Below are positions 1-64,000 of a stretch of DNA of 64,000 nt, piece after piece. The stretch is taken from positions 3,351,001 through 3,415,000 of the forward strand of contig NZ_CP107913.1 of assembly GCF_036014115.1 (NCBI RefSeq), read 5' to 3'. Below the pieces are notes generated by a model that was not told the origin of the DNA, searched no databases, and worked only from the letters and a program-made list of their open reading frames with translations. Each line of letters begins with the position of its first letter. Position 1 is the stretch's first letter. The translations under genes were made by a program, and so were the position numbers. Source of the stretch: Streptomyces sp. NBC_00448. GTDB taxonomy: Bacteria; Actinomycetota; Actinomycetes; Streptomycetales; Streptomycetaceae.

Positions 1-402
1 TCGGGCAAGCTGCTGGAGTTCGCCGGCGTCTACGGCACCGTCAAGGACCCGGGCAAGGTCGTCGACGGCATGTTCGCGATGCTCAAGCAGGGCACCGAGC
101 AGGACAAGAAGGACGGCACGAAGGTCGAGACCTCCGGCAGCCCGCAGTCCGTCACTCCGTCCGGCATGAAGAGCGAAGCGATCATGAAGTGCCAGACGAT
201 CAAGGAGACCGGCCAGGACTCCGGCCAGAGCTTCACCATCAACACGACGGTCTGCGTGTGGGCGGACTACAGCACGGTGGCGTACGTCATCCCGCTGGAC
301 TCCGCGCAGCTCGTCACCGGCGGCGGCTCCGCCCCGTCCATCAGTGACGCGGCCGCCCTGACCGCCAAGGTCCGCAACGACGTCGAGGTGGAGGCGAAGT
401 AG
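1..402 (+). CDS. C-terminal part of a membrane-anchored surface protein, truncated by window edge
   Basis: The frame is open from base 1 and ends at the TAG at 400-402, so 133 residues of a longer protein are visible. The segment is a close paralogue of the C-terminal domain of the next gene: both share the motifs [35 protein letters not shown] and the ending TAKVR.DVEV. By analogy the missing part should carry a proline/glycine-rich cytoplasmic tail and one membrane helix, with this domain outside the cell. Two cysteines (MKCQ and VCVW) are conserved with the paralogue and could form a disulfide. A strong hairpin terminator follows at 422-454. I do not recognise a function. Confidence 0.8.
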   Translation, partial: SGKLLEFAGVYGTVKDPGKVVDGMFAMLKQGTEQDKKDGTKVETSGSPQSVTPSGMKSEAIMKCQTIKETGQDSGQSFTINTTVCVWADYSTVAYVIPLDSAQLVTGGGSAPSISDAAALTAKVRNDVEVEAK

Positions 403-421
403 CCGCCACCGCAGGCGAAAA

Positions 422-454
422 GGGGCGCCCGGTCCGCGAGGGACCGGGCGCCCC
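422..454 (+). terminator. intrinsic terminator-type hairpin
   Basis: A perfect 14-bp stem (422-435 with 441-454) closes a 5-nt loop, 20 bases after the stop of the preceding gene. It lacks a long T-run, as is usual in high-GC actinobacteria. Confidence 0.75.
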
Positions 455-539
455 CTCGCGTATCCGGGCCGACCGCAGACCCCGGGCGCTCCCGTCCTGC
501 GCAAGGATGGGCGCACTCGTTGACGGAGGGGACGAACCC

Positions 540-1418
540 ATGAGCCACGACCAGCAGCCGCCGAGCCCGTACGGAATCCGGCCCCAAGGCGGCGGCTACG
601 GCCCGCCGCAGCCCGGCCCGCCGCCGCAGGGCGGTTACGGGCAGCCCCAGCCCGGGTACAGCCAGCCCAACGGCCGGCTGCCCCAGCAGGGTTACGGCCC
701 CCCGCAGCCGCCCCAGCCACGCGGCAAGGGCAAGCGCAACGGCATCATCATCGGCGTCGTGGTCGCGGTGCTCGCGGTCGGCGCCGGCGTCTTCGTCGCG
801 CACAAGGGCAACAGCGGCTCGTCCGGGCTCCACGACGACGGCAAGAAGTACACCCTCACCACCCCGGACACCGTCGCCGGCGACTACGTCAGGTCCCCCG
901 TGGGCAGCACCGGCCCGCAGCTCGACGACACCGCGGTCGGCACCCTGAAGGCGCTCGGCGTCGACGACGCCAAGAGCGCCGGCACCCTCTATCTGAAGGG
1001 CAGCCAGTTCACCGGCGTCTTCCTGAGCTTCGACGGCGTCTACGGCACCGTCAAGGACCCGGGCAAGGCGCTGGACGGCATGTTCGCGCTGCTCGACAAG
1101 GGCGGCACGAACCCGACCAGCGACGGCTCGAAGGTCACGGTCTCCCCCTTGGGCACCCCGCAGACGGTGAAGCCGGCCGGCCTGAAGCCCGACGCGCTGA
1201 TGAAGTGCCAGAAGATCAACGAGACGCAGGAGCGGGACGGTCAGAAGATCCCCTTCAAGACCACCATCTGCGCCTGGGCCGACTACAGCACGGTGGCCTA
1301 TGTGAGCACGATCGACGACGCGCACGTCACGGACGGCACGGCCACCTGGCCGTCGATCGCCGACACCGCCGCGCTGGCCGCCAAAGTCCGCGCCGACGTC
1401 GAGGTGCCCGCCTCGTAG
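540..1418 (+). CDS. single-pass membrane protein with Pro/Gly/Gln-rich N-terminus, paralogue of the preceding gene
   Basis: 292 residues. ATG at 540 follows GGAGGGG at 524-530. Residues 1-60 are a flexible cytoplasmic stretch rich in P, Q, G and Y (repeats such as [13 protein letters not shown]), then basic RGKGKRN precedes one membrane helix (about residues 64-87, [19 protein letters not shown]). The rest should be extracytoplasmic: a roughly 200-residue domain with the same two conserved cysteines (MKCQ, ICAW) as the truncated gene before it. The architecture is common among streptomycete envelope proteins of unknown role. The two genes look like a tandem duplication with separate terminators, so they may be transcribed separately. 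No function assigned. Confidence 0.8.
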
Positions 1419-1466
1419 GTCGACGTAAAGCCGCCTCGTCGCACGAAGCCCCGCCCCGCGACCGCG

Positions 1467-1508
1467 ACGAAGGGGGCACCCGGTCCGTCGACCGGGTGCC
1501 CCCTTCGT
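1467..1508. terminator. bidirectional terminator between convergent genes
   Basis: A perfect 19-bp stem (1467-1485 with 1490-1508) with a 4-nt CGTC loop lies between the plus-strand surface-protein gene (ends 1418) and minus-strand clpX (ends 1540), so it can serve both. Confidence 0.85.
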
Positions 1509-1539
1509 GCTTCGTGCTGTGCCCGCGCTGCCGCCGGGG

Positions 1540-2823
1540 CTACGCGCTCTTCTGCTCGCCCTGGCCCGAGATGCGCGGGTCGCGCGGCACCAGGGTCGGG
1601 TTGACGTTGGAGTGCACGACGTCGGCGGTGATGACCACGCGGGCGACGTCCTGGCGGGACGGCACTTCGTACATCACCGACATCAGCACCTCCTCCATGA
1701 TGGCGCGCAGGCCACGGGCGCCGGTCTGCCGCAGGATCGCCTGGTCGGCGATGGCCTCCAGCGCGCCACGCTCGAACTCCAGCTCCACGCCGTCGAGTTC
1801 GAAGAGCTTCTGGTACTGCTTGACCAGCGCGTTGCGCGGCTCGACCAGGATCTGCAGCAGCGCCTCGCGGTCGAGGTTGTGCACGTTGGTGATCACGGGC
1901 AGCCGGCCGATGAACTCGGGGATCATGCCGAACTTCACCAGGTCCTCCGGCATGATCTCGGAGAACTGGTCGGCCATGTTCAGCTCGCGCTTGGAGCGGA
2001 TGGTCGCACCGAAGCCGATGCCCTTGGCGCCCGCCCGCGCCTCGATGATCTTCTCCAGACCGGCGAAGGCGCCGCCCACGATGAACAGCACGTTCGTGGT
2101 GTCGATCTGGATGAACTCCTGGTGCGGGTGCTTGCGGCCGCCCTGCGGCGGCACGGAGGCGGTGGTGCCCTCCAGGATCTTCAGCAGCGCCTGCTGGACG
2201 CCCTCGCCGGAGACATCGCGGGTGATCGACGGGTTCTCGCTCTTGCGGGCGACCTTGTCGATCTCGTCGATGTAGATGATGCCGGTCTCGGCCTTCTTGA
2301 CGTCGTAGTCCGCCGCTTGGATCAGCTTCAGCAGGATGTTCTCGACGTCCTCACCGACGTAGCCGGCCTCGGTGAGCGCGGTGGCGTCGGCGATGGCGAA
2401 CGGCACGTTGAGCATCCGGGCCAGCGTCTGGGCCAGCAGCGTCTTGCCGGAGCCGGTCGGGCCGAGCAGCAGGATGTTGGACTTCGCCAGCTCGATGGCG
2501 TCGTCGTGGCCAGGGCGGCCGCTCTCCCCCGCCTGGACCCGCTTGTAGTGGTTGTACACCGCGACCGAGAGGGCCTTCTTGGCGGGCGCCTGCCCGACCA
2601 CGTAGCTCTCCAGGAACTCGTAGATCTCCCGCGGCTTGGGCAGGTCCTCCCAGCGCACCTCGGAGGACTCGGCGAGCTCCTCCTCGATGATCTCGTTGCA
2701 GAGGTCGATGCACTCGTCGCAGATGTACACACCGGGACCTGCGATGAGCTTCTTCACCTGCTTCTGGCTCTTTCCGCAGAACGAGCACTTCAGCAGGTCT
2801 CCGCCGTCACCGATGCGTGCCAC
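1540..2823 (-). CDS. clpX: ClpX, ATP-dependent unfoldase subunit of Clp protease
   Basis: 427 residues, the usual length for actinobacterial ClpX. It unfolds tagged or damaged proteins and feeds them to the ClpP1P2 barrel. Visible features: N-terminal zinc-binding domain (CSFCGKS ... CDEC), Walker A GPTGSGKT, pore loop GYVGED, Walker [10 protein letters not shown], and the IGF loop (KGIGFGAT) that docks ClpP. I chose the GTG at 2823 ([16 protein letters not shown]) because it is preceded by AAGGGGA at a good distance and matches the conserved family start; an in-frame ATG lies 13 codons upstream. It is last in the tig-clpP1-clpP2-clpX array, separated from clpP2 by 161 nt. Confidence 0.97.
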
Positions 2824-2984
2824 GAGGTCTTTCCCCTTCGCCTGGGCTCCGCCGACCTTCAACGGAACCTGGTGCTTCTCTCATCGACGGTACCTTGCCG
2901 CGCCCCCCGTGTGGGCCCCCCTGGACGTACTCGCGATCCGAGTACGGGCGGGCGCACGCACGGAGGGCGCAGCTTACCCGTCCT

Positions 2985-3668
2985 TCAGACGCCCACGGAC
3001 GTCTTGCGGGTGGACACGATCTGGTCGACCAGGCCGTAGGCCAGCGACTCCTCAGCGGTGAGGATCTTGTCGCGCTCGATGTCGTCACGGATCTGCTCGA
3101 TCGGCGTGGTGGAGTGCTTCGCGAGCATCTCCTCCAGCTGCTGGCGCATCCGGATGATCTCGTTGGCCGCGATCTCCAGGTCGGAGACCTGGCCGCGGCC
3201 GGTCTCGCTGTACGGCTGGTGGATGAGCACCCGCGCGTTCGGCAGCGCCATCCGCTTGCCGGGGCTGCCGGCCGCGAGCAGCACGGCCGCCGCGGAGGCC
3301 GCCTGGCCCATGCAGACCGTCTGGATGTCGGGCTTCACGAACTGCATGGTGTCGTAGATCGCGGTCAGCGCCGTGAAGGAGCCGCCGGGGCTGTTGATGT
3401 AGACCGAGATGTCCCGGTCGGGGTCCATCGACTCCAGGCACAGCAGCTGCGCCATGACGTCGTTGGCGGAGGCGTCGTCGATCTGCACGCCGAGGAAGAT
3501 CACGCGTTCCTCGAAGAGCTTCGCGTACGGGTCGTACTCGCGCACGCCCTGCGAGGTGCGCTCGACGAAGCGCGGGATCACATAGCGGGCCTCGGCGCCG
3601 AACACGCCGGGCCGCTCGGCCGCGGTGCGCTCGTAGAGGCCGCTGCCGGGGAAGTTCAAGGGGTTCAC
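2985..3668 (-). CDS. clpP2: ClpP2, catalytic subunit of ATP-dependent Clp protease
   Basis: 227 residues, family S14. The catalytic serine is in MGQAASAAA, histidine in VLIHQPY and aspartate in IERDKIL; INSPGGS forms the oxyanion region. In actinobacteria ClpP2 forms a mixed 14-mer with ClpP1 and docks ClpX or ClpC. The GTG at 3668 ([12 protein letters not shown]) is chosen because GGAG lies 9 nt upstream and the family starts just before FPGSGLY; the frame is open further upstream but that extension is Arg/Pro/Ala-rich and would run into clpP1. Only 109 nt separate it from clpP1, consistent with cotranscription. Confidence 0.96.
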
Positions 3669-3777
3669 GTCCACCGTCTCCAGGTGATGAGGTGCGTCGA
3701 TGTCGGGGGCCGGGCGGGCGCGGCCGGCACGTCGGCAGTGCCGGGCCGGCGCGGCCACGCGGCCGGTGCGGGCAGCC

Positions 3778-4404
3778 TCAGGAGGCGGGCGCGGCGCCGG
3801 TGCCGCCACCGCCCGGGACGTGCGCGGCGGAGAGCATCACGCCGTCCACCAGGCCGTACTCCCGGGCCTCCTCGGCGGAGAACCAGCGGTCGCGGTCGGA
3901 GTCCTTGGTGATCTGCTCGAAACTCTGGCCGGAGTGCTCGGCGATCAGCTCGGCCATCCGGCGCTTGGTGTGCAGCAGCTGCTCGGCCTGGATCTTGATG
4001 TCGGTGGCGGAGCCGCCGAGGCCCGCGGAGGGCTGGTGCATCAGGATGCGGGTGTTGGGCAGCGCGAAGCGCTTGCCGGGGGTGCCCGCGGTGAGCAGGA
4101 ACTGGCCCATCGAGGCGGCCATGCCCATGGCGATGGTGACGACGTCGTTCTTGATGAACTGCATCGTGTCGTAGATCGCCATGCCGGCGGTCACGGAGCC
4201 GCCGGGGCTGTTGATGTAGAGGAAGATGTCCTTGTCGGGCTCGGCCGCAAGGAGCAGCAGCTGTGCGGTGATCTTGTTGGCGATGTCGTCGTCGACGGCC
4301 TGGCCGAGGAAGATGATGCGCTCGCCGAGCAGTCGGTTGTAGACCTGGTCGCCGAGACCGCCGGGGCTCGGCTCGCCGGCGGCGGTAGGCATCGTAGTCG
4401 TCAC
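3778..4404 (-). CDS. clpP1: ClpP1, catalytic subunit of ATP-dependent Clp protease
   Basis: 208 residues. Catalytic residues are visible: serine in [10 protein letters not shown], histidine in RILMHQP, aspartate in [18 protein letters not shown] is the substrate-binding strand. Start is GTG at 4404 ([12 protein letters not shown]), with an AGGTGG ribosome site; an in-frame GTG further up (4446) lacks one. The product pairs with ClpP2 and is a target of acyldepsipeptide antibiotics in streptomycetes. A matching ClgR operator and a -35/-10 pair lie 100-165 nt upstream, so the clpP1P2 operon should be induced by ClgR. Confidence 0.96.
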
Positions 4405-4509
4405 GTATCCACCTGCTCGTTGTCGGACGGTCGAAGCAACCGTCACGGTCTTCGTCCGGGCCGGAGGCGACCGCTGACCCTCGCCGCACCCCTGCCCTCC
4501 TACTTGTGG

Positions 4510-4537
4510 ACCCTAACGCGCAGGTGGGGCCCAGCAA
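4510..4537 (-). promoter_or_regulatory. candidate clpP1P2 promoter
   Basis: On the minus strand TTGCTG (4537-4532) is followed after 16 nt by TAGGGT (4515-4510), matching the HrdB-type -35/-10 pattern. Transcription would start near 4503, about 100 nt before the clpP1 GTG. The ClgR box lies just upstream of the -35, the right place for an activator. Confidence 0.6.
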
Positions 4538-4553
4538 TCCCCTACGCGGGACT

Positions 4554-4567
4554 GTTCGCTGTGAGCG
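4554..4567 (-). promoter_or_regulatory. ClgR operator upstream of clpP1
   Basis: GTTCGC (4554-4559), five bases, then GCG (4565-4567) exactly fits the published ClgR consensus GTTCGC-N5-GCG described for Streptomyces clp genes. It is about 17 bp upstream of the proposed -35 of clpP1. Confidence 0.75.
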
Positions 4568-4647
4568 CATGCCGCGCGGTACGGGTTTGGAACGCCCGGG
4601 TCGCCCGGGCGGACCGGGCCCGGTGTTCGGGCCGCGGGCCCGAAAAA

Positions 4648-4784
4648 GGGACGCGGGGAACCGCGCGACCAACCGTGCACCGTGGCGAGCCCGGCCCGTA
4701 GGCCCGGCCCCCCGCGGCGAGGTCCCGCCACCAGCCGGTGGTGGCCGGCCGGTGGTGGGTCGGTCGCGCGGTTCCCCGCGTCCC
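4648..4784. repeat. large inverted repeat of the dispersed GTCGCGCxGTTCCCCGCG family
   Basis: Two perfect 23-bp arms (4648-4670 and 4762-4784) flank 91 bp that is itself palindromic (CCACCAGCCGGTGG and neighbours). The right arm reads GGTCGCGCGGTTCCCCGCG, a variant of the core also found at about 6940, 13182 and 18170. As RNA from either strand it would fold into one long hairpin and could end tig transcripts. Confidence 0.8.
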
Positions 4785-4838
4785 TGAGAGGCGAACGCCT
4801 TCTGCGGCAGTCCCCCGTGCCCTTCAGGCAGCCTCAGG

Positions 4839-6281
4839 TCAGCTCTTGTCGGCCTCGGCGGAGTCCGCGGCCTCGGATGCCTCGGGGGCGTCCTCGCCGG
4901 CCTCAGCGGCCTCGGGGGCGTCCCCGTCGGCGGCCTCAGCGGTGGCCTCGTCCTCGTCGTCCTCCTCGTCGGACAGGTCGACGACCTCGCCGTTGCTGTC
5001 GGTGACCTTGACGGCCTCGACGACGACGGCCAACGCCTTGCCGCGGGCCACCTCGCCGACCAGAAGCTGCACCTGGTTGCCCTCGACGACGGCCTGCGCG
5101 AACTGCTCGGGGGACATGCCGGAGGACTGCGCGCGGCGCATGAGGTGCTCGGTCAGCTCCTCCTGGTTGACCGACAGCTTCTCGGTCTTGACCAACTCGT
5201 CCAGGATGAACTGGGTCTTGATGCCCTTGACCGCCTGCTCGGAGACCTCCGCGTCGAACTCCTCGCGGGTCTTGCCCTCACGCTCCAGGTACGTGTCCCA
5301 GTTCAGGCCGAGCGCCGGGAACTGGTGGTGCTCCAGGTTGTGGGTGCGCGTCTCGATCTCGCTCTCCAGCAGCTTCTCCGGGATCGGGACCTCGGTCAGC
5401 TCGATGAGCGCGTCCAGCACCTTCTCCTGGGCCTGGGTGGCCTGGTCGTAGGACTTGATCCGCTCAAGGCGCTTGCGGGAGTCGGCCCGCAGCTCCTCCA
5501 GGGTGTCGAACTCGGACGCGAGCTGCGCGAACTCGTCGTCCAGCTCGGGCAGTTCGCGGGCCTGGACGTCGGTGACGTCGACCTTGACCTCGGCCTCCTG
5601 GCCGGCGCCGGTGCCGCCGCTCAGCGAGGAGGTGAAGGTGGCGCTGCCACCCTTCTCCAGGCCGGTGACGGCCTCGTCGATGCCGTCGAGGAGCTGGCCG
5701 GAGCCGATGGTGTAGCTGACGCCGGTGGCGACGCCGTCGTCCAGCACGTTGCCGTCGACCGACGCCTGCAGGTCGACCACGACCACGTCGCCCTCGGCGG
5801 CGGCGCGCTCGACCGGCGTGGTGGTCGCGAAGCGGTCGCGCAGCTGCTCCAGCGAGGTGTCGACGTCCTCCTCGGGCACCTCGACGGCGTCCACGGTGAC
5901 CTCGATGCCGGTGTAGTCCGGGATCTCGATGGTCGGCCGGATCTCGACCTCGGCGGTGAACTTCAGCTCGTCGCCGTCGTTGAACTCGGTGATGTCCACG
6001 TCGGGCTGGCCGAGCACGCTCTCGGAGAGCTCACCCTCGGTGACCGCCTCCGTGTAGAACTTCGGCAGCGCCTCATTGATGGCCTCTTCGAGGACCGCGC
6101 CACGGCCGAACCGCTGGTCGATGACGCGCGCAGGGATCTTGCCCTTGCGGAAGCCCGGCACCGTGACCTGCTGGTTGATCTTCTTGTACGCCGCGTCGAG
6201 GCTGGGCTTGAGCTCCTCGAAGGGCACCTCGACAGTGAGTCGAACCCGGGTCGGGTTCAGAGTCTCGACGGCGCTCTTCAC
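4839..6281 (-). CDS. tig: trigger factor, ribosome-associated chaperone and peptidyl-prolyl isomerase
   Basis: 480 residues. The start GTG at 6281 gives the conserved [20 protein letters not shown] and follows AAGGAG. The ribosome-binding signature GFRKGKIP is at about residues 43-50; then comes an FKBP-type isomerase domain (about 150-245) and the helical SurA-like chaperone arms. The last 50 residues are a highly acidic Glu/Ala/Asp tail typical of streptomycete trigger factors. It folds nascent chains at the exit tunnel, and its place just before clpP1 joins folding and degradation functions. A minus-strand TAGGAT at 6372-6367 is a plausible -10 about 85 nt upstream. Confidence 0.97.
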
Positions 6282-6467
6282 GGTTGGGTCTCCTTGGGGG
6301 CTTTACGTTGATGGGGGCCACTCACTTGCGCGCGATCGGTGCCGCGCGTCGGGTCGCCGACCGCCCATCCTACCGGTAGTGCCAAACGCCGCGGACGGGG
6401 TCGATCCCGATCCGCGGCGCGCTCGCCGTCCTCCCATCGCGCCGTCGCGCGACGGCCACGTAACTGC

Positions 6468-6544
6468 TGGTCGGGGTGGCCGGATTCGAACCGACGGCCT
6501 TCCGCTCCCAAAGCGGACGCGCTACCAAGCTGCGCCACACCCCG
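6468..6544 (-). tRNA. tRNA-Pro (anticodon TGG)
   Basis: Read on the minus strand it starts CGGGGTG and its acceptor strand pairs with CACCCCG. The D-arm (GCGCAGCTTGGTAGCGC) and the T-arm with GGTTCGAATCC are complete. The anticodon stem TCCGC/GCGGA encloses TTTGGGA, giving anticodon TGG. The 3' CCA is encoded (6468-6470). Confidence 0.97.
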
Positions 6545-6655
6545 CTGGTGCGACACGTAGAGTACATGCCTCCGTACGCCCGGGCAGCCCGTATTCACGC
6601 CCGCCGCGGAGCCGGTTCGACCGGCTACCATGCGGTGTGCCAGAATCTTGGCGTC

Positions 6656-6729
6656 GCGGGCGTAGCTCAATGGTAGAGCCCTAGTCTTCCAAACTAGCTA
6701 CGCGGGTTCGATTCCCGTCGCCCGCTCCA
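6656..6729 (+). tRNA. tRNA-Gly (anticodon TCC)
   Basis: Acceptor arms GCGGGCG (6656-6662) and CGCCCGC (6719-6725) pair. The anticodon stem CTAGT/ACTAG encloses CTTCCAA, anticodon TCC. The T-arm contains GGGTTCGATTCCC, and CCA is encoded (6727-6729). It is divergent from tRNA-Pro; no attachment-site duplication or integrase is seen on either side. Confidence 0.97.
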
Positions 6730-7144
6730 GTTGCGTCGGCACCGGCGCCCTGACCCACCGGGGTGCCTGGTGCTGTCGGCTGAGGGACCACCTCTTGGTG
6801 GGGGGGTCCCGCGCCGTTCTCCCCCAGAGGTTCGCCTGGGTGGGGGTACCCCCGGCGGAGCCAGGGGGAGTATCCCCACGCGCTCCCTGGGTGGGCGCCC
6901 CTTGCGGTTGTCGTTCACCTCGCGGTGCCGTCGTGGCTTGTCGCGCAGTTCCCCGCGCCCCTTTGGTGGGTGCCCCTTGGGCTTGACGTTCACCCTGCGG
7001 TGCCGCTGTGGTTGCTCGCGCCGTTCTCCCCCAGGGCTTCGCCTGGGTGGGGGTACCCCCGGCGGAGCCAGGGGGAGTACCCCCACGCGCCCCTGAGGGG
7101 GTGCGGCTCCCACCGGGGGAAGCAAGGGGGAGCCGCGCTTCGGG
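6730..7144. repeat. mirror-arranged intergenic repeats between tRNA-Gly and the acetyltransferase
   Basis: No gene is visible in these 415 nt. A roughly 75-bp unit (A1, 6812-6888) recurs almost unchanged at 7019-7094 (A2); each contains a palindrome, CTCCCCC ... GGTGGGGGTACCCCC ... GGGGGAG. Between them a second unit occurs twice (B1 6889-6940, B2 6964-7017; shared GTTCACC and CGGTGCCG), around the core TGTCGCGCAGTTCCCCGCG at 6940-6963. All are families seen in many streptomycete intergenic regions. The 3' end (7097-7140) has a further GCGGCTCCC/GGGAGCCGC pair that may terminate the acetyltransferase gene. Confidence 0.7.
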
Positions 7145-8380
7145 TCAGAAGCCGTGGGGGAGCCAGGGGGCGGGGGTGGTGTGGAAGGCGTCGCAGGCTG
7201 TGGGGAGGGCGCCGGGGCGCAGTTCCTGGATCAGGCCGGCGCCGGACATGGCGCGGAGGGTGGGGCCGCCGAGGTAGGCGGCGCCGAGGTCCTTGACGTC
7301 GAGGGCGAGGTCGGCCGGGTCGGTGGTGCGCTCGCAGGTCGCGCCCTTGGGGTCGCCGGTCAGCCGCCAGCGCCCGGCGTTCCAGGGGCAGAAGGCGTCG
7401 GTGACGTCGAGCACCAGGTCGACCGGGACGGAGTAGGCGCGGGCGGCCAGCGCGGCGCCGACGTCGACCAGCCGCAGGTGGAGGCTGTCGAGCACGCCGA
7501 GGTCGCAGCGGCGCTGGTCGGAGACGAGGTGCAGCAGCGGGTCGTCGACCGGGCGGTTGTCGAAGTGCACCGCGCTGGTGAGGTCGATCGAGGCGAGGTA
7601 GCGCCACAACGCGGCATAGGTCACCGGGTCGAGGGCCGCGATGTCCCGCAGGTTGACGGTGCTTTCGCGGCCGCCGCCGACGGACCGGTGCGCGACGGCG
7701 TAGCGGGCGTAGCCGCGTACCTCGCCGTCGGTCTCGGCCAGGACGCACATCAGGGGGCCGGCGCCGTGGCGGGCCGCGGGCGAGTCGACGACCGGCAGGT
7801 TCTCCCAGTGCGGCTGCCGGGCGAGCATCCCGGCCCGCCCGGGCACCAGGTCGGCGTAGACCGCCTCGCAGGCGGCGAGCGCCGCGGGGTCGGCGGGCTG
7901 CACCAGCCGCAGCCGGACCGCGTCGGTGCCCTTGGGGACGGCGAACGCGACCCGGGTGGTGTCGACGGTGCCGGTCAACTCCTGGGTGGCGGTGCCGTAT
8001 CCGAAGCGGCCGTAGATGACCGGCTCGGAGGCGGTGAGGATCGCGACGGACTCGCCGCCGTCGTGCAGCGAGTCGAGCTGGCGGCGCATCATCGAGGTGA
8101 GGATGCCGCGCCGGGTGTGGGTGGGCTGGACGGTGACCATTGTCACGCCGGCGGCGTCGAGCAACTCGCCGCCGGGGACGGTCATCCGGAACGAGTGCAG
8201 GCCCGCGGTGCCCACCGCCTCGTCGCCGTCCCAGGCCGTGGTCAGCCGGTCGAACTCGAAGACGCTGCGCCATCCGGCGCGCTCCTCGACGGCGTCGGGG
8301 TTCGCGTGGAAGGCGCGCACCACCCGGTCGAAGAGGTAGTCCCACTGGTCCGGGTCGGCGCCGCGCAGTTCGATGGTCAT
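7145..8380 (-). CDS. Eis-family GNAT N-acetyltransferase
   Basis: 411 residues, full length for the Eis family, which transfers acetyl from acetyl-CoA to amines such as aminoglycosides or lysines. The acetyl-CoA motif is at about residues 82-100 (VTVQPTHTRRGILTSMM), followed by the family hallmark ASEPVIYGRFGYG. The middle is a second GNAT-like lobe and the C-terminal 100 residues form the SCP2-like domain; the chain ends HGF, and the terminal carboxylate is catalytic in Eis proteins. Start ATG at 8380 after GGGAGGGGGC. It stands alone, divergent from the SpoIIE gene. The natural substrate cannot be told from sequence. Confidence 0.88.
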   Translation of the reverse strand: MTIELRGADPDQWDYLFDRVVRAFHANPDAVEERAGWRSVFEFDRLTTAWDGDEAVGTAGLHSFRMTVPGGELLDAAGVTMVTVQPTHTRRGILTSMMRRQLDSLHDGGESVAILTASEPVIYGRFGYGTATQELTGTVDTTRVAFAVPKGTDAVRLRLVQPADPAALAACEAVYADLVPGRAGMLARQPHWENLPVVDSPAARHGAGPLMCVLAETDGEVRGYARYAVAHRSVGGGRESTVNLRDIAALDPVTYAALWRYLASIDLTSAVHFDNRPVDDPLLHLVSDQRRCDLGVLDSLHLRLVDVGAALAARAYSVPVDLVLDVTDAFCPWNAGRWRLTGDPKGATCERTTDPADLALDVKDLGAAYLGGPTLRAMSGAGLIQELRPGALPTACDAFHTTPAPWLPHGF

Positions 8381-8509
8381 GCCCCCTCCCTACCAGGCGG
8401 GTGCGGACTGCGGCGAACACATTTCCGCGCCGCCGGACCCGTTGCTCGTCAGGGCCGCGGTGGGCACCCTGTCCTTGCGGCCCCGCGCAACCTCACAGGC
8501 CATCCGCCC

Positions 8510-8538
8510 TGCACGGCGCGGCAATCGGTGGGTAGGGT
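8510..8538 (+). promoter_or_regulatory. candidate promoter giving a near-leaderless SpoIIE transcript
   Basis: TAGGGT at 8533-8538 is a good -10 and lies only 9 nt before the ATG at 8548. A weak -35 (TGCACG, 8510-8515) is 17 nt upstream. No Shine-Dalgarno fits in the 9-nt leader. Confidence 0.45.
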
Positions 8539-8547
8539 CGCCGGGAC

Positions 8548-9690
8548 ATGGATAAAGCGACGGCAAAGGGTGAGCTCGGGCTCCGGTGGCGCAGAAGGCT
8601 GCACCGGGCCCGGTTGACCGTGCGCCGTTCCGCGGTCGACTACTTCAGGGGCGACGCCTCGGAGTGGGCCGGGCTGGCGGCGGTGGCGGTGGCGATCCCG
8701 GCCCTGGCGTACGCGTCGGTCAACGTGCCGGTGTGGTGCCCGCCGGAGGCGCTGGTGCTGCCGATCCTGGCCGGCGGGCTGCTGCTGCGCCCGGCGAGCC
8801 TGCTGCTGCTCTACGCGGGCTCGGCGCTGGCGATGGTGGTGGAGTCGGCGGTGCTCGGCCCCTACCGGGAGGGCCCGGGCCGGGTGACGCCGGGCACGGT
8901 GCTGCTGGTCACCGCGGTGGCGCTGGTCGGCCTGGTGATAGCCCAGTTCAGAGCGCGGGTCGGGGTGCCCTGGCGGCGCGGCCACAGCATGCTCTTCGAC
9001 CTGCGCGAGCGGATCAGGGTGCAGAGCCGGCTGCCGCGGCTGCCCGGCGGGTGGCACGCGGAGATGGCGCTGCGCCCGGCCGGCGGGCAGTCCTTCTCCG
9101 GTGACTTCGTGGTCGCCACCCGCAGTTCGGACGGCCGGGTGCTGGAGGCGGTGCTCACCGACGTGTCCGGCAAGGGCATGGACGCGGCGTCCCGCTCGCT
9201 GCTGCTGTCCGGGGCGTTCGGCGGGCTGCTGGGCTCGCTGCCGTCGCACGCGTTCCTCGGCGCGGCCAACGGCTACCTGCTGCGGCAGAACTGGGAGGAG
9301 GGCTTCGCCACTTCGGTGCACCTGGTGCTCGATCTGGAGAGCGGCGACTACGAGTTGCTGTCGGCGGGCCACCTGCCGGGGGTGCAACTGCACGCGGGGA
9401 CCGGCCGTTGGGAGGAGATGGCGGCCGAAGGGCCCCTGCTGGGGGTGTACGACGGGGCCGAATTCCATGGCGTCAAGGGCACGTTGGGGTCGGGTGACGT
9501 GCTGATGCTGTTCACCGACGGCCTGGTGGAGACCCCGGACCGGGAGATCTCCGAGGGCATGGACCGGCTGATCGGCGAGGCGGACCGCCTGGTGGCAGGC
9601 GGATTCCGGGGCTCCGCTTGGCGGTTGATCGAGGCGGTCGCCAAAGACGTCAACGACGACAGGGCGTTGCTCGTGGTGTGCCGGGACTAG
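8548..9690 (+). CDS. membrane-anchored SpoIIE/RsbU-type PP2C serine phosphatase
   Basis: 380 residues. About four membrane helices occupy residues 40-145, then a cytoplasmic PP2C-like SpoIIE domain (about 165-380). Metal-binding and catalytic motifs are present: SGDF, TDVSGKGMDA, LSAGHLPG, MLFTDGLVE and NDDRALLVV. Such phosphatases dephosphorylate anti-anti-sigma factors and so activate stress or development sigma factors. No cytoplasmic PAS or GAF sensor domain is present; the membrane part is the likely sensor. No anti-sigma or antagonist gene is adjacent. The ATG at 8548 has almost no leader. Confidence 0.9.
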   Translation: MDKATAKGELGLRWRRRLHRARLTVRRSAVDYFRGDASEWAGLAAVAVAIPALAYASVNVPVWCPPEALVLPILAGGLLLRPASLLLLYAGSALAMVVESAVLGPYREGPGRVTPGTVLLVTAVALVGLVIAQFRARVGVPWRRGHSMLFDLRERIRVQSRLPRLPGGWHAEMALRPAGGQSFSGDFVVATRSSDGRVLEAVLTDVSGKGMDAASRSLLLSGAFGGLLGSLPSHAFLGAANGYLLRQNWEEGFATSVHLVLDLESGDYELLSAGHLPGVQLHAGTGRWEEMAAEGPLLGVYDGAEFHGVKGTLGSGDVLMLFTDGLVETPDREISEGMDRLIGEADRLVAGGFRGSAWRLIEAVAKDVNDDRALLVVCRD

Positions 9691-9821
9691 CCCACGGGAA
9701 TGGGACTATGGGTCCAGACACGTCTCCTGTGTCCGTGGCTGATGGCACCATGGGAACGGGCGAGGCGGGGGCGGCGGCGCGGTCCCCGGACCGGCATTAC
9801 CGAAAGAGGAAGTGATCCGTC

Positions 9822-10016
9822 ATGGTTATCTCCCTGTCTGCCGCACTGCTGCTGGCGATCGTGCTGGTCGTGATGATCCGTTCGAAGTCCATAAAGCCCG
9901 GACCGGCCATCGTGGCCGCGCTGTTCGGGTTCTTCCTGGCCTCGACGAACATGGCGCCGGACATCAACCGCTTCCTCAACTCAGTGGCCGACACCATCAA
10001 CCAGATAAAGCTCTGA
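9822..10016 (+). CDS. small two-helix membrane protein, unknown function
   Basis: 64 residues with GAGGAAG 8-14 nt before the ATG. Residues 1-18 form one hydrophobic helix (MVISLSAALLLAIVLVVMI), RSKSIKPG is a short basic turn, and residues 28-42 a second helix (AIVAALFGFFLAST); the tail NMAPDINRF is polar. I do not recognise a family, although comparable small proteins occur in streptomycetes. Its last 36 bp overlap the 3' end of the convergent asparaginase gene, so the two transcripts would be antisense there. Confidence 0.7.
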   Translation: MVISLSAALLLAIVLVVMIRSKSIKPGPAIVAALFGFFLASTNMAPDINRFLNSVADTINQIKL

Positions 10017-11012
10017 CGCCCGCAGCGCCTGCGGGGCGGCCCGCAGGATCGCGTCCAGGGTCTGCCCGGCGTCCTCGCCCTCGGGGGTGGCCAGCAGCGC
10101 GGCCAGCACCGCGATCCGGGCCTGGGCGGGGCGCAGCGAACCGGCCAGCCGTGCACCGGCGGCGACCAGGTCGACCGCCCCGCCACCGGTGTACAGCGGC
10201 GCGACGGCCCCCGCGGCGACCCTGGTGCTGACCAGCACCAGCACGCCGTCGGCGACGGCTTCGCGCACCGCGGCGGCGACTTCGGGGTTCGCGTTGCCCG
10301 CGCCGGTGCCGGCCACCACCAGGCCACGGGCGCCGGCCGCGAGAGCGGCGTTCAGCAGCACCGCGTCGGCGTCGCTGTGGTGGGTGAGGATGTCGACCCG
10401 GGGGCCGACCGCGTCCACCGCAGGCATCGGCAGCGGGACCGGCCGCGGGCGGCGGCGGCCCCAGCTCACCCGGCCGAACTCCAGTCGGCCGAGCGGCAGT
10501 CCGTCCGGATCGCCGAAGGCGTGGGCGTCCACGGTGTGCTTCTTGACGGTGCCCCGGGCGGCGTACACCTGCCCGCCGAAGACGATCACGGCGCCGATGT
10601 CGCGGCCGGAGGCGGCGGTCAGCAGGGCGTCGTAGAGATTGCCCGCCGCGTCCCCGTCCTCGGCGTCCAGCGGCTTCTGGGCGCCGGTGAGCACGACCGG
10701 GCGGCGGTCGTGGTGGAACAGGTCGAGGAAGAAGGCGGACTCCTCCAGGGTGTCGGTGCCGTGGGTGACCACGACGCCGTCCACGCCGGGATCGGCGAGC
10801 GCCTCGTGCACGGCGTGCAGCAGCCTCAGTTGGTGGGCGGTGGTGAGCCGCGAGCTGTTCACGGTGAACAGGTCCACCACGCTCACGTCCACCCCCTCGG
10901 GCACGGCGCCCGCGGCGAGTACTTCCTGTCCGGCGGCCTCGGCCGCGTATCCGTCGCCCTGCCAGCGGCTGGCGATGGTTCCCCCGGTGCTGATGACCAC
11001 GACGTGACGCAC
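9981..11012 (-). CDS. L-asparaginase
   Basis: 343 residues. Hydrolyses asparagine to aspartate and ammonia. Both active-site threonine motifs are present: STGGTIAS near the N-terminus and THGTDTLEE at about residues 86-94, with a conserved lysine in TGAQKPLD. There is no signal peptide, so the enzyme is cytoplasmic. The start chosen is the GTG at 11012 (MRHVVVISTGGT) with GGGAGG 9 nt upstream; the frame is open 28 codons further but without a ribosome site. It is divergent from an AsnC-type regulator gene; operator-like repeats lie between them. Confidence 0.92.
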   Translation of the reverse strand: MRHVVVISTGGTIASRWQGDGYAAEAAGQEVLAAGAVPEGVDVSVVDLFTVNSSRLTTAHQLRLLHAVHEALADPGVDGVVVTHGTDTLEESAFFLDLFHHDRRPVVLTGAQKPLDAEDGDAAGNLYDALLTAASGRDIGAVIVFGGQVYAARGTVKKHTVDAHAFGDPDGLPLGRLEFGRVSWGRRRPRPVPLPMPAVDAVGPRVDILTHHSDADAVLLNAALAAGARGLVVAGTGAGNANPEVAAAVREAVADGVLVLVSTRVAAGAVAPLYTGGGAVDLVAAGARLAGSLRPAQARIAVLAALLATPEGEDAGQTLDAILRAAPQALRASELYLVDGVGH

Positions 11013-11070
11013 GATGCGCAGCCTCCCTGACTGGTGTCGCGCCTCCCCGGGCGCACGGCATTCCCCAGCA

Positions 11071-11135
11071 CAATGATATGCGCGTAGACCTGCCATATGA
11101 TTGCTAATACCGATCGGCAGTCCGCCATATCGTGG
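11071..11135. promoter_or_regulatory. candidate AsnC/Lrp operator region between asparaginase and regulator genes
   Basis: CAATGATATG (11071-11080) and CATATGATTG (11094-11103) form an inverted repeat with one mismatch. A half-site copy, GCCATATCG (from 11124), repeats GCCATATGA (from 11092) 32 bp later, about three helix turns. The stretch is AT-rich compared with everything around it. Confidence 0.5.
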
Positions 11136-11149
11136 TAGGAATCCCTCTT

Positions 11150-11602
11150 ATGGATGCCATCGACAGAAGTATCTTGCGCGAGCTCCAGGCCGACGGCCGG
11201 CTGACCAACCAGGAACTGGCCCAGCGGGTGGGCCTGACCCCCTCCCCCTGCCTGCGCCGGGTGCGGCAGTTGGAGGACGACGGAGTGATCCAGACCTACC
11301 GCGCGGTGGTCGAACCGGCCGCGGTCGGCCGGGGCTTCGAGGTCTTCGCGTCGGTCGAGGTGCACCGCGACCGCGACTCGGTCGCCGCGTTCGAGGCCGA
11401 GGTGCAGTCGACGCCCGACGTGGTGGAGGCGTACCGGCTCTACGGTGCGCCGGGCTGCCTGCTGCGCATCGCGGTGGCGGACTCCGACGCGTACGAGAGG
11501 TTCTGGACCGACAAGCTGATCGCGCTGCCGGGGGTCTCCGACGTGAACTCGCAGATGATCATGAAGCGGATCAAGTCGCCGCAGGGCGTCCCGGTGGACT
11601 GA
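11150..11602 (+). CDS. Lrp/AsnC-family transcriptional regulator
   Basis: 150 residues. The N-terminal winged helix-turn-helix (about 2-60: DAIDRSILRELQADGRLTNQ, then VGLTPSPCLRRVRQLE) precedes the RAM ligand-binding domain (about 65-145, with EAYRLYGAPGCLLRIAV). These proteins form octamers that sense amino acids. The ATG at 11150 gives the usual MDAIDR start. Its divergent neighbour is asparaginase, so an amino-acid-responsive control of asparagine use is the simple inference. Confidence 0.9.
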   Translation: MDAIDRSILRELQADGRLTNQELAQRVGLTPSPCLRRVRQLEDDGVIQTYRAVVEPAAVGRGFEVFASVEVHRDRDSVAAFEAEVQSTPDVVEAYRLYGAPGCLLRIAVADSDAYERFWTDKLIALPGVSDVNSQMIMKRIKSPQGVPVD

Positions 11603-11738
11603 CCGCGGCCGGATGCCCGTACGGGACCGGGTTCCGTGGTCTACCGGGTTCGGCGGTCCACGAGGCGCGGCGGTCCGGCGGGCTCAACGGCCCGCGGGGC
11701 TCGGCGGCTCGCCCGGCTCGGCCGTCGGACGTGCGCGC

Positions 11739-12578
11739 TCAGCGGTCGGCGGTAAGCGCGGACTCGGGCGCCGGCGGCTGGCAGGTGGGGCACCAGAAGA
11801 GGTTGCGGTTCGCGAGCGGCCGGGTGCGCACCTCGGTGCCGCAGATCAGGCACGGCTGCCCGGTACGGCGGTAGACGTAGACCTCGCCGCCGTGGTCGTC
11901 GCGGCGCGGCGGGCGCCCCATGGCCTCCGGTTCGTGCTCGGGGCGCACCGTGTCGATCCGGTTGGTGCGCACGCCCTCGCGCATCAGCACGACCAGGTCG
12001 GCCCACATCGCGTCCCACAGCGGGCGGGACAGCGCCCGGCCGGGCAGGAACGGGTCGACGCCGTGCCGGAAGAGCGCCTCCGCGCGGTAGACGTTGCCGA
12101 CCCCGGCGAGCACCTTCTGGTCCATCAGCAGCGCGGCGACGGAGATCCGGGAGCGGGAGATACGGGCGTAGGCGCGGCCGGGGTCGTCGCCCGCGCGCAG
12201 CGGGTCGGGGCCGAGCCGGTCGTGTACCGCCTGCTTCTCGCCGCCGGTGATCAGCTCGCAGGCGGCCGGGCCGCGCAGGTTCATCGCCTGGTCGCCGTGC
12301 CGGCCGCCGACCAGCCGCAGCCGTACGGTGTCGGTCACCGCGTCCCCGTCGAACGCGATCTTCCCGATCAGGCCGAGGTGGATGTGCACCCAGCCCCGCC
12401 CCTCGAAGCCGAGGAACAGGTGCTTGCCGTGCGCGTCCACGCCCTCCAGCACGGCGCCGTCCAGCAGCGCCGCGCTGTCGGCGAACTTGCCCTGCGGGCT
12501 GCCGACCCGGGTCGGCCGACCGGCGAACCGCTCCAGGCACTCCTGTGCCAGCCGGTGGATCGTGTGGCCCTCGGGCAT
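11739..12578 (-). CDS. nei: Fpg/Nei-family DNA glycosylase (Nei2-like endonuclease VIII)
   Basis: 279 residues. Base-excision repair enzyme that removes oxidised bases and cuts the abasic strand. The N-terminal PEG (MPEGHTIHRLA) carries the catalytic Pro2 and Glu3; the helix-two-turn-helix reads VGNVYRAEALF, and a C-terminal zinc finger CLICGTEV ... CPTC closes the protein. The PEGHT start, rather than PELPE, puts it in the Nei rather than MutM group. It follows rpiB on the same strand 46 nt downstream, so the two are probably cotranscribed. Confidence 0.93.
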   Translation of the reverse strand: MPEGHTIHRLAQECLERFAGRPTRVGSPQGKFADSAALLDGAVLEGVDAHGKHLFLGFEGRGWVHIHLGLIGKIAFDGDAVTDTVRLRLVGGRHGDQAMNLRGPAACELITGGEKQAVHDRLGPDPLRAGDDPGRAYARISRSRISVAALLMDQKVLAGVGNVYRAEALFRHGVDPFLPGRALSRPLWDAMWADLVVLMREGVRTNRIDTVRPEHEPEAMGRPPRRDDHGGEVYVYRRTGQPCLICGTEVRTRPLANRNLFWCPTCQPPAPESALTADR

Positions 12579-12624
12579 CGGTGGTGTCGGTCCTGCCGTG
12601 TGGTGTCGGTCCCGCTGTGCGGTG

Positions 12625-13113
12625 TCAGTCCTGCTGCGGGTGGTGGGCCGGGATCGGGGGGAGCTCGCCGGTCGCCTCGTAGGCGTCGAGCATGTCGATC
12701 CGGCGCTGGTGGCGCTCTTCCTGCGAGTACGGCGTGGCGAGGAAGACCTCGGCGAACTTCAGCGCCTCCTCCTGCGTGTGCATGCGGGCGCCGATGCTCA
12801 GCACGTTGGCGTTGTTGTGCTGGCGGGCGAGCGAGGCGGTCTGCTCGCTCCACGCGAGTGCGGCGCGGACGCCCTTCACCTTGTTCGCGGCGATCTGCTC
12901 GCCATTGCCCGAGCCGCCGATCACGATGCCCAGGGTGCCGGGGTCGGCGACCGTACGGCTCGCCGCGCGCAGGCAGAACGGGGGGTAGTCGTCCACCGCG
13001 TCGTAGATCTGCGGACCGCAGTCCACGGGCTCGTGCCCGTTGGCCTTCAGCCACTCGACGAGGTGGTTCTTGAGTTCGAAGCCGGCGTGATCCGAGCCGA
13101 GGTAGACGCGCAT
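12625..13113 (-). CDS. rpiB: ribose-5-phosphate isomerase B
   Basis: 162 residues. Interconverts ribose 5-phosphate and ribulose 5-phosphate in the pentose phosphate pathway. Motifs: SDHAGFELKNHLV, DYPPFC, the conserved GGSGNGEQIAANKVKGVRAA and NNANVLSIGARMHT. In the GGSGNG loop serine stands where many RpiB have cysteine, as in mycobacterial-type enzymes. Start ATG at 13113 (MRVYLGSDHAG) is the family start. First gene of the probable rpiB-nei operon. Confidence 0.94.
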   Translation of the reverse strand: MRVYLGSDHAGFELKNHLVEWLKANGHEPVDCGPQIYDAVDDYPPFCLRAASRTVADPGTLGIVIGGSGNGEQIAANKVKGVRAALAWSEQTASLARQHNNANVLSIGARMHTQEEALKFAEVFLATPYSQEERHQRRIDMLDAYEATGELPPIPAHHPQQD

Positions 13114-13127
13114 GCGGTGATTCTTCC

Positions 13128-13319
13128 ACCCCCCGGGGTGCCCCGCCCGGTCGCCCCCGGGACCACCTGCCGGTGGAGGGCTGGTCGCGCAGTTCCCCGC
13201 GCCCCTGGCAATGCTCGGCTCCTTCCGCGGAGGAAGGCCTCGCCCCAAAGGGGCACTGCGCGACAAACCCCCACCGGCAGGTGGTCCCTGGACCGACAGC
13301 ACCGGGCACCCCGGGGGGT
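13128..13319. repeat. long nested inverted repeat filling the bioY-rpiB gap
   Basis: Three pairs of arms nest: 13128-13143 with 13304-13319 (16 bp, perfect), 13159-13176 with 13271-13288 (18 bp, perfect), and the imperfect pair 13180-13206 with 13249-13269 containing GGTCGCGCAGTTCCCCGCG and ACTGCGCGAC. The central part 13207-13248 has its own stem (CTTCCGCGGAGGAAGG). As RNA the whole 192 nt would form one long hairpin. Confidence 0.85.
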
Positions 13320-13337
13320 CAGGGGCACCCTTCTTCC

Positions 13338-13928
13338 TCAGCGGTCGAGGGCGCGCCACACCGCGGGGAGGAAGCCCATCGCGAGGGCGGCCTTGAGCGC
13401 GTCGCCGAGCAGGTAGGGGCGCAGGCCGAGCCGGAGGGCGTCGGCGGTGGAGAGGTGGGCGGCGTGCGCGAGGTAGGGCACGCCGACCGCGTAGACGACG
13501 GCGGAGCCGAGCACCATGACGCCGGCGGTACGCAGCACCGTACGGTCACCGCCGCGGCGGGCGAGCGCACCGACGACCGCGGAGGCGAGCATCATCCCGA
13601 GGATGTAGCCGAACGTGGGCATGGACCAGCCGGAGCTGCCCTCCGCGAACCAGGGCAGCCCGGCGACCCCCGCGACCGCGTACAACCCGAGGGCGGCGAA
13701 GCCGCGGCGGGCGCCGAGCGCGGTGCCGACCAGCAACGCCGCGAAGGTCTGCCCGGTGACCGGCACGGGCGACCCCGGCACGGGCACCGAGATCTGCGCG
13801 GCCAGACCGGTGAGCACGGCGCCGCCGACCACGAGCGCGGCGTCCCGCAGCCGGGCCCGGTTGACCGAGGAGGCGGGCAGCAGATCGGCGAGTACGGTGC
13901 CGGGGGCCGAGGAAGCGGCGGTGCTCAT
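13338..13928 (-). CDS. bioY: BioY, substrate-binding membrane subunit of biotin ECF transporter
   Basis: 196 residues with about six membrane helices. Signature motifs include SVPVPGSPVPVTGQTFAALL and the GLAGLPWF-like segment GVAGLPWFAEGSSG, then PTFGYILGM. Start is ATG at 13928 with GGAG 7 nt upstream. No EcfA or EcfT gene is adjacent; BioY can work alone or with a shared energising module. The gene is transcribed toward rpiB but separated from it by the long hairpin, so it is probably its own unit. Confidence 0.93.
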   Translation of the reverse strand: MSTAASSAPGTVLADLLPASSVNRARLRDAALVVGGAVLTGLAAQISVPVPGSPVPVTGQTFAALLVGTALGARRGFAALGLYAVAGVAGLPWFAEGSSGWSMPTFGYILGMMLASAVVGALARRGGDRTVLRTAGVMVLGSAVVYAVGVPYLAHAAHLSTADALRLGLRPYLLGDALKAALAMGFLPAVWRALDR

Positions 13929-14221
13929 GGGTGACTCCGCGAGGGTGCGAGGGCGGTCGGGACATCGCGACGCTAGCGCAGCACCCGCGCGTTGATCATC
14001 GTCGGACCTCGACAAAGCGCGGCGGCCGCCCTTGGAGGCTTCACCCGCGACCCGAGCCCCACCGCCCCTCCCCCACCGGCCCGTCGCCGTACGCCCTTTC
14101 AGCAGCTCACGTGAGACTCGTCACGCCATGAAGACCCGCGGACACGGGTACGGGGCGGCCGGTGCGAGGCCGCCCCGTACGCTGCGGGCGCTGTGGGGTT
14201 CCACCAAGGCGCGTTTCCGCG

Positions 14222-14608
14222 CTACGCGGGCTGGAGCAGGTCCCAGCGGTTGCCGTACAGGTCGCGGAAGACGGCAACCGTGCCGTACGGCTCGCGCCGG
14301 GGCGGCTCCTCGAACACGACGCCTTCCGCGGCCATCCGGGCGTGGTCGCGGGCGAAGTCGTCGGTGTGGAGGAAGAAGCCGACCCGGCCGCCGCTCTGGT
14401 CGCCGATCCGCTCGGCCTGCGCGGGGGTGGCGGCGCGGGCCAGCAGCAGGGCCGACTCCCGGGCGCCGGGCGGCGCGACGACCACCCAGCGGCTGCCGTC
14501 GCCACGCGGGCTGTCCTCGCGCAGCTCGAAGCCGAGGGCGCGGGTGTAGAAGTCGAGGGCCTCGTCGTAGTCGCGTACGACCAGGGCCGTCAGGGCGAGG
14601 TGCGGCAT
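14222..14608 (-). CDS. VOC-superfamily (glyoxalase/bleomycin-resistance fold) protein
   Basis: 128 residues. Two beta-alpha-beta-beta-beta modules are visible: ALTALVVRDYDEALDFYTRALGF at the N-terminus and GRVGFFLHTDDFARDHARM in the second half, ending LYGNRWDLLQP where the last metal-ligand glutamate of the family is replaced by aspartate. Metal-dependent isomerase, dioxygenase or drug-binding roles are all possible. It starts 16 nt after the DsbA-like gene on the same strand, so they probably share a transcript. Confidence 0.8.
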   Translation of the reverse strand: MPHLALTALVVRDYDEALDFYTRALGFELREDSPRGDGSRWVVVAPPGARESALLLARAATPAQAERIGDQSGGRVGFFLHTDDFARDHARMAAEGVVFEEPPRREPYGTVAVFRDLYGNRWDLLQPA

Positions 14609-14624
14609 GGCGGGGCGGGTGCTC

Positions 14625-15266
14625 CTAGTCGAAGATCGGGCCCTGGGTGCGGGTGCGCTTGATCTCGTAGAAACCCGGGATCGCGGCGACCATCAAGGTG
14701 CCGTCCCACAGTTGGGCCGCCTCCTCGCCCTTGGGCGCGGGGGTGACGACCGGGCCGAAGAAGGCGATCTGCTCGCCGTCGGCGCCGGGGACGGCGATCA
14801 CCGGGGTGCCGACCTCCTGGCCGACCTTGTCGATGCCCTCCTTGTGGGAGGCGCGCAGCTGTGTGTCGTACTCGTCGGAGTCCGCGTGGTCCGCGAGCGA
14901 CGCGGGCAGGCCGACCTCCTCCAGGGCCTCCACGATGGTCTCGCGGGTCTTGGGCTTCGCCTGGTTGTGGAAGCGGGTGCCGAGCGCGGTGTAGAGCGGG
15001 CCGACCACGGCGTCGCCGTGCAGTTCCTGGGCGGCGATGACGACCCGGACCGGGCCCCATGCCTCGCGCAGGAAGGTGGAGTACTGCTCCGGGAGGGTGT
15101 CGAGCTTGTCCTCGTTGAGCACCGCGAGGCTCATCACGTGCCAGCGCACCTCGACCGGGCGGACCTTCTCCACCTCCAGCATCCAGCGGGAGGTCATCCA
15201 GGCCCAGGGGCACAGCGGGTCGAACCAGAAATCGGCTGGGGTCTTCTCAGCGGCGGTCGCGGTCAC
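14625..15266 (-). CDS. DsbA-family thioredoxin-fold oxidoreductase, mycothiol-dependent nitroreductase-like
   Basis: 213 residues. The sequence resembles the actinobacterial mycothiol-linked DsbA-like reductases typified by Mycobacterium Rv2466c: FWFDPLCPWAWMTSRW, then RWHVMSLAVLNE, AWGPVRVVIAAQ, VGTPVIAVPG with the cis-proline, and a C-terminal EIKRTRTQGPIFD. The active site reads CPWA, so the second cysteine of the CPWC pair is replaced by alanine. A monothiol mechanism using mycothiol is therefore likelier than dithiol exchange. GTG at 15266 is chosen as start because GAGGAG lies 7 nt upstream; another GTG six codons earlier is possible. No signal peptide: cytoplasmic. Confidence 0.85.
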   Translation of the reverse strand: MTATAAEKTPADFWFDPLCPWAWMTSRWMLEVEKVRPVEVRWHVMSLAVLNEDKLDTLPEQYSTFLREAWGPVRVVIAAQELHGDAVVGPLYTALGTRFHNQAKPKTRETIVEALEEVGLPASLADHADSDEYDTQLRASHKEGIDKVGQEVGTPVIAVPGADGEQIAFFGPVVTPAPKGEEAAQLWDGTLMVAAIPGFYEIKRTRTQGPIFD

Positions 15267-15467
15267 GGCATGCTCCTCGTTCACAACATCGTGTCAGGGA
15301 CGGGCGGTCGGCGGTCGTCGGGCGACACCTTCCACCCAGACGTACAACGCGCTCCGCACCCCGGGTCATTCCCCGCTGCCACCTCGCAGGGGCCGTGGGA
15401 GGATGCCAGGGCGCCGCGATCCGGCGCGTCCACCGGCAGGAGTGCCATGACTGAGAGGAGCCGCCAC

Positions 15468-18062
15468 GTGCCCGGCGAGAACCTGAGCCGTGAGGAGGCC
15501 CGCGAGCGGGCCGCGATCCTGTCCGTGGAGCGGTACGACGTGGCGCTGGACGTGCGCTCCGCGGTCGGGCCGGCCGCCGCGGGCGAACCGCGCACCTTCC
15601 GGTCGACCACGGTGATCGACTTCCGCTGCGCGCGGCCGGGTGCCTCGACCTTCGCCGACCTGATCGCGCCCTCGGTGACGTCGGTGCGGCTCAACGGCCG
15701 GGAGCTGGACCCGGCGGCGGTCTTCGACGGGGCGCGGATCGCGCTGGACGACCTGGCCGAGCGCAACACCCTGGTGGTGGACGCGCGGTGTGCCTTCAGC
15801 CGGACCGGCGAGGGCCTGCACCGCTTCGAGGACCCCGAGGACGGCGAGGTCTACCTCTACACGCAGTACGAACCGGCCGACTCCCGGCGGGTGTTCGCGA
15901 ACTTCGAACAGCCGGACCTGAAGGCGCCGTTCTCCTTCCGGGTGACCGCGCCCGAGGGCTGGACGGTGCTCAGCAACGGCGCGGCGGACGGTGACCCGAC
16001 GCCGGCCGAGGGCGGCGGCGCCACCACCGCGTTCGTGCCGACCCAGCCGATCTCCACCTACATCACCGCGGTGGTCGCGGGGCCGTACCACGTGGAGCAC
16101 GACCACTACGCGCGCACGCACCCCGACGGCGCGGTGCTGGACATCCCGCTGTCCGCGCTGTGCCGCCGCTCGCTGGCCCGGCACTTCGACGCCGACGCGA
16201 TCTTCGACGTCACCAAGCGCGGGCTGGACTTCTTCCACGAGAACTTCGACTACCCGTACCCGTTCGGGAAGTACGACCAGGCGTTCGTGCCGGAGTACAA
16301 CCTCGGCGCGATGGAGAACCCCGGGTGCGTCACGTTCCGCGAGGAGTACGTCTTCCGCGGGAAGGTGACGCGGACGTCGTACGAGCACCGGGCGAACGTC
16401 ATCCTGCACGAGATGGCGCACATGTGGTTCGGCGACCTGGTCACCATGCGGTGGTGGGACGACCTGTGGCTCAAGGAGTCGTTCGCCGACTTCATGGGCG
16501 CCTTCGCGCAGGTGGAGGCGACCGAGTTCACCGAGGGGTGGATCACCTTCGCCAACCGCCGCAAGGCGTGGGCCTACCGGGCCGACCAACTCCCCTCCAC
16601 CCACCCGGTGGTGGCCGACATCCCGGACCTGGAGGCGGCGAAGCTCAACTTCGACGGGATCACGTACTCCAAGGGCGCCTCGGTGCTCAAGCAACTCGTC
16701 GCGTACGTGGGGCGGGAGGCGTTCCTGGAGGCGGCCCGGCGGTACTTCAAGCGGAACGCGTACGGCAACACCACGCTGGCGGACCTGCTGTCGGTGCTCG
16801 CGGAGACCTCGGGCCGGGACATGGCCGCCTGGTCGGCGGCGTGGCTGGAGACCGCGGGCGTCAACTCGCTGACTCCGCAGGTGGTCTGTGACGCGCAGGA
16901 CCGGATCACCGAGCTGTCGGTGGCGCAGACCGCGGACGGCTCGCAGCCGCGGCTGCGCCCGCACCGGGTCGCGGTGGGCCTGTACCGGCGCACGCCCGAC
17001 GGCACGTTGGAGCGCTACGCCCGCGCGGAGGCCGACGTGGCCGGGCCGTCCACGTCGGTGGCCGAGCTGGCCGGGCAGCCGCGGCCGGATCTGGTGCTGG
17101 TCAACGACGACGACCTGACGTACGCCAAGACCCGTTTCGACGAGGTCTCGCTGGCCACCCTCCGCGAGCGGCTCGGCGACCTCGCGGACCCGCTCGCGCG
17201 GGCGCTGGCCTGGTCGGCGGTGTGGAACCTGACCAGGGACGCGTTGATGCCCGCGCGGGACTACCTGGACCTGGTGCTGCGTTTCGCCGGGCAGGAGAGC
17301 GACATCGGGGTCCTCCAGACCCTGCACCTCCAGGCGCGGACCGCGCTGGTCCACTACGTGGCGCCGGACGCGCGCGCGGAGGCGGGCGCGGCCCTTTCGG
17401 AGGGCGCGCTGCACGAGTTGCGGCTGGCCGAGCCGGGCAGCGGCCACCAGCTGGCGTGGGCCCGCTTCTTCGCGGCGGTCTCCTCCTCGGCGGCCGATCT
17501 GCAGCTGCTGCAGGGGCTGTTGGACGGGTCCGCGAAGATCGACGGGCTCGATGTCGACCAGGAGCTGCGGTGGACGTTCCTGGAGGCCCTCACGGCCGAG
17601 GGCGTGGCCGGCGCGGACGTGATCGCCGCGGAGCGGGCCAGGGACGACACCGCGTCCGGGAACCGGCACGAGGTGCGGTGCCTCGCGGCCCGGCCCGACC
17701 CCGAGGTCAAGGCTGCCGCCTGGGCCTCCGTGGTCGAGTCCGACGCCCTGTCCAACGCGCTCGTCGAAGCGACCATCGCGGGGTTCTCCCAGCCCGGGCA
17801 ACGGGACTTGGGCGAGCCCTACGTCGCTCCCTACTTCGCCGCGATCGAACGGGTCTGGGCCGAGCGGTCGATCGAGATCGCGATGGATGTCGTGCGCGGG
17901 CTCTACCCCTCCCTCCAGCAGGGTTCCCTCGTCCTCGCGGCGACCGACGAGTGGCTCTCCGAACGGAGCGAAGCGGCTCCCGCGCTGCGGCGTCTCGTCC
18001 TTGAGGGCCGAGACGACCTGGCACGGGCTGTTCGTGCGCAGGAGTGCGACGCCCGCCGCTGA
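15468..18062 (+). CDS. pepN: aminopeptidase N, M1 zinc metallopeptidase (copy 1)
   Basis: 864 residues. Removes N-terminal residues from peptides in the cytoplasm. The exopeptidase motif LGAMENPGC and the zinc site HEMAHMWFGDLV with the third ligand glutamate 18 residues later (LKESFADF) are intact; the ERAP1-like C-terminal half follows. The GTG at 15468 (MPGENLSREEARERAA) is chosen from the family start and AGAGGAG upstream; an in-frame ATG at 15447 with its own GGAG is the alternative. A second M1 aminopeptidase is encoded at 31733-34318. A strong hairpin follows at 18179-18203. Confidence 0.94.
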   Translation: MPGENLSREEARERAAILSVERYDVALDVRSAVGPAAAGEPRTFRSTTVIDFRCARPGASTFADLIAPSVTSVRLNGRELDPAAVFDGARIALDDLAERNTLVVDARCAFSRTGEGLHRFEDPEDGEVYLYTQYEPADSRRVFANFEQPDLKAPFSFRVTAPEGWTVLSNGAADGDPTPAEGGGATTAFVPTQPISTYITAVVAGPYHVEHDHYARTHPDGAVLDIPLSALCRRSLARHFDADAIFDVTKRGLDFFHENFDYPYPFGKYDQAFVPEYNLGAMENPGCVTFREEYVFRGKVTRTSYEHRANVILHEMAHMWFGDLVTMRWWDDLWLKESFADFMGAFAQVEATEFTEGWITFANRRKAWAYRADQLPSTHPVVADIPDLEAAKLNFDGITYSKGASVLKQLVAYVGREAFLEAARRYFKRNAYGNTTLADLLSVLAETSGRDMAAWSAAWLETAGVNSLTPQVVCDAQDRITELSVAQTADGSQPRLRPHRVAVGLYRRTPDGTLERYARAEADVAGPSTSVAELAGQPRPDLVLVNDDDLTYAKTRFDEVSLATLRERLGDLADPLARALAWSAVWNLTRDALMPARDYLDLVLRFAGQESDIGVLQTLHLQARTALVHYVAPDARAEAGAALSEGALHELRLAEPGSGHQLAWARFFAAVSSSAADLQLLQGLLDGSAKIDGLDVDQELRWTFLEALTAEGVAGADVIAAERARDDTASGNRHEVRCLAARPDPEVKAAAWASVVESDALSNALVEATIAGFSQPGQRDLGEPYVAPYFAAIERVWAERSIEIAMDVVRGLYPSLQQGSLVLAATDEWLSERSEAAPALRRLVLEGRDDLARAVRAQECDARR

Positions 18063-18395
18063 AGCTTTCGCCGGGTGGGCCGGCTCGCCCGCGGAAGCTT
18101 TCGGCGGGCGGGTCAACTCGCCGCGGGGGCTTGGCTTGCGGGCCCGGCGCGCCGCGGTGGTGGGCTGAGCGCGCAGTTCCCCGCGCCCCCTTGGGGCGCG
18201 GGGGCTGGGGGCTGGGGCTGGGGGGTCACGGCTGCGTCGTCGTGGCCGAGGGGGTGGAGGAACGTTCACTCGGGTGGCGGGGAGGGGAGGAGCTCGGCAG
18301 GTGCGGGGCGGGACTTTAGCCCGGCGTTGTCCTGGTTTGTCAACGAGCGTGTAACAACGGTTAGTAACCACCCGTTCTGCGGGAAACACTCGGCC
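18063..18395. other. intergenic region after pepN copy 1
   Basis: 333 nt. A direct repeat of GAAGCTTTCGCCGGG / GAAGCTTTCGGCGGG sits at 18062 and 18094. The dispersed core GCGCGCAGTTCCCCGCG (about 18169-18185) runs into a perfect 11-bp stem (18179-18189 with 18193-18203), a likely pepN terminator. Near the next gene is an 11-bp palindrome, GGTTAGTAACC (18359-18369), 26 nt before the ATG. Confidence 0.65.
18179..18203 (+). terminator. hairpin following pepN, fused to dispersed repeat core
   Basis: CCCCGCGCCCC pairs perfectly with GGGGCGCGGGG around a 3-nt loop, 117 nt after the pepN stop. Confidence 0.55.
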
Positions 18396-19388
18396 ATGAA
18401 CGCGAACGACCTCACCCCCCACGCCCTGGACCGCCTCGACGACTGCGACGAGACCGTACTGACGTTCCGTCAGCTTCGTGAACTCGGCCTGACCGCGGCC
18501 GAGATCGCCGACCGCTGCCGCCCGGGCGGCCGTTGGCAGCAGATCCTGCCGCAGGTGTGCCTGCTGCACTCCGGTCCACCCAGCAGCGAGGAACGCGTAC
18601 GGGCCGCGCTGCTGTACGCGGGCCGCGATCCGGGCGGCCCCGGCCCGGTCGGCGGCGGCCGGGAGGCGATGGTGACGGGGCTCGCCGCGCTCGCGCTGTA
18701 CCACTTCGCGTCGGTGCCCCCGCTGATCGGCCTCCCGGTGATCGACGTGCTCGTGCCGTGGCAACGGCGGTTGCGCGACGCGGGTGATGTCAGCGTGCAC
18801 CGCACCCGCGAACTGCCGCGCCCACTGGACGTGGTGGGGCTGCCCTGCGCTCCGGTGCCGCGCGCGGTGGCCGACGCCGTCGCCGAACTCGACGACACCG
18901 ACGCCGTACGCGCGCTGCTCTCCGAGGCGGTGCGGTCCGGGTACTGCGACGGCACCGCCGTACTGCGGGAGTTGTCCCGGGCCGGACTGCTGGCCCGCCC
19001 GCAGGTGCGGCGCGCGGTGGACGTGCTGCGCAGCGAGGACCGCGCGATGGCCGAGCAGCGGCTGTACATGATGGTGCACTGCCACCAACTGCCCGACCCG
19101 GTATGGAACGTGGACCTGCGGCTGCCCGGCGGCCCGCCGCTGGGCGGGGTGGACGCGTTCTGGCCCGAGCACGGCGTCGCGGTCTGCCTCGACCCGGACG
19201 ACGACGCGCTGTGGTCCCACTACGCCCGGCAGCGCGAGCACCTGGAGGCGCTGGGCATCACGATGGTGTTCCTGTCCCCCGCCAAACTGCACGACGCGAT
19301 GGAACTGCAGGCGGCCGTGGTCAGGACCGCGCTGATGGCGTCCTGCGAACTCGACCCGGCCGCCTACGTGGTGGTCACCCCGCGCTGA
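18396..19388 (+). CDS. conserved actinobacterial protein: winged-helix N-terminus plus degenerate nuclease-like C-terminus
   Basis: 330 residues. Residues 1-60 look like the winged helix of AbiEi-type antitoxin-like proteins (LTFRQLRELGLTAAEI, then RWQQILPQV). The middle includes RTRELPRP and PVPRAVADAVAELDD. Residues 240-300 resemble the DUF559/Vsr-like nuclease fold found at the C-terminus of many actinobacterial members (GGVDAFWPEHGVAVCLD, HLEALGITMVFLSP). The acidic residue expected before LD in such a site is a cysteine here, so nuclease activity is doubtful. No partner toxin is adjacent, and the gene seems to be part of the conserved chromosome rather than a mobile defence island. Function unknown. 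Confidence 0.75.
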   Translation: MNANDLTPHALDRLDDCDETVLTFRQLRELGLTAAEIADRCRPGGRWQQILPQVCLLHSGPPSSEERVRAALLYAGRDPGGPGPVGGGREAMVTGLAALALYHFASVPPLIGLPVIDVLVPWQRRLRDAGDVSVHRTRELPRPLDVVGLPCAPVPRAVADAVAELDDTDAVRALLSEAVRSGYCDGTAVLRELSRAGLLARPQVRRAVDVLRSEDRAMAEQRLYMMVHCHQLPDPVWNVDLRLPGGPPLGGVDAFWPEHGVAVCLDPDDDALWSHYARQREHLEALGITMVFLSPAKLHDAMELQAAVVRTALMASCELDPAAYVVVTPR

Positions 19389-19427
19389 GCGGCTCCCGTC
19401 CGGCCCCTCGGCGCGCCTGCACCGTCC

Positions 19428-21200
19428 TCACCGCTTCCTGAGCAGCAACTCGGCGTTGCGGTCGTGTGCGACACCGCTCGCCGAGGAGATGTCGGCGCCG
19501 GGCGCGTTGAAGGCCAACTCCCGGTACAGGGAGGCCAGTCCGCCGGTCGACAGATCGTGGAAGTCGGTCCGGTGCGGCGCCGCGGACTCGATCAGCGTGG
19601 TGATCAGCGACAGTGTCCCGTCGTGGTTGTCGACGATCTCGATGACCCGGCCGAGCTGCGGATAGTCCACGTGGGAGGCGGTGTTGACCTCCCAGAAGGT
19701 GCCGCGCGGGTCGATCCGGTTGTGGTGGCTGTGCCCGTTGATCCAGGCCAGCACGTTCGGGTGCTTCTTCAGCAGCGCGGTCAACTCCGCGCCGCTGTGC
19801 CGCTTCTCGCGCGGGCGGGCCGGGTCGGTGCGCAGGTTCGTCATGCTGTGGGCGGCGTGGTGGCTGAAGACCAGGATGTGCTGGTCCTCGTGTGCGGCCA
19901 AGGTGCGCCCCAGCCAGGCGAGTTGCTCGGAGCCGATCGAGCCGAGGAACGAGCCGCCCCGGTCGGTGGTGTCCAGGCTGATGCCGAGCACGCCGTCGGC
20001 GACCGGGAAGCTGTAGTACATGTGGTCGGCGTCCACGCCCTCGGCGGCGTAGCCGTGACCGACCGGACCGGCGCCCGTACGGCGCGGGTCGAGGTGCGCG
20101 GCCAGGTACTCCTGCGGGGTGAAGGGGGCGCGGCGCACGTCCGGGGTGACCGTGCGCGCGGTGCGGGCGTAGTGCTGGAGCACCTCGCGCACCAGCGTGC
20201 CGTCCGGGTCCTGCTGCGCGTTGACGGCCTTGTACACGCGCAGCATGTCGGCGTGCGGCACCTGCTCCAACTTGCGGTCGCCGACCGCGATCTGCCCGGC
20301 GAACGACCCGTGCGGGCCGGACCGGTAGGCACCGCTGAACAGGGCGTCGTGGTTGCCGACCGTCGAGTACCACGGGATCTTCAGCCCGGGCGCGGTGAGC
20401 GGGCGCATCGCGGCGGACAGATAGCCGGGCAGGTGCGGGAAGCCGAGCTTCTTGTCGGCGTCGGTGCGGGCGCTCTCCGGCTGCCAGAACAGCGGCAGCC
20501 CGGAGTTCTGGATGCCCTCGAAGGCTTGCGGGTCACCGGTGTTGGGGTCGATCCGGCCGCCGCTCATCGCGGTGAGGAACCAGTCCAGCTCCATCGTGGA
20601 GTTGTTGTCGGTGTTGTCGCCGGTGGTGATCGCGAACGACAGCGGGTGGCCGGTGACCGGGCCGCCGCGCAGGCTGTTCACCCGGTCGATGAGCGAGAGC
20701 GTGCTCAGTACGGACAGCGCCTCGTGCGGGCGCCAGTCGTGCGGGCCGTGCTCGCGCATCCACTCCATCCGCAGCGGCGACTGCACGTCCATCACGTGCA
20801 GGTCGGTGAGTTGGACGAACGCGGCGATCGCGGTACGGCGGTCCGCGCGGCCGGGGTGCGCGGGGGCGAGGTCGGCGCGGACCACCCGCTTCCACCCGGG
20901 GCCGTCGGTGAGCCGGCGGTACGAGCCCCTGCCGGTGGGGGTGGCCACGGAGTGCAGGGTGGTCCCGCTGGTCGTCGGCGCCGTCGGGGCCGCCGTGGTG
21001 GCGTTGGTCGCGGTGCTCGGGGTGGAGACGGACACGGAAGCGGTCGGCGCCGTGGCCGCCCGGGCGCTGGCCCGGTCGGAGCCGGGGCCGAACAGCCAGG
21101 CGGCGGCGCCTCCCGCTGCCGCGAGGCCGGTACCGGAGGCGATCAGCAGGGTGCGGCGGTCGACGTGGGGAGGGGTTCGGGCGGGCTCGGGTGCGGGCAT
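19428..21200 (-). CDS. Tat-exported calcineurin-like metallophosphoesterase
   Basis: 590 residues. The N-terminus has a twin-arginine signal (HVDRRTLLIASGTGLAAAGG). A Ser/Thr/Ala-rich linker leads to the enzyme. All metallophosphoesterase metal motifs are visible: TDLHVMD, TTGDNTDN, VGNHDALF, FSHHAA and NGHSHHN, in the order and spacing of the long TIGR03767-type family. Start ATG at 21200 follows GGGGGAA. It should hydrolyse phosphomono- or diesters outside the membrane. The 3' end is only 39 nt from the convergent gene at 19388. Confidence 0.88.
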   Translation of the reverse strand: MPAPEPARTPPHVDRRTLLIASGTGLAAAGGAAAWLFGPGSDRASARAATAPTASVSVSTPSTATNATTAAPTAPTTSGTTLHSVATPTGRGSYRRLTDGPGWKRVVRADLAPAHPGRADRRTAIAAFVQLTDLHVMDVQSPLRMEWMREHGPHDWRPHEALSVLSTLSLIDRVNSLRGGPVTGHPLSFAITTGDNTDNNSTMELDWFLTAMSGGRIDPNTGDPQAFEGIQNSGLPLFWQPESARTDADKKLGFPHLPGYLSAAMRPLTAPGLKIPWYSTVGNHDALFSGAYRSGPHGSFAGQIAVGDRKLEQVPHADMLRVYKAVNAQQDPDGTLVREVLQHYARTARTVTPDVRRAPFTPQEYLAAHLDPRRTGAGPVGHGYAAEGVDADHMYYSFPVADGVLGISLDTTDRGGSFLGSIGSEQLAWLGRTLAAHEDQHILVFSHHAAHSMTNLRTDPARPREKRHSGAELTALLKKHPNVLAWINGHSHHNRIDPRGTFWEVNTASHVDYPQLGRVIEIVDNHDGTLSLITTLIESAAPHRTDFHDLSTGGLASLYRELAFNAPGADISSASGVAHDRNAELLLRKR

Positions 21201-21438
21201 TTCGTTCCCCCGTGGGGAGGCTGAGGCGTACGAGCGGCCCCGGGCGTGGGGCACCCACGGGGATGCTTGGCAGCGGAAGTGACGTGTGCCGTAACGCGGC
21301 ACGAACGCGGAATGCCCATCTCCGGGCGCCAATGTCCGTTTCCGCGTGAGTCATCCCGCGGGGGGCCGCCGTTACGGTTCCCGTCTCGTTCCCGTCTCCC
21401 GCCCGGTGGGGGCCGGGCGGGGAACCGGCCGGGCGGCG

Positions 21439-24062
21439 CTACTCGGGCGGAGCCGTCGCCGCGGGACGCCGCAGGAGCGCCCGGGTGGGAAGGGCGGTGG
21501 CGGCCAGGGCCAGCACCAGCGCACCCCCCACGATGCCGCCGGCGGTGCCCGGCGGCACGTACGGGCTCGCGCCCGTCAGCCCGCGGGCGATCGGCACGAG
21601 GGTGATCCACGCGATCGCCCCGCCGATGACGAGCCCGCCCGCGGCGACGACCAGCGCCTCCCAGCGCATCATCCCGAGCACCTGCCGCCGGGTCGTGCCC
21701 GCCAGCCGCAGCAGCGCGATCTCACGGCGCCGGTCGAGGACCGTCATCACCAGGGTGTTGGCGGCGGCGACGGTCGCGAACCCGCCGAGCACGGCGGCCA
21801 TCACCTGGTTGGACCAGGCGTTGAGTTCGAGGTTCTTGTCGGCCTGCGCGCGGTATCCGGCCCGGTCGGTGACGGTGAGCCCGGGCACCCCGAGCCCGGC
21901 CAACTCCCGTTGCACGGCGGCCGGGTCGGCGCCGGGCGCGTCGTGCACGAGCACCTGCGCGTCGTACGCCGTTTTCGCGTGTGCGGCGACCGCGGCGCGC
22001 GGCATGAGCAACTGGCCCATCCCGAGGCCCCGTTCGTAGACGGCGACCACCTTGGGCCGGACCTGGGTGCCGTCGCCGAGCCAGAGCGAGAGGTGGCCGC
22101 CGACCTTCACGTGGGCGCTGCCGGCCAGCAGCGTGTCGACCGCGACCGTACCGCCGTCGCCGGTGAGGTCGGCCAGCGAGCCGCTCTTCAAGCCGAGTTG
22201 GAGCACCTTGGGCAGGGCGGCGGGGTCGCCGGAGACGCCGATCAGGTTCTCCGAGTCCAGTGCCCCGCTCTCCCGGATGAGCGCGCCGGTGCGCAGGACG
22301 CCGACCGCGGTGTCCACGCCGTGCAGCGCGGCGGCGCGGTCGGCGGTGGCGGCCGGCAGTCCGGCGCCGTCGGAGCCGACCACCTGGTCCGCGACGACCG
22401 CCTGGTGGATCTGCCGGGACGTGGCGTGAGTGATCGACCCCTGCATGCACAGCAGGGTGCCGCAGAAGGCGGTGACCAGTGCGATCGGGGTGATCGCGGC
22501 GGCCAACCGGCGCGCGGCGGCACGGGTGTTGGCGGCGGCCAGCATCCCGGAGACCGAGCCGGACGCCCGCAGCGGCAGCCCCAGCAGGGACGCGGCGAGC
22601 CACGCCACCACCGGACCGAGGAAGGCCACTCCGGCCATGAGGCTGAACACGACGCCGAGTGCCACCGAGGCGGCGTCGTCGCCGGTCTCGTGGGCGGCGA
22701 CCGCGGCCAGGAAGCAGCCGCCGACCACCGCGGCCACACCCAGCACGGTACGGATCACGCCGGGCCGGCGGCGTTCCACCGCGGCCTCGCCCAGTGCCTC
22801 GCTGGGCCGGGCCTTCGACGGGCGGCGCGCGGCGAGGTAGCCGGCCACGAGCGACCCGAGCAGGCCGGCGCCGACCGCGACCACCATCGGAATCCAGCCC
22901 ACGGACAGGGTCACGCCGTGCGGCACCGCGTCCTTGTGGACGAGCTGGCGCAGCCAGCAGCGGGCCAGTTCGACGCCGGGCCAGATCCCGGCGGCGCCCG
23001 CGAGCGGGGCGACCAGCAGCGCCTCGGTCGCGACGGTCCTGCGGATCTGCCGCGGGGTGGCGCCGATCGCGCGCAGCAGCGCGATCTCCCGGGAGCGCTG
23101 GCCGACGGCGAGAGCGACGGTGCCCATCACCACGAACACGGCCGTGGCCGTGGCGATCCCGCCGAAGGAGCCGCCGATCGCGGTCATCATCTCCTTGGCC
23201 TCGGCGAGCTGCGGCTGCTCGGCCGCGCCCCGGTCGTCGCCGGTGCGCACCTTCGCGTGGCCGCCGACGGCGTGCCGGGCCTGGTCGGCCAGCGCGTCCG
23301 TGCCGACGCCCGGCTTCGGGAAGACCGCGATGGCGTCCGCCCGGCCGGGGTGGCCGGAGAGCGGACCGGCGACGGAGTCGGCGAAGTACGCGGTGGGGCC
23401 GGCCGAGCGGTCGGCGGGGACCAGCCCGGAGACGCGGTAGGCGGCGGTCCGGCCGGGCGCGGTCAGCGTCAGGGTGTCCCCGACGGAGACGTGGGCCGCG
23501 CGGGCGGTGCCGGCGTCGAGCACGACCTCGCCCGCGCCGGGCGCGTGAGCCGTGCCACCGGCGGCCGTACCGGAGGGGGCCGTATCGGCGGGGGTCGTAC
23601 CGGAAGAGGATGCGGGGGGCTGGGAGATCAGGTGCGCGGACCAGTCCCGGCCGGTCAGTTGCGGCAGGCCGGCCGCCGAACCGGCACCCGCACCCGCACC
23701 CGCGGCGCCCGAGCCGCCCTGGTGGGCCGCGCCCACCGGGAACGCGATGTCGGGGACGGCCGCGGCCACGCCCGGGCGGGCGGCGATCCGGGCGGCCATG
23801 CTCGTGGCGAGCCGGGGCTGGTCGGTGAGCGGCTCGGAGTCGGAGTCCTGGTTGTCGCCGTGCCCGGTGGTGATGTGGGCCTGCGGGTCGGCCGCGACCA
23901 CGACCGGCACGTGGGCGTACCGGACCGGCGGCACGTGCGCGGTCAGGCCGGTCTGGAGCAGGGTGCCGCACGCGGTGACCACGGCGGCCGCGAAGAGCAG
24001 CGCGACGAACGTGCCGACGAAGGACGCGGGCCGGAAGCGTACGGAGGCGCGGGCGAGGCCGT

Positions 24063-24066
<4 letters not shown>
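21439..24066 (-). CDS. MacB/FtsX-type ABC transporter permease with two FtsX domains
   Basis: 875 residues. An N-terminal membrane helix ([17 protein letters not shown]) is followed by a large extracytoplasmic domain (about 45-285), a first FtsX block with [18 protein letters not shown], a central group of helices, a second outer domain, and a second FtsX block with [16 protein letters not shown] and further helices. Such duplicated permeases export peptides, lipoproteins or antibiotics, or sense envelope stress. The GTG start at 24066 overlaps the TGA of the ATPase gene (GTGA), so translation is coupled. Confidence 0.92.
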
Positions 24067-24977
<911 letters not shown>

Positions 24978-25000
24978 CGGGCTCGCTCCGTATTCGTCCA

Positions 25001-25020
25001 CGCTTCGAAGCTACGAAGCG
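25001..25020 (-). promoter_or_regulatory. operator-like palindrome over the -10 of the ABC transporter operon
   Basis: CGCTTCG (25001-25007) and CGAAGCG (25014-25020) are perfect 7-bp arms around AAGCTA. On the minus strand the centre reads TAGCTT, a good -10, 24 nt upstream of the ATPase ATG. A bound repressor would block RNA polymerase. No regulator gene is adjacent. Confidence 0.55.
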
Positions 25021-25218
25021 CGGGCCGCGCGAACCATGGCGCTCTCCGGCGTCCTCGTGGTGGGGTTTTCCCGACCAGCCACCCGGAGGGATCTCCCCGA
25101 CCGGCCCCTGTTCGCCCGCGCCGGCGGCGGTTCCGCGCGGGTGAGACCCCCGGGGCGGGGTAGGAGGGGGGCGCCCCGGGGTAGGGGTGTGTGCACCCAC
25201 TGTGAGGACGGAGGCCCG

Positions 25219-27291
25219 ATGGACCGGGTACGGCTGGCCGGGTTGTACGGCGTGGACGTGACGTACCGCCCGACCGCGGATACGGAAGTGCCCGTGCCGG
25301 AGGAGACGATCGTGGCCGTGCTGGCTGCGCTCGGGGTGGACGCGAGCACGCACTGCTCGGTGAAGAACGCGCTGGCGGCGTACGAGCGTCGCGAGTCGCA
25401 CCGGCTGCTCAACCCGTGCACGGTGCTGCGGGTCGGCCACGGCACCCTCGACACGGTCCGGGCCCGGCTGCCGCGCGGCACCCGGCTGACCGTGGCCACC
25501 CGCACCGGCGAGCCGCTGCCGGCCGCCCCGACCGCGCCGGGCCGCTATGTCCTGCGCGCCACCGCCGCCGACGGGCGGACCGCGACCGGCGATCTGGTGG
25601 TCGCGCCGGAGCGGCTGCCCGGCCCGCCGGAGCGCACCTTCGGCTTCATGGCGCAGCTCTACTCCACCCTGTCGTCCCGCTCGTGGGGCATGGGCGACCT
25701 CGCCGACCTGGCCGACCTCGCCGCGTGGTCGGGCCGGACCCTGGGCGCGGGCTTCGTGCAGATCAACCCGCTGCACGCGGCCGTGCCCGGCCGCCCGACC
25801 GACCCCTCGCCGTACCGCCCGTCCTCGCGCCGCTTCCCCGACCCGGTCTATCTGCGGGTGGAGGAGATCCCCGAGTACGCCTACCTGCCGGCGGAGTCGC
25901 GCGAGCAGGCCGCGGACGTGCTGCGCGAGGCTGCCGAACTGCGCGACCAGGTGCTGCTCAAGGACGCGCTGATCGACCGGGACGCGGTGTGGGCGCTGAA
26001 GTCGCGGGCGCTGGAGCTGCTGCGCACGGTGCCGCTGAGCCCGGGCCGCCGGGCCGCGTATGCCGACTTCCTCGCCGAGCAGGGGCAGGCGCTGGACGAC
26101 CACGCCACCTGGTCGGCGCTGGCCGAACTGCACGGCCCGGACTGGCACAACTGGCCGCCCGGGCTGCGCGACCCGCGCTCGCCGCAGGTGGCGCGGGCCC
26201 GCAGCGAGCTGATGGAGCGGGTGGACTTCCACTCCTGGCTGACCTGGCTCACCGACGGACAGCTCGGGGCGGCGCAGCGGGCCGCGCGGGACGCGGGGAT
26301 GGCGGTCGGGGTGGTGCACGACCTGGCGGTGGGCGTGCACCCGGCCGGTTCCGACGCCTGGTCGATGCAGGACGTGCTGGCCGCGGGCATCTCGGTCGGG
26401 GCGCCGCCGGACGCCTTCAACTCCCGCGGCCAGGACTGGGGGCTGCCGCCGTGGCGGCCGGACGCGCTGGCGGCGACCGGCTACGCGCCGTACCGCGACC
26501 TGGTCTCCCGGATGCTGCGGCACGCCGGGGGCCTGCGGATGGACCATGTGATGGGCCTGTTCCGGCTGTGGTGGGTGCCGCAGGGCCGGCCGCCGACGGA
26601 GGGCACCTACGTCAGGTACGACGCGGAGGCGATGCTCGGGCTGCTGGCGCTGGAGGCGTACGAAGCGGGCGCGGTGGTGATCGGCGAGGACCTGGGCACC
26701 GTGGAGCCGGGGGTGCGGGAGGAGTTGGCCGACCGGGGCGTGCTGGGCACGTCCGTGCTGTGGTTCGAGCGGGACTACTCCGGGGCCGACCCGGACCGCC
26801 GGCCGCTGCCTCCCTCGGCGTGGCGGGAGTCGTGCCTGGCGACGGCGACCACGCACGACCTGCCGAGCACCGCGGCCCGGCTGACCGGCGAGCACGTCGG
26901 GCTGCGGCACCGGCTGGGACTGCTCAGCCGGCCGCTCGAAGCGGAGCAGGCGGAGGACGCCGCGGAGGTCGCGGAGTGGATCGCGCTGCTCGGCCGGCTG
27001 GGGCTGCTACCGGAGGGCGCGGCGGACGAGGAGGCGGTGGTGAAGGCGGTGCACCGGTTCCTGGCCCGGACCCCGGCGCGGATGATCGGGGTGTGGCTGC
27101 CGGACACGGTCGGGGACCGCCGCCCGCAGAACCTGCCGGGCACGTCCACGCAGTACCCGAACTGGCGGCTGCCGGTGGCCGGGCCGGACGGGCGGCCGCT
27201 CACCCTGGAGCAGCTCGCCGCGTCGCCGCGGCTGCACGCGCTCGCCGACGAGGTGCGGCGGGCGCTCGCGACGCGCCCGACGCGCCTGTAA
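25219..27291 (+). CDS. malQ: 4-alpha-glucanotransferase (amylomaltase, GH77)
   Basis: 690 residues. Transfers maltodextrin segments between alpha-1,4-glucans in glycogen and maltose metabolism. GH77 landmarks are present: DPSPYRPSSRRFPDPVYLRV, catalytic nucleophile aspartate in LRMDHVMGLFRLWW, acid/base glutamate in VVIGEDLGTV, and ATTHDLPSTA for the third carboxylate. The extra N-terminal 140 residues match the actinobacterial form. Start ATG at 25219 after GGACGGAGG. It is divergent from the ABC transporter and has no maltose regulator nearby. Confidence 0.95.
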   Translation: MDRVRLAGLYGVDVTYRPTADTEVPVPEETIVAVLAALGVDASTHCSVKNALAAYERRESHRLLNPCTVLRVGHGTLDTVRARLPRGTRLTVATRTGEPLPAAPTAPGRYVLRATAADGRTATGDLVVAPERLPGPPERTFGFMAQLYSTLSSRSWGMGDLADLADLAAWSGRTLGAGFVQINPLHAAVPGRPTDPSPYRPSSRRFPDPVYLRVEEIPEYAYLPAESREQAADVLREAAELRDQVLLKDALIDRDAVWALKSRALELLRTVPLSPGRRAAYADFLAEQGQALDDHATWSALAELHGPDWHNWPPGLRDPRSPQVARARSELMERVDFHSWLTWLTDGQLGAAQRAARDAGMAVGVVHDLAVGVHPAGSDAWSMQDVLAAGISVGAPPDAFNSRGQDWGLPPWRPDALAATGYAPYRDLVSRMLRHAGGLRMDHVMGLFRLWWVPQGRPPTEGTYVRYDAEAMLGLLALEAYEAGAVVIGEDLGTVEPGVREELADRGVLGTSVLWFERDYSGADPDRRPLPPSAWRESCLATATTHDLPSTAARLTGEHVGLRHRLGLLSRPLEAEQAEDAAEVAEWIALLGRLGLLPEGAADEEAVVKAVHRFLARTPARMIGVWLPDTVGDRRPQNLPGTSTQYPNWRLPVAGPDGRPLTLEQLAASPRLHALADEVRRALATRPTRL

Positions 27292-27338
27292 GGCACCCCG
27301 CGCGCACGGGTCACAGGTGTGGTCACTACATTGAGTAC

Positions 27339-27584
27339 GTGGACAAGAAGCTCACCAAGAAGGTCGTGCGCGCCGGGGTCGTCACCACCGGTACGGCGCT
27401 GCTGCTGTTGATGTCGTCCCCCGCCTTCGCCGTGGCGCACGACGACGGTGACGACCCGGGTTCGGGTCTGAGCGTGCTCCAGACCCTCGGCCTGTTCGTG
27501 GCCATTCCGCTGGTGCTGTTCGGGGTCATCGCCGGGCTGGTCATCGTGACGGACAAGTCCCGCAAGCAGCAGCAAGAGCACTGA
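27339..27584 (+). CDS. small exported or membrane protein, unknown function
   Basis: 81 residues, GTG start at 27339. The first 33 residues look like a signal peptide (basic KKLTKKVVRAG, then a hydrophobic run, cleavage near SPAFA). After an acidic DDGDDPG linker comes a membrane helix (about 52-72: LGLFVAIPLVLFGVIAGLVIV) and a basic tail DKSRKQQQEH. The 48-nt gap after malQ leaves room for cotranscription. No family recognised; the GTG has only a weak GAG ribosome site. Confidence 0.65.
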   Translation: MDKKLTKKVVRAGVVTTGTALLLLMSSPAFAVAHDDGDDPGSGLSVLQTLGLFVAIPLVLFGVIAGLVIVTDKSRKQQQEH

Positions 27585-27653
27585 TCGCGCGGTAGGACGA
27601 CCGAGGCCGGGCGGCCCGGCCGTCCCCGTACGCGTCCCCGCCCATGCCCGTGC

Positions 27654-27686
27654 AACCCCCGCCCGCGCCAGGCGCGTCCGGGGGTT
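27654..27686. terminator. bidirectional terminator-like hairpin
   Basis: AACCCCCG (27654-27661) pairs with CGGGGGTT (27679-27686), with inner GCGC/GCGC pairs. It lies between the small membrane-protein gene and the convergent marR-type gene, whose TGA begins in the right arm. Confidence 0.55.
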
Positions 27687-28261
27687 CAGTGCTGCCCGGA
27701 GCCGTCGGCCCGGCCGGCTGACGATCCCGGTGCGCCCGGTGCGCCCGACCCACCCGGCGTGCCCGACGGGCGGGCCTCGGTCGAGGCCAGCAACTGCCGC
27801 AGCAGGTCGGCCAGCAGCTCCGCCTGGCTGTCGTCCATGCCGTCGAGCGCGGCCTGTTGCACCTCCACCCCGGCGGCGACCGCCTCGTCGATCACCCCGA
27901 CCCCGCGCGCGGTGAGCGAGACCCGCAGACCTCTGCGGTCGTCCGGGTCGGGCGAGCGCTCCAGCAGTCCGGCCCGCTCCAGCTTGTCCAGCCGACCGGT
28001 CATCCCGCCGGTGGTCAGCATCAGCGTCGCGGAGAGCTGCCGGGGCGAGAGGGTGTACGGCTCGCCCGAGCGCCGCAGGGTGGAGAGCACGTCGAACTCG
28101 CCGCGGCCGATGCCGAACCGGCGGTACTCCTTCTCCATCCGGTCGCCCATCAGCCGCGACAGCCGGTAGATCCGGCCGAACACGGCCATCGCGCGCGTGT
28201 CCAGTTCCGGGCGCTCACGGTTCCACTGGCCGGTGATCGCGTCGACGGCGTCGGTTTCCAT
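27686..28261 (-). CDS. MarR-family transcriptional regulator
   Basis: 191 residues. The winged helix-turn-helix is at about 45-125 (FDVLSTLRRSGEPYTLSPRQ, LSATLMLTTGGMTGRLDKLE, then the wing PDPDDRRGLRVSLT). Dimer helices lie on both sides. The last 25 residues are a Gly/Ser/Ala-rich tail. The ATG at 28261 has no proper ribosome site but a promoter 6 nt away would give a leaderless mRNA. It is divergent from an MFS exporter; two palindromes between them make autoregulation and exporter control likely. Confidence 0.9.
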   Translation of the reverse strand: METDAVDAITGQWNRERPELDTRAMAVFGRIYRLSRLMGDRMEKEYRRFGIGRGEFDVLSTLRRSGEPYTLSPRQLSATLMLTTGGMTGRLDKLERAGLLERSPDPDDRRGLRVSLTARGVGVIDEAVAAGVEVQQAALDGMDDSQAELLADLLRQLLASTEARPSGTPGGSGAPGAPGSSAGRADGSGQH

Positions 28262-28267
28262 GCTCCG

Positions 28268-28296
28268 AGTATCGGCGCGAGGTCGGTCGAAGGCAA
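28268..28296 (-). promoter_or_regulatory. candidate leaderless promoter of the marR-type gene
   Basis: On the minus strand TTGCCT (28296-28291), 17 nt, GATACT (28273-28268), then 6 nt to the ATG. The spacing puts the transcription start on or beside the start codon. Confidence 0.55.
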
Positions 28297-28298
28297 GA

Positions 28299-28322
28299 AA
28301 GTAGCTTGAAGGTAAGTTACTT
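28299..28322. promoter_or_regulatory. operator-like imperfect palindrome near marR promoter
   Basis: AAGTAGCTT (28299-28307) and AAGTTACTT (28314-28322) form an inverted repeat with one mismatch, immediately upstream of the proposed marR -35. Confidence 0.5.
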
Positions 28323-28353
28323 CTCGGAAAGTCACTTGCCTGCGAGTCGCTTA

Positions 28354-28383
28354 TTGCTAAGCTACTTAGCAACGACTTAGTCT
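28354..28383 (+). promoter_or_regulatory. MFS-exporter promoter overlapped by a perfect palindrome
   Basis: TTGCTAAG (28354-28361) and CTTAGCAA (28365-28372) are perfect 8-bp arms around CTA, a typical MarR site. The left arm contains a -35 (TTGCTA, 28354-28359); 18 nt further is the -10 TAGTCT (28378-28383), 13 nt before the ATG. Confidence 0.65.
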
Positions 28384-28396
28384 TGCGGGGGTTCCG

Positions 28397-29890
28397 ATGC
28401 AGCGCAGCAGCACACGTTCGGCGGCCCGGACCGGCCAGGAGGCCCGGCGCCGGCCGGGGATTCCCGGCGAGCGGGCCATGCTCACCGCGATGGGGGTCGA
28501 CGCGGTCGGCTCGGGCATGTACGTGCCGTTCAGCCTGGTCTTCTTCCACCACATCACCGGGCTGTCGTTCACCGTGGTCGGTGCGGTGCTCACCGCGGTC
28601 GGGCTGGCCGGGATGGCCGCGCTGCCGCTGGCCGGCACGGCCGTCGACCGCTACGGCGCGCGCCGCGTGCAGCTCCTCCTCTACGGGGTGCGCGGCATCG
28701 GCTTCGCGCTCTACCCGTTCGCGACGACGCTGCCGGCCTTCGCCGCCGTCGCCCTCTTCACCGCCTTCGGCGACCGCGCGTTCCCCGCGGTGCAGCAGGC
28801 GTGGATCGGCGAGGTCGCCTCCGGCACCGACCGGGACCGGCTCCAGGCGGCGTCCCGCGCACTGCGCAACGGCGGGCTCGGCGCGGGCGCCCTGCTCGCC
28901 TCCCTGGCCATCTCGGTCGCCGGCGGCAACGGGTTCACGGTCGCGGCCTGGCTCAACGCGGCGAGCTTCGCGGTGGCCGCCCTCCTCGTGCGGGGCGCGC
29001 GGGGCGTACAGGGCGCGGCGCCGGTGCCTGCGGCCGCGGGCCGCCGGCCGCTCCGGCCGCTTCTTCCGCTCCGGCACGGTCGCGCGGGTCAGGGCTCGGC
29101 GGCGGGCTACCGGCTGGTGCTGCGCGACCGGGCCTTCCTGGGCCTGACCGGCGCCAACTTCCTCACCGCGCTGGGGTATTCGGCGCTGCCGGTGATGTTC
29201 CCGCTGTTCATCGTCGGCCGGCTGGGGCTGCCGCAGGCGCTGACCGGGGCCGCGTTCACGCTGAACACGGTGCTGTGCGCGGTGGGCGGGGTGGCGGTGG
29301 CCGGGGTGGTACGGCGCCGCGGCGGCCGGCGGACCCGGGCGGCGGCGCTCGGGGCGACCCTGTTCGCGACCGCGTTCGCCGGGCTCGCGCTGCTCGGCAC
29401 GGTCCGGCCGCACTCCGGATGGGTGCTGCCCGCCGGGCTGTTCGCGCTGGTGGTGCTCTACACGACCGCCGAGACGGTGCACAACCCGGCGTCCGGCTCG
29501 CTCGCCGTGGCAGCCGCACCCGGTGAGCTGCGCGGCCGCTACATGGCCACGTACCAGCTCTCCTGGTCGCTGGCGAGCACACTCGCGCCCTCGCTCTTCA
29601 CCGCGCTGAACGCCGCCGACGCGCGGCTGCCCTGGCTGCTGCTGACCGGGACCGCGCTGTCGGCCGCGGCGCTGCTGGTCCGTCTTGAGAACCGGCTCCC
29701 CGTGGACGCCGTACGGTTCACGGCGCCGGCCGCGGTGATGACGTCCCTCCCGCCGGGGGCCGCCGCCGATCCGGCCACCGCGCCGGCCGCCGCGGCTCCC
29801 GCGGGCACCGGCCTGTGCGCCACCGTACGCACCGCGCCCGGGGCCTCCCGCCGGGCCGTTGCCGCCGGCTCGGCATCCCGGACCTTCTGA
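28397..29890 (+). CDS. MFS-family efflux transporter
   Basis: 497 residues with about twelve membrane helices. The major-facilitator signature between helices 2 and 3 reads GTAVDRYGARRVQ; FPAVQQAWIGEV and the second-half repeat VVRRRGGRRTRAA are also visible. The last 70 residues are an Ala/Pro-rich cytoplasmic tail. The divergent MarR-type gene and its palindromes argue for an inducible drug or metabolite exporter. Substrate unknown. Confidence 0.88.
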   Translation: MQRSSTRSAARTGQEARRRPGIPGERAMLTAMGVDAVGSGMYVPFSLVFFHHITGLSFTVVGAVLTAVGLAGMAALPLAGTAVDRYGARRVQLLLYGVRGIGFALYPFATTLPAFAAVALFTAFGDRAFPAVQQAWIGEVASGTDRDRLQAASRALRNGGLGAGALLASLAISVAGGNGFTVAAWLNAASFAVAALLVRGARGVQGAAPVPAAAGRRPLRPLLPLRHGRAGQGSAAGYRLVLRDRAFLGLTGANFLTALGYSALPVMFPLFIVGRLGLPQALTGAAFTLNTVLCAVGGVAVAGVVRRRGGRRTRAAALGATLFATAFAGLALLGTVRPHSGWVLPAGLFALVVLYTTAETVHNPASGSLAVAAAPGELRGRYMATYQLSWSLASTLAPSLFTALNAADARLPWLLLTGTALSAAALLVRLENRLPVDAVRFTAPAAVMTSLPPGAAADPATAPAAAAPAGTGLCATVRTAPGASRRAVAAGSASRTF

Positions 29891-29923
29891 CCGGCCCGCC
29901 GTTCGCGGCAGGGTCCACACGTG

Positions 29924-29957
29924 CGGTCCCGCGCCTCTGGAGGGGGGCACGGGACCG
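29924..29957. terminator. hairpin between convergent MFS and phosphoesterase genes
   Basis: CGGTCCCG (29924-29931) pairs with CGGGACCG (29950-29957); the loop can form inner GCC/GGC pairs. It sits between stops at 29890 and 29979. Confidence 0.5.
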
Positions 29958-29978
29958 TTTCGACGACTTGCCTGCCGG

Positions 29979-31406
29979 TCACGTGTGGGGGCGGTTGCCC
30001 TTCTCCTGCTTGGGGAAGCTCTGGTCGGCGCCCGGGAGCGTCGGCTTGGGGAGGGTGGCGACCTCCTGCTCGGCCTCGGCCAGTTGCTCGGCGGTGTTGT
30101 CGGGCAGGCGCGGCGGCTTCCGCGTCGTGTCGGAGAAGCGGAACGCGGAGGTGAGGTCGCCGAAGGTGCGGCGGCGCCACTGCGAGATGTTGGGCTCCTC
30201 GACCCCGGTGAAGCGCTCCAGGAACCGCAGCGACGAGGTGTGGTCGAACGCCTCGCTCGCTACCCAGCCGCCGACCGTCCACGGCGAGATGATGATCGAC
30301 GGCACCCGGAAGCCCGCGCCGATCGGCAGCCCGTTGATGAACTCGTCCGGCGTGCCGGCCTTGGGGGTGGGCGGCACCACGTGGTCGAAGAGGCCGTCGT
30401 TCTCGTCGTAGTTGAGGATGAACGCGGTCTTCGCCCACACCTTCGGGTTGGACGCGATCGCCTCGATCTTGGAGGCGACGAAGTCCGCGCCGGCGGCCGG
30501 CAGGTAGTCCGGGTGCTCGGACTGGTAGCTGGTGGGCAGAATCCACGACACGGTCGGCAGCCGGTCGTTGCGGGCGTCGTCCTCGAAGGTGCCCTCGGGC
30601 TGGAAGACCATCGCCCGGTCGTGCAGCGGCTCGCCCGGCTTGGCGTCCTGGAACTGCTGGAACTCCGACAGCATGTTGGTGCCGTAGTTGTCGGTCTCCT
30701 GGTAGACCCGCCAGTCCACGCCGGCCGTCTGCAGCCGCTCCGCGTAGGTGGTCCAGCGGTACGGGCTCGGCGCCACGTTGCTGATGATCGGGCCGCCCTT
30801 GGTGCCGCCCGGGTCGACCGTGCCGGTCATCCAGTACAGCCGGTTCGGCCAGGTCGGGCCCATCATCGAGCAGTAGTAGTTGTCGCAGATGGTGAACGTC
30901 TCGGCCAGCGCGAACTGGAACGGGATGTCCTCGCGCGTGTAGTAGCCCATCACGTAGGGGCCGTTGGCGCCGTCGGCCGCGCGGTGCGCCGGCAGCCACT
31001 GGTCCATCGCGCCGCCGTTCCACGCCTGGTGCTGCACCGCGTAGGCGTGGCTGGTGGAGGGGATCGCCTGGGCGCTGGTGCTCTTGGTGTCCAGGTGGAA
31101 GGGGAGCGTGTAGCCGTCGGGGTTCTCGGCGTCCGGCTGGTAGAAGACCGAGCGGCCGGTGGACAGCCGCTTGGCGTGTGGGTCGTTGAAGCCGCGCACG
31201 CCGGACAGGGTGCCGAAGTAGTGGTCGAACGACCGGTTCTCCTGCATCAGCATGACCACGTGCTCGATGTCGCGCAGCGAACCGCTGCGCGGCGGGCCGG
31301 CGGCGACCGCCTTCTGCACGCTCGGCGGAAGCAGCGCCAGCGCGGCCGCGCCGCCCACCACTCCAGCCGTCGATCCGAGGAGTCTGCGTCGAGTCAACTC
31401 GGCCAT
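29979..31406 (-). CDS. Tat-exported phosphoesterase / phospholipase C family (copy 1)
   Basis: 475 residues. Twin-arginine signal LTRRRLLGSTAGVVGGAAA, then the phosphoesterase domain of the non-haemolytic phospholipase C / AcpA type: IEHVVMLMQENRSFDHYFGT with the metal and nucleophile site, GPTWPNRLYWMTGT, TAFILNYDENDGLFDHVVPP, and SIIISPWTVGG, each a family landmark. Start ATG at 31406 follows GGAGGGA. It should hydrolyse phosphate esters outside the membrane. A PHO-box-like repeat lies about 95 nt upstream. A paralogue is encoded at 57626-59314. Confidence 0.9.
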   Translation of the reverse strand: MAELTRRRLLGSTAGVVGGAAALALLPPSVQKAVAAGPPRSGSLRDIEHVVMLMQENRSFDHYFGTLSGVRGFNDPHAKRLSTGRSVFYQPDAENPDGYTLPFHLDTKSTSAQAIPSTSHAYAVQHQAWNGGAMDQWLPAHRAADGANGPYVMGYYTREDIPFQFALAETFTICDNYYCSMMGPTWPNRLYWMTGTVDPGGTKGGPIISNVAPSPYRWTTYAERLQTAGVDWRVYQETDNYGTNMLSEFQQFQDAKPGEPLHDRAMVFQPEGTFEDDARNDRLPTVSWILPTSYQSEHPDYLPAAGADFVASKIEAIASNPKVWAKTAFILNYDENDGLFDHVVPPTPKAGTPDEFINGLPIGAGFRVPSIIISPWTVGGWVASEAFDHTSSLRFLERFTGVEEPNISQWRRRTFGDLTSAFRFSDTTRKPPRLPDNTAEQLAEAEQEVATLPKPTLPGADQSFPKQEKGNRPHT

Positions 31407-31498
31407 GAACGTCCCTCCTTGAGCCGTCAGTGCGGCCCCCTTTGCCGAGGCCCCAGGGCACTCTGAACGGAGGGAGGCATGGGCCGATGGGGGCCGCC

Positions 31499-31516
31499 GG
31501 TGAACAAGTGGCCAAC
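31499..31516 (-). promoter_or_regulatory. candidate PHO box
   Basis: On the minus strand GTTGGCC, four bases, GTTCACC: two 7-nt units at 11-nt spacing, the second identical to the PhoP consensus unit of Streptomyces. It is about 95 nt upstream of the phosphoesterase start. Confidence 0.45.
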
Positions 31517-31663
31517 GTGCAGAAAGCAGTTGGCCACACCTTTACCTCTGTTACCGCTACGCCACTCCCGCCGCAGCGTGTTGTTCACCTGAGCGCCGCA
31601 CGACCATCCGAACGCGCCCGCCACGCACGGCCGATGACGCTCCCTCAGCCCACGGCAGACGCA

Positions 31664-31697
31664 ACGGTGCCCCGGCCGAAAACGACCGGGGCACCGT
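31664..31697 (-). terminator. terminator of pepN copy 2
   Basis: ACGGTGCCCCGG pairs perfectly with CCGGGGCACCGT around a 10-nt A-rich loop, 36 nt beyond the stop codon. Confidence 0.75.
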
Positions 31698-31732
31698 CGT
31701 CGAACCATGCGCCCGCCAGGCGCGAGGCGCTG

Positions 31733-34318
31733 CTACGAAGCGGCCGTCCGGCCCGCGGCCTCGTCGGCGGCCTGCGCCTTCAGGGCCCGCTCGACGCCGG
31801 AGCGGGACTCCACCACCAGCCGGCGCAGCGCCGGCACCGGCTCGGCCGAGGCCAGCCACGCGTCGGTCGCGTCGAGCGTCGACTGCGAGATCTGGAGGGA
31901 CGGGTACAGGCCGACCACGACCTGCTGCGCCATCTCGTAGCTGCGCGAGTCCCACACGCCCTTCACCGAGGCGAAGTACCGCTCGACGTAAGGGGCGAGC
32001 AGCTCGCGCTGGTCGCTCTGCACGAAGCCGCCGATGACGGCCTCCTGGACCGCGTTGGGCAGCTTGTCCTCGTCGACGACCGACGCCCACACCGCGGCCT
32101 TGTTCTCCGCGCCGGGGCGGGCGGCCCGGGCCGCGGCGGCGTGCTGCTCGCCGGCCGAGGTGGGGTCGCGGACCAGCTCGGCGTCGATCGCGTCCTCGCC
32201 GGCCCGGCCGGTCGCGGCCAGCCGGGTCAGCAGCGCCCAGCGCAGGTCGGTGTCCACCGCCAGGCCGTCGATGCTGTCGCTGCCGTCGAGCAGGCCCTGG
32301 AGGACGTCGAGCTGCTCGGGGGTGTGGGCGGTGGCGGCGAAGGCACGGGCCCAGGCGAGCTGGTGGTCGCTGCCGGGGGCGGCGGCCCGCAGGTGGTCGA
32401 GGGACGCCTGCGTCCAGCGGGCCACACCGGTCTCCCGCCACTCCGGCGCCACATACGAGTCGAGGGCCAGCTTTACCTGGCGGTGCAGGGTCTGCACCAC
32501 ACCGATGCCGCTCTCCTTGCCGATGCCGTGCAGCACCAGCTCCAGGTAGTCGCGGGCGGCCAGTTCGCCGTCCCGCGTCATGTCCCACGCGGCGGCCCAG
32601 ACCAGAGCGCGCGGCAGCGACTCGGTGAAGTCGCCGAGGTGGTCGCGGACCACGGCGAGGGACTGCTCGTCGAGCCGGATCTTGGCGTACGACAGGTCGT
32701 CGTCGTTGAGCAGGAAGACGTCGGGGCGGGGGGCGCCGGCCAGCTCGGGCACCTCGGTGAGGGCGCCGTCGACGTCCAGCTCGACCCGGCGGGTGCGGAC
32801 GAGGGCGCCGTCCTTCAGGTCGTACGCACCGATGGCGATGCGGTGCGGGCGCAGCACCGGCACGCCCTTGGCGCCGATCGGCAGCTCGGGCGCCTCCTGG
32901 CGGACCGCGAACGAGGTGACGGTGCCGTCGGCGCCGATCTCGATCTCCGGCCGCAGCACGTTGATGCCGGCGGTCTCCAGCCATGCCTTCGACCAGGACT
33001 TCAGGTCGCGGCCGGAGGTCTCCTCCAGCGCGCCGAGCAGGTCCGGCAGCCGGGTGTTGCCCCATGCGTGGCGCTTGAAGTACTGCTGCACGCCCGCGAA
33101 GAACTCGTCCATGCCGACGTAGGCGACGAGCTGCTTGAGGACGGAGGCACCCTTGGCGTAGGTGATGCCGTCGAAGTTGACCAGGACGTCTTCCAGGTCG
33201 TTGATCTCCGCCATGATCGGGTGGGTGGAGGGGAGCTGGTCCTGGCGGTACGCCCAGGTCTTCATGCTGTTGGCGAAGGTGGTCCAGGAGTGCGGCCACT
33301 TCGAGCCGGGGGCGTGCGCCTGGCAGGCGATGGAGGTGTAGGTGGCGAACGACTCGTTGAGCCAGAGGTCGTTCCACCACTCCATGGTGACCAGGTCGCC
33401 GAACCACATGTGGGCCAGCTCGTGCAGGATCGTCTCGGCCCGCAGTTCGTAGGCCGAGTCGGTGACCTTGGAGCGGAAGACGTACTGGTCGCGGATGGTG
33501 ACCGCGGCCGCGTTCTCCATCGCGCCGGCGTTGAACTCCGGGACGAAGAGCTGGTCGTACTTGGCGAACGGGTACGGGTGGGCGAACTTGTCGTGGAACC
33601 AGTCGAAGCCCTGCCGGGTGACGGCGAAGATCTCCTCGGCGTCCAGGTGCTCGACGAGCGACGGGCGGCAGTAGACGCCCAGCGGCACACTACGGCCGCC
33701 CTCGCCCTCCCAGGTGCTGTGCACCGCCGCGTAGGGACCGACGATCAGCGCCGTGATGTACGACGAGATGCGGGGGGTGGGCTCGAAGACCCACACGCCG
33801 TCGGCGGGCGGCTCGGGCGTCGGAGAGTTCGACACGACGGTCCAGCCGGTGGGCGCCTTGACGGTGAAGGCGAAGCTGGCCTTGAGGTCGGGCTGCTCGA
33901 AGCTGGCGAAGACCCGCCGCGCGTCCGGCACCTCGAACTGCGTGTACAGATAGGCCTGCTTGTCGACCGGGTCGACGAAACGGTGCAGACCCTCACCGCT
34001 GTTGGTGTACGCGCAGTCGGCGACGACCCGCAGCTCGCTGGGACCGGCCGGCAGCGCGTCGAGCGCGATCCGGGAGTCGGCGAACACCTGGGCCGGGTCG
34101 AGCGAGGTGCCGTTGAGCACCACTTCGTGGACGGCGGGGGCGACCAGGTCGATGAAGCTCGACCCGGGCTCGCTCGCCGCGAAGCGCACGGTGGTGACCG
34201 AGCGGAAGGTTCCTCCGTCCTGGGCGCCGCGCAGGTCCAGCTCGATGTCGTACGCGTCCACGGTGAGCAGGCGCGCACGCTCCTGCGCCTCCACACGCGT
34301 GAGGTTCGTACCAGCCAC
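31733..34318 (-). CDS. pepN: aminopeptidase N, M1 zinc metallopeptidase (copy 2)
   Basis: 861 residues, GTG start at 34318 (MAGTNLTRVEAQERARLL) after GGAGAGGG. The exopeptidase motif FNAGAMENAAA and zinc site HELAHMWFGDLVTMEWWNDL with glutamate in LNESFATY are intact, and the ERAP1-like C-terminal domain is complete. Its architecture is collinear with the enzyme at 15468-18062, so the chromosome has two cytoplasmic aminopeptidases N about 14 kb apart. Substrate preferences may differ: the segment after GAMEN is AAAVTIRDQYVF here, PGCVTFREEYVF in copy 1. Confidence 0.94.
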   Translation of the reverse strand: MAGTNLTRVEAQERARLLTVDAYDIELDLRGAQDGGTFRSVTTVRFAASEPGSSFIDLVAPAVHEVVLNGTSLDPAQVFADSRIALDALPAGPSELRVVADCAYTNSGEGLHRFVDPVDKQAYLYTQFEVPDARRVFASFEQPDLKASFAFTVKAPTGWTVVSNSPTPEPPADGVWVFEPTPRISSYITALIVGPYAAVHSTWEGEGGRSVPLGVYCRPSLVEHLDAEEIFAVTRQGFDWFHDKFAHPYPFAKYDQLFVPEFNAGAMENAAAVTIRDQYVFRSKVTDSAYELRAETILHELAHMWFGDLVTMEWWNDLWLNESFATYTSIACQAHAPGSKWPHSWTTFANSMKTWAYRQDQLPSTHPIMAEINDLEDVLVNFDGITYAKGASVLKQLVAYVGMDEFFAGVQQYFKRHAWGNTRLPDLLGALEETSGRDLKSWSKAWLETAGINVLRPEIEIGADGTVTSFAVRQEAPELPIGAKGVPVLRPHRIAIGAYDLKDGALVRTRRVELDVDGALTEVPELAGAPRPDVFLLNDDDLSYAKIRLDEQSLAVVRDHLGDFTESLPRALVWAAAWDMTRDGELAARDYLELVLHGIGKESGIGVVQTLHRQVKLALDSYVAPEWRETGVARWTQASLDHLRAAAPGSDHQLAWARAFAATAHTPEQLDVLQGLLDGSDSIDGLAVDTDLRWALLTRLAATGRAGEDAIDAELVRDPTSAGEQHAAAARAARPGAENKAAVWASVVDEDKLPNAVQEAVIGGFVQSDQRELLAPYVERYFASVKGVWDSRSYEMAQQVVVGLYPSLQISQSTLDATDAWLASAEPVPALRRLVVESRSGVERALKAQAADEAAGRTAAS

Positions 34319-34791
34319 GACGGCCCTCTCCTTCGCTACCGAACTTGTCGAACGGATCGATCCGGATATCGCTCACCCGGGTCCCGCTCACCGGATCTCC
34401 CCCGATGGCACGACCATCCTCGCACGTCCGGGCGTTCACCCGCGGAGCCCCTGTGGATAACTCACGGGCGGCTCCTCGGCGGCCTTCCGGCCACGTTGCC
34501 GGGGCCGGGCGACGGGCCGGCCCGGCTTCCGGAAACGCCCGCAACGGCCTACCTGTTGGCGGTGGACCCGCGTGCGCCGCACGGCGTGCGGCCGTACCCG
34601 TGGTGCAGGCGTACCCGTGGTGCAGGCGTGGCGGATGCCGCCGTCGCGTTCCGTCTGTCGCGATCATGCAGCCCGCGTGTCACGGGGTTGTCGCGGTCAT
34701 GGCTGCGGGCAACCGGCTCGGGTGCCGCGGAACTCCATGAACGCAGAAGGGTCCGCACCGCGTGGGCCGGCATCCGATCTACGGAGTAGCA
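34319..34791. other. intergenic region between pepN copy 2 and DUF4232 lipoprotein
   Basis: 473 nt. The only clear structure is a perfect 17-bp tandem duplication, GTACCCGTGGTGCAGGC at 34594-34610 and 34611-34627. Neither a convincing gene nor a strong promoter is visible; the leader of pepN copy 2 and of the lipoprotein gene must be here. Confidence 0.5.
34594..34627. repeat. 17-bp perfect tandem duplication
   Basis: Two adjacent identical 17-bp units in the intergenic region; non-coding as far as can be seen. Confidence 0.85.
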
Positions 34792-35535
34792 ATGCGCAGC
34801 AGCAAGAGGCTCTCGGTCATCGCTCTGGTCGCCGTGGCCGCCGGACTGTCCCTGACGGCTTGCGGCCCCGACGACTCCAGTGCCTCCGGCCCGACCTCGT
34901 CGTCCAGCGCGCCCGGTTCGTCCGACGCCACGCCGCCGACCATCGCGCCCGGCGCGTCCGACGCGACGTCAGCGCCCAGCACCACGGGCGGCCAGGACGG
35001 CTCCTCCGGCAGCGGTTCCAGCGGTACGTCCGGCAGCGGTTCCAGCAGCTCCGGCGGTTCCAGCGGCACGGGCGGCGGCTCCGGCTCCTCGAACTCCGGT
35101 TCCGGCTCGACCTCCAGCGGCAGGTGCAAGACCGCCGACCTCGCCATCTCGGCGACGCGCGGCCCCGCGGGAGAGGGACTGGAGCTGGTCGACTTCACGA
35201 ACATCGGCCAGCGCTCCTGCACGATGCACGGCTTCGCCGGCGTCTCCCTGCGGGGGAGCTCGGGCCAGTCCGTCGACGTCCCCCGCCGCGACCCCGACAC
35301 CACGCCCACCGTCAAGCTGGCCCCCGGCCAGGGGAACGGTTTCTCCCTCTACTACGCGCTCAACGGCAGCAGCGACAAGAGCAGCGGCTACACGTACACC
35401 ACCATGATCATCACGCCGCCCGACGAGACCCACTCCAAGTCCCTGAAGGTGGCCATCGACGTGCCCGTCTCCGACCCGGACCAGAGCTACGTCAACAAGA
35501 ACCTGGAGATCTACGCGGTCGGCACGACCCGGTAG
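34792..35535 (+). CDS. secreted lipoprotein with DUF4232-type domain
   Basis: 247 residues. Lipoprotein signal with lipobox LTAC (MRSSKRLSVIALVAVAAGL first); ATG at 34792 with GGAG 6 nt upstream. Residues 27-110 are a very long Ser/Gly/Thr-rich linker, presumably crossing the cell wall. The C-terminal 135 residues are a beta-rich DUF4232-like domain (CKTADLAISATRG, LVDFTNIGQRSCTMHGFAGV, LAPGQGNGFSLYY) with two cysteines likely in a disulfide. Role unknown. A 15-bp hairpin terminator follows. Confidence 0.85.
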   Translation: MRSSKRLSVIALVAVAAGLSLTACGPDDSSASGPTSSSSAPGSSDATPPTIAPGASDATSAPSTTGGQDGSSGSGSSGTSGSGSSSSGGSSGTGGGSGSSNSGSGSTSSGRCKTADLAISATRGPAGEGLELVDFTNIGQRSCTMHGFAGVSLRGSSGQSVDVPRRDPDTTPTVKLAPGQGNGFSLYYALNGSSDKSSGYTYTTMIITPPDETHSKSLKVAIDVPVSDPDQSYVNKNLEIYAVGTTR

Positions 35536-35570
35536 CGAACGGAGCCTCCCTGCCGACGAGGCACGACGGT

Positions 35571-35604
35571 GTCCCCGATCCCGCGTACGCGCGGGGTCGG
35601 GGAC
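35571..35604 (+). terminator. intrinsic terminator with TACG tetraloop
   Basis: A 15-bp stem (35571-35585 with 35590-35604, one mismatch or wobble) closes a TACG loop, 35 nt after the lipoprotein stop; a TTTCGAAAATA tail follows. It may also serve the convergent HNH gene. Confidence 0.8.
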
Positions 35605-35633
35605 ATCGTTTCGAAAATAGCTGAGCCCGGATC

Positions 35634-36170
35634 TCAGGCTGATATGCCGTCGATCCGGGCCAGGGCGTCATCCGCGCCGAAGGGTTGCAGGTATGGCAGC
35701 CACCTCGGGTCCCGATGACCGGTCCCGATGATCCGCCAGGCCAGCCCCGACGGTGGGGCCGGTTGATGGCGCAGCCGCCATCCCAGCTCGGCGACATGGC
35801 GATCGGCCTTGACGTGGTTGCAGCGTCTGCACGCCGCCACCACGTTGTCCCAGGCGTGCTGGCCGCCACGGCTGCGCGGGATGACGTGGTCGACGCTGGT
35901 GGCGGCGGCCCCGCAGTACGCGCACTTGCCCCCGTCGCGGGCGAACAGCGCCCGGCGGGTCAGCGGCACGGTGCCCCGGAAGGGGACGCGGACGAATTTG
36001 GTGAGTTTCACGACACTCGGCGCGGGCAGCGCCTGGGTCTCGCTGTGCAGGTAGGCGCCGGATTCCTCCAGGCACACGGCCTTGTTGTTGAGCACGAGGA
36101 TGAGTGCGCGGCGAAGCGGTACGACGCCGAGCGGCTCGTACGACGCGTTCAGGACCAGGACATGCGGCAC
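35634..36170 (-). CDS. HNH endonuclease family protein
   Basis: 178 residues. N-terminus VLVLNASYEPLGVVPLRRAL is typical of the widespread actinobacterial HNH family; the nuclease module is CAYCG ... SVDHVIPRSRGG ... WDNVVAACRRCNHVK, with the DH pair, the asparagine and both cysteine pairs in place. GTG at 36170 is chosen because GGAGG lies 6 nt upstream; an ATG in frame further up lacks a ribosome site. Role in the cell unknown; it stands alone without restriction or phage genes. Confidence 0.87.
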   Translation of the reverse strand: MPHVLVLNASYEPLGVVPLRRALILVLNNKAVCLEESGAYLHSETQALPAPSVVKLTKFVRVPFRGTVPLTRRALFARDGGKCAYCGAAATSVDHVIPRSRGGQHAWDNVVAACRRCNHVKADRHVAELGWRLRHQPAPPSGLAWRIIGTGHRDPRWLPYLQPFGADDALARIDGISA

Positions 36171-36403
36171 GGATGCCTCCTTTGGCGCCGGCGGCGCGTG
36201 GCTCGCGCCGGGACGATCTGGCCTCAGTCTCTCCGGAATGCGGTGCACCGCGCCACCATGCCCGGGTAACGGACCGAAGGTGTTTTGGACCACACTTCTG
36301 CTCCTCCCATCTCACTTCCCCTGGTGTGGCAACGCCGCCTCACCCTCCATACATCCCCCGATCAGAGCCCTTCCGCCCTTCCAACGTGCAACGGAACGAC
36401 ATC

Positions 36404-36431
36404 GTTCACATGTTTTTCGCGCCGTTAGATT
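36404..36431 (+). promoter_or_regulatory. candidate promoter of the MscS channel gene
   Basis: GTTCAC (36404-36409), 16 nt, TAGATT (36426-36431); the start would be near 36438 and the GTG is at 36464. Fit to consensus is moderate. Confidence 0.35.
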
Positions 36432-36463
36432 GGAGCCTTCGCACTCCGACGGAGGTCTCGTAC

Positions 36464-37480
36464 GTGTCCAGCCCGACGCCGCAGCCCCAGAACACGCTGC
36501 CTTTCACGGACGTCCCCCGTTCGGCGGCACAGGCCAGCAGCTGGGTCGACGACAACTGGGCGAACTGGCTCAGCTCGGGACTGCGCATCCTGCTGATCGT
36601 CGCGATCGCGGTCGTACTCCGTTCGGTGGTACGCAAGACGATCAGCCGCCTGATCGAGCGGATGAACCGGGGTGCCGAGGTCGCCGCGAACACCGCGCTC
36701 GGCGGGCTGCTGGTCAACGCGGAGCGGCGCCGGCAGCGCAGCGAGGCGATCGGGTCGGTGCTGCGCAGCGTGGCGTCGTTCCTGATCCTGGGCACCGCGG
36801 CGCTGACCGTGCTGTCCGTGCTGAAGATCAACCTGGCGCCGCTGCTGGCCAGCGCGGGTGTGGCCGGGGTCGCGATCGGCTTCGGCGCCCGCAACCTGGT
36901 GACGGACTTCCTCTCCGGGGTCTTCATGATCCTGGAGGACCAGTACGGCGTCGGCGACGTCATCGACGCGGGCGTGGCGTCCGGCACGGTGGTGGAGGTG
37001 GGCCTGCGGGTCACGAAGCTGCGCGGCGAAGGCGGCGAGATCTGGTACGTCCGCAACGGCGAGGTGAAGCGGATCGGGAACCTCAGCCAGGGCTGGGCCA
37101 CCGCCGTGGTCGATGTCCAGGTCGGCGCGGGCGAGGACCTGGAGCGGGCGCGCGCGGTGATCGCGGCGACCGCCGACGACATGGCCAAGGAGTCCCCGTG
37201 GGACGAGCGGCTGTGGGAGCCGGTGAAGGTGCTCGGCCTGGAGTCGGTCGGCACGGACTCCGTGGTGGTACAGGCCCAGGCCCGCACGATGCCCGGGCAG
37301 GCCGCGAACGTCTCCCGCGAGCTGCGCTGGCGAATCAAACACGCGTTCGCCCGCGAGGGTATCGTGATCACCGGCGGCCCCGCCGTCCCGGTGCCGGCCC
37401 AGTCCGGCAGCGTGGAGGACGGCCCTCCGGCCGCGGCAGGCGCCGCGGAGGCGGGCGACACCCAGGGAGGGAACGAATGA
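36464..37480 (+). CDS. small-conductance mechanosensitive channel (MscS family)
   Basis: 338 residues. Opens under membrane tension and relieves osmotic shock. Three hydrophobic segments (about 40-60, 100-120, 125-150) lead to the pore helix and the MscS signature LASAGVAGVAIGFGARNLVTDF, followed by the beta domain VGDVIDAGVASGTVVEVGLR and VRNGEVKRIGNLS. The C-terminal vestibule is complete, then a short Pro/Ala/Gly tail. GTG at 36464 is chosen for the GGAGG 8 nt upstream. Its stop overlaps the ATG of the next gene (ATGA). Confidence 0.92.
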   Translation: MSSPTPQPQNTLPFTDVPRSAAQASSWVDDNWANWLSSGLRILLIVAIAVVLRSVVRKTISRLIERMNRGAEVAANTALGGLLVNAERRRQRSEAIGSVLRSVASFLILGTAALTVLSVLKINLAPLLASAGVAGVAIGFGARNLVTDFLSGVFMILEDQYGVGDVIDAGVASGTVVEVGLRVTKLRGEGGEIWYVRNGEVKRIGNLSQGWATAVVDVQVGAGEDLERARAVIAATADDMAKESPWDERLWEPVKVLGLESVGTDSVVVQAQARTMPGQAANVSRELRWRIKHAFAREGIVITGGPAVPVPAQSGSVEDGPPAAAGAAEAGDTQGGNE

Positions 37481-38103
37481 GCACCGATGCCGTGGCCAGG
37501 AGCGCGGGCGGGAACGGGACGGCCGCTGGAACGGCTGACGGCACGGCCGCCGGAACGGTGACCGGGCCGGCCACCGACCGGACCGCCGCGGATTCCGCCG
37601 CCGGTCAGACGCCGCGCCCCGCGGACTCCGCCGCCGGCTGGTCGCTGCGCCCCGCGACGCCGGCCGACGTCGAGACGGTGGCCGAGCTGAAGGTCGCGGT
37701 CATGCGCGCGGACCTGGAGCGGCTCGGGCGGTACGACGACCACCGGGCGCGGCAGCGGGTGCGGGACGGCTTCTCGCAGAAGCACACCTCGCTCATCACG
37801 GTGGGCTCCGACGTCGCCGGGTCCGTCACCTTCCGTCCCGCCGACGACGGCTCCCGCGTCCTGGAACACTTCTACCTCGCCCACCGCCACCAGGGCCGCG
37901 GGCTGGGCACCGCCGTACTGCGCTCGCTCCTCGCCCGTGCCGACGAGGAGGGCGTCACCACCCGCCTGATCGTCCTCCAGGGCAGCGGCGCGCGCCGCCT
38001 CTACGAGCGCCACGGCTTCACCGTCGAGTCCGAGGACCCGATCGACGTGTTCATGATCCGCCCGCCCGCGCTCAGCGGGGCGGGGCTCCCTTCGAAGGGA
38101 TGA
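37477..38103 (+). CDS. GNAT-family N-acetyltransferase with disordered N-terminus
   Basis: 208 residues. After 50 low-complexity residues (GTAAGTADGTAAGT and similar) comes a GNAT fold: SLRPATPADVETVAELK, then acetyl-CoA motif HRHQGRGLGTAVLRSLL and RLYERHGFTVE. Translation is coupled to the MscS gene by a 4-nt overlap, with GGGAGG upstream. Its last 32 bp overlap the convergent membrane-protein gene. Substrate unknown; coupling suggests, but does not prove, a link to osmotic or envelope stress. Confidence 0.85.
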   Translation: MSTDAVARSAGGNGTAAGTADGTAAGTVTGPATDRTAADSAAGQTPRPADSAAGWSLRPATPADVETVAELKVAVMRADLERLGRYDDHRARQRVRDGFSQKHTSLITVGSDVAGSVTFRPADDGSRVLEHFYLAHRHQGRGLGTAVLRSLLARADEEGVTTRLIVLQGSGARRLYERHGFTVESEDPIDVFMIRPPALSGAGLPSKG

Positions 38104-39886
38104 GGCCCGAGGTGATGGTCATCGGGTCGGCGGTGAAGACCGTCAGGTAGAGGTGCTGGTGCGGGGGGAAGCCGCGGTAGCCGCCGGGGGGCGTGAGGCG
38201 GTAGGTGGTGGAGGCGTCCGGGGGCAGGGTGCGGGCGCCGGATCGGATCGCCCACCAGCCGGAGGAGCCCTGGCCACTGCGGGAGGCGAAGTGCGGGGTC
38301 AGGGTGGTGGACCCCTTGTTGGTCACCCGGACGGTCACGGAGGTGAGCCCGTGGTGCGCGCGGGCCGGCTGCGTGGTGATGGTCATCGACAGCGGCGGCG
38401 GGCTCGCGACGGCCACCGCCACGCACAGCACCGACGGGACCAGCAGCCCGGCCACCACCGCCGCCTTGGCACGGCGGCCGCGCAGCCGCTCCGGCAGCCG
38501 CGGCTGCCAGGCGTGGGCCAGCGCCGAGGCGGGAACGGTCGCGAGGGTCGCCAGCCACAGCGGCGTGAGCATCAGGAAGTAGCCGTCCTGCGAGCGGGTG
38601 GCGAAGTAGAACGACGCCCACGGCAGCACCGTGACCGCGAGCCCGAGCCGCCGCACGAACAGGCAGGTCGCGGCGAGCAGGCCGAGCAGGAGCAGCACGC
38701 TGGCGTAGGAGTAGAAGCTCAGCCGGCTGCTGCCGTCGGTGAAGTAGTACGAGATGTCCACGACGCCCTGCCCGTGCAGGATCGCGTTCTGCGTCAGCGG
38801 CAGCATGATGCCGTGCAGCCAGCCCACCGGGTCCTGCGCGGCGAAGTACGCGTTCAGGATGCCCCAGGACACCAGGGCGGTGCCCGTGTAGCGGGCCGTC
38901 AGCGCCAGCGCCTCGCGCCTGCCGAGTTCGCCGCGCCGCACCGCGTAGAGCGCGACGAGCAGGAACGGCGTGAGGAACCAGGCGAGTTGCTGGGAGGCGC
39001 AGGCCGCGCCGAGGCAGACGGCGCGCACCACCCCGGCACGTCCGAGCCGGCCGCCGGCTCCGGTCTCCGGCCAGCGGACCACGACCGGGACCAGCAGGGC
39101 GAAGGCGAGCATGGCCGGGTAGCCCTCGCGGGCGTACTGCGGCAGCAGGTCGAAGCCGAGGCACACGGCGGTGGCCGCGGACCGCCACGGCGCGGGCAGC
39201 ATCAGCCACAGCACGACGGCGCCCGCCATCAGGGCACCGGTGCTCACCATCGTGGCCGCGGCGGTGCTGTGCACCACCAGGTGCACGGGCGCGGTGAGCA
39301 GCGCGGTCAGCGGCGGGTAGCCGTACGTGTAGTCGGCGCCGCCGCTCATGGTCTTGGTGAGCGCGATGCCGCTGTGCTCGAACAGCCATGGCCACGGCTG
39401 GTCGTAGATCGGTTGGCCGTGCGCGATGGCGTGGGCGGCCTGGGCGGTCAGCACCCCCTCGTCGGCGCCCGCGTGGTGGAGCGCGTAGCGGCAGACGACC
39501 AGGACGAGGGCGATCACGAGGACGCCCGCGTCGACTCTCGCCAGCGCGCGGCGGGTCCGCACGGCGCAGGCGGCGACGCCGGCGACGAGAATCCCGGCGT
39601 AGCAGACCGAGATGAGGGCGGCGAGCGACGGGTGCCTGCCCATCGCCTCGGTCCAGGTGCCGCGGGTCCCGATGAACAGGCTGATCGTGCCGATCAGCGT
39701 CATCCCGCGGTGCCACTGGGCGGGGGTGGCCGCGGCCGCCGCGGACCCAGGCGCCGAACCGCCCGGTTCCGCGTGCTCCGCCCCCTCCCGCGCCCCCTCG
39801 TGCCGGGCCGGCGCCGCGGTGCCGTCCACCGATGCCGGTGGTCGTTGCGCCACTGCCCCGCCGCCCGGATACGAGCCTGCATCCAT
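38072..39886 (-). CDS. polytopic membrane protein, GT-C glycosyltransferase-like, unknown function
   Basis: 604 residues. A 65-residue disordered N-terminus is followed by about eleven membrane helices. The first outer loop contains ADEGVLTAQAAHAIAHGQPI and YDQPWPWLFEHSG, reminiscent of the acidic loop and GxPIY motif of GT-C mannosyl- or arabinosyl-type transferases, and YTYGYPPLTALL follows. The last 110 residues form a soluble, beta-rich outer domain (SVTVRVTNKGSTTL, YLTVFTADP). ATG at 39886 has GGAGGAAA upstream. Glycosyl transfer from a polyprenyl-phosphate donor is an inference from topology only. Confidence 0.7.
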   Translation of the reverse strand: MDAGSYPGGGAVAQRPPASVDGTAAPARHEGAREGAEHAEPGGSAPGSAAAAATPAQWHRGMTLIGTISLFIGTRGTWTEAMGRHPSLAALISVCYAGILVAGVAACAVRTRRALARVDAGVLVIALVLVVCRYALHHAGADEGVLTAQAAHAIAHGQPIYDQPWPWLFEHSGIALTKTMSGGADYTYGYPPLTALLTAPVHLVVHSTAAATMVSTGALMAGAVVLWLMLPAPWRSAATAVCLGFDLLPQYAREGYPAMLAFALLVPVVVRWPETGAGGRLGRAGVVRAVCLGAACASQQLAWFLTPFLLVALYAVRRGELGRREALALTARYTGTALVSWGILNAYFAAQDPVGWLHGIMLPLTQNAILHGQGVVDISYYFTDGSSRLSFYSYASVLLLLGLLAATCLFVRRLGLAVTVLPWASFYFATRSQDGYFLMLTPLWLATLATVPASALAHAWQPRLPERLRGRRAKAAVVAGLLVPSVLCVAVAVASPPPLSMTITTQPARAHHGLTSVTVRVTNKGSTTLTPHFASRSGQGSSGWWAIRSGARTLPPDASTTYRLTPPGGYRGFPPHQHLYLTVFTADPMTITSGLIPSKGAPPR

Positions 39887-40320
39887 ACCGACCGTTTCCT
39901 CCCCCGGCCCCGACGCCCGCCGGTGGTCCGGCGGCACGGCGCGGGCACGCGCGACTACTTGTGTGGAGGGGAGCCGAGGCTCCGGCGTTGCGCCGATCCG
40001 GTGTGGATTTCCCCCGACAAGGACGACCGCGCGACCTCCGCCCGGGTTGTCCTCACAGGGCGTTACGAATGGGTGAACTCTCGCCGACGCCCTTGCTACG
40101 TAAGGGATTTCGCCGCTCCCGGGCCCCTCGCGCCGGGGTGCGCCGCGCGGCGGTCGGTGGCCCGCCGCCCGCCGACCGATGAGTTAGCGCCGTCCCGATC
40201 GTCAACCCGGGTGAACCACCGACGCTCAGGAGCCGGCCGGTCGGTTCCTGAGTCCGTCGGCGGGTCCGTAAGCCGGTCCGCCGGCCGGTCCGTCAGCCAG
40301 TCCGTCAGCCAGGAGGAATC
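39887..40320. other. intergenic region with short direct repeats
   Basis: 434 nt. No gene is convincing. The right end (about 40245-40316) is a run of loosely repeated GGTCCGTCAGCCAG / AGTCCGTC units that ends in the AGGAGG ribosome site of the next gene. Confidence 0.5.
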
Positions 40321-40878
40321 GTGCGTGAGTTGCGAGTGGACATGTTCAGCACCGTGGACGGATACGGCAGGGGCGGGCCGCAGCCCGCGCCGTACTGGGG
40401 CTACGGCGCCCCGGGCCTGTACGAGTGGATCGACGCGCAGCTCGCCGAGGACCATGTGATGCTCATGGGCGCCACGACGTACCGCGAGATGGCCGAGATC
40501 GTCGCGCAGCACGACGACCCGACCTTCCCGCGCATGGCCGAGCTGCCCAAGATCGTCTTCTCGAAAACCCTCAACCCGCCACTGACCTGGGCGAACACCA
40601 CGGTCGTCGATGAGCCGGTCGAAACGTCCGTGCCCCGGCTGAAGGCCCTGCCGGACGGGCTGCCGATGCGGACCATCGGCAGCCCGTCGCTCGTCCGGAG
40701 CCTCTTCCGGCTCGGTCTGGTGGACCGGGTGCGCATCATGCTCTTCCCGACGATCCACGGCACCGCCGGCGAGGGCCCGGTCTTCGCGGACCTGCCCGAC
40801 ATGCGGCTGAGCCTGCTCGGCACTGCAGTGCTCGACGACCGTGTCGTCCTGCTCGACTACAGCGTCGGGAAGGACTGA
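40321..40878 (+). CDS. RibD C-terminal-domain (dihydrofolate-reductase-like) protein
   Basis: 185 residues. Compact DHFR-like fold of the RibD_C family: MRELRVDMFSTVDGYG, VMLMGATTYREMAE, LPKIVFSKTLNPP, MRTIGSPSLVRSLF, and VDRVRIMLFPTIHGTAGEGP. The family reduces pteridine- or pyrimidine-like substrates with NADPH, but members outside riboflavin operons have no agreed substrate. GTG at 40321 with AGGAGG at an ideal distance. No riboflavin genes nearby. Confidence 0.88.
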   Translation: MRELRVDMFSTVDGYGRGGPQPAPYWGYGAPGLYEWIDAQLAEDHVMLMGATTYREMAEIVAQHDDPTFPRMAELPKIVFSKTLNPPLTWANTTVVDEPVETSVPRLKALPDGLPMRTIGSPSLVRSLFRLGLVDRVRIMLFPTIHGTAGEGPVFADLPDMRLSLLGTAVLDDRVVLLDYSVGKD

Positions 40879-40947
40879 CCGGCCGCCCCGGCCGCCGCGC
40901 CCACCCCGTGGCCGGGCGCGACGTTCGCCGGCGTCGTAGGAGCGCCG

Positions 40948-41421
40948 TCAGTCGAACTGGCCGGCCACGTAGTCACCGGCCGGCTGCCGCACGATGACGT
41001 TCAGCCGGTTGAAGGCGTTGATGACGGCGATGGTCGTCACCAGGGCGACCAGTTGCTCCTCGTCGTAGTGCTTCGCGGCGTTCGCCCACGCCTCGTCCGT
41101 GACACCGCCGCCCGCGTCCGCGATCCGCGTGCCCTGCTCCGCCAGCTCCAGCGCGGCGCGCTCGGCATCGGTGAAGACCGTGGCCTCCCGCCAGGCGGCG
41201 ACCATGTTGAGGCGTACGGAGCTCTCCCCCGCGTGGAGGGCGTCCTTCGTGTGCATGTCGAGGCAACCCCCGCAGCCGTTGATCTGGCTGGCGCGGATCT
41301 TCACCAGCTCCAGCGTCGCGGCCGGCATCGCGGAGCCGTCCACCGCCTTCCCCGCCTTGATGAGGTGGCCGAGCGCCTTGACCCCGACCGGGTTGTTCAT
41401 CACGTTCAACCGAGCATCCAT
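40948..41421 (-). CDS. carboxymuconolactone decarboxylase / AhpD-like alkylhydroperoxidase
   Basis: 157 residues. The AhpD redox motif is complete: KIRASQINGCGGCLDMHTKDA, with the CxxC pair and the histidine three residues after it. This group reduces peroxides with thiols or acts as a general disulfide reductase. ATG at 41421 (MDARLNVMNNPVG) follows AGGGAA. The helix after the motif (FNRLNVIVRQPAG) is standard. Monocistronic, convergent to the RibD-like gene. Confidence 0.88.
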   Translation of the reverse strand: MDARLNVMNNPVGVKALGHLIKAGKAVDGSAMPAATLELVKIRASQINGCGGCLDMHTKDALHAGESSVRLNMVAAWREATVFTDAERAALELAEQGTRIADAGGGVTDEAWANAAKHYDEEQLVALVTTIAVINAFNRLNVIVRQPAGDYVAGQFD

Positions 41422-41800
41422 CGTGTTCCCTGCCTCTGCCGTACTGTCGCACTGTTCTGCGTTGACGCCCCTCTGACGAGACAGCCCGCCGGAATGTGAC
41501 AACGCCCCCGGTGGCCCTGGTCAGCGGCGGTGGGAAGCGGGAGAAGGACGACGGACGAGGAGCGAGGAATGGACGGCAGCGTGCCCCTCGCGGTCCGCTG
41601 CTCCCGGGAGCCGTACGAGACGCACGCGCGGCCGCGCCACGCGGACCCGCGCCGGCTGACGCGTGCAGGTGCGCCCCCTCGAACGGGCTGACGCGGTGGT
41701 CAGGAACACCGACCCGGCCCACCCGGACCTGGTCCTGCGCTGAGCTGCCGCGCGCGTGCCTCCCGTCTTGGGCCCCTTGGCCACGGCGACTCGTCGAAGG
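41422..41800. other. gene-poor stretch with a possible decayed coding fragment
   Basis: 379 nt without an intact gene. A 26-codon frame at 41663-41743 resembles the C-terminus of a uridine-kinase-like P-loop protein; the sequence before it (from ATG 41570) is open only 41 codons. Confidence 0.5.
41663..41743 (+). pseudogene. possible remnant of a uridine-kinase-like gene
   Basis: The frame encodes VRPLERADAVVRNTDPAHPD, which is like the ending of nucleoside-kinase-type P-loop proteins (ADxVVDNTDP). No P-loop or body of the protein exists upstream, so if real it is a decayed fragment. Chance similarity cannot be excluded. Confidence 0.25.
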
Positions 41801-42640
41801 TCAAGTCCGCTGTTCCCCAGGGCCGTTCGGCGCCGCGCCGGCGTCACCTCGGGGCGCTGCCATCGTCACCGGAAACAGCGTGCGGGCGGTCGCGGCGAGC
41901 ACCGCCCGGTCGGAGTCGGGGAGCCCCTCGCGGTCCCGCTGGGCCCGGTACAGCAGTGCCAGCGCACGAGGGGTGTTCAGGTCGCCGCTCATCGCCGCGT
42001 CGAACCCTGCGAGAACGCGTCTGCCGTCCGGGGACAGCAGCGCCACGGCATCGGCATGGGACCGAACCTCCGGTAGTGGTTCGAGACGCTCCGTGAGACG
42101 CGCCCACCGACGGCGGACGGTCGGTGCGTCCCAGAAGGCGATGCCGCGGCGCAGATCCGTGCGGTTGACCTTCCGTGGATGGCGGTAGTGCCCGGAAAGG
42201 AGGAGGCCCAGTGCGACGTCGGGTATCGACACGCCGAGGTCCGCGAGCTCGTCGAGGGTCGGCAGACGCCGCTCGCGGTGCCAGTCCGCGGGCAGATACA
42301 TGCTGAACCTGCTGATCCAGACCACGTCGACCACCATGTGGCAGAGCGTTCCCGGCACGTCGGCGCGCGGCGATGCGCCTATGTGGACGCACACGCGCCC
42401 GGCTGCGGACGCAGGGCAGCCATCGCCCCGAGGCGGCAGCCCCCGGCCGGTTGCGTACCCTTTCCAGACCAGCAGGCGGCGCAATGTCTCGGCCGTCAAG
42501 GCGGCACGTGTGTCACCTATGGTCGGCGAGGGTGGGGCGGGCGTCCGCGACAGCAGGACCGGCCCCTCAGCCGGGGGTGGGAGCGGGAGTCTCCGCCGGC
42601 TCCCCGCGTCGTACAGGAACACCGGCTCCCCGTGACTCAT
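41801..42640 (-). CDS. degenerate cysteinyl-tRNA-synthetase-like protein without catalytic motifs
   Basis: 279 residues against about 465 for a true CysRS. The N-terminus VFLYDAGSRRRL, then TRAALTAETLRRLLVWKGYA, aligns with the CysRS start (RLYDT..., HIGH, DILRRYLEYRGY), but the HIGH motif reads TIGD. The Zn-binding and KMSKS-containing middle is collapsed to about 90 residues; what remains is PTLDELADLGVSIPDVALGL then LLSGHYRHP, the region that follows KMSKS in CysRS. The anticodon-side helix FDAAMSGDLNTPRALALLYR is well conserved. It cannot charge tRNA by the normal mechanism. ATG at 42640 or GTG at 42643; no good ribosome site. Function unknown. Confidence 0.7.
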   Translation of the reverse strand: MSHGEPVFLYDAGSRRRLPLPPPAEGPVLLSRTPAPPSPTIGDTRAALTAETLRRLLVWKGYATGRGLPPRGDGCPASAAGRVCVHIGASPRADVPGTLCHMVVDVVWISRFSMYLPADWHRERRLPTLDELADLGVSIPDVALGLLLSGHYRHPRKVNRTDLRRGIAFWDAPTVRRRWARLTERLEPLPEVRSHADAVALLSPDGRRVLAGFDAAMSGDLNTPRALALLYRAQRDREGLPDSDRAVLAATARTLFPVTMAAPRGDAGAAPNGPGEQRT

Positions 42641-42773
42641 CACCGGCTCGCGTCGGAAGCGAAGAGACCCGGGATCTCAGCCGGTTGACTGGCCGGCAGC
42701 TCTCGCGGACGCTCGGGGCCGACGACGGGGTGGTTCACCTCTCCCATCGTAGGGCTCCGAAAGGCCGGTCGGT

Positions 42774-43634
42774 TCAGAGGCTGATCGCCGCGATGCCGGC
42801 GAGGACGATCGCGGCGCCTATGACGCGGCGCGCGAGGTGGGCTTCGTGGAAGAGCCGCCAGGCGAGGAGAGATCCGATGACGATGGAGGACTCGCGCAGG
42901 GGCGCGACGAGTGCGACGGGTGCGGTCCGCATGGCGGTGAGGACGAGGACGTAGGCGAGCGGGGAGAAGACCGCGATGGTGACGATCGGCGCCGCGTCGA
43001 CCCGGAGGGCGGTCGGGATCTGGTCGCGCCGGCGGAGCGCGCGTGGCGCCAGGATCAGGCCCTGGAGCAGGAACGTGCCAGCGAGGTAGGTCACCGGGGC
43101 CAGGTGCAGGGAAGTGACCGAGTGGCTGTCCCAGAGGGTGTAGGCGGCGATCGTGGCACCGGTCGCGGCGCCCCAGAGCACGCCGTGAAGCGCCTGGCGT
43201 CCACCGCCACGGAACGGGTTGCCGGCGACGACGACTATGCCGACGACGACAACGACGGCGCCGAGGGCCGCGATCGCGCTGAGCCGTTCGCCGAGGAGCA
43301 GGATCGCGGACAGCATCGTCACGACAGGCCCGGTCCCGCGCGCGACGGGGTAGACCACGCCGAGTTCGAAGCGGTCGTAACCGGTCTGCAGGGTCAGGGA
43401 GTACACCACGTGCATCACGGCTGAGACGGTCGAACCGACCACAAGCTGCCAACTGACCGGCTGCGTACCGGTGATCACGGGAACGACGCCGAGCGGGACG
43501 CACACCAGTGCCGCCGCGCAGGTGTAGGCCCAGACGAACAGGACGGTGTCGCCCCGTTTGTACTTCGACGCCGTGTTCCAGATCGCGTGCGCGACCGCGG
43601 CGACCAGGACGATGGCGATCGTGCCGCCCGGCAT
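42774..43634 (-). CDS. EamA/DMT-superfamily membrane transporter
   Basis: 286 residues with ten membrane helices in two EamA repeats. Features: AHAIWNTASKYKRGDTVLFV, VYPVARGTGPVVTMLSAILL, and LRESSIVIGSLLAWRLFHE in the second repeat. Probable exporter of a small metabolite. Its ATG shares one base with the stop of the RpiR-type gene upstream (TGATG), so the two are translationally coupled. Confidence 0.9.
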   Translation of the reverse strand: MPGGTIAIVLVAAVAHAIWNTASKYKRGDTVLFVWAYTCAAALVCVPLGVVPVITGTQPVSWQLVVGSTVSAVMHVVYSLTLQTGYDRFELGVVYPVARGTGPVVTMLSAILLLGERLSAIAALGAVVVVVGIVVVAGNPFRGGGRQALHGVLWGAATGATIAAYTLWDSHSVTSLHLAPVTYLAGTFLLQGLILAPRALRRRDQIPTALRVDAAPIVTIAVFSPLAYVLVLTAMRTAPVALVAPLRESSIVIGSLLAWRLFHEAHLARRVIGAAIVLAGIAAISL

Positions 43635-44521
43635 CAGGTGATGTCGGGGAGGTCGATGCCGGCGCGCTCGGCTCGGCGGCTGTGCTCCGGGTCCCGGATG
43701 GCGAGGGCGGCCACCAGCGCGTCGACGACCACAAGGTCGGCGAGCCTGCTTCCCGCGGCGGCCATCTGCGTCGGCAGCGGCGCGCCGCCGACGACGAGGG
43801 CGATGTCGGCGAGGACCGCGAGCGGCGTGTCGTACTGGTTGGTGATCGCGATCAGCGTCGCGCCGGCGGAGGAGGCGGCATCGGCGACGCTGAGGGTCGA
43901 TGAGGTGCGCCCGGTCGAACTGACGGCGATGACCACGTCGTCGGGACCGAGGAGCCGCATCGCGATCATCGCCGACTCGTGGTCCGGGATGGCGACAGCC
44001 CTCGCGCCGAGTGCGCGGAGGCGGAACACGGCGTCCGCGGCGACCGGGGCGGACGTACCCGCGCCGACGACGACCACCTGGCCCGCTCCTTGCACCGCGC
44101 TGACCGCTTCGTCGAGAGCCGCGAGGTCCAGGGCGCCGCCGAGCGCGGTCAGCGCGTCATGGCCGGTTCGTATGGACGTCTCGAGCACCGCGGCTGTCGA
44201 GGCGTTCTCGGTGAGCGCTTCGGAGGGCGCGAAGAACTCGGTGGTGCCGCGGGCCCGGGCGATCTCCAGCTTGAGTTCGGTGAAGCCGTCGAACCCGATC
44301 GCTCGCGCGGCGCGGACCACGCTCGGGGCGGATACGCCTGCACGGGCGGCGACTTGAGCGGTGGTGCTCGTGCCGACGAACAGCGGATCGGAGAGCAGGA
44401 GCTTCACCACCTTCGCCTCGCTCGCGGCGAGATCACCGCTGCGGGCCTGCACGATCCCGAGCCAGCGCGTGAGCGGGTCGTCGCCACGTCGCGAAACACG
44501 ATTACCTGTTCCGTCGTCCAT
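43634..44521 (-). CDS. RpiR/MurR-family transcriptional regulator (HTH plus SIS domain)
   Basis: 295 residues. N-terminal HTH_6 (about 20-95: LAASEAKVVKLLLSDPLFVG, TSTTAQVAARAGVSAPSVVR, FDGFTELKLEIA) and C-terminal SIS sugar-phosphate-binding domain (about 125-270: VVVVGAGTSAPVAADA, VVIAVSSTGRTSSTLSVADA). Family members sense phosphorylated sugars or related metabolites. The ATG at 44521 has no ribosome site; a -10-like TACTCT exactly 7 nt upstream suggests a leaderless mRNA. Coupled to the EamA gene and back to back with the panE-like gene, 24 bp away. Confidence 0.88.
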   Translation of the reverse strand: MDDGTGNRVSRRGDDPLTRWLGIVQARSGDLAASEAKVVKLLLSDPLFVGTSTTAQVAARAGVSAPSVVRAARAIGFDGFTELKLEIARARGTTEFFAPSEALTENASTAAVLETSIRTGHDALTALGGALDLAALDEAVSAVQGAGQVVVVGAGTSAPVAADAVFRLRALGARAVAIPDHESAMIAMRLLGPDDVVIAVSSTGRTSSTLSVADAASSAGATLIAITNQYDTPLAVLADIALVVGGAPLPTQMAAAGSRLADLVVVDALVAALAIRDPEHSRRAERAGIDLPDIT

Positions 44522-44528
44522 GCGTAAC

Positions 44529-44538
44529 AGAGTAACCT
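44529..44538. promoter_or_regulatory. overlapping divergent leaderless promoters of rpiR-type and panE-like genes
   Basis: Within 24 bp between start codons, minus-strand TACTCT (44534-44529) and plus-strand TAACCT (44533-44538) each lie exactly 7 nt before an ATG. They overlap by two bases and are embedded in the direct repeat GTAAC AGA GTAAC (44524-44536). Confidence 0.5.
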
Positions 44539-44545
44539 GGCGGCC

Positions 44546-45517
44546 ATGGCTCATATCGACTCCTCGGCGAAGAGGACAACTCCCTTGCCCCCGACCGTCG
44601 CAGTGGTGGGTCCGGGGGCGATCGGCACCACCGTCGCGGCGGCGCTCCATGAGGCCGGCCGCACCCCGATGCTCTGCGGCCGCACGGCTCGCGAGCGCCT
44701 GGAACTGCGCGTGGGACCGGGCCCGGAACCGCGCGTGGAACCGCGCGTGGAACCCCAGGGCGCCGACGGTCTCATCGTCGTGCCGGGGCCGGTGCGGACC
44801 GATCCGGCGCAGACCGAGGAGGCGGTCGACCTTGTCTTCCTCGCCGTCAAATCGACGCAAGTCGACGCGGCGGCACCGTGGTTGGCGGCGCTGTGCGACA
44901 CGGACACCGTGGTCTGCGTCCTGCAGAACGGCGTCGAGCAGGAAGCGGCTGTCGCGCCCCACGTCCCCGGCTGCCCCGTGCTGCCCTCGGTCGTGTGGTT
45001 CCCGGCCCAGGTGCAGCCCGGCGGTTCGGTGTGGCTGCGCGGCGAGGCCCGCCTGACCGTGCCGGACACGCCTGCCGGCCGCGTGGTGCTCGACGCGCTG
45101 CGCGGCACCCGGTGCTCGGTCGACGCGGCGGAGGACTTCACGTCCGTGGCGTGGCGGAAGCTGCTGCAGAACGCGGCCGCCGGGTTGATGGTCCTCACCG
45201 GCCGCCGGTGCGGCATGTTCGCCCGCGACGACATCGCCCGGCTGTCCCTGGACTACCTGCGGGAGTGCCTCGCGGTCGCCCGGGCCGAGGGCGCGGTCCT
45301 GGGCGACGAGGTGCCGCAGGAGATCGTCGACGGATTCCGGGCCTACCCGGCCGACATGAGCACCTCCATCCTCGCCGACCGCGCGGCGGGCCGGCCGCTC
45401 GAATGGGACATCCGCAACGGTGTCGTACGGCGACGCGGCCGGGCCCACGGCATCCCGACGCCCATCAGCGATCTGGTGGTGCCGCTCCTCGCGGCCGCCG
45501 GCGACGGACCCGGCTGA
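44546..45517 (+). CDS. panE: 2-dehydropantoate 2-reductase-like oxidoreductase
   Basis: 323 residues. Ketopantoate-reductase fold: NADPH site VAVVGPGAIGTTVAAAL, then VDLVFLAVKSTQ, CVLQNGVEQE with the catalytic-loop asparagine, VAWRKLLQNAAAG with the catalytic lysine, and MSTSILADRAAGRPLEWD with the glutamate near the C-terminus. The reaction in pantothenate synthesis is NADPH reduction of ketopantoate, but stand-alone paralogues often act on other 2-keto acids. ATG at 44546 appears leaderless; a TTG at 44585 with AGAGGA upstream is an alternative start. Shares its promoter region with an RpiR regulator, which may control it. Confidence 0.85.
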   Translation: MAHIDSSAKRTTPLPPTVAVVGPGAIGTTVAAALHEAGRTPMLCGRTARERLELRVGPGPEPRVEPRVEPQGADGLIVVPGPVRTDPAQTEEAVDLVFLAVKSTQVDAAAPWLAALCDTDTVVCVLQNGVEQEAAVAPHVPGCPVLPSVVWFPAQVQPGGSVWLRGEARLTVPDTPAGRVVLDALRGTRCSVDAAEDFTSVAWRKLLQNAAAGLMVLTGRRCGMFARDDIARLSLDYLRECLAVARAEGAVLGDEVPQEIVDGFRAYPADMSTSILADRAAGRPLEWDIRNGVVRRRGRAHGIPTPISDLVVPLLAAAGDGPG

Positions 45518-45788
45518 CCCGTCGGACGAACGGGAGTCGGACCAGGGGGATTTCGGCCTTGGAGCCTAGGACCGGCCGCGGTGGGCAAGGACCCCGGGAC
45601 CAGGACCGACAGCGGTAGGCCGGGGCCTCCGGACCAGGACCGACGACCGATCGCGGCCGTGATCGCCGGACGGGTACTTTCCTGGTGGTGGATCGGTCCG
45701 CTTCGGGACCGGCTCCGGTACGGGATCGGCCGAGTGCTGGATCGGCCGGACCGTGCACAACCCGCTCACCCCGACCAGGGAGACTCCC

Positions 45789-46172
45789 ATGCGCGTCATC
45801 GCTTTTGACCATCTGGTGCTCAATGTCGAGGACGCCGACCGTGCCCTCGCGTTCTACTGCGGGCCGCTGGGCCTGGAGCCGGTACGCGTGGACGAATGGC
45901 GTGCGGGCAAAGCCCCGTTCCCTTCGGTCCGGGTGAGCCCGACCACCATCATCGACCTGGTGGCGCACCCCCGGGGCGAGTCCAACGTGGATCACCTCTG
46001 CCTGGTCGTCGAGCCCCTGGACTGGCACGAGGTCGTGGAATCGGGCGTGTTCACCGTCGTGGACGGCCCGGGGACGCGGTTCGGCGCGCGAGGAGACGCC
46101 CAGTCCCTCTACGTCCTCGACCCCGACGGCAACACGATCGAGCTGCGCTGGTACCCCGAGGACGCCGCCTGA
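45789..46172 (+). CDS. VOC-superfamily (glyoxalase-fold) protein
   Basis: 127 residues. Complete VOC fold: FDHLVLNVEDADRALAFYCG at the start, VDHLCLVVEPLDWHEVV in the middle, YVLDPDGNTIELRWYPED at the end. The metal ligands H8 and H67 and the final glutamate in NTIELRW are present, so a metal-dependent lyase, isomerase or fosfomycin-resistance-like activity is possible. ATG at 45789 has AGGGAGA upstream. Preceded by 270 nt with a direct repeat of ACCAGGACCGAC (45600 and 45634) and no gene. Confidence 0.88.
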   Translation: MRVIAFDHLVLNVEDADRALAFYCGPLGLEPVRVDEWRAGKAPFPSVRVSPTTIIDLVAHPRGESNVDHLCLVVEPLDWHEVVESGVFTVVDGPGTRFGARGDAQSLYVLDPDGNTIELRWYPEDAA

Positions 46173-46239
46173 ACGGCGGCCGGGCGCACGGGATCGGGCC
46201 CACGGGGGGGACGGCGTTGCCCGCGGGGATACTGGACGG

Positions 46240-47085
46240 GTGAACCCCGTTGGCCCTGTTGACCCCGTTGCCCCCGTTGACGCCGCCGGGCCCGTAGACC
46301 CCGTGATCCGTTTCCGGTTCGGGTTGACCCCGTTGGCAGAGGTCGAGCCGTGGGGCGCCGGGCGCGAACTGCACTGGTTCGGGCTGACCGACGGGTGGTA
46401 CGGCATCGATGCCGGCGGCCACGAACTGCTGCGGTACTCCGAGCGGACCGTTCGGGAACTGCGCGGCGAGGGCGAGCGCGACGGCCGCGGCGCACCGCAC
46501 CCGTACGTGGAGTACTACGTCGTCCGCCTGTGGGAGGACCTGCTCGCGCTCGTGTCGGGGGCGATGGAGCCGGTGCCGCCCGACCTCGTGGGCATCGCGG
46601 CTGAGGTCGAACAGGAATGGCCGCACCTCGACACCGTGGAAACCCCCGAAGCCGACGCCGCGTTGACCTGGCACGGCGCGGGCTACCTCTACACCGGCTA
46701 TCTGCGCATCGCCCCGGCCGTCCGCCTCTGGCGCACCGTCGTCGGCGACGACGACACCGTGACCGTCGCCTGGCGCCATGAACCCGACCCCGAGGGCGTC
46801 ATCGAGTTCACCGGCCCGCGGACCGGCCGGGTGACCGTACCGACCAGTGCCTTCGTCGCGGCCGTGGCCGAACTCGACCGCGCGCTGCTCGCCGCGATGG
46901 ACCAACGCATCGCCGAACTGGCGGAGTTCGGCGCCGCGTCCGATGTCCGGCTGGACGTCGAGCAGTTGCGCCGCGACCACCACGAGCGTGCCCGCCGGCT
47001 CCCCCGCGCCCTGGCCCACGCCCCCCGCACGGACTGGGACGCCGTACGCACCGGCCTCCGCGCTCTCCTCGGCCGAACTCCCTGA
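46240..47085 (+). CDS. DUF5984-type protein, unknown function
   Basis: 281 residues, GTG start at 46240. The body begins IRFRFGLTPLAEVEPWG and GRELHWFGLTDGWYGIDAGG, the pattern of DUF5984; WLW-type helices VEYYVVRLWEDLLAL and a C-terminal Arg-rich helix follow. The first 20 residues (PVGPVDPVAPVDAAGPVDP) are encoded by short repeats of GTTGACCCC and GTTGCCCCC, so the true start could be the GTG at residue 22, but neither has a strong ribosome site. No signal peptide. Not assigned to a pathway. Confidence 0.7.
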   Translation: MNPVGPVDPVAPVDAAGPVDPVIRFRFGLTPLAEVEPWGAGRELHWFGLTDGWYGIDAGGHELLRYSERTVRELRGEGERDGRGAPHPYVEYYVVRLWEDLLALVSGAMEPVPPDLVGIAAEVEQEWPHLDTVETPEADAALTWHGAGYLYTGYLRIAPAVRLWRTVVGDDDTVTVAWRHEPDPEGVIEFTGPRTGRVTVPTSAFVAAVAELDRALLAAMDQRIAELAEFGAASDVRLDVEQLRRDHHERARRLPRALAHAPRTDWDAVRTGLRALLGRTP

Positions 47086-47125
47086 CCGCGCCGCCCTCCG
47101 CGTACGCCTTGCGAAACCGGGGTGT

Positions 47126-48544
47126 TCAAGGGGCGGCCTTCGTCGGGTCGGTCACCGCGGTAACGGCCTTGGCAGCTTCGGAAGTTGAAGCGGCGGCGGT
47201 GAGGGTGCGGCGGGCGGACCAGGTCAGGGCTGCTGTCGCGGTCAGGGCGAGGAGGGGGACACTGAAGCCGGCGCGGGCGCCGGCCGGGCCGTCGACGAGT
47301 CGGCCGACCGCGGCGGCGGAGACGGCGATGCCCGCCGCGCACGCGGAGTTCGTCCAGGTGAAGGACTGGGTCAGGACCGACCGGTCCACGACCGACTCGA
47401 CGAGCGTCGAGCAGACGATGATGCACGGCGCGACGCCCACGCCGGGCAGCAGGAGCGCGCAGCCCAACCACAAGGGGGTGTCGGCCAGCAGCGGCAGCAG
47501 CGACGCACCGGCCAGAAAGCTGAGGATCAGGGGCAGTTGGGCCGCGGGCGGGGTGTGCGGGCGGTGCCGCCCGTAGGCGAGCCCGGCCAACAGGCTTGCC
47601 GCGCTCATCAGTCCGTACAGGAGCCCGGCCGAGGAGGCCGCGTGGTGGGCGTCGGCGAAGGCGCTCACCGAGACCTGCGTCGAGCCGAAGAAGACGCCCA
47701 GGGCGAGGTTGACCGCCAGCAGGGTGGCGAAGTTCCGGGTCCACAGCGTCCTCGGGCGCGCCGTGGTGGGTGTACGGGCCGGGGCGGGCGGGCCTGCGGA
47801 TGGGCCTCCCGGCGGGCCGGCCGGTGCCGGGGTCGTACGGCGCTGCGCCGCGAACGCCAGCCCGCCGCCGACGACGAGCGCCCCCGCCAGTACCGTGCCC
47901 GCGGCCGGGTGCAGCCGGGTCGCCGACAGCACCGCGAGGGCGGGGCCGAGGAGGAACGCGGCATCGCTGCTGATCGTTTCGAGCGCGAAGGCCGCGGGGA
48001 GTTCTGGCCTGCCGTGCAGCAGCACCGACCAGCGGGCCGCCGAGAGCGCGCCGACCTGCGGGATGGTCGCGCCGGCGGCGAGGCCGGCCGCCATCAGCGA
48101 CGCCGTGGGCGCCCCCACCAAGGCCAGCGTGACGAGGGCGGCGAGCGCGACGGCGTGCGCGCACAGGAGGGGGACGAGGACGCGCGGCTGCCCGAGCCGG
48201 TCCATGAGGCGGGCCGTCTGCGGGCCCACCAGGGTCTCCGCCACGGCGTACGCGCCGGTGACCAGGCCGGCCACCCCGAACGACCCGGTCTCGCCGTGGA
48301 TCAGCCAGACGATGCCGAGGCCGGCCATGGCCACGCCGACCCGGGCGGGGGCGGCGGCCAGGAAGAAGGCCGACGCGCCGGGGGTCCGCAGGGCGGAACG
48401 GTAGGAAGCCGCTCCCGGCCGAGCCGCCACGGGGGTGCGGGACCTCCGCGCGGTACGGCGGAGTCCGGGCGCGGCACGCCCCAACTCCCCTGTGGTGGGT
48501 CGGGATTCGGGTGCGATACGACGGAACCAGTGCCGTGGTGTCAC
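47126..48544 (-). CDS. MFS-family transporter
   Basis: 472 residues, about twelve membrane helices after a 60-residue basic N-terminus. Landmarks: FFLAAAPARVGVAMAGLGIV, helix-2/3 loop QTARLMDRLGQPRVLVPLL, and LWTRNFATLLAVNLALGVFF at the start of the second half. GTG at 48544 is chosen for GGAAGG 6 nt upstream; the frame continues to an ATG at 48631 and a further one near 48724 without ribosome sites. Substrate unknown. Convergent with the DUF5984 gene 40 nt away. Confidence 0.82.
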   Translation of the reverse strand: MTPRHWFRRIAPESRPTTGELGRAAPGLRRTARRSRTPVAARPGAASYRSALRTPGASAFFLAAAPARVGVAMAGLGIVWLIHGETGSFGVAGLVTGAYAVAETLVGPQTARLMDRLGQPRVLVPLLCAHAVALAALVTLALVGAPTASLMAAGLAAGATIPQVGALSAARWSVLLHGRPELPAAFALETISSDAAFLLGPALAVLSATRLHPAAGTVLAGALVVGGGLAFAAQRRTTPAPAGPPGGPSAGPPAPARTPTTARPRTLWTRNFATLLAVNLALGVFFGSTQVSVSAFADAHHAASSAGLLYGLMSAASLLAGLAYGRHRPHTPPAAQLPLILSFLAGASLLPLLADTPLWLGCALLLPGVGVAPCIIVCSTLVESVVDRSVLTQSFTWTNSACAAGIAVSAAAVGRLVDGPAGARAGFSVPLLALTATAALTWSARRTLTAAASTSEAAKAVTAVTDPTKAAP

Positions 48545-48954
48545 GGCGAACCTTCCGCTGCGCGGTGGGGCGGTCCGGGGGGGCGGCGCCCGTTCGCGGG
48601 CACCGCCCTCCCACCACCAGGAGTCGTCCATGGTGACGCGGGCGGGGCGGAATCGAAGTCCGCGCCCGCCTCCGCGTCGGCTCCATCGCCGGCAGAAACG
48701 TCGAGTAGTGAGATCGGGAAGCAAGACGCGCGGTCGGCGTCCGGTTCAGGGCCGACGTGCGGATCGAGCAGGAGTCGACACTAGCGGTGCCGCCGGGCGG
48801 AGAGAAGCCCGTTCCCCTCGCTCGGAGATCCCCCAATGATCACTTCCCGAAGACAGGTGGACACTTTCCGTCAGCCCTTGGCACACTGGGCCCCACCCGT
48901 CACACAGCTCCGACGCGTGACGGCACGTGACACATACGGCCCGGGGGGGGACGC
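48545..48954. other. intergenic region between MFS and DUF6571-like genes
   Basis: 410 nt. The left half may be translated if the MFS gene uses an earlier start. On the right, TTGGCA at 48878-48883 is a fair -35 without a good -10, and CGTCAC (48898-48903) with GTGACG (48917-48922) is a small inverted repeat before the GGGGGGG ribosome site of the next gene. Confidence 0.45.
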
Positions 48955-50718
48955 ATGGGAAAACCGCAGGGTGACGGCGATGACTTCAGCGGCATAGATC
49001 CGCAGCATCTGTGGGAGTTGATCGGCTCGATCAAGTCGCACGCGACCGTCGACGGCAGCAGGTCCGCGCAGGCGGCCGTCAACGACTGGCGGTCGAAAGC
49101 GAACAGCATCGGACTCCTGACCACCGAACTCGGCAAACTGGACGCCCACTTCGCCTGGGCACGGGACCAGATACCGATGCTGACGCGACGGCACAGCCTG
49201 GCCGCCGACCAGGCGAAGGAGGAGAAGGACTTCGGCGTATCGGGCATGGTGCCCAACGGCGCCGCGTCGCTCGGCAATTACCCGACACAAGCCGCGGCGA
49301 AGAAGGCAGCCCAGGCCGACGCGAAGAAGTACAAGGACGGCAAGATGTCGGCCAAGGACTACTACGCGAAGCTCCAAGAGAACCAGTTCGACCCGGACTA
49401 CAGCTTGGCGGCGGTCAACGCGCTCGGCGAGACGAAGCTGTTCGAGCTCGAACAGGAAACGTCCTACGTCAACCCGGACGATCCCGACCAGCCGCGGTCG
49501 GCGCTGGCCAACACCGTCGCCACCGCCATGCGCGGCGGCGCCACCTTCAAGGACCCGGCCGGCCACGAGGACATCGCGCTGCTTTCCCCGCTCGTGCCGG
49601 ACGCGCCCTTCCCGAAGAACGTGCTGCTCGATCTGGCCGACCAGTCCCGTGCGGTCGGCAACTTCCCGTACGCCGACAACGTATGGAAGGGCTTGGGGCA
49701 TGACCCCGCCGCTTCGACCGAGTTCCTCCACGACCACCCGGATCTGCTCGGCAAGTCGATCACCACGTCCGAGACCAGCCGTGGCGGCATCCCGTCCAAC
49801 CAGGTCGCATCCTTCGCAACCGTCATCGCCTCCGGGACCCAGGGCAGCGCCGGCTCCGACCCCAACATGGCCGCCGCCAACGCCACTACATTGGTCAAGT
49901 ACTTCGGCAACCATCCGAACTCGCATACGTACGGACCCATACAGCAGGTCTTCGCGCAGGACATCGACCTCTACTGGAACGACATGGTCCCCTCCGTCAC
50001 CGACCCCGCCCCCGTCGACGACTACGGCCCCGGCCATGTCTCGGTCTCGGCGGACGAGTGGAAGGGGTTCATCGACGAGTCCATGCGGGACCCGCACTCT
50101 GCGGCGTATCTGATGGCCCTCGCAAATACACGGAGCGACGAGCTTGCCAACAGCGATCATCACAACCCCGAGATTGTGCACGCGTCAACGCTGCTCCAAG
50201 GCTTTTTCAACCAGCAGGCAGTGACGGTCTACCAGCAGATGGGCGCGGACAAGTCCGCCAACGGCAAGCAGTGGCAGACCAGTGTCAGCACTTGGCTCAA
50301 CAGCGCCGAACTCAACGCGGTGAACATCGTGTTCGACCCGTCGGCGGTAGCGGTGCCGCTTACAAAGGCAGTGCTGACCCAGACCGCGAACTTCTTCACC
50401 CATGACATCGTGCCGGCCGGCAACAGTGGGAAGACGTTCATTCCGAAGGTAGAAACGTGGCAGGGTCGGTGGCAGAGCAGCGCCGCGATGGCCTATACCG
50501 ACGACTCGACGGTCGGCGACCCGAAGAAGTACGCCGCCCTGTACAGCGACGGCAAACCATTCCTCGATGAGAACGGAAAGCTCGTGCCAGACGCGTCCAA
50601 GGGTCAACAACGCGCCTACAACGCCTGGCTCCAAGACCCGGCCACGTCGAAAAAGGCCCAACCTTACTTCGCCGAGCAGGACAGTGGCCACTTCGATGGA
50701 CTGGAGGAAGGGCAGTGA
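48955..50718 (+). CDS. large soluble helical protein, DUF6571-like, WXG-type N-terminus
   Basis: 587 residues, ATG at 48955 after a run of G. Residues 15-75 look like a WXG100/LXG-type helical hairpin (HLWELIGSIKSHATVD, AVNDWRSKANSIGLLTTELG). The rest is mainly helical with MPNGAASLG-like, KYKDGKMSAKDYYAKLQEN and VWKGLGHDPAASTEFLHDHP segments seen in DUF6571 proteins of streptomycetes. There is no signal peptide or membrane helix, fitting type VII or non-classical export, but no type VII core gene is in the window. Base use is noticeably less GC-biased than in its neighbours. It is coupled to two lipoprotein genes. Confidence 0.65.
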   Translation: MGKPQGDGDDFSGIDPQHLWELIGSIKSHATVDGSRSAQAAVNDWRSKANSIGLLTTELGKLDAHFAWARDQIPMLTRRHSLAADQAKEEKDFGVSGMVPNGAASLGNYPTQAAAKKAAQADAKKYKDGKMSAKDYYAKLQENQFDPDYSLAAVNALGETKLFELEQETSYVNPDDPDQPRSALANTVATAMRGGATFKDPAGHEDIALLSPLVPDAPFPKNVLLDLADQSRAVGNFPYADNVWKGLGHDPAASTEFLHDHPDLLGKSITTSETSRGGIPSNQVASFATVIASGTQGSAGSDPNMAAANATTLVKYFGNHPNSHTYGPIQQVFAQDIDLYWNDMVPSVTDPAPVDDYGPGHVSVSADEWKGFIDESMRDPHSAAYLMALANTRSDELANSDHHNPEIVHASTLLQGFFNQQAVTVYQQMGADKSANGKQWQTSVSTWLNSAELNAVNIVFDPSAVAVPLTKAVLTQTANFFTHDIVPAGNSGKTFIPKVETWQGRWQSSAAMAYTDDSTVGDPKKYAALYSDGKPFLDENGKLVPDASKGQQRAYNAWLQDPATSKKAQPYFAEQDSGHFDGLEEGQ

Positions 50719-51272
50719 GCAGGTCCCGCATGTCAGCTGCCGTGATCGGCGTGCTGCTGGTCTTGACGGCCGCCTGCGGTAGCAGTCCGAGTACCGCCAG
50801 CCTCGCGGGCAAGCAACGGCGGCCGGTGGCGAAGGAGTACTGGAAGATCTACCGGGCCGTTCACGACGTGACGAACGGCTGGGATGTCACCGACGGCACC
50901 TTCGAGTACTGCGCGGGCAAACGGCCCCGACTGGACTACAGGATCGTCTATTTCGCGGCCGGCCTGTCCGGCAAGGAATCGGAGGCTCAGATCGACGCCA
51001 CCCTCGTGGCCCGGCTCAAGACGGTCGGCTGGAACCTCGCCCCCGCAGGCAGCAAGCGTTTCTCGGCGACGCGTGGGGACCTCACGGTGCGAACGTACGA
51101 ATTGCCCGAGAGTCCCGAGACCGGCAAACGGGTGGTCACCGTCAATGTGCAGAGCGGCTGCGTCGACTACGGGAAGAACGTCGCCCGCGTCCTCAAGGTG
51201 GTGGACGAATACCCCCAGAAGGACGCCGCCTCTCCCCCCGTCCCGACAGGACTGGCTCCTCTGAAGTCCTGA
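50715..51272 (+). CDS. lipoprotein, tandem paralogue 1
   Basis: 185 residues. The GTG at 50715 overlaps the previous stop (GTGA), so expression is coupled. Lipoprotein signal with cysteine in VLTAACGSS. The mature part shares RRPVAKEYWKIYRAVHD, YCAGKRPRLDY, ARLKTVGWNLAP and CVDYGKN..RVLKVVDEYP with the next gene. Two cysteines (YCAG, GCVDYG) are conserved in both and may pair. Membrane-anchored partner of the large upstream protein is the simplest reading. Confidence 0.8.
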   Translation: MSRSRMSAAVIGVLLVLTAACGSSPSTASLAGKQRRPVAKEYWKIYRAVHDVTNGWDVTDGTFEYCAGKRPRLDYRIVYFAAGLSGKESEAQIDATLVARLKTVGWNLAPAGSKRFSATRGDLTVRTYELPESPETGKRVVTVNVQSGCVDYGKNVARVLKVVDEYPQKDAASPPVPTGLAPLKS

Positions 51273-51296
51273 GCAACAGCACCCGAGGGAGTGGCA

Positions 51297-51860
51297 GTGA
51301 GCAACCAGCGGGTGGCAGGCGCCGCGCTCGGCGGGCTGCTGCTGACCCTGGTGACCGCGTGCAGCGGCAGTGCACCGAGCGCCATCAGCCTCGCGGACAA
51401 GCAACGGCGGCCGGTGGCGCGGGAGTACTGGAAGATCTACCAGGCCGTTCACGGCGCCACGGGCAACTACGACGACACCACCGGGCGCTTCAACTACTGC
51501 GCGGGCAGCAAGAGCAGGCTGCGCTACGAGGTCATCTACTACGCGTTCGGGCTCACCGCGAAGGAGCCGCACTCACAGATCAACGCCGCGCTCATGGCCC
51601 GGCTCAAGACGATCGGCTGGAACCTCTCCCCCTCCGACTCCCTCCACTACTCGGCGACACACGGTGACCTCACCGTGCAGACGTTCTGGCCGTCCAGCGA
51701 ACCGAAGAACGCCCAATGGGTGGTCACGCTCGTCGTCCATGGCGGCTGCATCGACTACGGGAAGAACACCGCCAGCGTCCTCAAAGTGGTGGACGAATAC
51801 CCCAAGAAGGACGCCGCCTCCTCCCCCGTCCCCACCGGGCTGGCCACGCGGACGCCCTGA
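51297..51860 (+). CDS. lipoprotein, tandem paralogue 2
   Basis: 187 residues. GTG at 51297 is chosen because GAGGGAG lies 6 nt upstream; GTG 51291 touches it and is unlikely. Lipobox VTACSG. Nearly every motif of the preceding lipoprotein recurs in order (RRPVAREYWKIYQAVHG, YCAGSKSRLRY, ARLKTIGWNLSP, CIDYGKNTASVLKVVDEYP), so the pair arose by local duplication. Third gene of the unit, 24 nt after the second. Confidence 0.8.
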   Translation: MSNQRVAGAALGGLLLTLVTACSGSAPSAISLADKQRRPVAREYWKIYQAVHGATGNYDDTTGRFNYCAGSKSRLRYEVIYYAFGLTAKEPHSQINAALMARLKTIGWNLSPSDSLHYSATHGDLTVQTFWPSSEPKNAQWVVTLVVHGGCIDYGKNTASVLKVVDEYPKKDAASSPVPTGLATRTP

Positions 51861-51890
51861 CGGGGAGGGGGAGTTGGGGGAGGTGAAGGG

Positions 51891-52889
51891 TCAGGTGGTG
51901 GTGAGGAGTTGGAGGGTGTCGATCACGCGGTTGGAGAAGCCCCACTCGTTGTCGTACCAGGCGACGACCTTGATGTGGCGGCCGTCGACGCGGGTGAGGG
52001 CGGAGTCGAAGATGGCGGAGGCGGGGTTGCCGGTGATGTCGGAGGAGACGAGGGCGTCCTCGGAGTACTCGAGGACGCCGGCGAGCGGGCCCTGCGCCGC
52101 GGTGCGGTAGGCCGCCAGGACGTCCTCGCGGGTGACATCGCGGGAGACGGTCGTGTTGAGCTCGACGATCGAGCCGACCGGGACCGGCACGCGGATCGAG
52201 TCGCCCGAGAGCTTGCCGTCGAGGTCGGGGAGGACCAGGCCGATCGCCTTGGCGGCGCCGGTGGTGGTGGGCACGATGTTGACGCCGGCGGCGCGGGCCC
52301 GGCGGGGGTCGCGGTGCGGGCCGTCCTGGAGGTTCTGCTCCTGCGTGTAGGCGTGCACCGTCGTCATGAAGCCGTGCTCGATACCGGCGAGGTCGTGCAG
52401 GACGGCGGCGAGCGGCGCGAGCGCGTTGGTGGTGCAGGAGGCGTTCGAGACGATGGTGTGCAGGGCCGGGTCGTACGCGTCGGTGTTGACCCCGAAGGCG
52501 AGGGTCACGTCGGCACCGTCGGACGGCGCGCTGACCAGGACCTTCCGGGCACCCGCGTCGAGGTGGGCGCGCGCGGCCTTCGCGGAGGTGAACCGGCCGG
52601 TCGACTCCAGCACGATGTCGACACCGAGGTCGGCCCACGGCAGCTGCGCCGGCTCGCGCTCGGCCAGCACCTTGATGCGGCGGCCGTCCACCACGAGGAC
52701 GTCGCCGTCGACGCTCACCGGGCGGCCGAGCCGGCCGGAGGTCGAGTCGAAGGCGATCAGGCGGGCGAGGGCGGCCGGCTCGGTGAGGTCGTTGACGGCC
52801 ACGACCTCCAGGTCGGTGTCCCGTTCGAGCAGCGCGCGCAGCACGTTGCGCCCGATGCGGCCGAATCCGTTGATGGCGATGCGGGTCAT
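51891..52889 (-). CDS. gap: glyceraldehyde-3-phosphate dehydrogenase
   Basis: 332 residues. Oxidises glyceraldehyde 3-phosphate with NAD and phosphate in glycolysis. NAD site INGFGRIGRNVLRAL, active-site cysteine in VSNASCTTNALAPL, histidine in VHAYTQEQNLQDGPHRD, and C-terminal WYDNEWGFSNRV are intact. The residue after NGFGRIGRNVLRALLERDTD region is typical for NAD preference. ATG at 52889 (MTRIAINGFG). A GlxA/AraC-type regulator gene lies upstream on the same strand; intergenic 52890-53111 has short CACCCGG repeats only. Confidence 0.96.
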   Translation of the reverse strand: MTRIAINGFGRIGRNVLRALLERDTDLEVVAVNDLTEPAALARLIAFDSTSGRLGRPVSVDGDVLVVDGRRIKVLAEREPAQLPWADLGVDIVLESTGRFTSAKAARAHLDAGARKVLVSAPSDGADVTLAFGVNTDAYDPALHTIVSNASCTTNALAPLAAVLHDLAGIEHGFMTTVHAYTQEQNLQDGPHRDPRRARAAGVNIVPTTTGAAKAIGLVLPDLDGKLSGDSIRVPVPVGSIVELNTTVSRDVTREDVLAAYRTAAQGPLAGVLEYSEDALVSSDITGNPASAIFDSALTRVDGRHIKVVAWYDNEWGFSNRVIDTLQLLTTT

Positions 52890-53111
52890 GAGTGTGTCCC
52901 CAGTTCCTGAAGTCTCTTCGCGTTCGCCACCCAGGTTCGCGCGCGGCGGCGTCGTACGGCGTAGGCCCGAGCGCCACGGTTCGCAAGGATCGCGCCACGC
53001 GCACTCCACAGGCGTCCCGCACCCGGTCACACCCGCGCCGCAGCAGGTCACGCCCGCGCCGCACCCGGCCACACCCGGCCATCAGGCGTCCCGCACCCGC
53101 CCCGGACCCCG

Positions 53112-54074
53112 CTACTCGCCGCGCGTGAACGTACGCCGGTACTCGCTCGGCGTCGTCCCCAGCGTGCGCTGGAAGTGCATCCGCAGGTTCGCCCCCGTGC
53201 CCAGTCCCACGTCCGCCGCGATCTGCTCGACGCTCCGCTCGGACCGTTCCAGCAGCTCGCGCGCCACGTCCACCCGGGCCCGCATCACCCACTGCATCGG
53301 CGTGTACCCGGTGTCCTCGATGAAGCGGCGCGAGAACGTACGGGGCGACACCGCCGCATGCCGGGCCAGCACGTCGAGGGTGAGCGGCTCGCCGAGCCGG
53401 CGCAGCGCCCACTCGCGGGTGGCGGCGAACCGCTCCCCCAGCGGCTCGGGCACGCTGCGCGGCACGTACTGCGCCTGGCCGCCGCTGCGGTACGGGGCCG
53501 CCACCAGGCGCCTGGCCGCGTGGTTCGACGCGGCCACCCCCAGCTCGCGGCGCAGCACGTGCAGGCACAGGTCGATCCCCGAGGCGGCGCCGGCCGACGT
53601 CAGCACGCTGCCCTCGTCCACGAACAGGACGTTCTCGTCGACCCGGACCCGCGGATGCTTCGCCGCGAGCGCGCGGGTGTAGTGCCAGTGCGTGGTGGCC
53701 CGCTTCCCGTCGAGCAGGCCGGTGGCGGCGAGCGCGAACGCGCCGGTCGAGATCGCGGCGAGCCGCGCGCCCCGCTCGTGGGCCGCGATCAGCGCATCGA
53801 CGACGGCCCGCGGCGGGTCCTCCCGGTCCGGGAAACGGTAGCCGGGGATGAAGACGATCTCGGCCCAGCCGAGCGCGTCCAGGCCGTCGGCCACGTGGTA
53901 CGACAGCCCGTCGCCCCCCGCGACCAGCCCGGGCGCGGCACCGCACACCCGTACCTCGTACGGCATGCTCGCGCGGGTCGAGAAGACCTGCGCGGGAATC
54001 CCGACGTCGAGCGGCTTGGCCCCTTCGAGCACGAGGACGGCGACGCGATGCAGGTGGGAGGCGGGCACGGGCAC
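53112..54074 (-). CDS. GlxA-family transcriptional regulator (DJ-1/PfpI plus AraC HTH)
   Basis: About 320 residues. N-terminal DJ-1/PfpI-like domain (about 5-180: RVAVLVLEGAKPLDVGIPAQ, AAISTGAFALAATGLLDGKR, THWHYTRALAAKHP) joined to a C-terminal AraC-type double HTH (about 215-320: LDVLARHAAVSPRTFSRRFI, VEQIAADVGLGTGANLRMHF, TTPSEYRRTF). In GlxA proteins the nucleophile-elbow cysteine is usually lost; here it is ISTGA, so ligand binding rather than catalysis. The start is uncertain: GTG at 54074 or 54068, neither with a clear ribosome site. May control the adjacent gap gene. Confidence 0.88.
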   Translation of the reverse strand: MPVPASHLHRVAVLVLEGAKPLDVGIPAQVFSTRASMPYEVRVCGAAPGLVAGGDGLSYHVADGLDALGWAEIVFIPGYRFPDREDPPRAVVDALIAAHERGARLAAISTGAFALAATGLLDGKRATTHWHYTRALAAKHPRVRVDENVLFVDEGSVLTSAGAASGIDLCLHVLRRELGVAASNHAARRLVAAPYRSGGQAQYVPRSVPEPLGERFAATREWALRRLGEPLTLDVLARHAAVSPRTFSRRFIEDTGYTPMQWVMRARVDVARELLERSERSVEQIAADVGLGTGANLRMHFQRTLGTTPSEYRRTFTRGE

Positions 54075-54399
54075 CAGGGTAAGCGGCGGCGCCGGGGCGA
54101 CGGCCGACCCGCGCGCGCCGCGCCGGACCGGGCCGAGCCGGCCGAGGCCGGGCAGAGTCGCGGCAGGCCGCCCCCGGCCGAACCCGGCCGAACCGCACGC
54201 GCCGCACCACCCGGAGCCACGCCGCGCCACACCACGCCGAGTCGGCCCCGCCAACCCCCGTACCGCACCGCCGACACGCACCCCAAACCGGCAGAACGGG
54301 CGTTATTCGTAGGGCGGCTGACGACTGTTCACACAGGCGTCATCATCCCGCCCGAAACGATCCGCGCGGAATCCGTTGCCCTGCACATCAATAAGGGCC
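54075..54399. other. intergenic region between GlxA regulator and NHL protein genes
   Basis: 325 nt. The left part is very GC-rich with CCGGCCGA repeats and looks non-coding. The right part carries PHO-box-like units (54316-54348) and, 4 nt before the ATG, AAGGG. Confidence 0.5.
54316..54348 (+). promoter_or_regulatory. candidate PHO box upstream of the NHL-phosphoesterase operon
   Basis: Three contiguous 11-nt units, GGCTGACGACT, GTTCACACAGG and CGTCATCATCC, with the middle one close to the PhoP unit GTTCACC and weak matches on both sides. About 55-85 nt upstream of the ATG. Confidence 0.4.
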
Positions 54400-57300
54400 A
54401 TGATCTCTCACTTCAAGGTCGGCTGGAGAACCGTGGCGGCAGTCGCCGCGGCGCTGACCGTCCTCGGCCTCGCAGGGGCCGACGCCGAAGGCAGTACCGC
54501 CACCGCGGCGACCACCGGCCAGCGGTACTCCGCCGGCTGCCCGGCCGCGGACGTGGTGACTCCCGCCCTGAACAGCAATCTGATCGCCAACCCCGGCGCC
54601 GAGGACTTCACCGCGGTCACCTCGCTCGGCGCACCGGCCGGGGACACGCAGGACGTCCCCGACTGCTGGGAGGCGTCCTCTCCGATGAACGCGCCGGGCG
54701 CGGTCCTGGAGTCGACCTCGTCGTCGGCTCCCGGCCAGACCGGCAGCCGCACCTTCTACGGCGGCTACGACTACGACTCCCCGCAGGTCTCGATCGTGGG
54801 CGTCACCACCACGGCCACCCAGATGATCGACGTCAGCCCGCTGGACGCGGGCGGCAAGTCGTTCACGCTGACCGGCGCGATCGGCGGCTACACCACCCAG
54901 AGCGACTACGCCACCGTCACCGCCGCGTTCCAGGACGCCGACGGCGCCACCCTCGGCTCCGCGGCCCTGGCCCCGGTCAACGCCGCCCAGCGCGGCAACA
55001 TCACCAGCCTGATTCCGGAAGCGGCGGCCGGCACGGTCCCGGCCGGCACGAAGAAGATCTTCGTCACCGTGGCGTCGACCGGCGTCAGCGCCGGCTACGG
55101 CATCGACGGCCGGGCCGACAACCTGAACCTGACGATCGCCCCGAGCGATTCGGGCCAGCACTACACCGCACCCTGCCCGGCCGCCGACCAGGTCACCCCG
55201 GCGCTCAACGCCAACCTGATCGCCAACCCCGGCGCCGAGGACCACACCCCGGTCACCTCGCTCGGCGCGCCGGCCGGCGACGACCAGACCGTCGCCGACT
55301 GCTGGACCAGCGCCTCCCCGCTCGACGCACCCGACGGCACGCAGGAGTCGGCGCCCTCGACCTCACCCGGCGTCACCGGTGACCGGGTCTTCTACGGCGG
55401 CTCGAACCCCGACGGCGTCTCGGCCGCGGGCATGGTCACCAGCGGCACCCAGCTCGTCGACGTCGGCTCGCTGCACGCGGACGGGCAGCCGTACAAGCTG
55501 ACCGGCCAGGTGGGCGGCAGCGCGTCGCAGGGCGACTTCGCACAGGTCATCGCCACGTTCGAGGGCACGGACGGCGCGACTCTCGGCACGGCGTCCATCG
55601 GCCCGGCCACCGCGGCCCAGCGCGACAACACCTCCGCGCTGCTCTCGGACGGCACCTACGGCACGATCCCGGCCGGCACCCAGAAGGTCCTGGTCACGAT
55701 CATCACGGCGGCCGTCGACGACGACCGCGACAGCGACGGCGCGGCCGACAACCTGAACCTGACCATCGGCCAGAAGTCGGTCGGCCAGACCTACACGGCG
55801 CCCTGCCCGGCTGCCGACCAGGTCACCCCGGCGCTCAACGCCAACCTGATCGCCAACCCCGGCGCCGAGGACTACACCGCGGCGACGGCGCTCGGCGCCC
55901 CGCTGGGCGACGACCAGACCGTCGCCGACTGCTGGACCAGCGCCTCCCCGCTCAACGCACCCGACGGCACGCAGGAGTCGCGGGCGTCGACGTACCCCGG
56001 CGTCACCGGCAGCCGGGTCTTCTACGGCGGCACGAACCCCAGCACCGTCTCGATCCCGGGCATCGCCACCACCGGCACGCAGACCATCGACGTCGGCTCG
56101 CTCGGCACGGGCAGCCAGCCGTTCAAGCTCGCCGGCGACCTCGGCGGCTACTCGACGCAGAGCGACTACGCGACCGTCACGGCCACGTTCGAGGACGCCA
56201 AGGGCGCCACCCTCGGCGCGGGCATCATCGGCCCGGTCACCGCGGCCCAGCGCAACAACGTCTCCAGCCTGGTCCACCAGGCGTGGTACGGCACGGTCCC
56301 GGCCGGCGCCGCGAAGATCCTCGTCACGGTGGCCACGGTCGGTGTCAGCAGCGGCGCCAACAGCGACGGCACGGCCGACAACCTGAGCCTGACCATCGGG
56401 TCGGGCGCGGTGCCGTCGGGTCCGGTCCTCCAGACGATGCCGTACGCGTCGGTCGGTGACATTCCGGGCACCCACGTGGACCCGGGCACCGGCGCCGTCG
56501 TCCCCAACGTCACGCCGGGCTCGCTGTACCGGCCCGCGGGCGTGTCCGTCGGCGGCAACTCCGCGCAGGGGACGCAGGCGAAGGCCGACGTCCGGGCGGA
56601 GCTGACCAGCGTCGGCGACGGCTCGGTGTACGTCTCGAACACCGGCGACAACGTGGTGGCCAAGCTGCGCAACGGCGACACCGCGATCATCGCCGGCTCC
56701 CTGGAGGACAACGGGGAGAAGGGCGACCGCGGCAAGGCCACCGACGCGACGCTGTACCAGCCGGCCGGCACCGCGGTGGACGCGAGCGGCGACGTCTTCA
56801 TCGCGGACAGCGGCGACAACGTGGTCCGCGAGATCACCCCGGACGGGCTGATCCGGCGGTTCGCCGGCACCGGGACCGCAGGCCGCAGGACCTCCTCCAG
56901 CGCGCTGTCGACCCAACTCGACGGCCCCGCGGCGGTGGCGGTCGACGCGGCGAGGAACGTGTACGTCTCCGACACCCACAACAACCGGGTGGTCGAGGTG
57001 TCCTCGAAGGGGAAGGTCGTCCGGGTGATCGGCACCGGCAGGGCCGGGTACGCCGGAGACGGCAAGGCGGCCACGCGGGCGCAGCTGAACCAGCCGAACG
57101 GGCTGGCGCTGGACGCGAAGGGCAACCTCTACATCGCGGACTCGGCCAACAACGTGATCCGCCGGGTGGACGCGAGGACCGGGACCGTCACCACGGTGGC
57201 CGGCAACCACGCCGCGGCCAAGGCGAGCGACGGGCTCGGCGGGTTCGCCGGCGACGGCGGCCCGGCCACCGCGGCACGGCTCAACGACCCGCAGGGCGTG

Positions 57301-57594
57301 ACCGTCGACGGCGCGGGCGACCTGTTCGTCGCCGACACCTTCAACAACGCGATCCGGCAGGTCACCCCGGACGGGACCATCACCACCGTGGTGAACTCCT
57401 CGGCCGCGCCGGGCGGGGAGAGCAGCGGCGCGGCGCCGGCCGCCTCGAAGCTCAACACCCCGATCGCGGTCGCGGTGGACCTGTCCACCCACCTGCTGTA
57501 CATCGCCGACACGCACAACAACGCCGTCGCCCAGGTGCTCGGTGTCGCCCAGTCCGGCGCCGCGGCCGGCCCGGTGGCCCCCGCGAAGTCCTGA
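54400..57594 (+). CDS. secreted protein with three tandem beta-sandwich modules and a C-terminal NHL beta-propeller
   Basis: 1064 residues. A Sec signal peptide (about 1-33, HFKVGWRTVAAVAAALTVLG) is followed by three homologous modules of about 210 residues starting at residues 40, 252 and 462. Each has PAAD.VTPALN.NLIANPGAE, DCW, FYGG, GATLG, AAQR.N and ends DG.ADNL.LTI, like a carbohydrate-binding jelly roll. Residues 690-1055 hold five or six NHL repeats (FIADSGDNVVREI, YVSDTHNNRVVEV, YIADSANNVIRRV, FVADTFNNAIRQV, YIADTHNNAVAQV), a six-bladed propeller. No wall anchor. It begins the unit with the phosphoesterase 31 nt downstream. Wall or glycan binding is inferred, not shown. Confidence 0.8.
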   Translation: MISHFKVGWRTVAAVAAALTVLGLAGADAEGSTATAATTGQRYSAGCPAADVVTPALNSNLIANPGAEDFTAVTSLGAPAGDTQDVPDCWEASSPMNAPGAVLESTSSSAPGQTGSRTFYGGYDYDSPQVSIVGVTTTATQMIDVSPLDAGGKSFTLTGAIGGYTTQSDYATVTAAFQDADGATLGSAALAPVNAAQRGNITSLIPEAAAGTVPAGTKKIFVTVASTGVSAGYGIDGRADNLNLTIAPSDSGQHYTAPCPAADQVTPALNANLIANPGAEDHTPVTSLGAPAGDDQTVADCWTSASPLDAPDGTQESAPSTSPGVTGDRVFYGGSNPDGVSAAGMVTSGTQLVDVGSLHADGQPYKLTGQVGGSASQGDFAQVIATFEGTDGATLGTASIGPATAAQRDNTSALLSDGTYGTIPAGTQKVLVTIITAAVDDDRDSDGAADNLNLTIGQKSVGQTYTAPCPAADQVTPALNANLIANPGAEDYTAATALGAPLGDDQTVADCWTSASPLNAPDGTQESRASTYPGVTGSRVFYGGTNPSTVSIPGIATTGTQTIDVGSLGTGSQPFKLAGDLGGYSTQSDYATVTATFEDAKGATLGAGIIGPVTAAQRNNVSSLVHQAWYGTVPAGAAKILVTVATVGVSSGANSDGTADNLSLTIGSGAVPSGPVLQTMPYASVGDIPGTHVDPGTGAVVPNVTPGSLYRPAGVSVGGNSAQGTQAKADVRAELTSVGDGSVYVSNTGDNVVAKLRNGDTAIIAGSLEDNGEKGDRGKATDATLYQPAGTAVDASGDVFIADSGDNVVREITPDGLIRRFAGTGTAGRRTSSSALSTQLDGPAAVAVDAARNVYVSDTHNNRVVEVSSKGKVVRVIGTGRAGYAGDGKAATRAQLNQPNGLALDAKGNLYIADSANNVIRRVDARTGTVTTVAGNHAAAKASDGLGGFAGDGGPATAARLNDPQGVTVDGAGDLFVADTFNNAIRQVTPDGTITTVVNSSAAPGGESSGAAPAASKLNTPIAVAVDLSTHLLYIADTHNNAVAQVLGVAQSGAAAGPVAPAKS
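54517..56402. repeat. three in-gene direct repeats of about 630 bp
   Basis: Units 54517-55152, 55153-55782 and 55783-56402. Units 2 and 3 are nearly identical over long stretches (for example 55279-55350 and 55909-55980 differ by one base), so they were duplicated or converted recently. Confidence 0.85.
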
Positions 57595-57625
57595 CCCGGC
57601 CCTCACGAGACGAAGAAGAGAGACG

Positions 57626-59314
57626 ATGAGCAACACCGCTTCCGAACAAGCGGGTTCGGCCCGCTCGGGTGCCGCCCGCACGGGTTCGGCCCACTCCGGT
57701 TCCGCCCGCACGGGTTCGGCCCACTCCGGTTCCGCCCATTCCGGTTCCGCCCGCTCGGGCATGTCCCGCCGCCGGTTCATCACCAGTGCGGCGACGCTGG
57801 CCGGCGCCGCCGGTGCGGCCGGCGTGCTTCCGGAGAGCCTGGCGAAGGCCGCGGCCGCGAGCCCGGCCAAGGGCAGCCTGTCCCAGGTCAAGCACGTCGT
57901 GTACGTGATGATGGAGAACCGGTCGTTCGACCACTACTTCGGCACCTTCCCCGGCGCCCGCGGGTTCAGCGACCCGACGGCCATCAGGCTGCCGAACGGC
58001 GACCCGGTCTTCAAGCAGCCCGACCCGGCCAACCCCGACGGCTACCTCGAACCGTTCCACATGTCCACCATCAGCACCGGCGCGGCCGCGATACCGTCGC
58101 TGTCGCACGACTGGCGCGACCAGCACGCCTCGTGGAACCACGGCGCGATGGACGGCTGGATGACCACCCACCTCGCCTCGGACGGCGAGGTCAACGGCTC
58201 CTACACCATGGGGTACTTCACCCGCGAGGACATCCCGTTCCACTGGGCGCTCGCCGAGTCGTTCACCCTGCTCGACAACTACCACTGCTCGATCCTGGGC
58301 CCGACGGACCCGAACCGGCTGGTGTGGATGTCCGGCACCAACGACCCGCAGGGCAAGTTCGGCGGACCGGTGCTGGAGACCGTGACGCCGAACCCGATGA
58401 CGCACCCGTCGGCGGCGGAGATCCTGTACGACGCGGGGTACAGCGTCAAGACGTACTTCTCCGGCGCGACCAGCGGGTTCAACGTGTTCTCGTGGTTCGC
58501 CAACTTCCAGAACCGGACCACCCTGCCGGCCGCCCTGTACAACTCCGTCATGAGCGGCGGCACGCTGTACGGCGACGGCACGCCCGGCCGGGTCGGCGAC
58601 CCCACCAGCCCGACCGCGGCGGCGGACCCGAACCTCGGGTTCGAGGAGGACTGCGCCAACGGCGTTCTCGCGGACGTGTCCTGGCTGTACATGCCGAGCG
58701 CGGCCGACGAGCACCCGCCGAACCTCCCCGCGGCCGGCGCGCAGTACCTCGCGTCGAAGCTGGAGGCGCTCGCGGCCAACGAGGACCTGTGGAACTCGAC
58801 CGTGTTCGTGCTCAACTACGACGAGAACGACGGGTTCTTCGACCACGTGCCGCCGCCCGTCCCCCAACCGCACAAGTACCCCGAAGAGTTCGTGACCGTG
58901 GCCTCGCCGAAGGGCACCCCGGGCGGCGGGCTGCCGGTCGGCGCCGGCTTCCGGGTGCCGTGCATCATCGTGTCCCCCTGGACCGTGGGCGGCCGGATCT
59001 TCTCCGAGGTCTCCGACCACACCTCCGGGCTCCAGTTCATCGAAACCCTCACCGCGGCCGGCGGCCTGTCCGGCAACGGGCCGGTCACGTTCACCCCGAT
59101 CAGCAAGTGGCGCCGCCGCACCTTCGGCGACTTCACCGGGGCGCTGCGCCTGCACGACCGCAAACCGGCCCCGAGCAACCCGCAGTTCGAGCCCGGCACC
59201 ACGGCGGCCAACCTCGCCGCCCAGACCACGGCCGCGGCCCAGCCGATGCCGCCCCGCCCGGGAGCGACCCAGACCATGCCGAAGCAATCCCACGGCCCCG
59301 GCACCAAGGACTGA
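57626..59314 (+). CDS. Tat-exported phosphoesterase / phospholipase C family (copy 2)
   Basis: 562 residues. The twin-arginine motif SRRRFITSAATLAGAAGAAG starts at residue 47, unusually far in, because residues 10-44 are seven 5-residue units (GSAHS/GSART). The enzyme domain has the same landmarks as copy 1: VKHVVYVMMENRSFDHYFGT, GPTDPNRLVWMSGT, VFVLNYDENDGFFDHVPPP, CIIVSPWTVGGRIF. It is longer than copy 1 by an insertion around residues 290-345. ATG at 57626 follows AAGAGAG; an ATG at 57761 just before SRRR is an alternative without a ribosome site. A strong terminator follows. Confidence 0.88.
   Translation: MSNTASEQAGSARSGAARTGSAHSGSARTGSAHSGSAHSGSARSGMSRRRFITSAATLAGAAGAAGVLPESLAKAAAASPAKGSLSQVKHVVYVMMENRSFDHYFGTFPGARGFSDPTAIRLPNGDPVFKQPDPANPDGYLEPFHMSTISTGAAAIPSLSHDWRDQHASWNHGAMDGWMTTHLASDGEVNGSYTMGYFTREDIPFHWALAESFTLLDNYHCSILGPTDPNRLVWMSGTNDPQGKFGGPVLETVTPNPMTHPSAAEILYDAGYSVKTYFSGATSGFNVFSWFANFQNRTTLPAALYNSVMSGGTLYGDGTPGRVGDPTSPTAAADPNLGFEEDCANGVLADVSWLYMPSAADEHPPNLPAAGAQYLASKLEALAANEDLWNSTVFVLNYDENDGFFDHVPPPVPQPHKYPEEFVTVASPKGTPGGGLPVGAGFRVPCIIVSPWTVGGRIFSEVSDHTSGLQFIETLTAAGGLSGNGPVTFTPISKWRRRTFGDFTGALRLHDRKPAPSNPQFEPGTTAANLAAQTTAAAQPMPPRPGATQTMPKQSHGPGTKD
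57653..57757. repeat. seven 15-bp tandem repeats in the signal region of phosphoesterase copy 2
   Basis: 105 bp of GGTTCGGCCCACTCC / GGTTCCGCCCGCACG-type units encode GSARS, GAART, GSAHS, GSART, GSAHS, GSAHS, GSARS. Copy-number change keeps the frame. Confidence 0.85.
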
Positions 59315-59350
59315 CCCTCTCCGCAACCCCACTCCCCCGCCCCCAACCCC

Positions 59351-59382
59351 CGCAGGCCGTCCGCCCCACCGGACGGCCTGCG
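59351..59382. terminator. bidirectional terminator
   Basis: A perfect 13-bp stem (59351-59363 with 59370-59382) and 6-nt loop between the plus-strand phosphoesterase and the minus-strand PadR-methyltransferase gene. Confidence 0.85.
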
Positions 59383-59424
59383 CCGTTCTCTCCCGGAATA
59401 CCTGGCGAGGCGGCTTCGGACGGG

Positions 59425-60474
59425 TCAGGGGATGGGTGGGGATTGGGCGGTGGTGATGTGGAGGGTGACCGCGGCGAAGAAGGGGGCGCGGGTGAGGTGG
59501 TCGAGGAAGGCGGCGGCGGTGCGGGGGGTGAAGTAGCCGGCGGCGAGGGCGCGTTCGGTGGTGCGCTGGAGGCCGAGGACCTGGTCGGCGGTGCGCAGGT
59601 CGCGGAAGACGGTGGGGACGGGGAGGACCGCGGGGACGGTGAAGCCCGCGGCGGCGGCGAGGCGCGGGAGTTGGCGGCCGATGGCGCCGTTGCGGACCAC
59701 GCGGTCGGTGAGGTGGCGGGTGTAGGCGCGGGTGAGGTCGAGGTCGGGGTGGTCGATGGAGAGGGTCTCCCAGTCGGGTTCGGCCATCACCAGCAGTCCG
59801 CCCGGGCGCAGGACGCGGCGGGCCTCGGCGAGCGCGCGGGCGGGGTCGGCCACGTGCTGGAGGACCCGGTCGGTGTGCGCCCGGTCGACGCTCGCGTCGG
59901 GGAAGGGAAGGGCGTGCAGGTCGGCCAGTTGGACGTGGGTGGAGGGAAGGAGGGCGGTACGGGTACGGGCCCGGGCGGCCATGTCGGGGTCGCGGTCGAC
60001 GCCGAGCACGGTGCCGCCCGGGCCGGCCTCGTCCGCGAGGGCGGGCAGGTCCGTGCCGGGGCCGCAGCCGAGGTCGAGGACGGTGTGGCCGGGCCGTATC
60101 GCGAGGGCGTCGAGCGCGGCGCGCTTGTACGCGCGGGCGGCGCCGGTGGCGGCCAGCCGGTCCTGGTAGGCGATCCGGTCGGGCACGGCCGCCTCGAACA
60201 CGGCGTCCGCGGTCCTGGCCAGCGACCGCGCCTCGCGGGCGAGCACCTCCCGCCCGGCGGCGGTGAGCCGCAGCGGGCGCTGCCGCTGCCCCGGCCGGTT
60301 GTCCAGGTACTCCACGAGCCGCTTCGCCGCCAGCCGGGCCAGCGCGCCGGACAGGCTGCCCCGGCCGAGCCGCGCCCCGGTCATCCGTTCGACCGCGCTG
60401 TTGACGGCGTACCCGTGCAGGGGCCCGTCGGCCAGCGCGCTCAGCACCAGCATCTGGGCGTCGTTTGTCCGCAT
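59425..60474 (-). CDS. fusion of PadR-like winged helix and SAM-dependent methyltransferase
   Basis: 349 residues. Residues 1-90 are a PadR-type winged helix (MLVLSALADGPLHGYAVNSA, RLGRGSLSGALARLAAKRLV, RPLRLTAAGREVLAREA). Residues 100-349 are a class I methyltransferase: motif I TVLDLGCGPGTDLPALA, acidic GVDRDPDMAARA, LPFPDASVDRAHTDRVLQHV and RVLRPGGLLVMAEPDWETL, as in UbiE/COQ5-type enzymes. ATG at 60474 has AGGAG 9 nt upstream; translation is continuous, so this is one polypeptide, not two genes. It is divergent from a cis-prenyltransferase gene. Target of methylation unknown. Confidence 0.85.
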   Translation of the reverse strand: MRTNDAQMLVLSALADGPLHGYAVNSAVERMTGARLGRGSLSGALARLAAKRLVEYLDNRPGQRQRPLRLTAAGREVLAREARSLARTADAVFEAAVPDRIAYQDRLAATGAARAYKRAALDALAIRPGHTVLDLGCGPGTDLPALADEAGPGGTVLGVDRDPDMAARARTRTALLPSTHVQLADLHALPFPDASVDRAHTDRVLQHVADPARALAEARRVLRPGGLLVMAEPDWETLSIDHPDLDLTRAYTRHLTDRVVRNGAIGRQLPRLAAAAGFTVPAVLPVPTVFRDLRTADQVLGLQRTTERALAAGYFTPRTAAAFLDHLTRAPFFAAVTLHITTAQSPPIP

Positions 60475-60639
60475 GGGGGTCAACTCCTGTGCACCGGAGG
60501 GTGAGTTGGGGACGGTTCCCGGCGAGCCGGACGTCCGGGGGTGCCGGGTGCCCGGCAGGCCGCCGGCGGCCGGGGGACCGCGGGCGGCGCGCTCGGGGCG
60601 CCGCGCACCCGGGTGCCGAATTCCGGCCCGCGGGACGTA

Positions 60640-60654
60640 ACACGCGGCGCGTGT
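60640..60654. promoter_or_regulatory. operator-like palindrome between padR-methyltransferase and uppS genes
   Basis: ACACGC (60640-60645) and GCGTGT (60649-60654) around GGC. It sits just upstream of a TATTAT -10-like hexamer (60665-60670) for the plus-strand gene. Confidence 0.4.
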
Positions 60655-60716
60655 CATCGTTTCGTATTATGGCGGGTCCGCTGACAGGTTCCGCACTCCT
60701 CCGGAAGGACCGCGGC

Positions 60717-61487
60717 ATGCGCATGGCCGACCCTCTCTACGCCCTCTACACGCGGCGGTTGCGCCGCCGGGTCGCCGCGTCCGCGCCGCTGCCGCGGCAC
60801 ATCGGGCTGATCATGGACGGCAACCGGCGCTGGGCCCGGCAGATGGGCATCGCCAACCCGAGCCTGGGGCACAAGGCCGGCGGCGAGCACGTCGAGGACG
60901 TGCTGTCCTGGTGCGACCGCCTGGACATCCGGCACGTGACCGTCTTCGTCTGCTCCACGGAGAACCTGGCCCGCCGCGACAGCGCCGAAGTGGCCTTCCT
61001 GATGGGCCTGATCGAGGACCTGGTGGGCCGGCGCCTCGCCCGCCCGGACGCCCGCCGGCAGATGCACATCGCCGGCTCGCTGGACGCGCTGCCCGACCGT
61101 ACGGCCGAGGTGCTCAAGGAGGCCGTCGAGGTGACCCGCGACTGCGCCACCGGGGCGCACGTCACGCTCGCCATCGGCTACGGAGGCCGCCAGGAGGTGG
61201 TCGACGCGCTGCGCGAACACCTCTACGAGCAGGCGGAGTCCGGCCGGACGCTGGGCGAACTCGCCGAGGAGATCGACGTCGAGGACGTGGCCCGGCACCT
61301 CTACACCGCCGGGCAGCCCGACCCCGACCTGGTCATCCGCACCAGCGGCGAGCAGCGCATGTCCAACTTCCTGCTGTGGCAGAGCGCTTACGCGGAGCTG
61401 TACTTCTGCGAGGCGTACTGGCCCGCCTTCCGCGAGCTGGACTTCCTCCGCGCGGTGCGCAGCTACTCCGACCGCCAGCGCCGCTGA
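60717..61487 (+). CDS. uppS: cis-prenyltransferase (polyprenyl/undecaprenyl diphosphate synthase family)
   Basis: 256 residues. Extends farnesyl-type diphosphates with isopentenyl units to make the lipid carriers of wall synthesis, or shorter polyprenols. Signature IGLIMDGNRRWARQMG with the catalytic aspartate, GHKAGGEHVEDVLSWCD, VTVFVCSTENLARRD, and PDLVIRTSGEQRMSNFLLWQ with SAYAELYF. ATG at 60717 follows GGAAGG; an ATG 16 codons upstream is in frame. Streptomycetes have several such genes, so this may be a secondary copy rather than the essential enzyme. Confidence 0.92.
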   Translation: MRMADPLYALYTRRLRRRVAASAPLPRHIGLIMDGNRRWARQMGIANPSLGHKAGGEHVEDVLSWCDRLDIRHVTVFVCSTENLARRDSAEVAFLMGLIEDLVGRRLARPDARRQMHIAGSLDALPDRTAEVLKEAVEVTRDCATGAHVTLAIGYGGRQEVVDALREHLYEQAESGRTLGELAEEIDVEDVARHLYTAGQPDPDLVIRTSGEQRMSNFLLWQSAYAELYFCEAYWPAFRELDFLRAVRSYSDRQRR

Positions 61488-61633
61488 GCGGGCCCGCACC
61501 CGGCGAGGGGCGCGTCCCCACGGGCGGAAGAACCCGGCCCCGCCGGCGGAATCACCCTGACACGGCGGCCGGCCGGGCGGTACGGTCGTCGGGCCCGCCA
61601 CGCGGTGGCGCGAGGATCTGGGGGGATCTGGCG

Positions 61634-62551
61634 ATGAACCGGTCGACCGTCCGTCGCGTGTCCAGGGCCGCCGCGGCGGCCCTCCTCGTCCCGCTCGCGC
61701 TGGCGTCGTGCCAGGGCGCCGCACCGCACCACCAGCACCGCACCGCCGCTCCCACGGCAAGCACGCCGGCCCCGAACCCGCACACCGCCGATCCCGACCC
61801 CCGGCACCTGGCCCTCGGCGACTGCTTCACGGCCGACCGCACCCTCACCCTCATCGGCGCCACGATGCCGCTCGCGCCCGTACACATCGTGCCCTGCACG
61901 CAGCCGCACACCGCGGAGGTGTACGGCCGGTTCACCTACTACCAGGGCCGCCTTCCCTACCCCGCCGCGGACAAGCTGACGGACGTCGCCGAGGGCGACT
62001 GCGAGAACCTCGTCACCGCCTACGACATGGACAGCTGGACGCTCTCCCCGACCGTGGACCTGGCCCGGTCGCTGCTGCCGACGCGGGCGGAGTGGGCGGC
62101 GGGCGACCAGGACATCATCTGCTACTGGGTGCCCCGCGGCGGCTCCCCGACCACGACGGTGCTGCGCCACGACAAGACCTCGCTGCGCCCCGACCAGTAC
62201 ACCTACCTCGACGCCGCCGACCGGCCCGAGTCCGCCCTCGCAACGACCCCGCGGTCGCAGGGCGAGGACGACCTGAGCTCCTACCAGTTGTGGGCGGCCG
62301 GCGTGGCCGACTCGTTCACGACCGAGGCACAACTGCTCGACGGGCACCACTGGCCGGCCAGTGCCCAGGGTCCGGCCAACGCGCTGCTCCAGCGGGTCCG
62401 CGCGCTCGCCGCGCAGTGGCGCGACGCCTCCGAGAGCGCGTCCCCGACCGGCATCAAGCGCACGACGCACACCCTCCAGGGCGAGAACTCCGTGCCGCAG
62501 GAGCGCGCCGTCCGCCAGGCACTGGGCCTGGCCACCACCCGCGCGCGCTGA
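61634..62551 (+). CDS. lipoprotein with septum-formation-type domain
   Basis: 305 residues. Lipoprotein signal (RRVSRAAAAALLVPLALASC, lipobox LASC), then a His/Pro/Thr-rich linker. Two Septum_form-like repeats follow: LALGDCFTADRTLTLI ... VHIVPCTQPHTAEVYGRFTY, and later GDCENLVTAY ... DIICYWVPRGG. The paired cysteines are probably disulfide-bonded. The C-terminal third is helical. Family members are linked by name only to septum formation in Corynebacterineae; the role in streptomycetes is unknown. 146 nt after uppS. Confidence 0.8.
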   Translation: MNRSTVRRVSRAAAAALLVPLALASCQGAAPHHQHRTAAPTASTPAPNPHTADPDPRHLALGDCFTADRTLTLIGATMPLAPVHIVPCTQPHTAEVYGRFTYYQGRLPYPAADKLTDVAEGDCENLVTAYDMDSWTLSPTVDLARSLLPTRAEWAAGDQDIICYWVPRGGSPTTTVLRHDKTSLRPDQYTYLDAADRPESALATTPRSQGEDDLSSYQLWAAGVADSFTTEAQLLDGHHWPASAQGPANALLQRVRALAAQWRDASESASPTGIKRTTHTLQGENSVPQERAVRQALGLATTRAR

Positions 62552-62661
62552 CGCCGCGACCGGCGGCCGACCGACCCCCGCCGCCCGGGGCCGCAACCGG
62601 CGTCACGACGAAGCCGCACCCCCACTTGGTAACGAGTTGGACGAGGCTGCGCCGAGCCCCC

Positions 62662-62691
62662 TTGACGCTCCACTGACAGCGGGCCTACCTT
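62662..62691 (+). promoter_or_regulatory. candidate promoter of the ROK regulator gene
   Basis: TTGACG (62662-62667), 18 nt, TACCTT (62686-62691). A second perfect -35 hexamer, TTGACA, lies at 62690-62695. The palindrome at 62704-62718 covers the start region. Confidence 0.5.
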
Positions 62692-62703
62692 GACATTCGC
62701 CAA

Positions 62704-62718
62704 TAGGAAAGTTTCCTA
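62704..62718. promoter_or_regulatory. ROK-type operator palindrome
   Basis: TAGGAAA (62704-62710), G, TTTCCTA (62712-62718): a perfect palindrome, 28 nt before the regulator start. The pattern resembles operators of actinobacterial ROK repressors. Confidence 0.7.
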
Positions 62719-62745
62719 ACAGTGAACTGAGGGAGGATGGCGCGC

Positions 62746-63978
62746 ATGGCTGGCACCCCAGGAACGCCGCGCGTACTGCGCGCCATGAACGACCGCGCCG
62801 CGCTCGACCTCCTGCTGGAGCACGGAACGCTGTCCCGGACCCGGATCGGCAAGCTCACCGGGCTGTCCAAGCCGACCGCGTCGCAACTGCTCGCGCGGCT
62901 GGAGGCGGCCGGGCTGGTGCTCGCCACCGGCACCACCGCGGGCCGCCCGGGGCCCAACGCCCAGTTGTACTCGGTGAATCCGGCCGCCGCCTACGTAGCC
63001 GGCCTGGACGTGAAGACCGAGCGGATCAGGGCCGCGGTCGCCGACATCACCGGCCGCACCGTGGGCGACTTCCGGCTGCCCACGCCGAGCCACCGCGCGG
63101 GCAGCGCGGTGGAGCACGTGCTGCGGGCGCTGGAGGGCGCGGTGAAGGCCGCCGGGCTGAACCGCTCCGACCTGCACCGGCTGGTGATCGGGACGCCCGG
63201 CGCGTTCGACCCGAGCACCGGACGGCTGCGCTACGCCAGCCACCTGCCCGGCTGGCACTCCCCCAGCCTGCTCGACGAGCTGGCCGCCGCGCTGCCGATG
63301 CCGCTGGAGTACGACAACGACGTGAACCTCGCCGCGGTCGCCGAGCAGCGCATCGGCGCGGCCCGCGGGCACGGCGACTTCGCCCTGCTGTGGAACGAGG
63401 AGGGCATCGGCGCCGCGTTCGTGATAGGCGGCAAGCTGCACCGCGGCTGGACCGGCGGCGCCGGCGAGGTCGGCTTCCTGCCGGTGCCCGGCACCCCCCT
63501 GGTCCGCAACGTCGTCAAGGCGAACAACGGCGGCTTCCAGGAGCTGGCCGGGTGCAACGCGGTGCTGCGGACCGCCCGTGAGCTGGGCCTCGACATCCCC
63601 GAGGGCAGCCTGGAGGACGCCGCGGCCGCGGTGCTGTGCCGCGCGGCCGCGTTCTACGAGGAGGCGGCGCGTGAGGACAGCGGCGGGGAACCCACCGGTC
63701 CCTACGCCGAGTTGCTCGCCCGCTGCGCCACCGGCCACGCCATCGGCCTGGCGTCGATCGTCGCGGTGCTCGACCCGGAGCTGATCGTGCTGGCCGGGAA
63801 CGTGACGGTGGCCGGCGGCGAGCCGCTGCGCGCCATGATCCAGGCCGAGCTGGCCGAACTGGCCGTGCCCCGGCCCCGGTTGGTGCTCGGCACCGTCGAG
63901 ATGCATCCCGTACTCAGCGGCGCCCTGGAGAGCGCGCTCGCCACCACCCGCGACGAGGTGTTCGACACCTCGCGCTGA
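62746..63978 (+). CDS. ROK-family transcriptional regulator
   Basis: 410 residues. N-terminal winged helix (about 8-75: RAALDLLLEHGTLSRTRIGK, TGLSKPTASQLLARLEAAGL) followed by an actin-like ROK domain (GLDVKTERIRAAVADITG, VIGTPGAF, LEYDNDVNLAAVAEQ, GGAGEVGFLPVPG). The zinc-binding GHxC...CxCGxxGC cluster of sugar kinases is absent: the place where it should be reads FLPVPGTPLVRNVVKANNGG. It is therefore more likely a sugar-responsive repressor than a kinase. ATG at 62746 is chosen because GGGAGG then stands 9 nt upstream; ATG 62737 touches that site. The adjacent palindrome suggests autoregulation. Confidence 0.9.
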   Translation: MAGTPGTPRVLRAMNDRAALDLLLEHGTLSRTRIGKLTGLSKPTASQLLARLEAAGLVLATGTTAGRPGPNAQLYSVNPAAAYVAGLDVKTERIRAAVADITGRTVGDFRLPTPSHRAGSAVEHVLRALEGAVKAAGLNRSDLHRLVIGTPGAFDPSTGRLRYASHLPGWHSPSLLDELAAALPMPLEYDNDVNLAAVAEQRIGAARGHGDFALLWNEEGIGAAFVIGGKLHRGWTGGAGEVGFLPVPGTPLVRNVVKANNGGFQELAGCNAVLRTARELGLDIPEGSLEDAAAAVLCRAAAFYEEAAREDSGGEPTGPYAELLARCATGHAIGLASIVAVLDPELIVLAGNVTVAGGEPLRAMIQAELAELAVPRPRLVLGTVEMHPVLSGALESALATTRDEVFDTSR

Positions 63979-64000
63979 CCCGTAACCGCCCGCCGCCGAC

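What the first reader, a model, noticed from the sequence alone, without database searches (positions are those of the whole stretch)
54316..59314. Secreted triple-module NHL propeller cotranscribed with a Tat phosphoesterase
The two genes are 31 nt apart behind PHO-box-like units. The first product has three recently duplicated jelly-roll-like modules and a beta-propeller; the second is an exported phosphatase or phospholipase. A wall- or glycan-bound scaffold that positions a phosphate-releasing enzyme would be a new arrangement. It is the strongest candidate here for an undescribed system.
Basis: inference. Interest (0 to 1): 0.65.

Follow-up and report, generated by a model that had tools for sequence, protein, structure and literature searches.

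The report
Secreted phosphatase with a partner protein
Some soil actinobacteria encode, side by side, a secreted phosphate-releasing enzyme and a large secreted protein built from three copies of a previously unnamed domain plus a beta-propeller; in other species the same domain is fused to, or overlaps the gene of, secreted phosphatases, so the big protein most likely helps the enzyme find or hold its substrate when phosphate is scarce.

Summary
Gene 1 (54400-57594) is a Sec-type secreted protein with three ~207-residue all-beta modules and an NHL propeller. Gene 2 (57626-59314), 31 nt downstream, is a Tat-exported PF04185 phosphoesterase of the phospholipase-C/PlcH branch, with its catalytic motifs intact but without the duplicated C-terminal domains usual in that family. 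A GTTCAC element sits exactly 72-73 nt before the start codon in 13 orthologues and resembles a PHO box.

The pair is real but narrow. Fourteen genomes have gene 1 (11 of 35 in the genus, 3 in a sister family), and all 14 have gene 2 directly downstream; the surrounding genes differ.

The new point is the module. Pfam does not recognise it. Outside this pair, 36 of 39 module proteins carry a PF04185 phosphoesterase domain in the same chain. The other three are single-module genes that precede or overlap a Tat-exported PhoD phosphatase. One protein carries module, PF04185 and a propeller in a single chain. The predicted fold is of the carbohydrate-binding jelly-roll kind.

Best reading: a phosphate-scavenging enzyme whose accessory (targeting) domains moved to a separate co-expressed subunit. 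Binding, ligand and PhoP control are inferred, not shown. The modules are old, not 'recently duplicated'.

The parts
54327..54348 (+). PHO-box-like 11-nt direct repeat GTTCACACAGG CGTCATCATCC, 73 nt before the start codon of gene 1
   Evidence: GTTCA(C/T) at exactly -72/-73 in 12 of 13 orthologues, GTTCG in the other; highest two-unit score in the 64-kb window; same pattern before a PitH-like transporter gene and another PF04185 gene in this genome
54400..57594 (+). gene 1: secreted protein with three modules and an NHL propeller (1064 aa)
   Evidence: ORF and start; Pfam; 73-80% identity over the whole protein in ten genus orthologues other than G016
54400..54510 (+). Sec-type signal sequence (MISHFKVGWRTVAAVAAALTVLGLAGADA...)
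   Evidence: read from the sequence; basic n-region and hydrophobic h-region kept in orthologues
54520..55140 (+). module 1
   Evidence: module HMM E 5e-88
55156..55773 (+). module 2
   Evidence: module HMM E 4e-83
55786..56403 (+). module 3 (structure predicted: all-beta, pLDDT 79.6, pTM 0.83)
   Evidence: module HMM E 2e-91; AlphaFold2; Foldseek
56533..57540 (+). NHL beta-propeller, about six blades
   Evidence: PF01436, PF25021; PDB matches to teneurin-like, SOQ1, Pizza and PknD propellers; strand pattern in the better part of the full-length model
57626..59314 (+). gene 2: Tat-exported PF04185 phosphoesterase, phospholipase-C branch (562 aa)
   Evidence: PF04185 6.7e-92; TIGR03396 426 bits, below its 580 cut-off; PDB phospholipases C 9gy2/9gye
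57651..57759 (+). 15-nt tandem repeat (7.3 copies) extending the part before the Tat motif
   Evidence: not seen in the orthologues' N-termini
57764..57781 (+). twin-arginine motif SRRRFI
   Evidence: read from the sequence; SRR.F kept in orthologues
57887..59047 (+). PF04185 catalytic domain with MENRSFDHYFG, GPTDPNR, DENDGFFDHV and SDHTS motifs
59351..59382 (+). 13-bp hairpin just after gene 2, possible end of the transcript
   Evidence: fold energy -28.7 kcal/mol; no T-run, so not called by the terminator scan

Best explanation
A two-gene phosphate-scavenging unit. When phosphate is low, PhoP probably activates the promoter before gene 1 (inferred). The three-module propeller protein is exported by Sec, and the folded metal-type phosphoesterase by Tat (inferred from the signal sequences). 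The modules are accessory domains that serve secreted phosphoesterases: in relatives they are fused to the enzyme or encoded in an overlapping gene (shown by sequence). Here they have been tripled, joined to an NHL propeller and moved to a separate subunit. That subunit most likely binds a surface, glycan or phosphate-bearing polymer with its modules and the enzyme, or a second ligand, with its propeller, so that the enzyme acts where substrate is dense (inferred). The enzyme lacks the duplicated C-terminal domains of its family, which fits accessory functions being supplied in trans.
For: Pair kept in 14 of 14 genomes with gene 1, with different neighbours around it, so the pair is the unit that is kept. 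In G016, gene 1 has drifted to ~46% and gene 2 to ~71% identity, yet they stay paired. The gap is short, 26-53 nt in 13 of 14, with a kept ribosome-binding site in most. 36 of 39 other module proteins carry PF04185; seven more from a class-wide search do too. Single-module genes precede or overlap a Tat PhoD phosphatase gene. One protein has module + PF04185 + beta-propeller in one chain. The module fold resembles carbohydrate-binding domains: FBA/Fbs1, CBM16, a hyaluronan-binding module. The PHO-like element is at fixed spacing. Catalytic motifs are intact in nearly all orthologues. Precedent: PlcH of Pseudomonas aeruginosa is an exported heterodimer with PlcR, and PlcR is needed for its secretion (PMC2673038).
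Against: No interaction, ligand or induction has been measured. One species (G019) keeps an intact gene 2 after losing nearly all of gene 1, and G023 pairs its gene 2 relative with a short stub of two propeller repeats and no module; so gene 2 can persist without the modules. The Foldseek matches are moderate (TM-scores 0.5-0.6), and this fold is also used for things other than sugar binding. The second PHO unit is degenerate in most orthologues. The full-length model is poor, so no interface could be seen.
Confidence: 0.55

Rival explanations
1. Gene 1 product is an export or folding helper for the enzyme, like PlcR for PlcH, rather than a targeting subunit.
For: PlcR is co-encoded with a PF04185 phospholipase C, forms a heterodimer with it and is needed for its Tat secretion (PMC2673038). 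Gene 1 precedes and is co-oriented with a Tat substrate. G023 keeps only a short exported propeller stub beside the enzyme.
Against: Gene 1 has its own Sec-type signal and would meet the enzyme only outside the membrane. In relatives the module is part of the enzyme chain, not a removable helper. G019 keeps the enzyme without gene 1. Sequence likeness to PlcR was not tested.
Confidence: 0.15
2. The propeller is itself an enzyme (lactonase-, esterase- or phytase-like) and the two proteins perform successive steps on one organophosphate or glycan-phosphate substrate.
For: Above-cut-off Pfam matches to SGL (42.7 against 26.3 bits) and Phytase-like (29.8 against 27.6) in the propeller. The propeller of the three-in-one protein matches a lactonase family.
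Against: The better matches are plain NHL and teneurin propellers, which mostly serve as binding domains (role from general knowledge). Catalytic residues of the propeller were not identified.
Confidence: 0.15
3. The two genes are only co-regulated by phosphate and work independently in phosphate scavenging; neighbourhood reflects shared transcription.
For: A shared promoter element is enough to keep an operon. Some genomes keep only the enzyme.
Against: The module is physically fused to PF04185 in many other proteins and once together with a propeller, which points to joint action rather than mere co-regulation.
Confidence: 0.15

Closest known systems
Phosphocholine-specific phospholipase C family (PlcH type, TIGR03396 / PF04185)
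   Same: Tat export, PF04185 catalytic domain and motifs; match to model positions 2-492 of 688; phmmer match to solved phospholipases C 9gy2 and 9gye
   Different: Scores 426 bits against a cut-off of 580; lacks the duplicated C-terminal domains; has a co-encoded module-propeller partner
PlcHR heterodimer of Pseudomonas aeruginosa
   Same: A PF04185 phospholipase C encoded and exported with a partner protein (PMC2673038)
   Different: The partner here is a large Sec-type module-propeller protein
PhoD alkaline phosphatase (PF09423) with an upstream single-module gene in Streptomyces-family genomes
   Same: A module gene precedes or overlaps a Tat-exported phosphatase gene
   Different: Different enzyme family, one module, no propeller
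Module-PF04185 fusion proteins of Streptomycetales and other Actinomycetes
   Same: Same module, same enzyme superfamily
   Different: One chain, one or two modules, a PF04185 domain matched only from profile position ~105 on, no NHL propeller
Carbohydrate-binding beta-sandwich domains (FBA/Fbs1, CBM16, CBM4, CBM22)
   Same: Predicted fold of the module is nearest to these
   Different: TM-score about 0.5-0.6 and 10-18% identity; no sugar-binding site identified

Membership tests
PF04185 phosphoesterase superfamily (gene 2) | PF04185 domain above the curated cut-off | tested here: met
   308.8 bits against 23
PF04185 phosphoesterase superfamily (gene 2) | Catalytic motifs (ENRSFDHY, GPT.PNR with the threonine, DENDGFFDH, DHTS) | tested here: met
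   aligned with 9gy2; intact in nearly all orthologues
Phosphocholine-specific phospholipase C (TIGR03396) | Score above the curated cut-off and duplicated C-terminal domains | tested here: not met
   426 of 580 bits, match ends at model position 492 of 688; no C-terminal domain in Pfam
Phosphocholine-specific phospholipase C (TIGR03396) | Hydrolysis of phosphatidylcholine | not testable with these tools
   needs an enzyme assay
NHL-repeat beta-propeller | NHL repeats above cut-off, propeller strand pattern | tested here: met
   PF01436 83.2 against 20 bits, five repeats; strands in model
Known carbohydrate-binding module families | Sequence match to a curated family | tested here: not met
   single modules give no Pfam match up to E = 1; only fold-level likeness
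Pho regulon (PhoP-controlled) | Two GTTCACC-type direct repeats, CA pairs 9 bp apart (definition in PMC7244524) | tested here: met
   54327-54348; the second unit is degenerate in most orthologues
Pho regulon (PhoP-controlled) | PhoP binding and induction by low phosphate | not testable with these tools
   needs EMSA and expression data
Exported proteins | Sec-type signal on gene 1 product, Tat motif on gene 2 product | tested here: inconclusive
   read from the sequence and kept in orthologues; no dedicated signal-peptide predictor was available

The most novel reading that the evidence does not exclude
The module is a new domain family that recognises a phosphate-bearing or phosphate-adjacent polymer (for example a wall glycan or teichoic-acid-like polymer) and delivers several unrelated secreted phosphatases (PF04185, PhoD) to it, either in cis, as a small co-encoded protein, or, as here, as a tripled multivalent scaffold carried on a propeller: a phosphate-harvesting counterpart of polysaccharide-degrading scaffolds.
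Probability: 0.2. Interest if true: 0.72.

Novelty: new variant of a known kind. Interest (0 to 1): 0.45.

Why it matters
Secreted phosphatases and phospholipases of soil actinobacteria are mostly viewed as isolated enzymes. A domain that recurs with two unrelated phosphatase families, by fusion, overlap and operon, gives a concrete handle on how such enzymes may be targeted, and an unnamed family that can be cloned and assayed at once. It also suggests a role for a class of large exported propeller proteins that sequence annotation alone leaves without function.

Tried and rejected
Metallophos (PF00149) as the enzyme family: searched in the own genome only (15 copies); gene 2 gave no match to it.

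Recent duplication of the modules: rejected. Modules cluster by position (orthologous identity 76-80%, paralogous 56-70%); only the N-terminal halves of modules 2 and 3 stay closer (81%), perhaps by gene conversion or constraint.

Wide distribution across actinobacteria: rejected for the pair (4 of 294 genomes in an even sample of the order), accepted for the module with other partners.

Plasmid carriage: only one distant single-module gene, no pair.

Structure of the whole of gene 1: pLDDT 52.8 with seven close sequences, too poor to use beyond the propeller. No complex was predicted; no such tool was offered.

Sigma-70 promoter and intrinsic terminator scans: nothing beyond chance in this GC-rich region.

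Literature: no paper held combines phospholipase C, Streptomyces and NHL repeat, or PF04185, phospholipase C and actinobacteria, or phosphoesterase, NHL repeat, secreted and Actinobacteria; a broader search gave two unrelated papers. Sola-Landa 2008, the primary PHO-box paper, is not held.
Full report
What is there. Gene 1 (54400-57594, 1064 aa) begins with a Sec-type signal, carries three ~207-residue modules and ends in an NHL propeller. Gene 2 (57626-59314, 562 aa) starts 31 nt later, with a GAAGAAGAGAGA ribosome-binding site in the gap that most orthologues keep. It has an SRRRF Tat motif and a PF04185 domain (6.7e-92). Its nearest solved relatives are phospholipases C 9gy2 and 9gye. It matches TIGR03396 (phosphocholine-specific phospholipase C) over model positions 2-492 of 688 at 426 bits, below the cut-off of 580, because the C-terminal part is missing. 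The literature says that nearly all PLC members of this family carry duplicated C-terminal domains (PMC2673038). The catalytic motifs, including a GPT threonine that I take to correspond to Thr178 of PlcH (the residue mutated in PMC2673038), are intact in nearly all orthologues. A 13-bp hairpin follows gene 2.

Is the pair conserved. The genome is a 9.65-Mb chromosome; the named close relatives are mostly Actinacidiphila species. Gene 1 is present in 11 of 35 genomes of the genus and in three genomes of another family of the order. In all 14, gene 2 lies directly downstream on the same strand. The gap is 26-53 nt in 13 and 129 nt in one. The other genes around the pair in the window were not found beside it elsewhere. 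In an even sample of 294 genomes of the order only four have gene 1, so the pair is narrow. Two exceptions are informative. G019 keeps an 84%-identical gene 2, but gene 1 is reduced to a remnant. G023 has a 61%-identical gene 2 preceded by a short exported protein of two propeller repeats that keeps the same C-terminal tail (GPVAPA). The divergent G016 still has the pair although gene 1 is only about 46% identical.

What the modules are. No Pfam model recognises a single module. A profile built from the three modules and iterated finds the same domain in many other proteins. Of 39 such proteins outside the gene 1 family, 36 also contain PF04185; the module usually precedes the enzyme domain, and in some proteins a second copy follows it. 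The remaining three are single-module genes followed by a PhoD phosphatase gene with a Tat signal; in a class-wide search another such gene overlaps phoD by four bases. Seven further class-wide hits also carry PF04185. One of them, in genome G420, is a single 924-residue protein with module, PF04185 and a propeller: the same three elements as in the window, in one chain, though with a different propeller family. This is the strongest evidence for joint action, and it does not depend on the neighbourhood of the two window genes. Three other single-module genes found class-wide (L158-L160) were not checked for a PhoD neighbour.

Fold of the module. AlphaFold2 with 21 aligned modules gives an all-beta model (pLDDT 79.6, pTM 0.83). 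The nearest solved structures are sugar-binding FBA domains (Fbs1), family 16 carbohydrate-binding modules, a hyaluronan-binding module and phage capsule-degrading tailspikes, at TM-scores near 0.5-0.6. The full-length model is poor outside the propeller.

Age of the triplication. Modules from the orthologues other than G016 form position-specific clades (orthologous identity 76-80%, against 56-70% between positions). The triplication predates the split, or transfer, between the two families. 'Recently duplicated' is not correct, although the N-terminal halves of modules 2 and 3 stay unusually alike.

Regulation. Upstream regions of 13 orthologues share TGACGAnTGTTCAC...GTC, with the GTTCA core exactly 72 or 73 nt before the start codon (G007 has GTTCG). 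In the window the repeat GTTCACACAGG/CGTCATCATCC fits a published description of a PHO box, two GTTCACCC-like repeats with 9 bp between the CA pairs (PMC7244524). Its crude two-unit score exceeds that of all 635 other 200-nt stretches of the window. The pattern occurs 29 times in the genome against 5 for a reversed control. Among the other sites are one before a PitH-like phosphate transporter gene (identified by eye from its sequence) and one before another PF04185 gene. This makes PhoP control likely (about 0.7 in my judgement). It is not shown.

How it most likely works. Shown by sequence: co-oriented, closely spaced, always paired, both with export-type signals, module associated with phosphoesterases elsewhere. 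Inferred: PhoP-driven co-expression; separate export by Sec and Tat; contact between propeller or modules and the enzyme outside the cell; binding of the modules to a surface or polymer; release of phosphate near the cell. The enzyme's missing C-terminal domains and the partner's extra modules fit a division of one chain's tasks between two. Rivals are a PlcR-like secretion helper, a second enzyme, and mere co-regulation.

Novelty. Secreted PF04185 phospholipases, PhoD phosphatases, PHO boxes, NHL propellers and accessory binding domains are all known. The module family has no Pfam model, and I found no description of it or of the pair in the library held; that is weak evidence of absence. I rate it a new variant of a known kind.

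Noticed in passing
window 30201-31268 (-) and whole genome: The genome holds 14 PF04185 phosphoesterase matches, one of them elsewhere in this window; 12 of 14 well-known control genomes have none.
   Followed up: no
window 57651-57759: A 15-nt minisatellite (7.3 copies) encodes SGSARTGSAHSG-type repeats before the Tat motif of gene 2; orthologues have a short plain N-terminus there.
   Followed up: partly
L168 178-2952 (-), genome G420: Single protein with module, PF04185 and a YVTN/lactonase-like propeller.
   Followed up: yes
L096 near 6000-6626 (-), genome G019: Gene 1 reduced to a small remnant directly before an intact gene 2.
   Followed up: yes
L097 8723-11890 (+), genome G023: Tandem PF04185 genes with a short exported two-repeat NHL stub between them that keeps the gene 1 C-terminal tail.
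   Followed up: partly
L102 6488-6494 (+), genome G021: An in-frame TAG interrupts module 1 of the otherwise intact gene 1 orthologue: real pseudogenisation or sequencing error.
   Followed up: no
L157 1399-2082 and 2079-3557 (+); L045 3848-4426 and 4423-5988 (+): Single-module gene overlapping phoD by four bases; the plasmid copy is annotated 'phosphoesterase' although it holds only the module.
   Followed up: yes
window 51893-53072 (-) and 53115-54281 (-): A GAPDH gene and a DJ-1/AraC-type regulator lie divergently upstream of gene 1; they were not found beside the pair in other genomes.
   Followed up: partly
L111, L116, L126, L132 (own genome): Other PHO-like repeats precede an iron-uptake-like (EfeO-type) protein, a HAD-type hydrolase and two secreted proteins of unknown function, judged by eye.
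   Followed up: no
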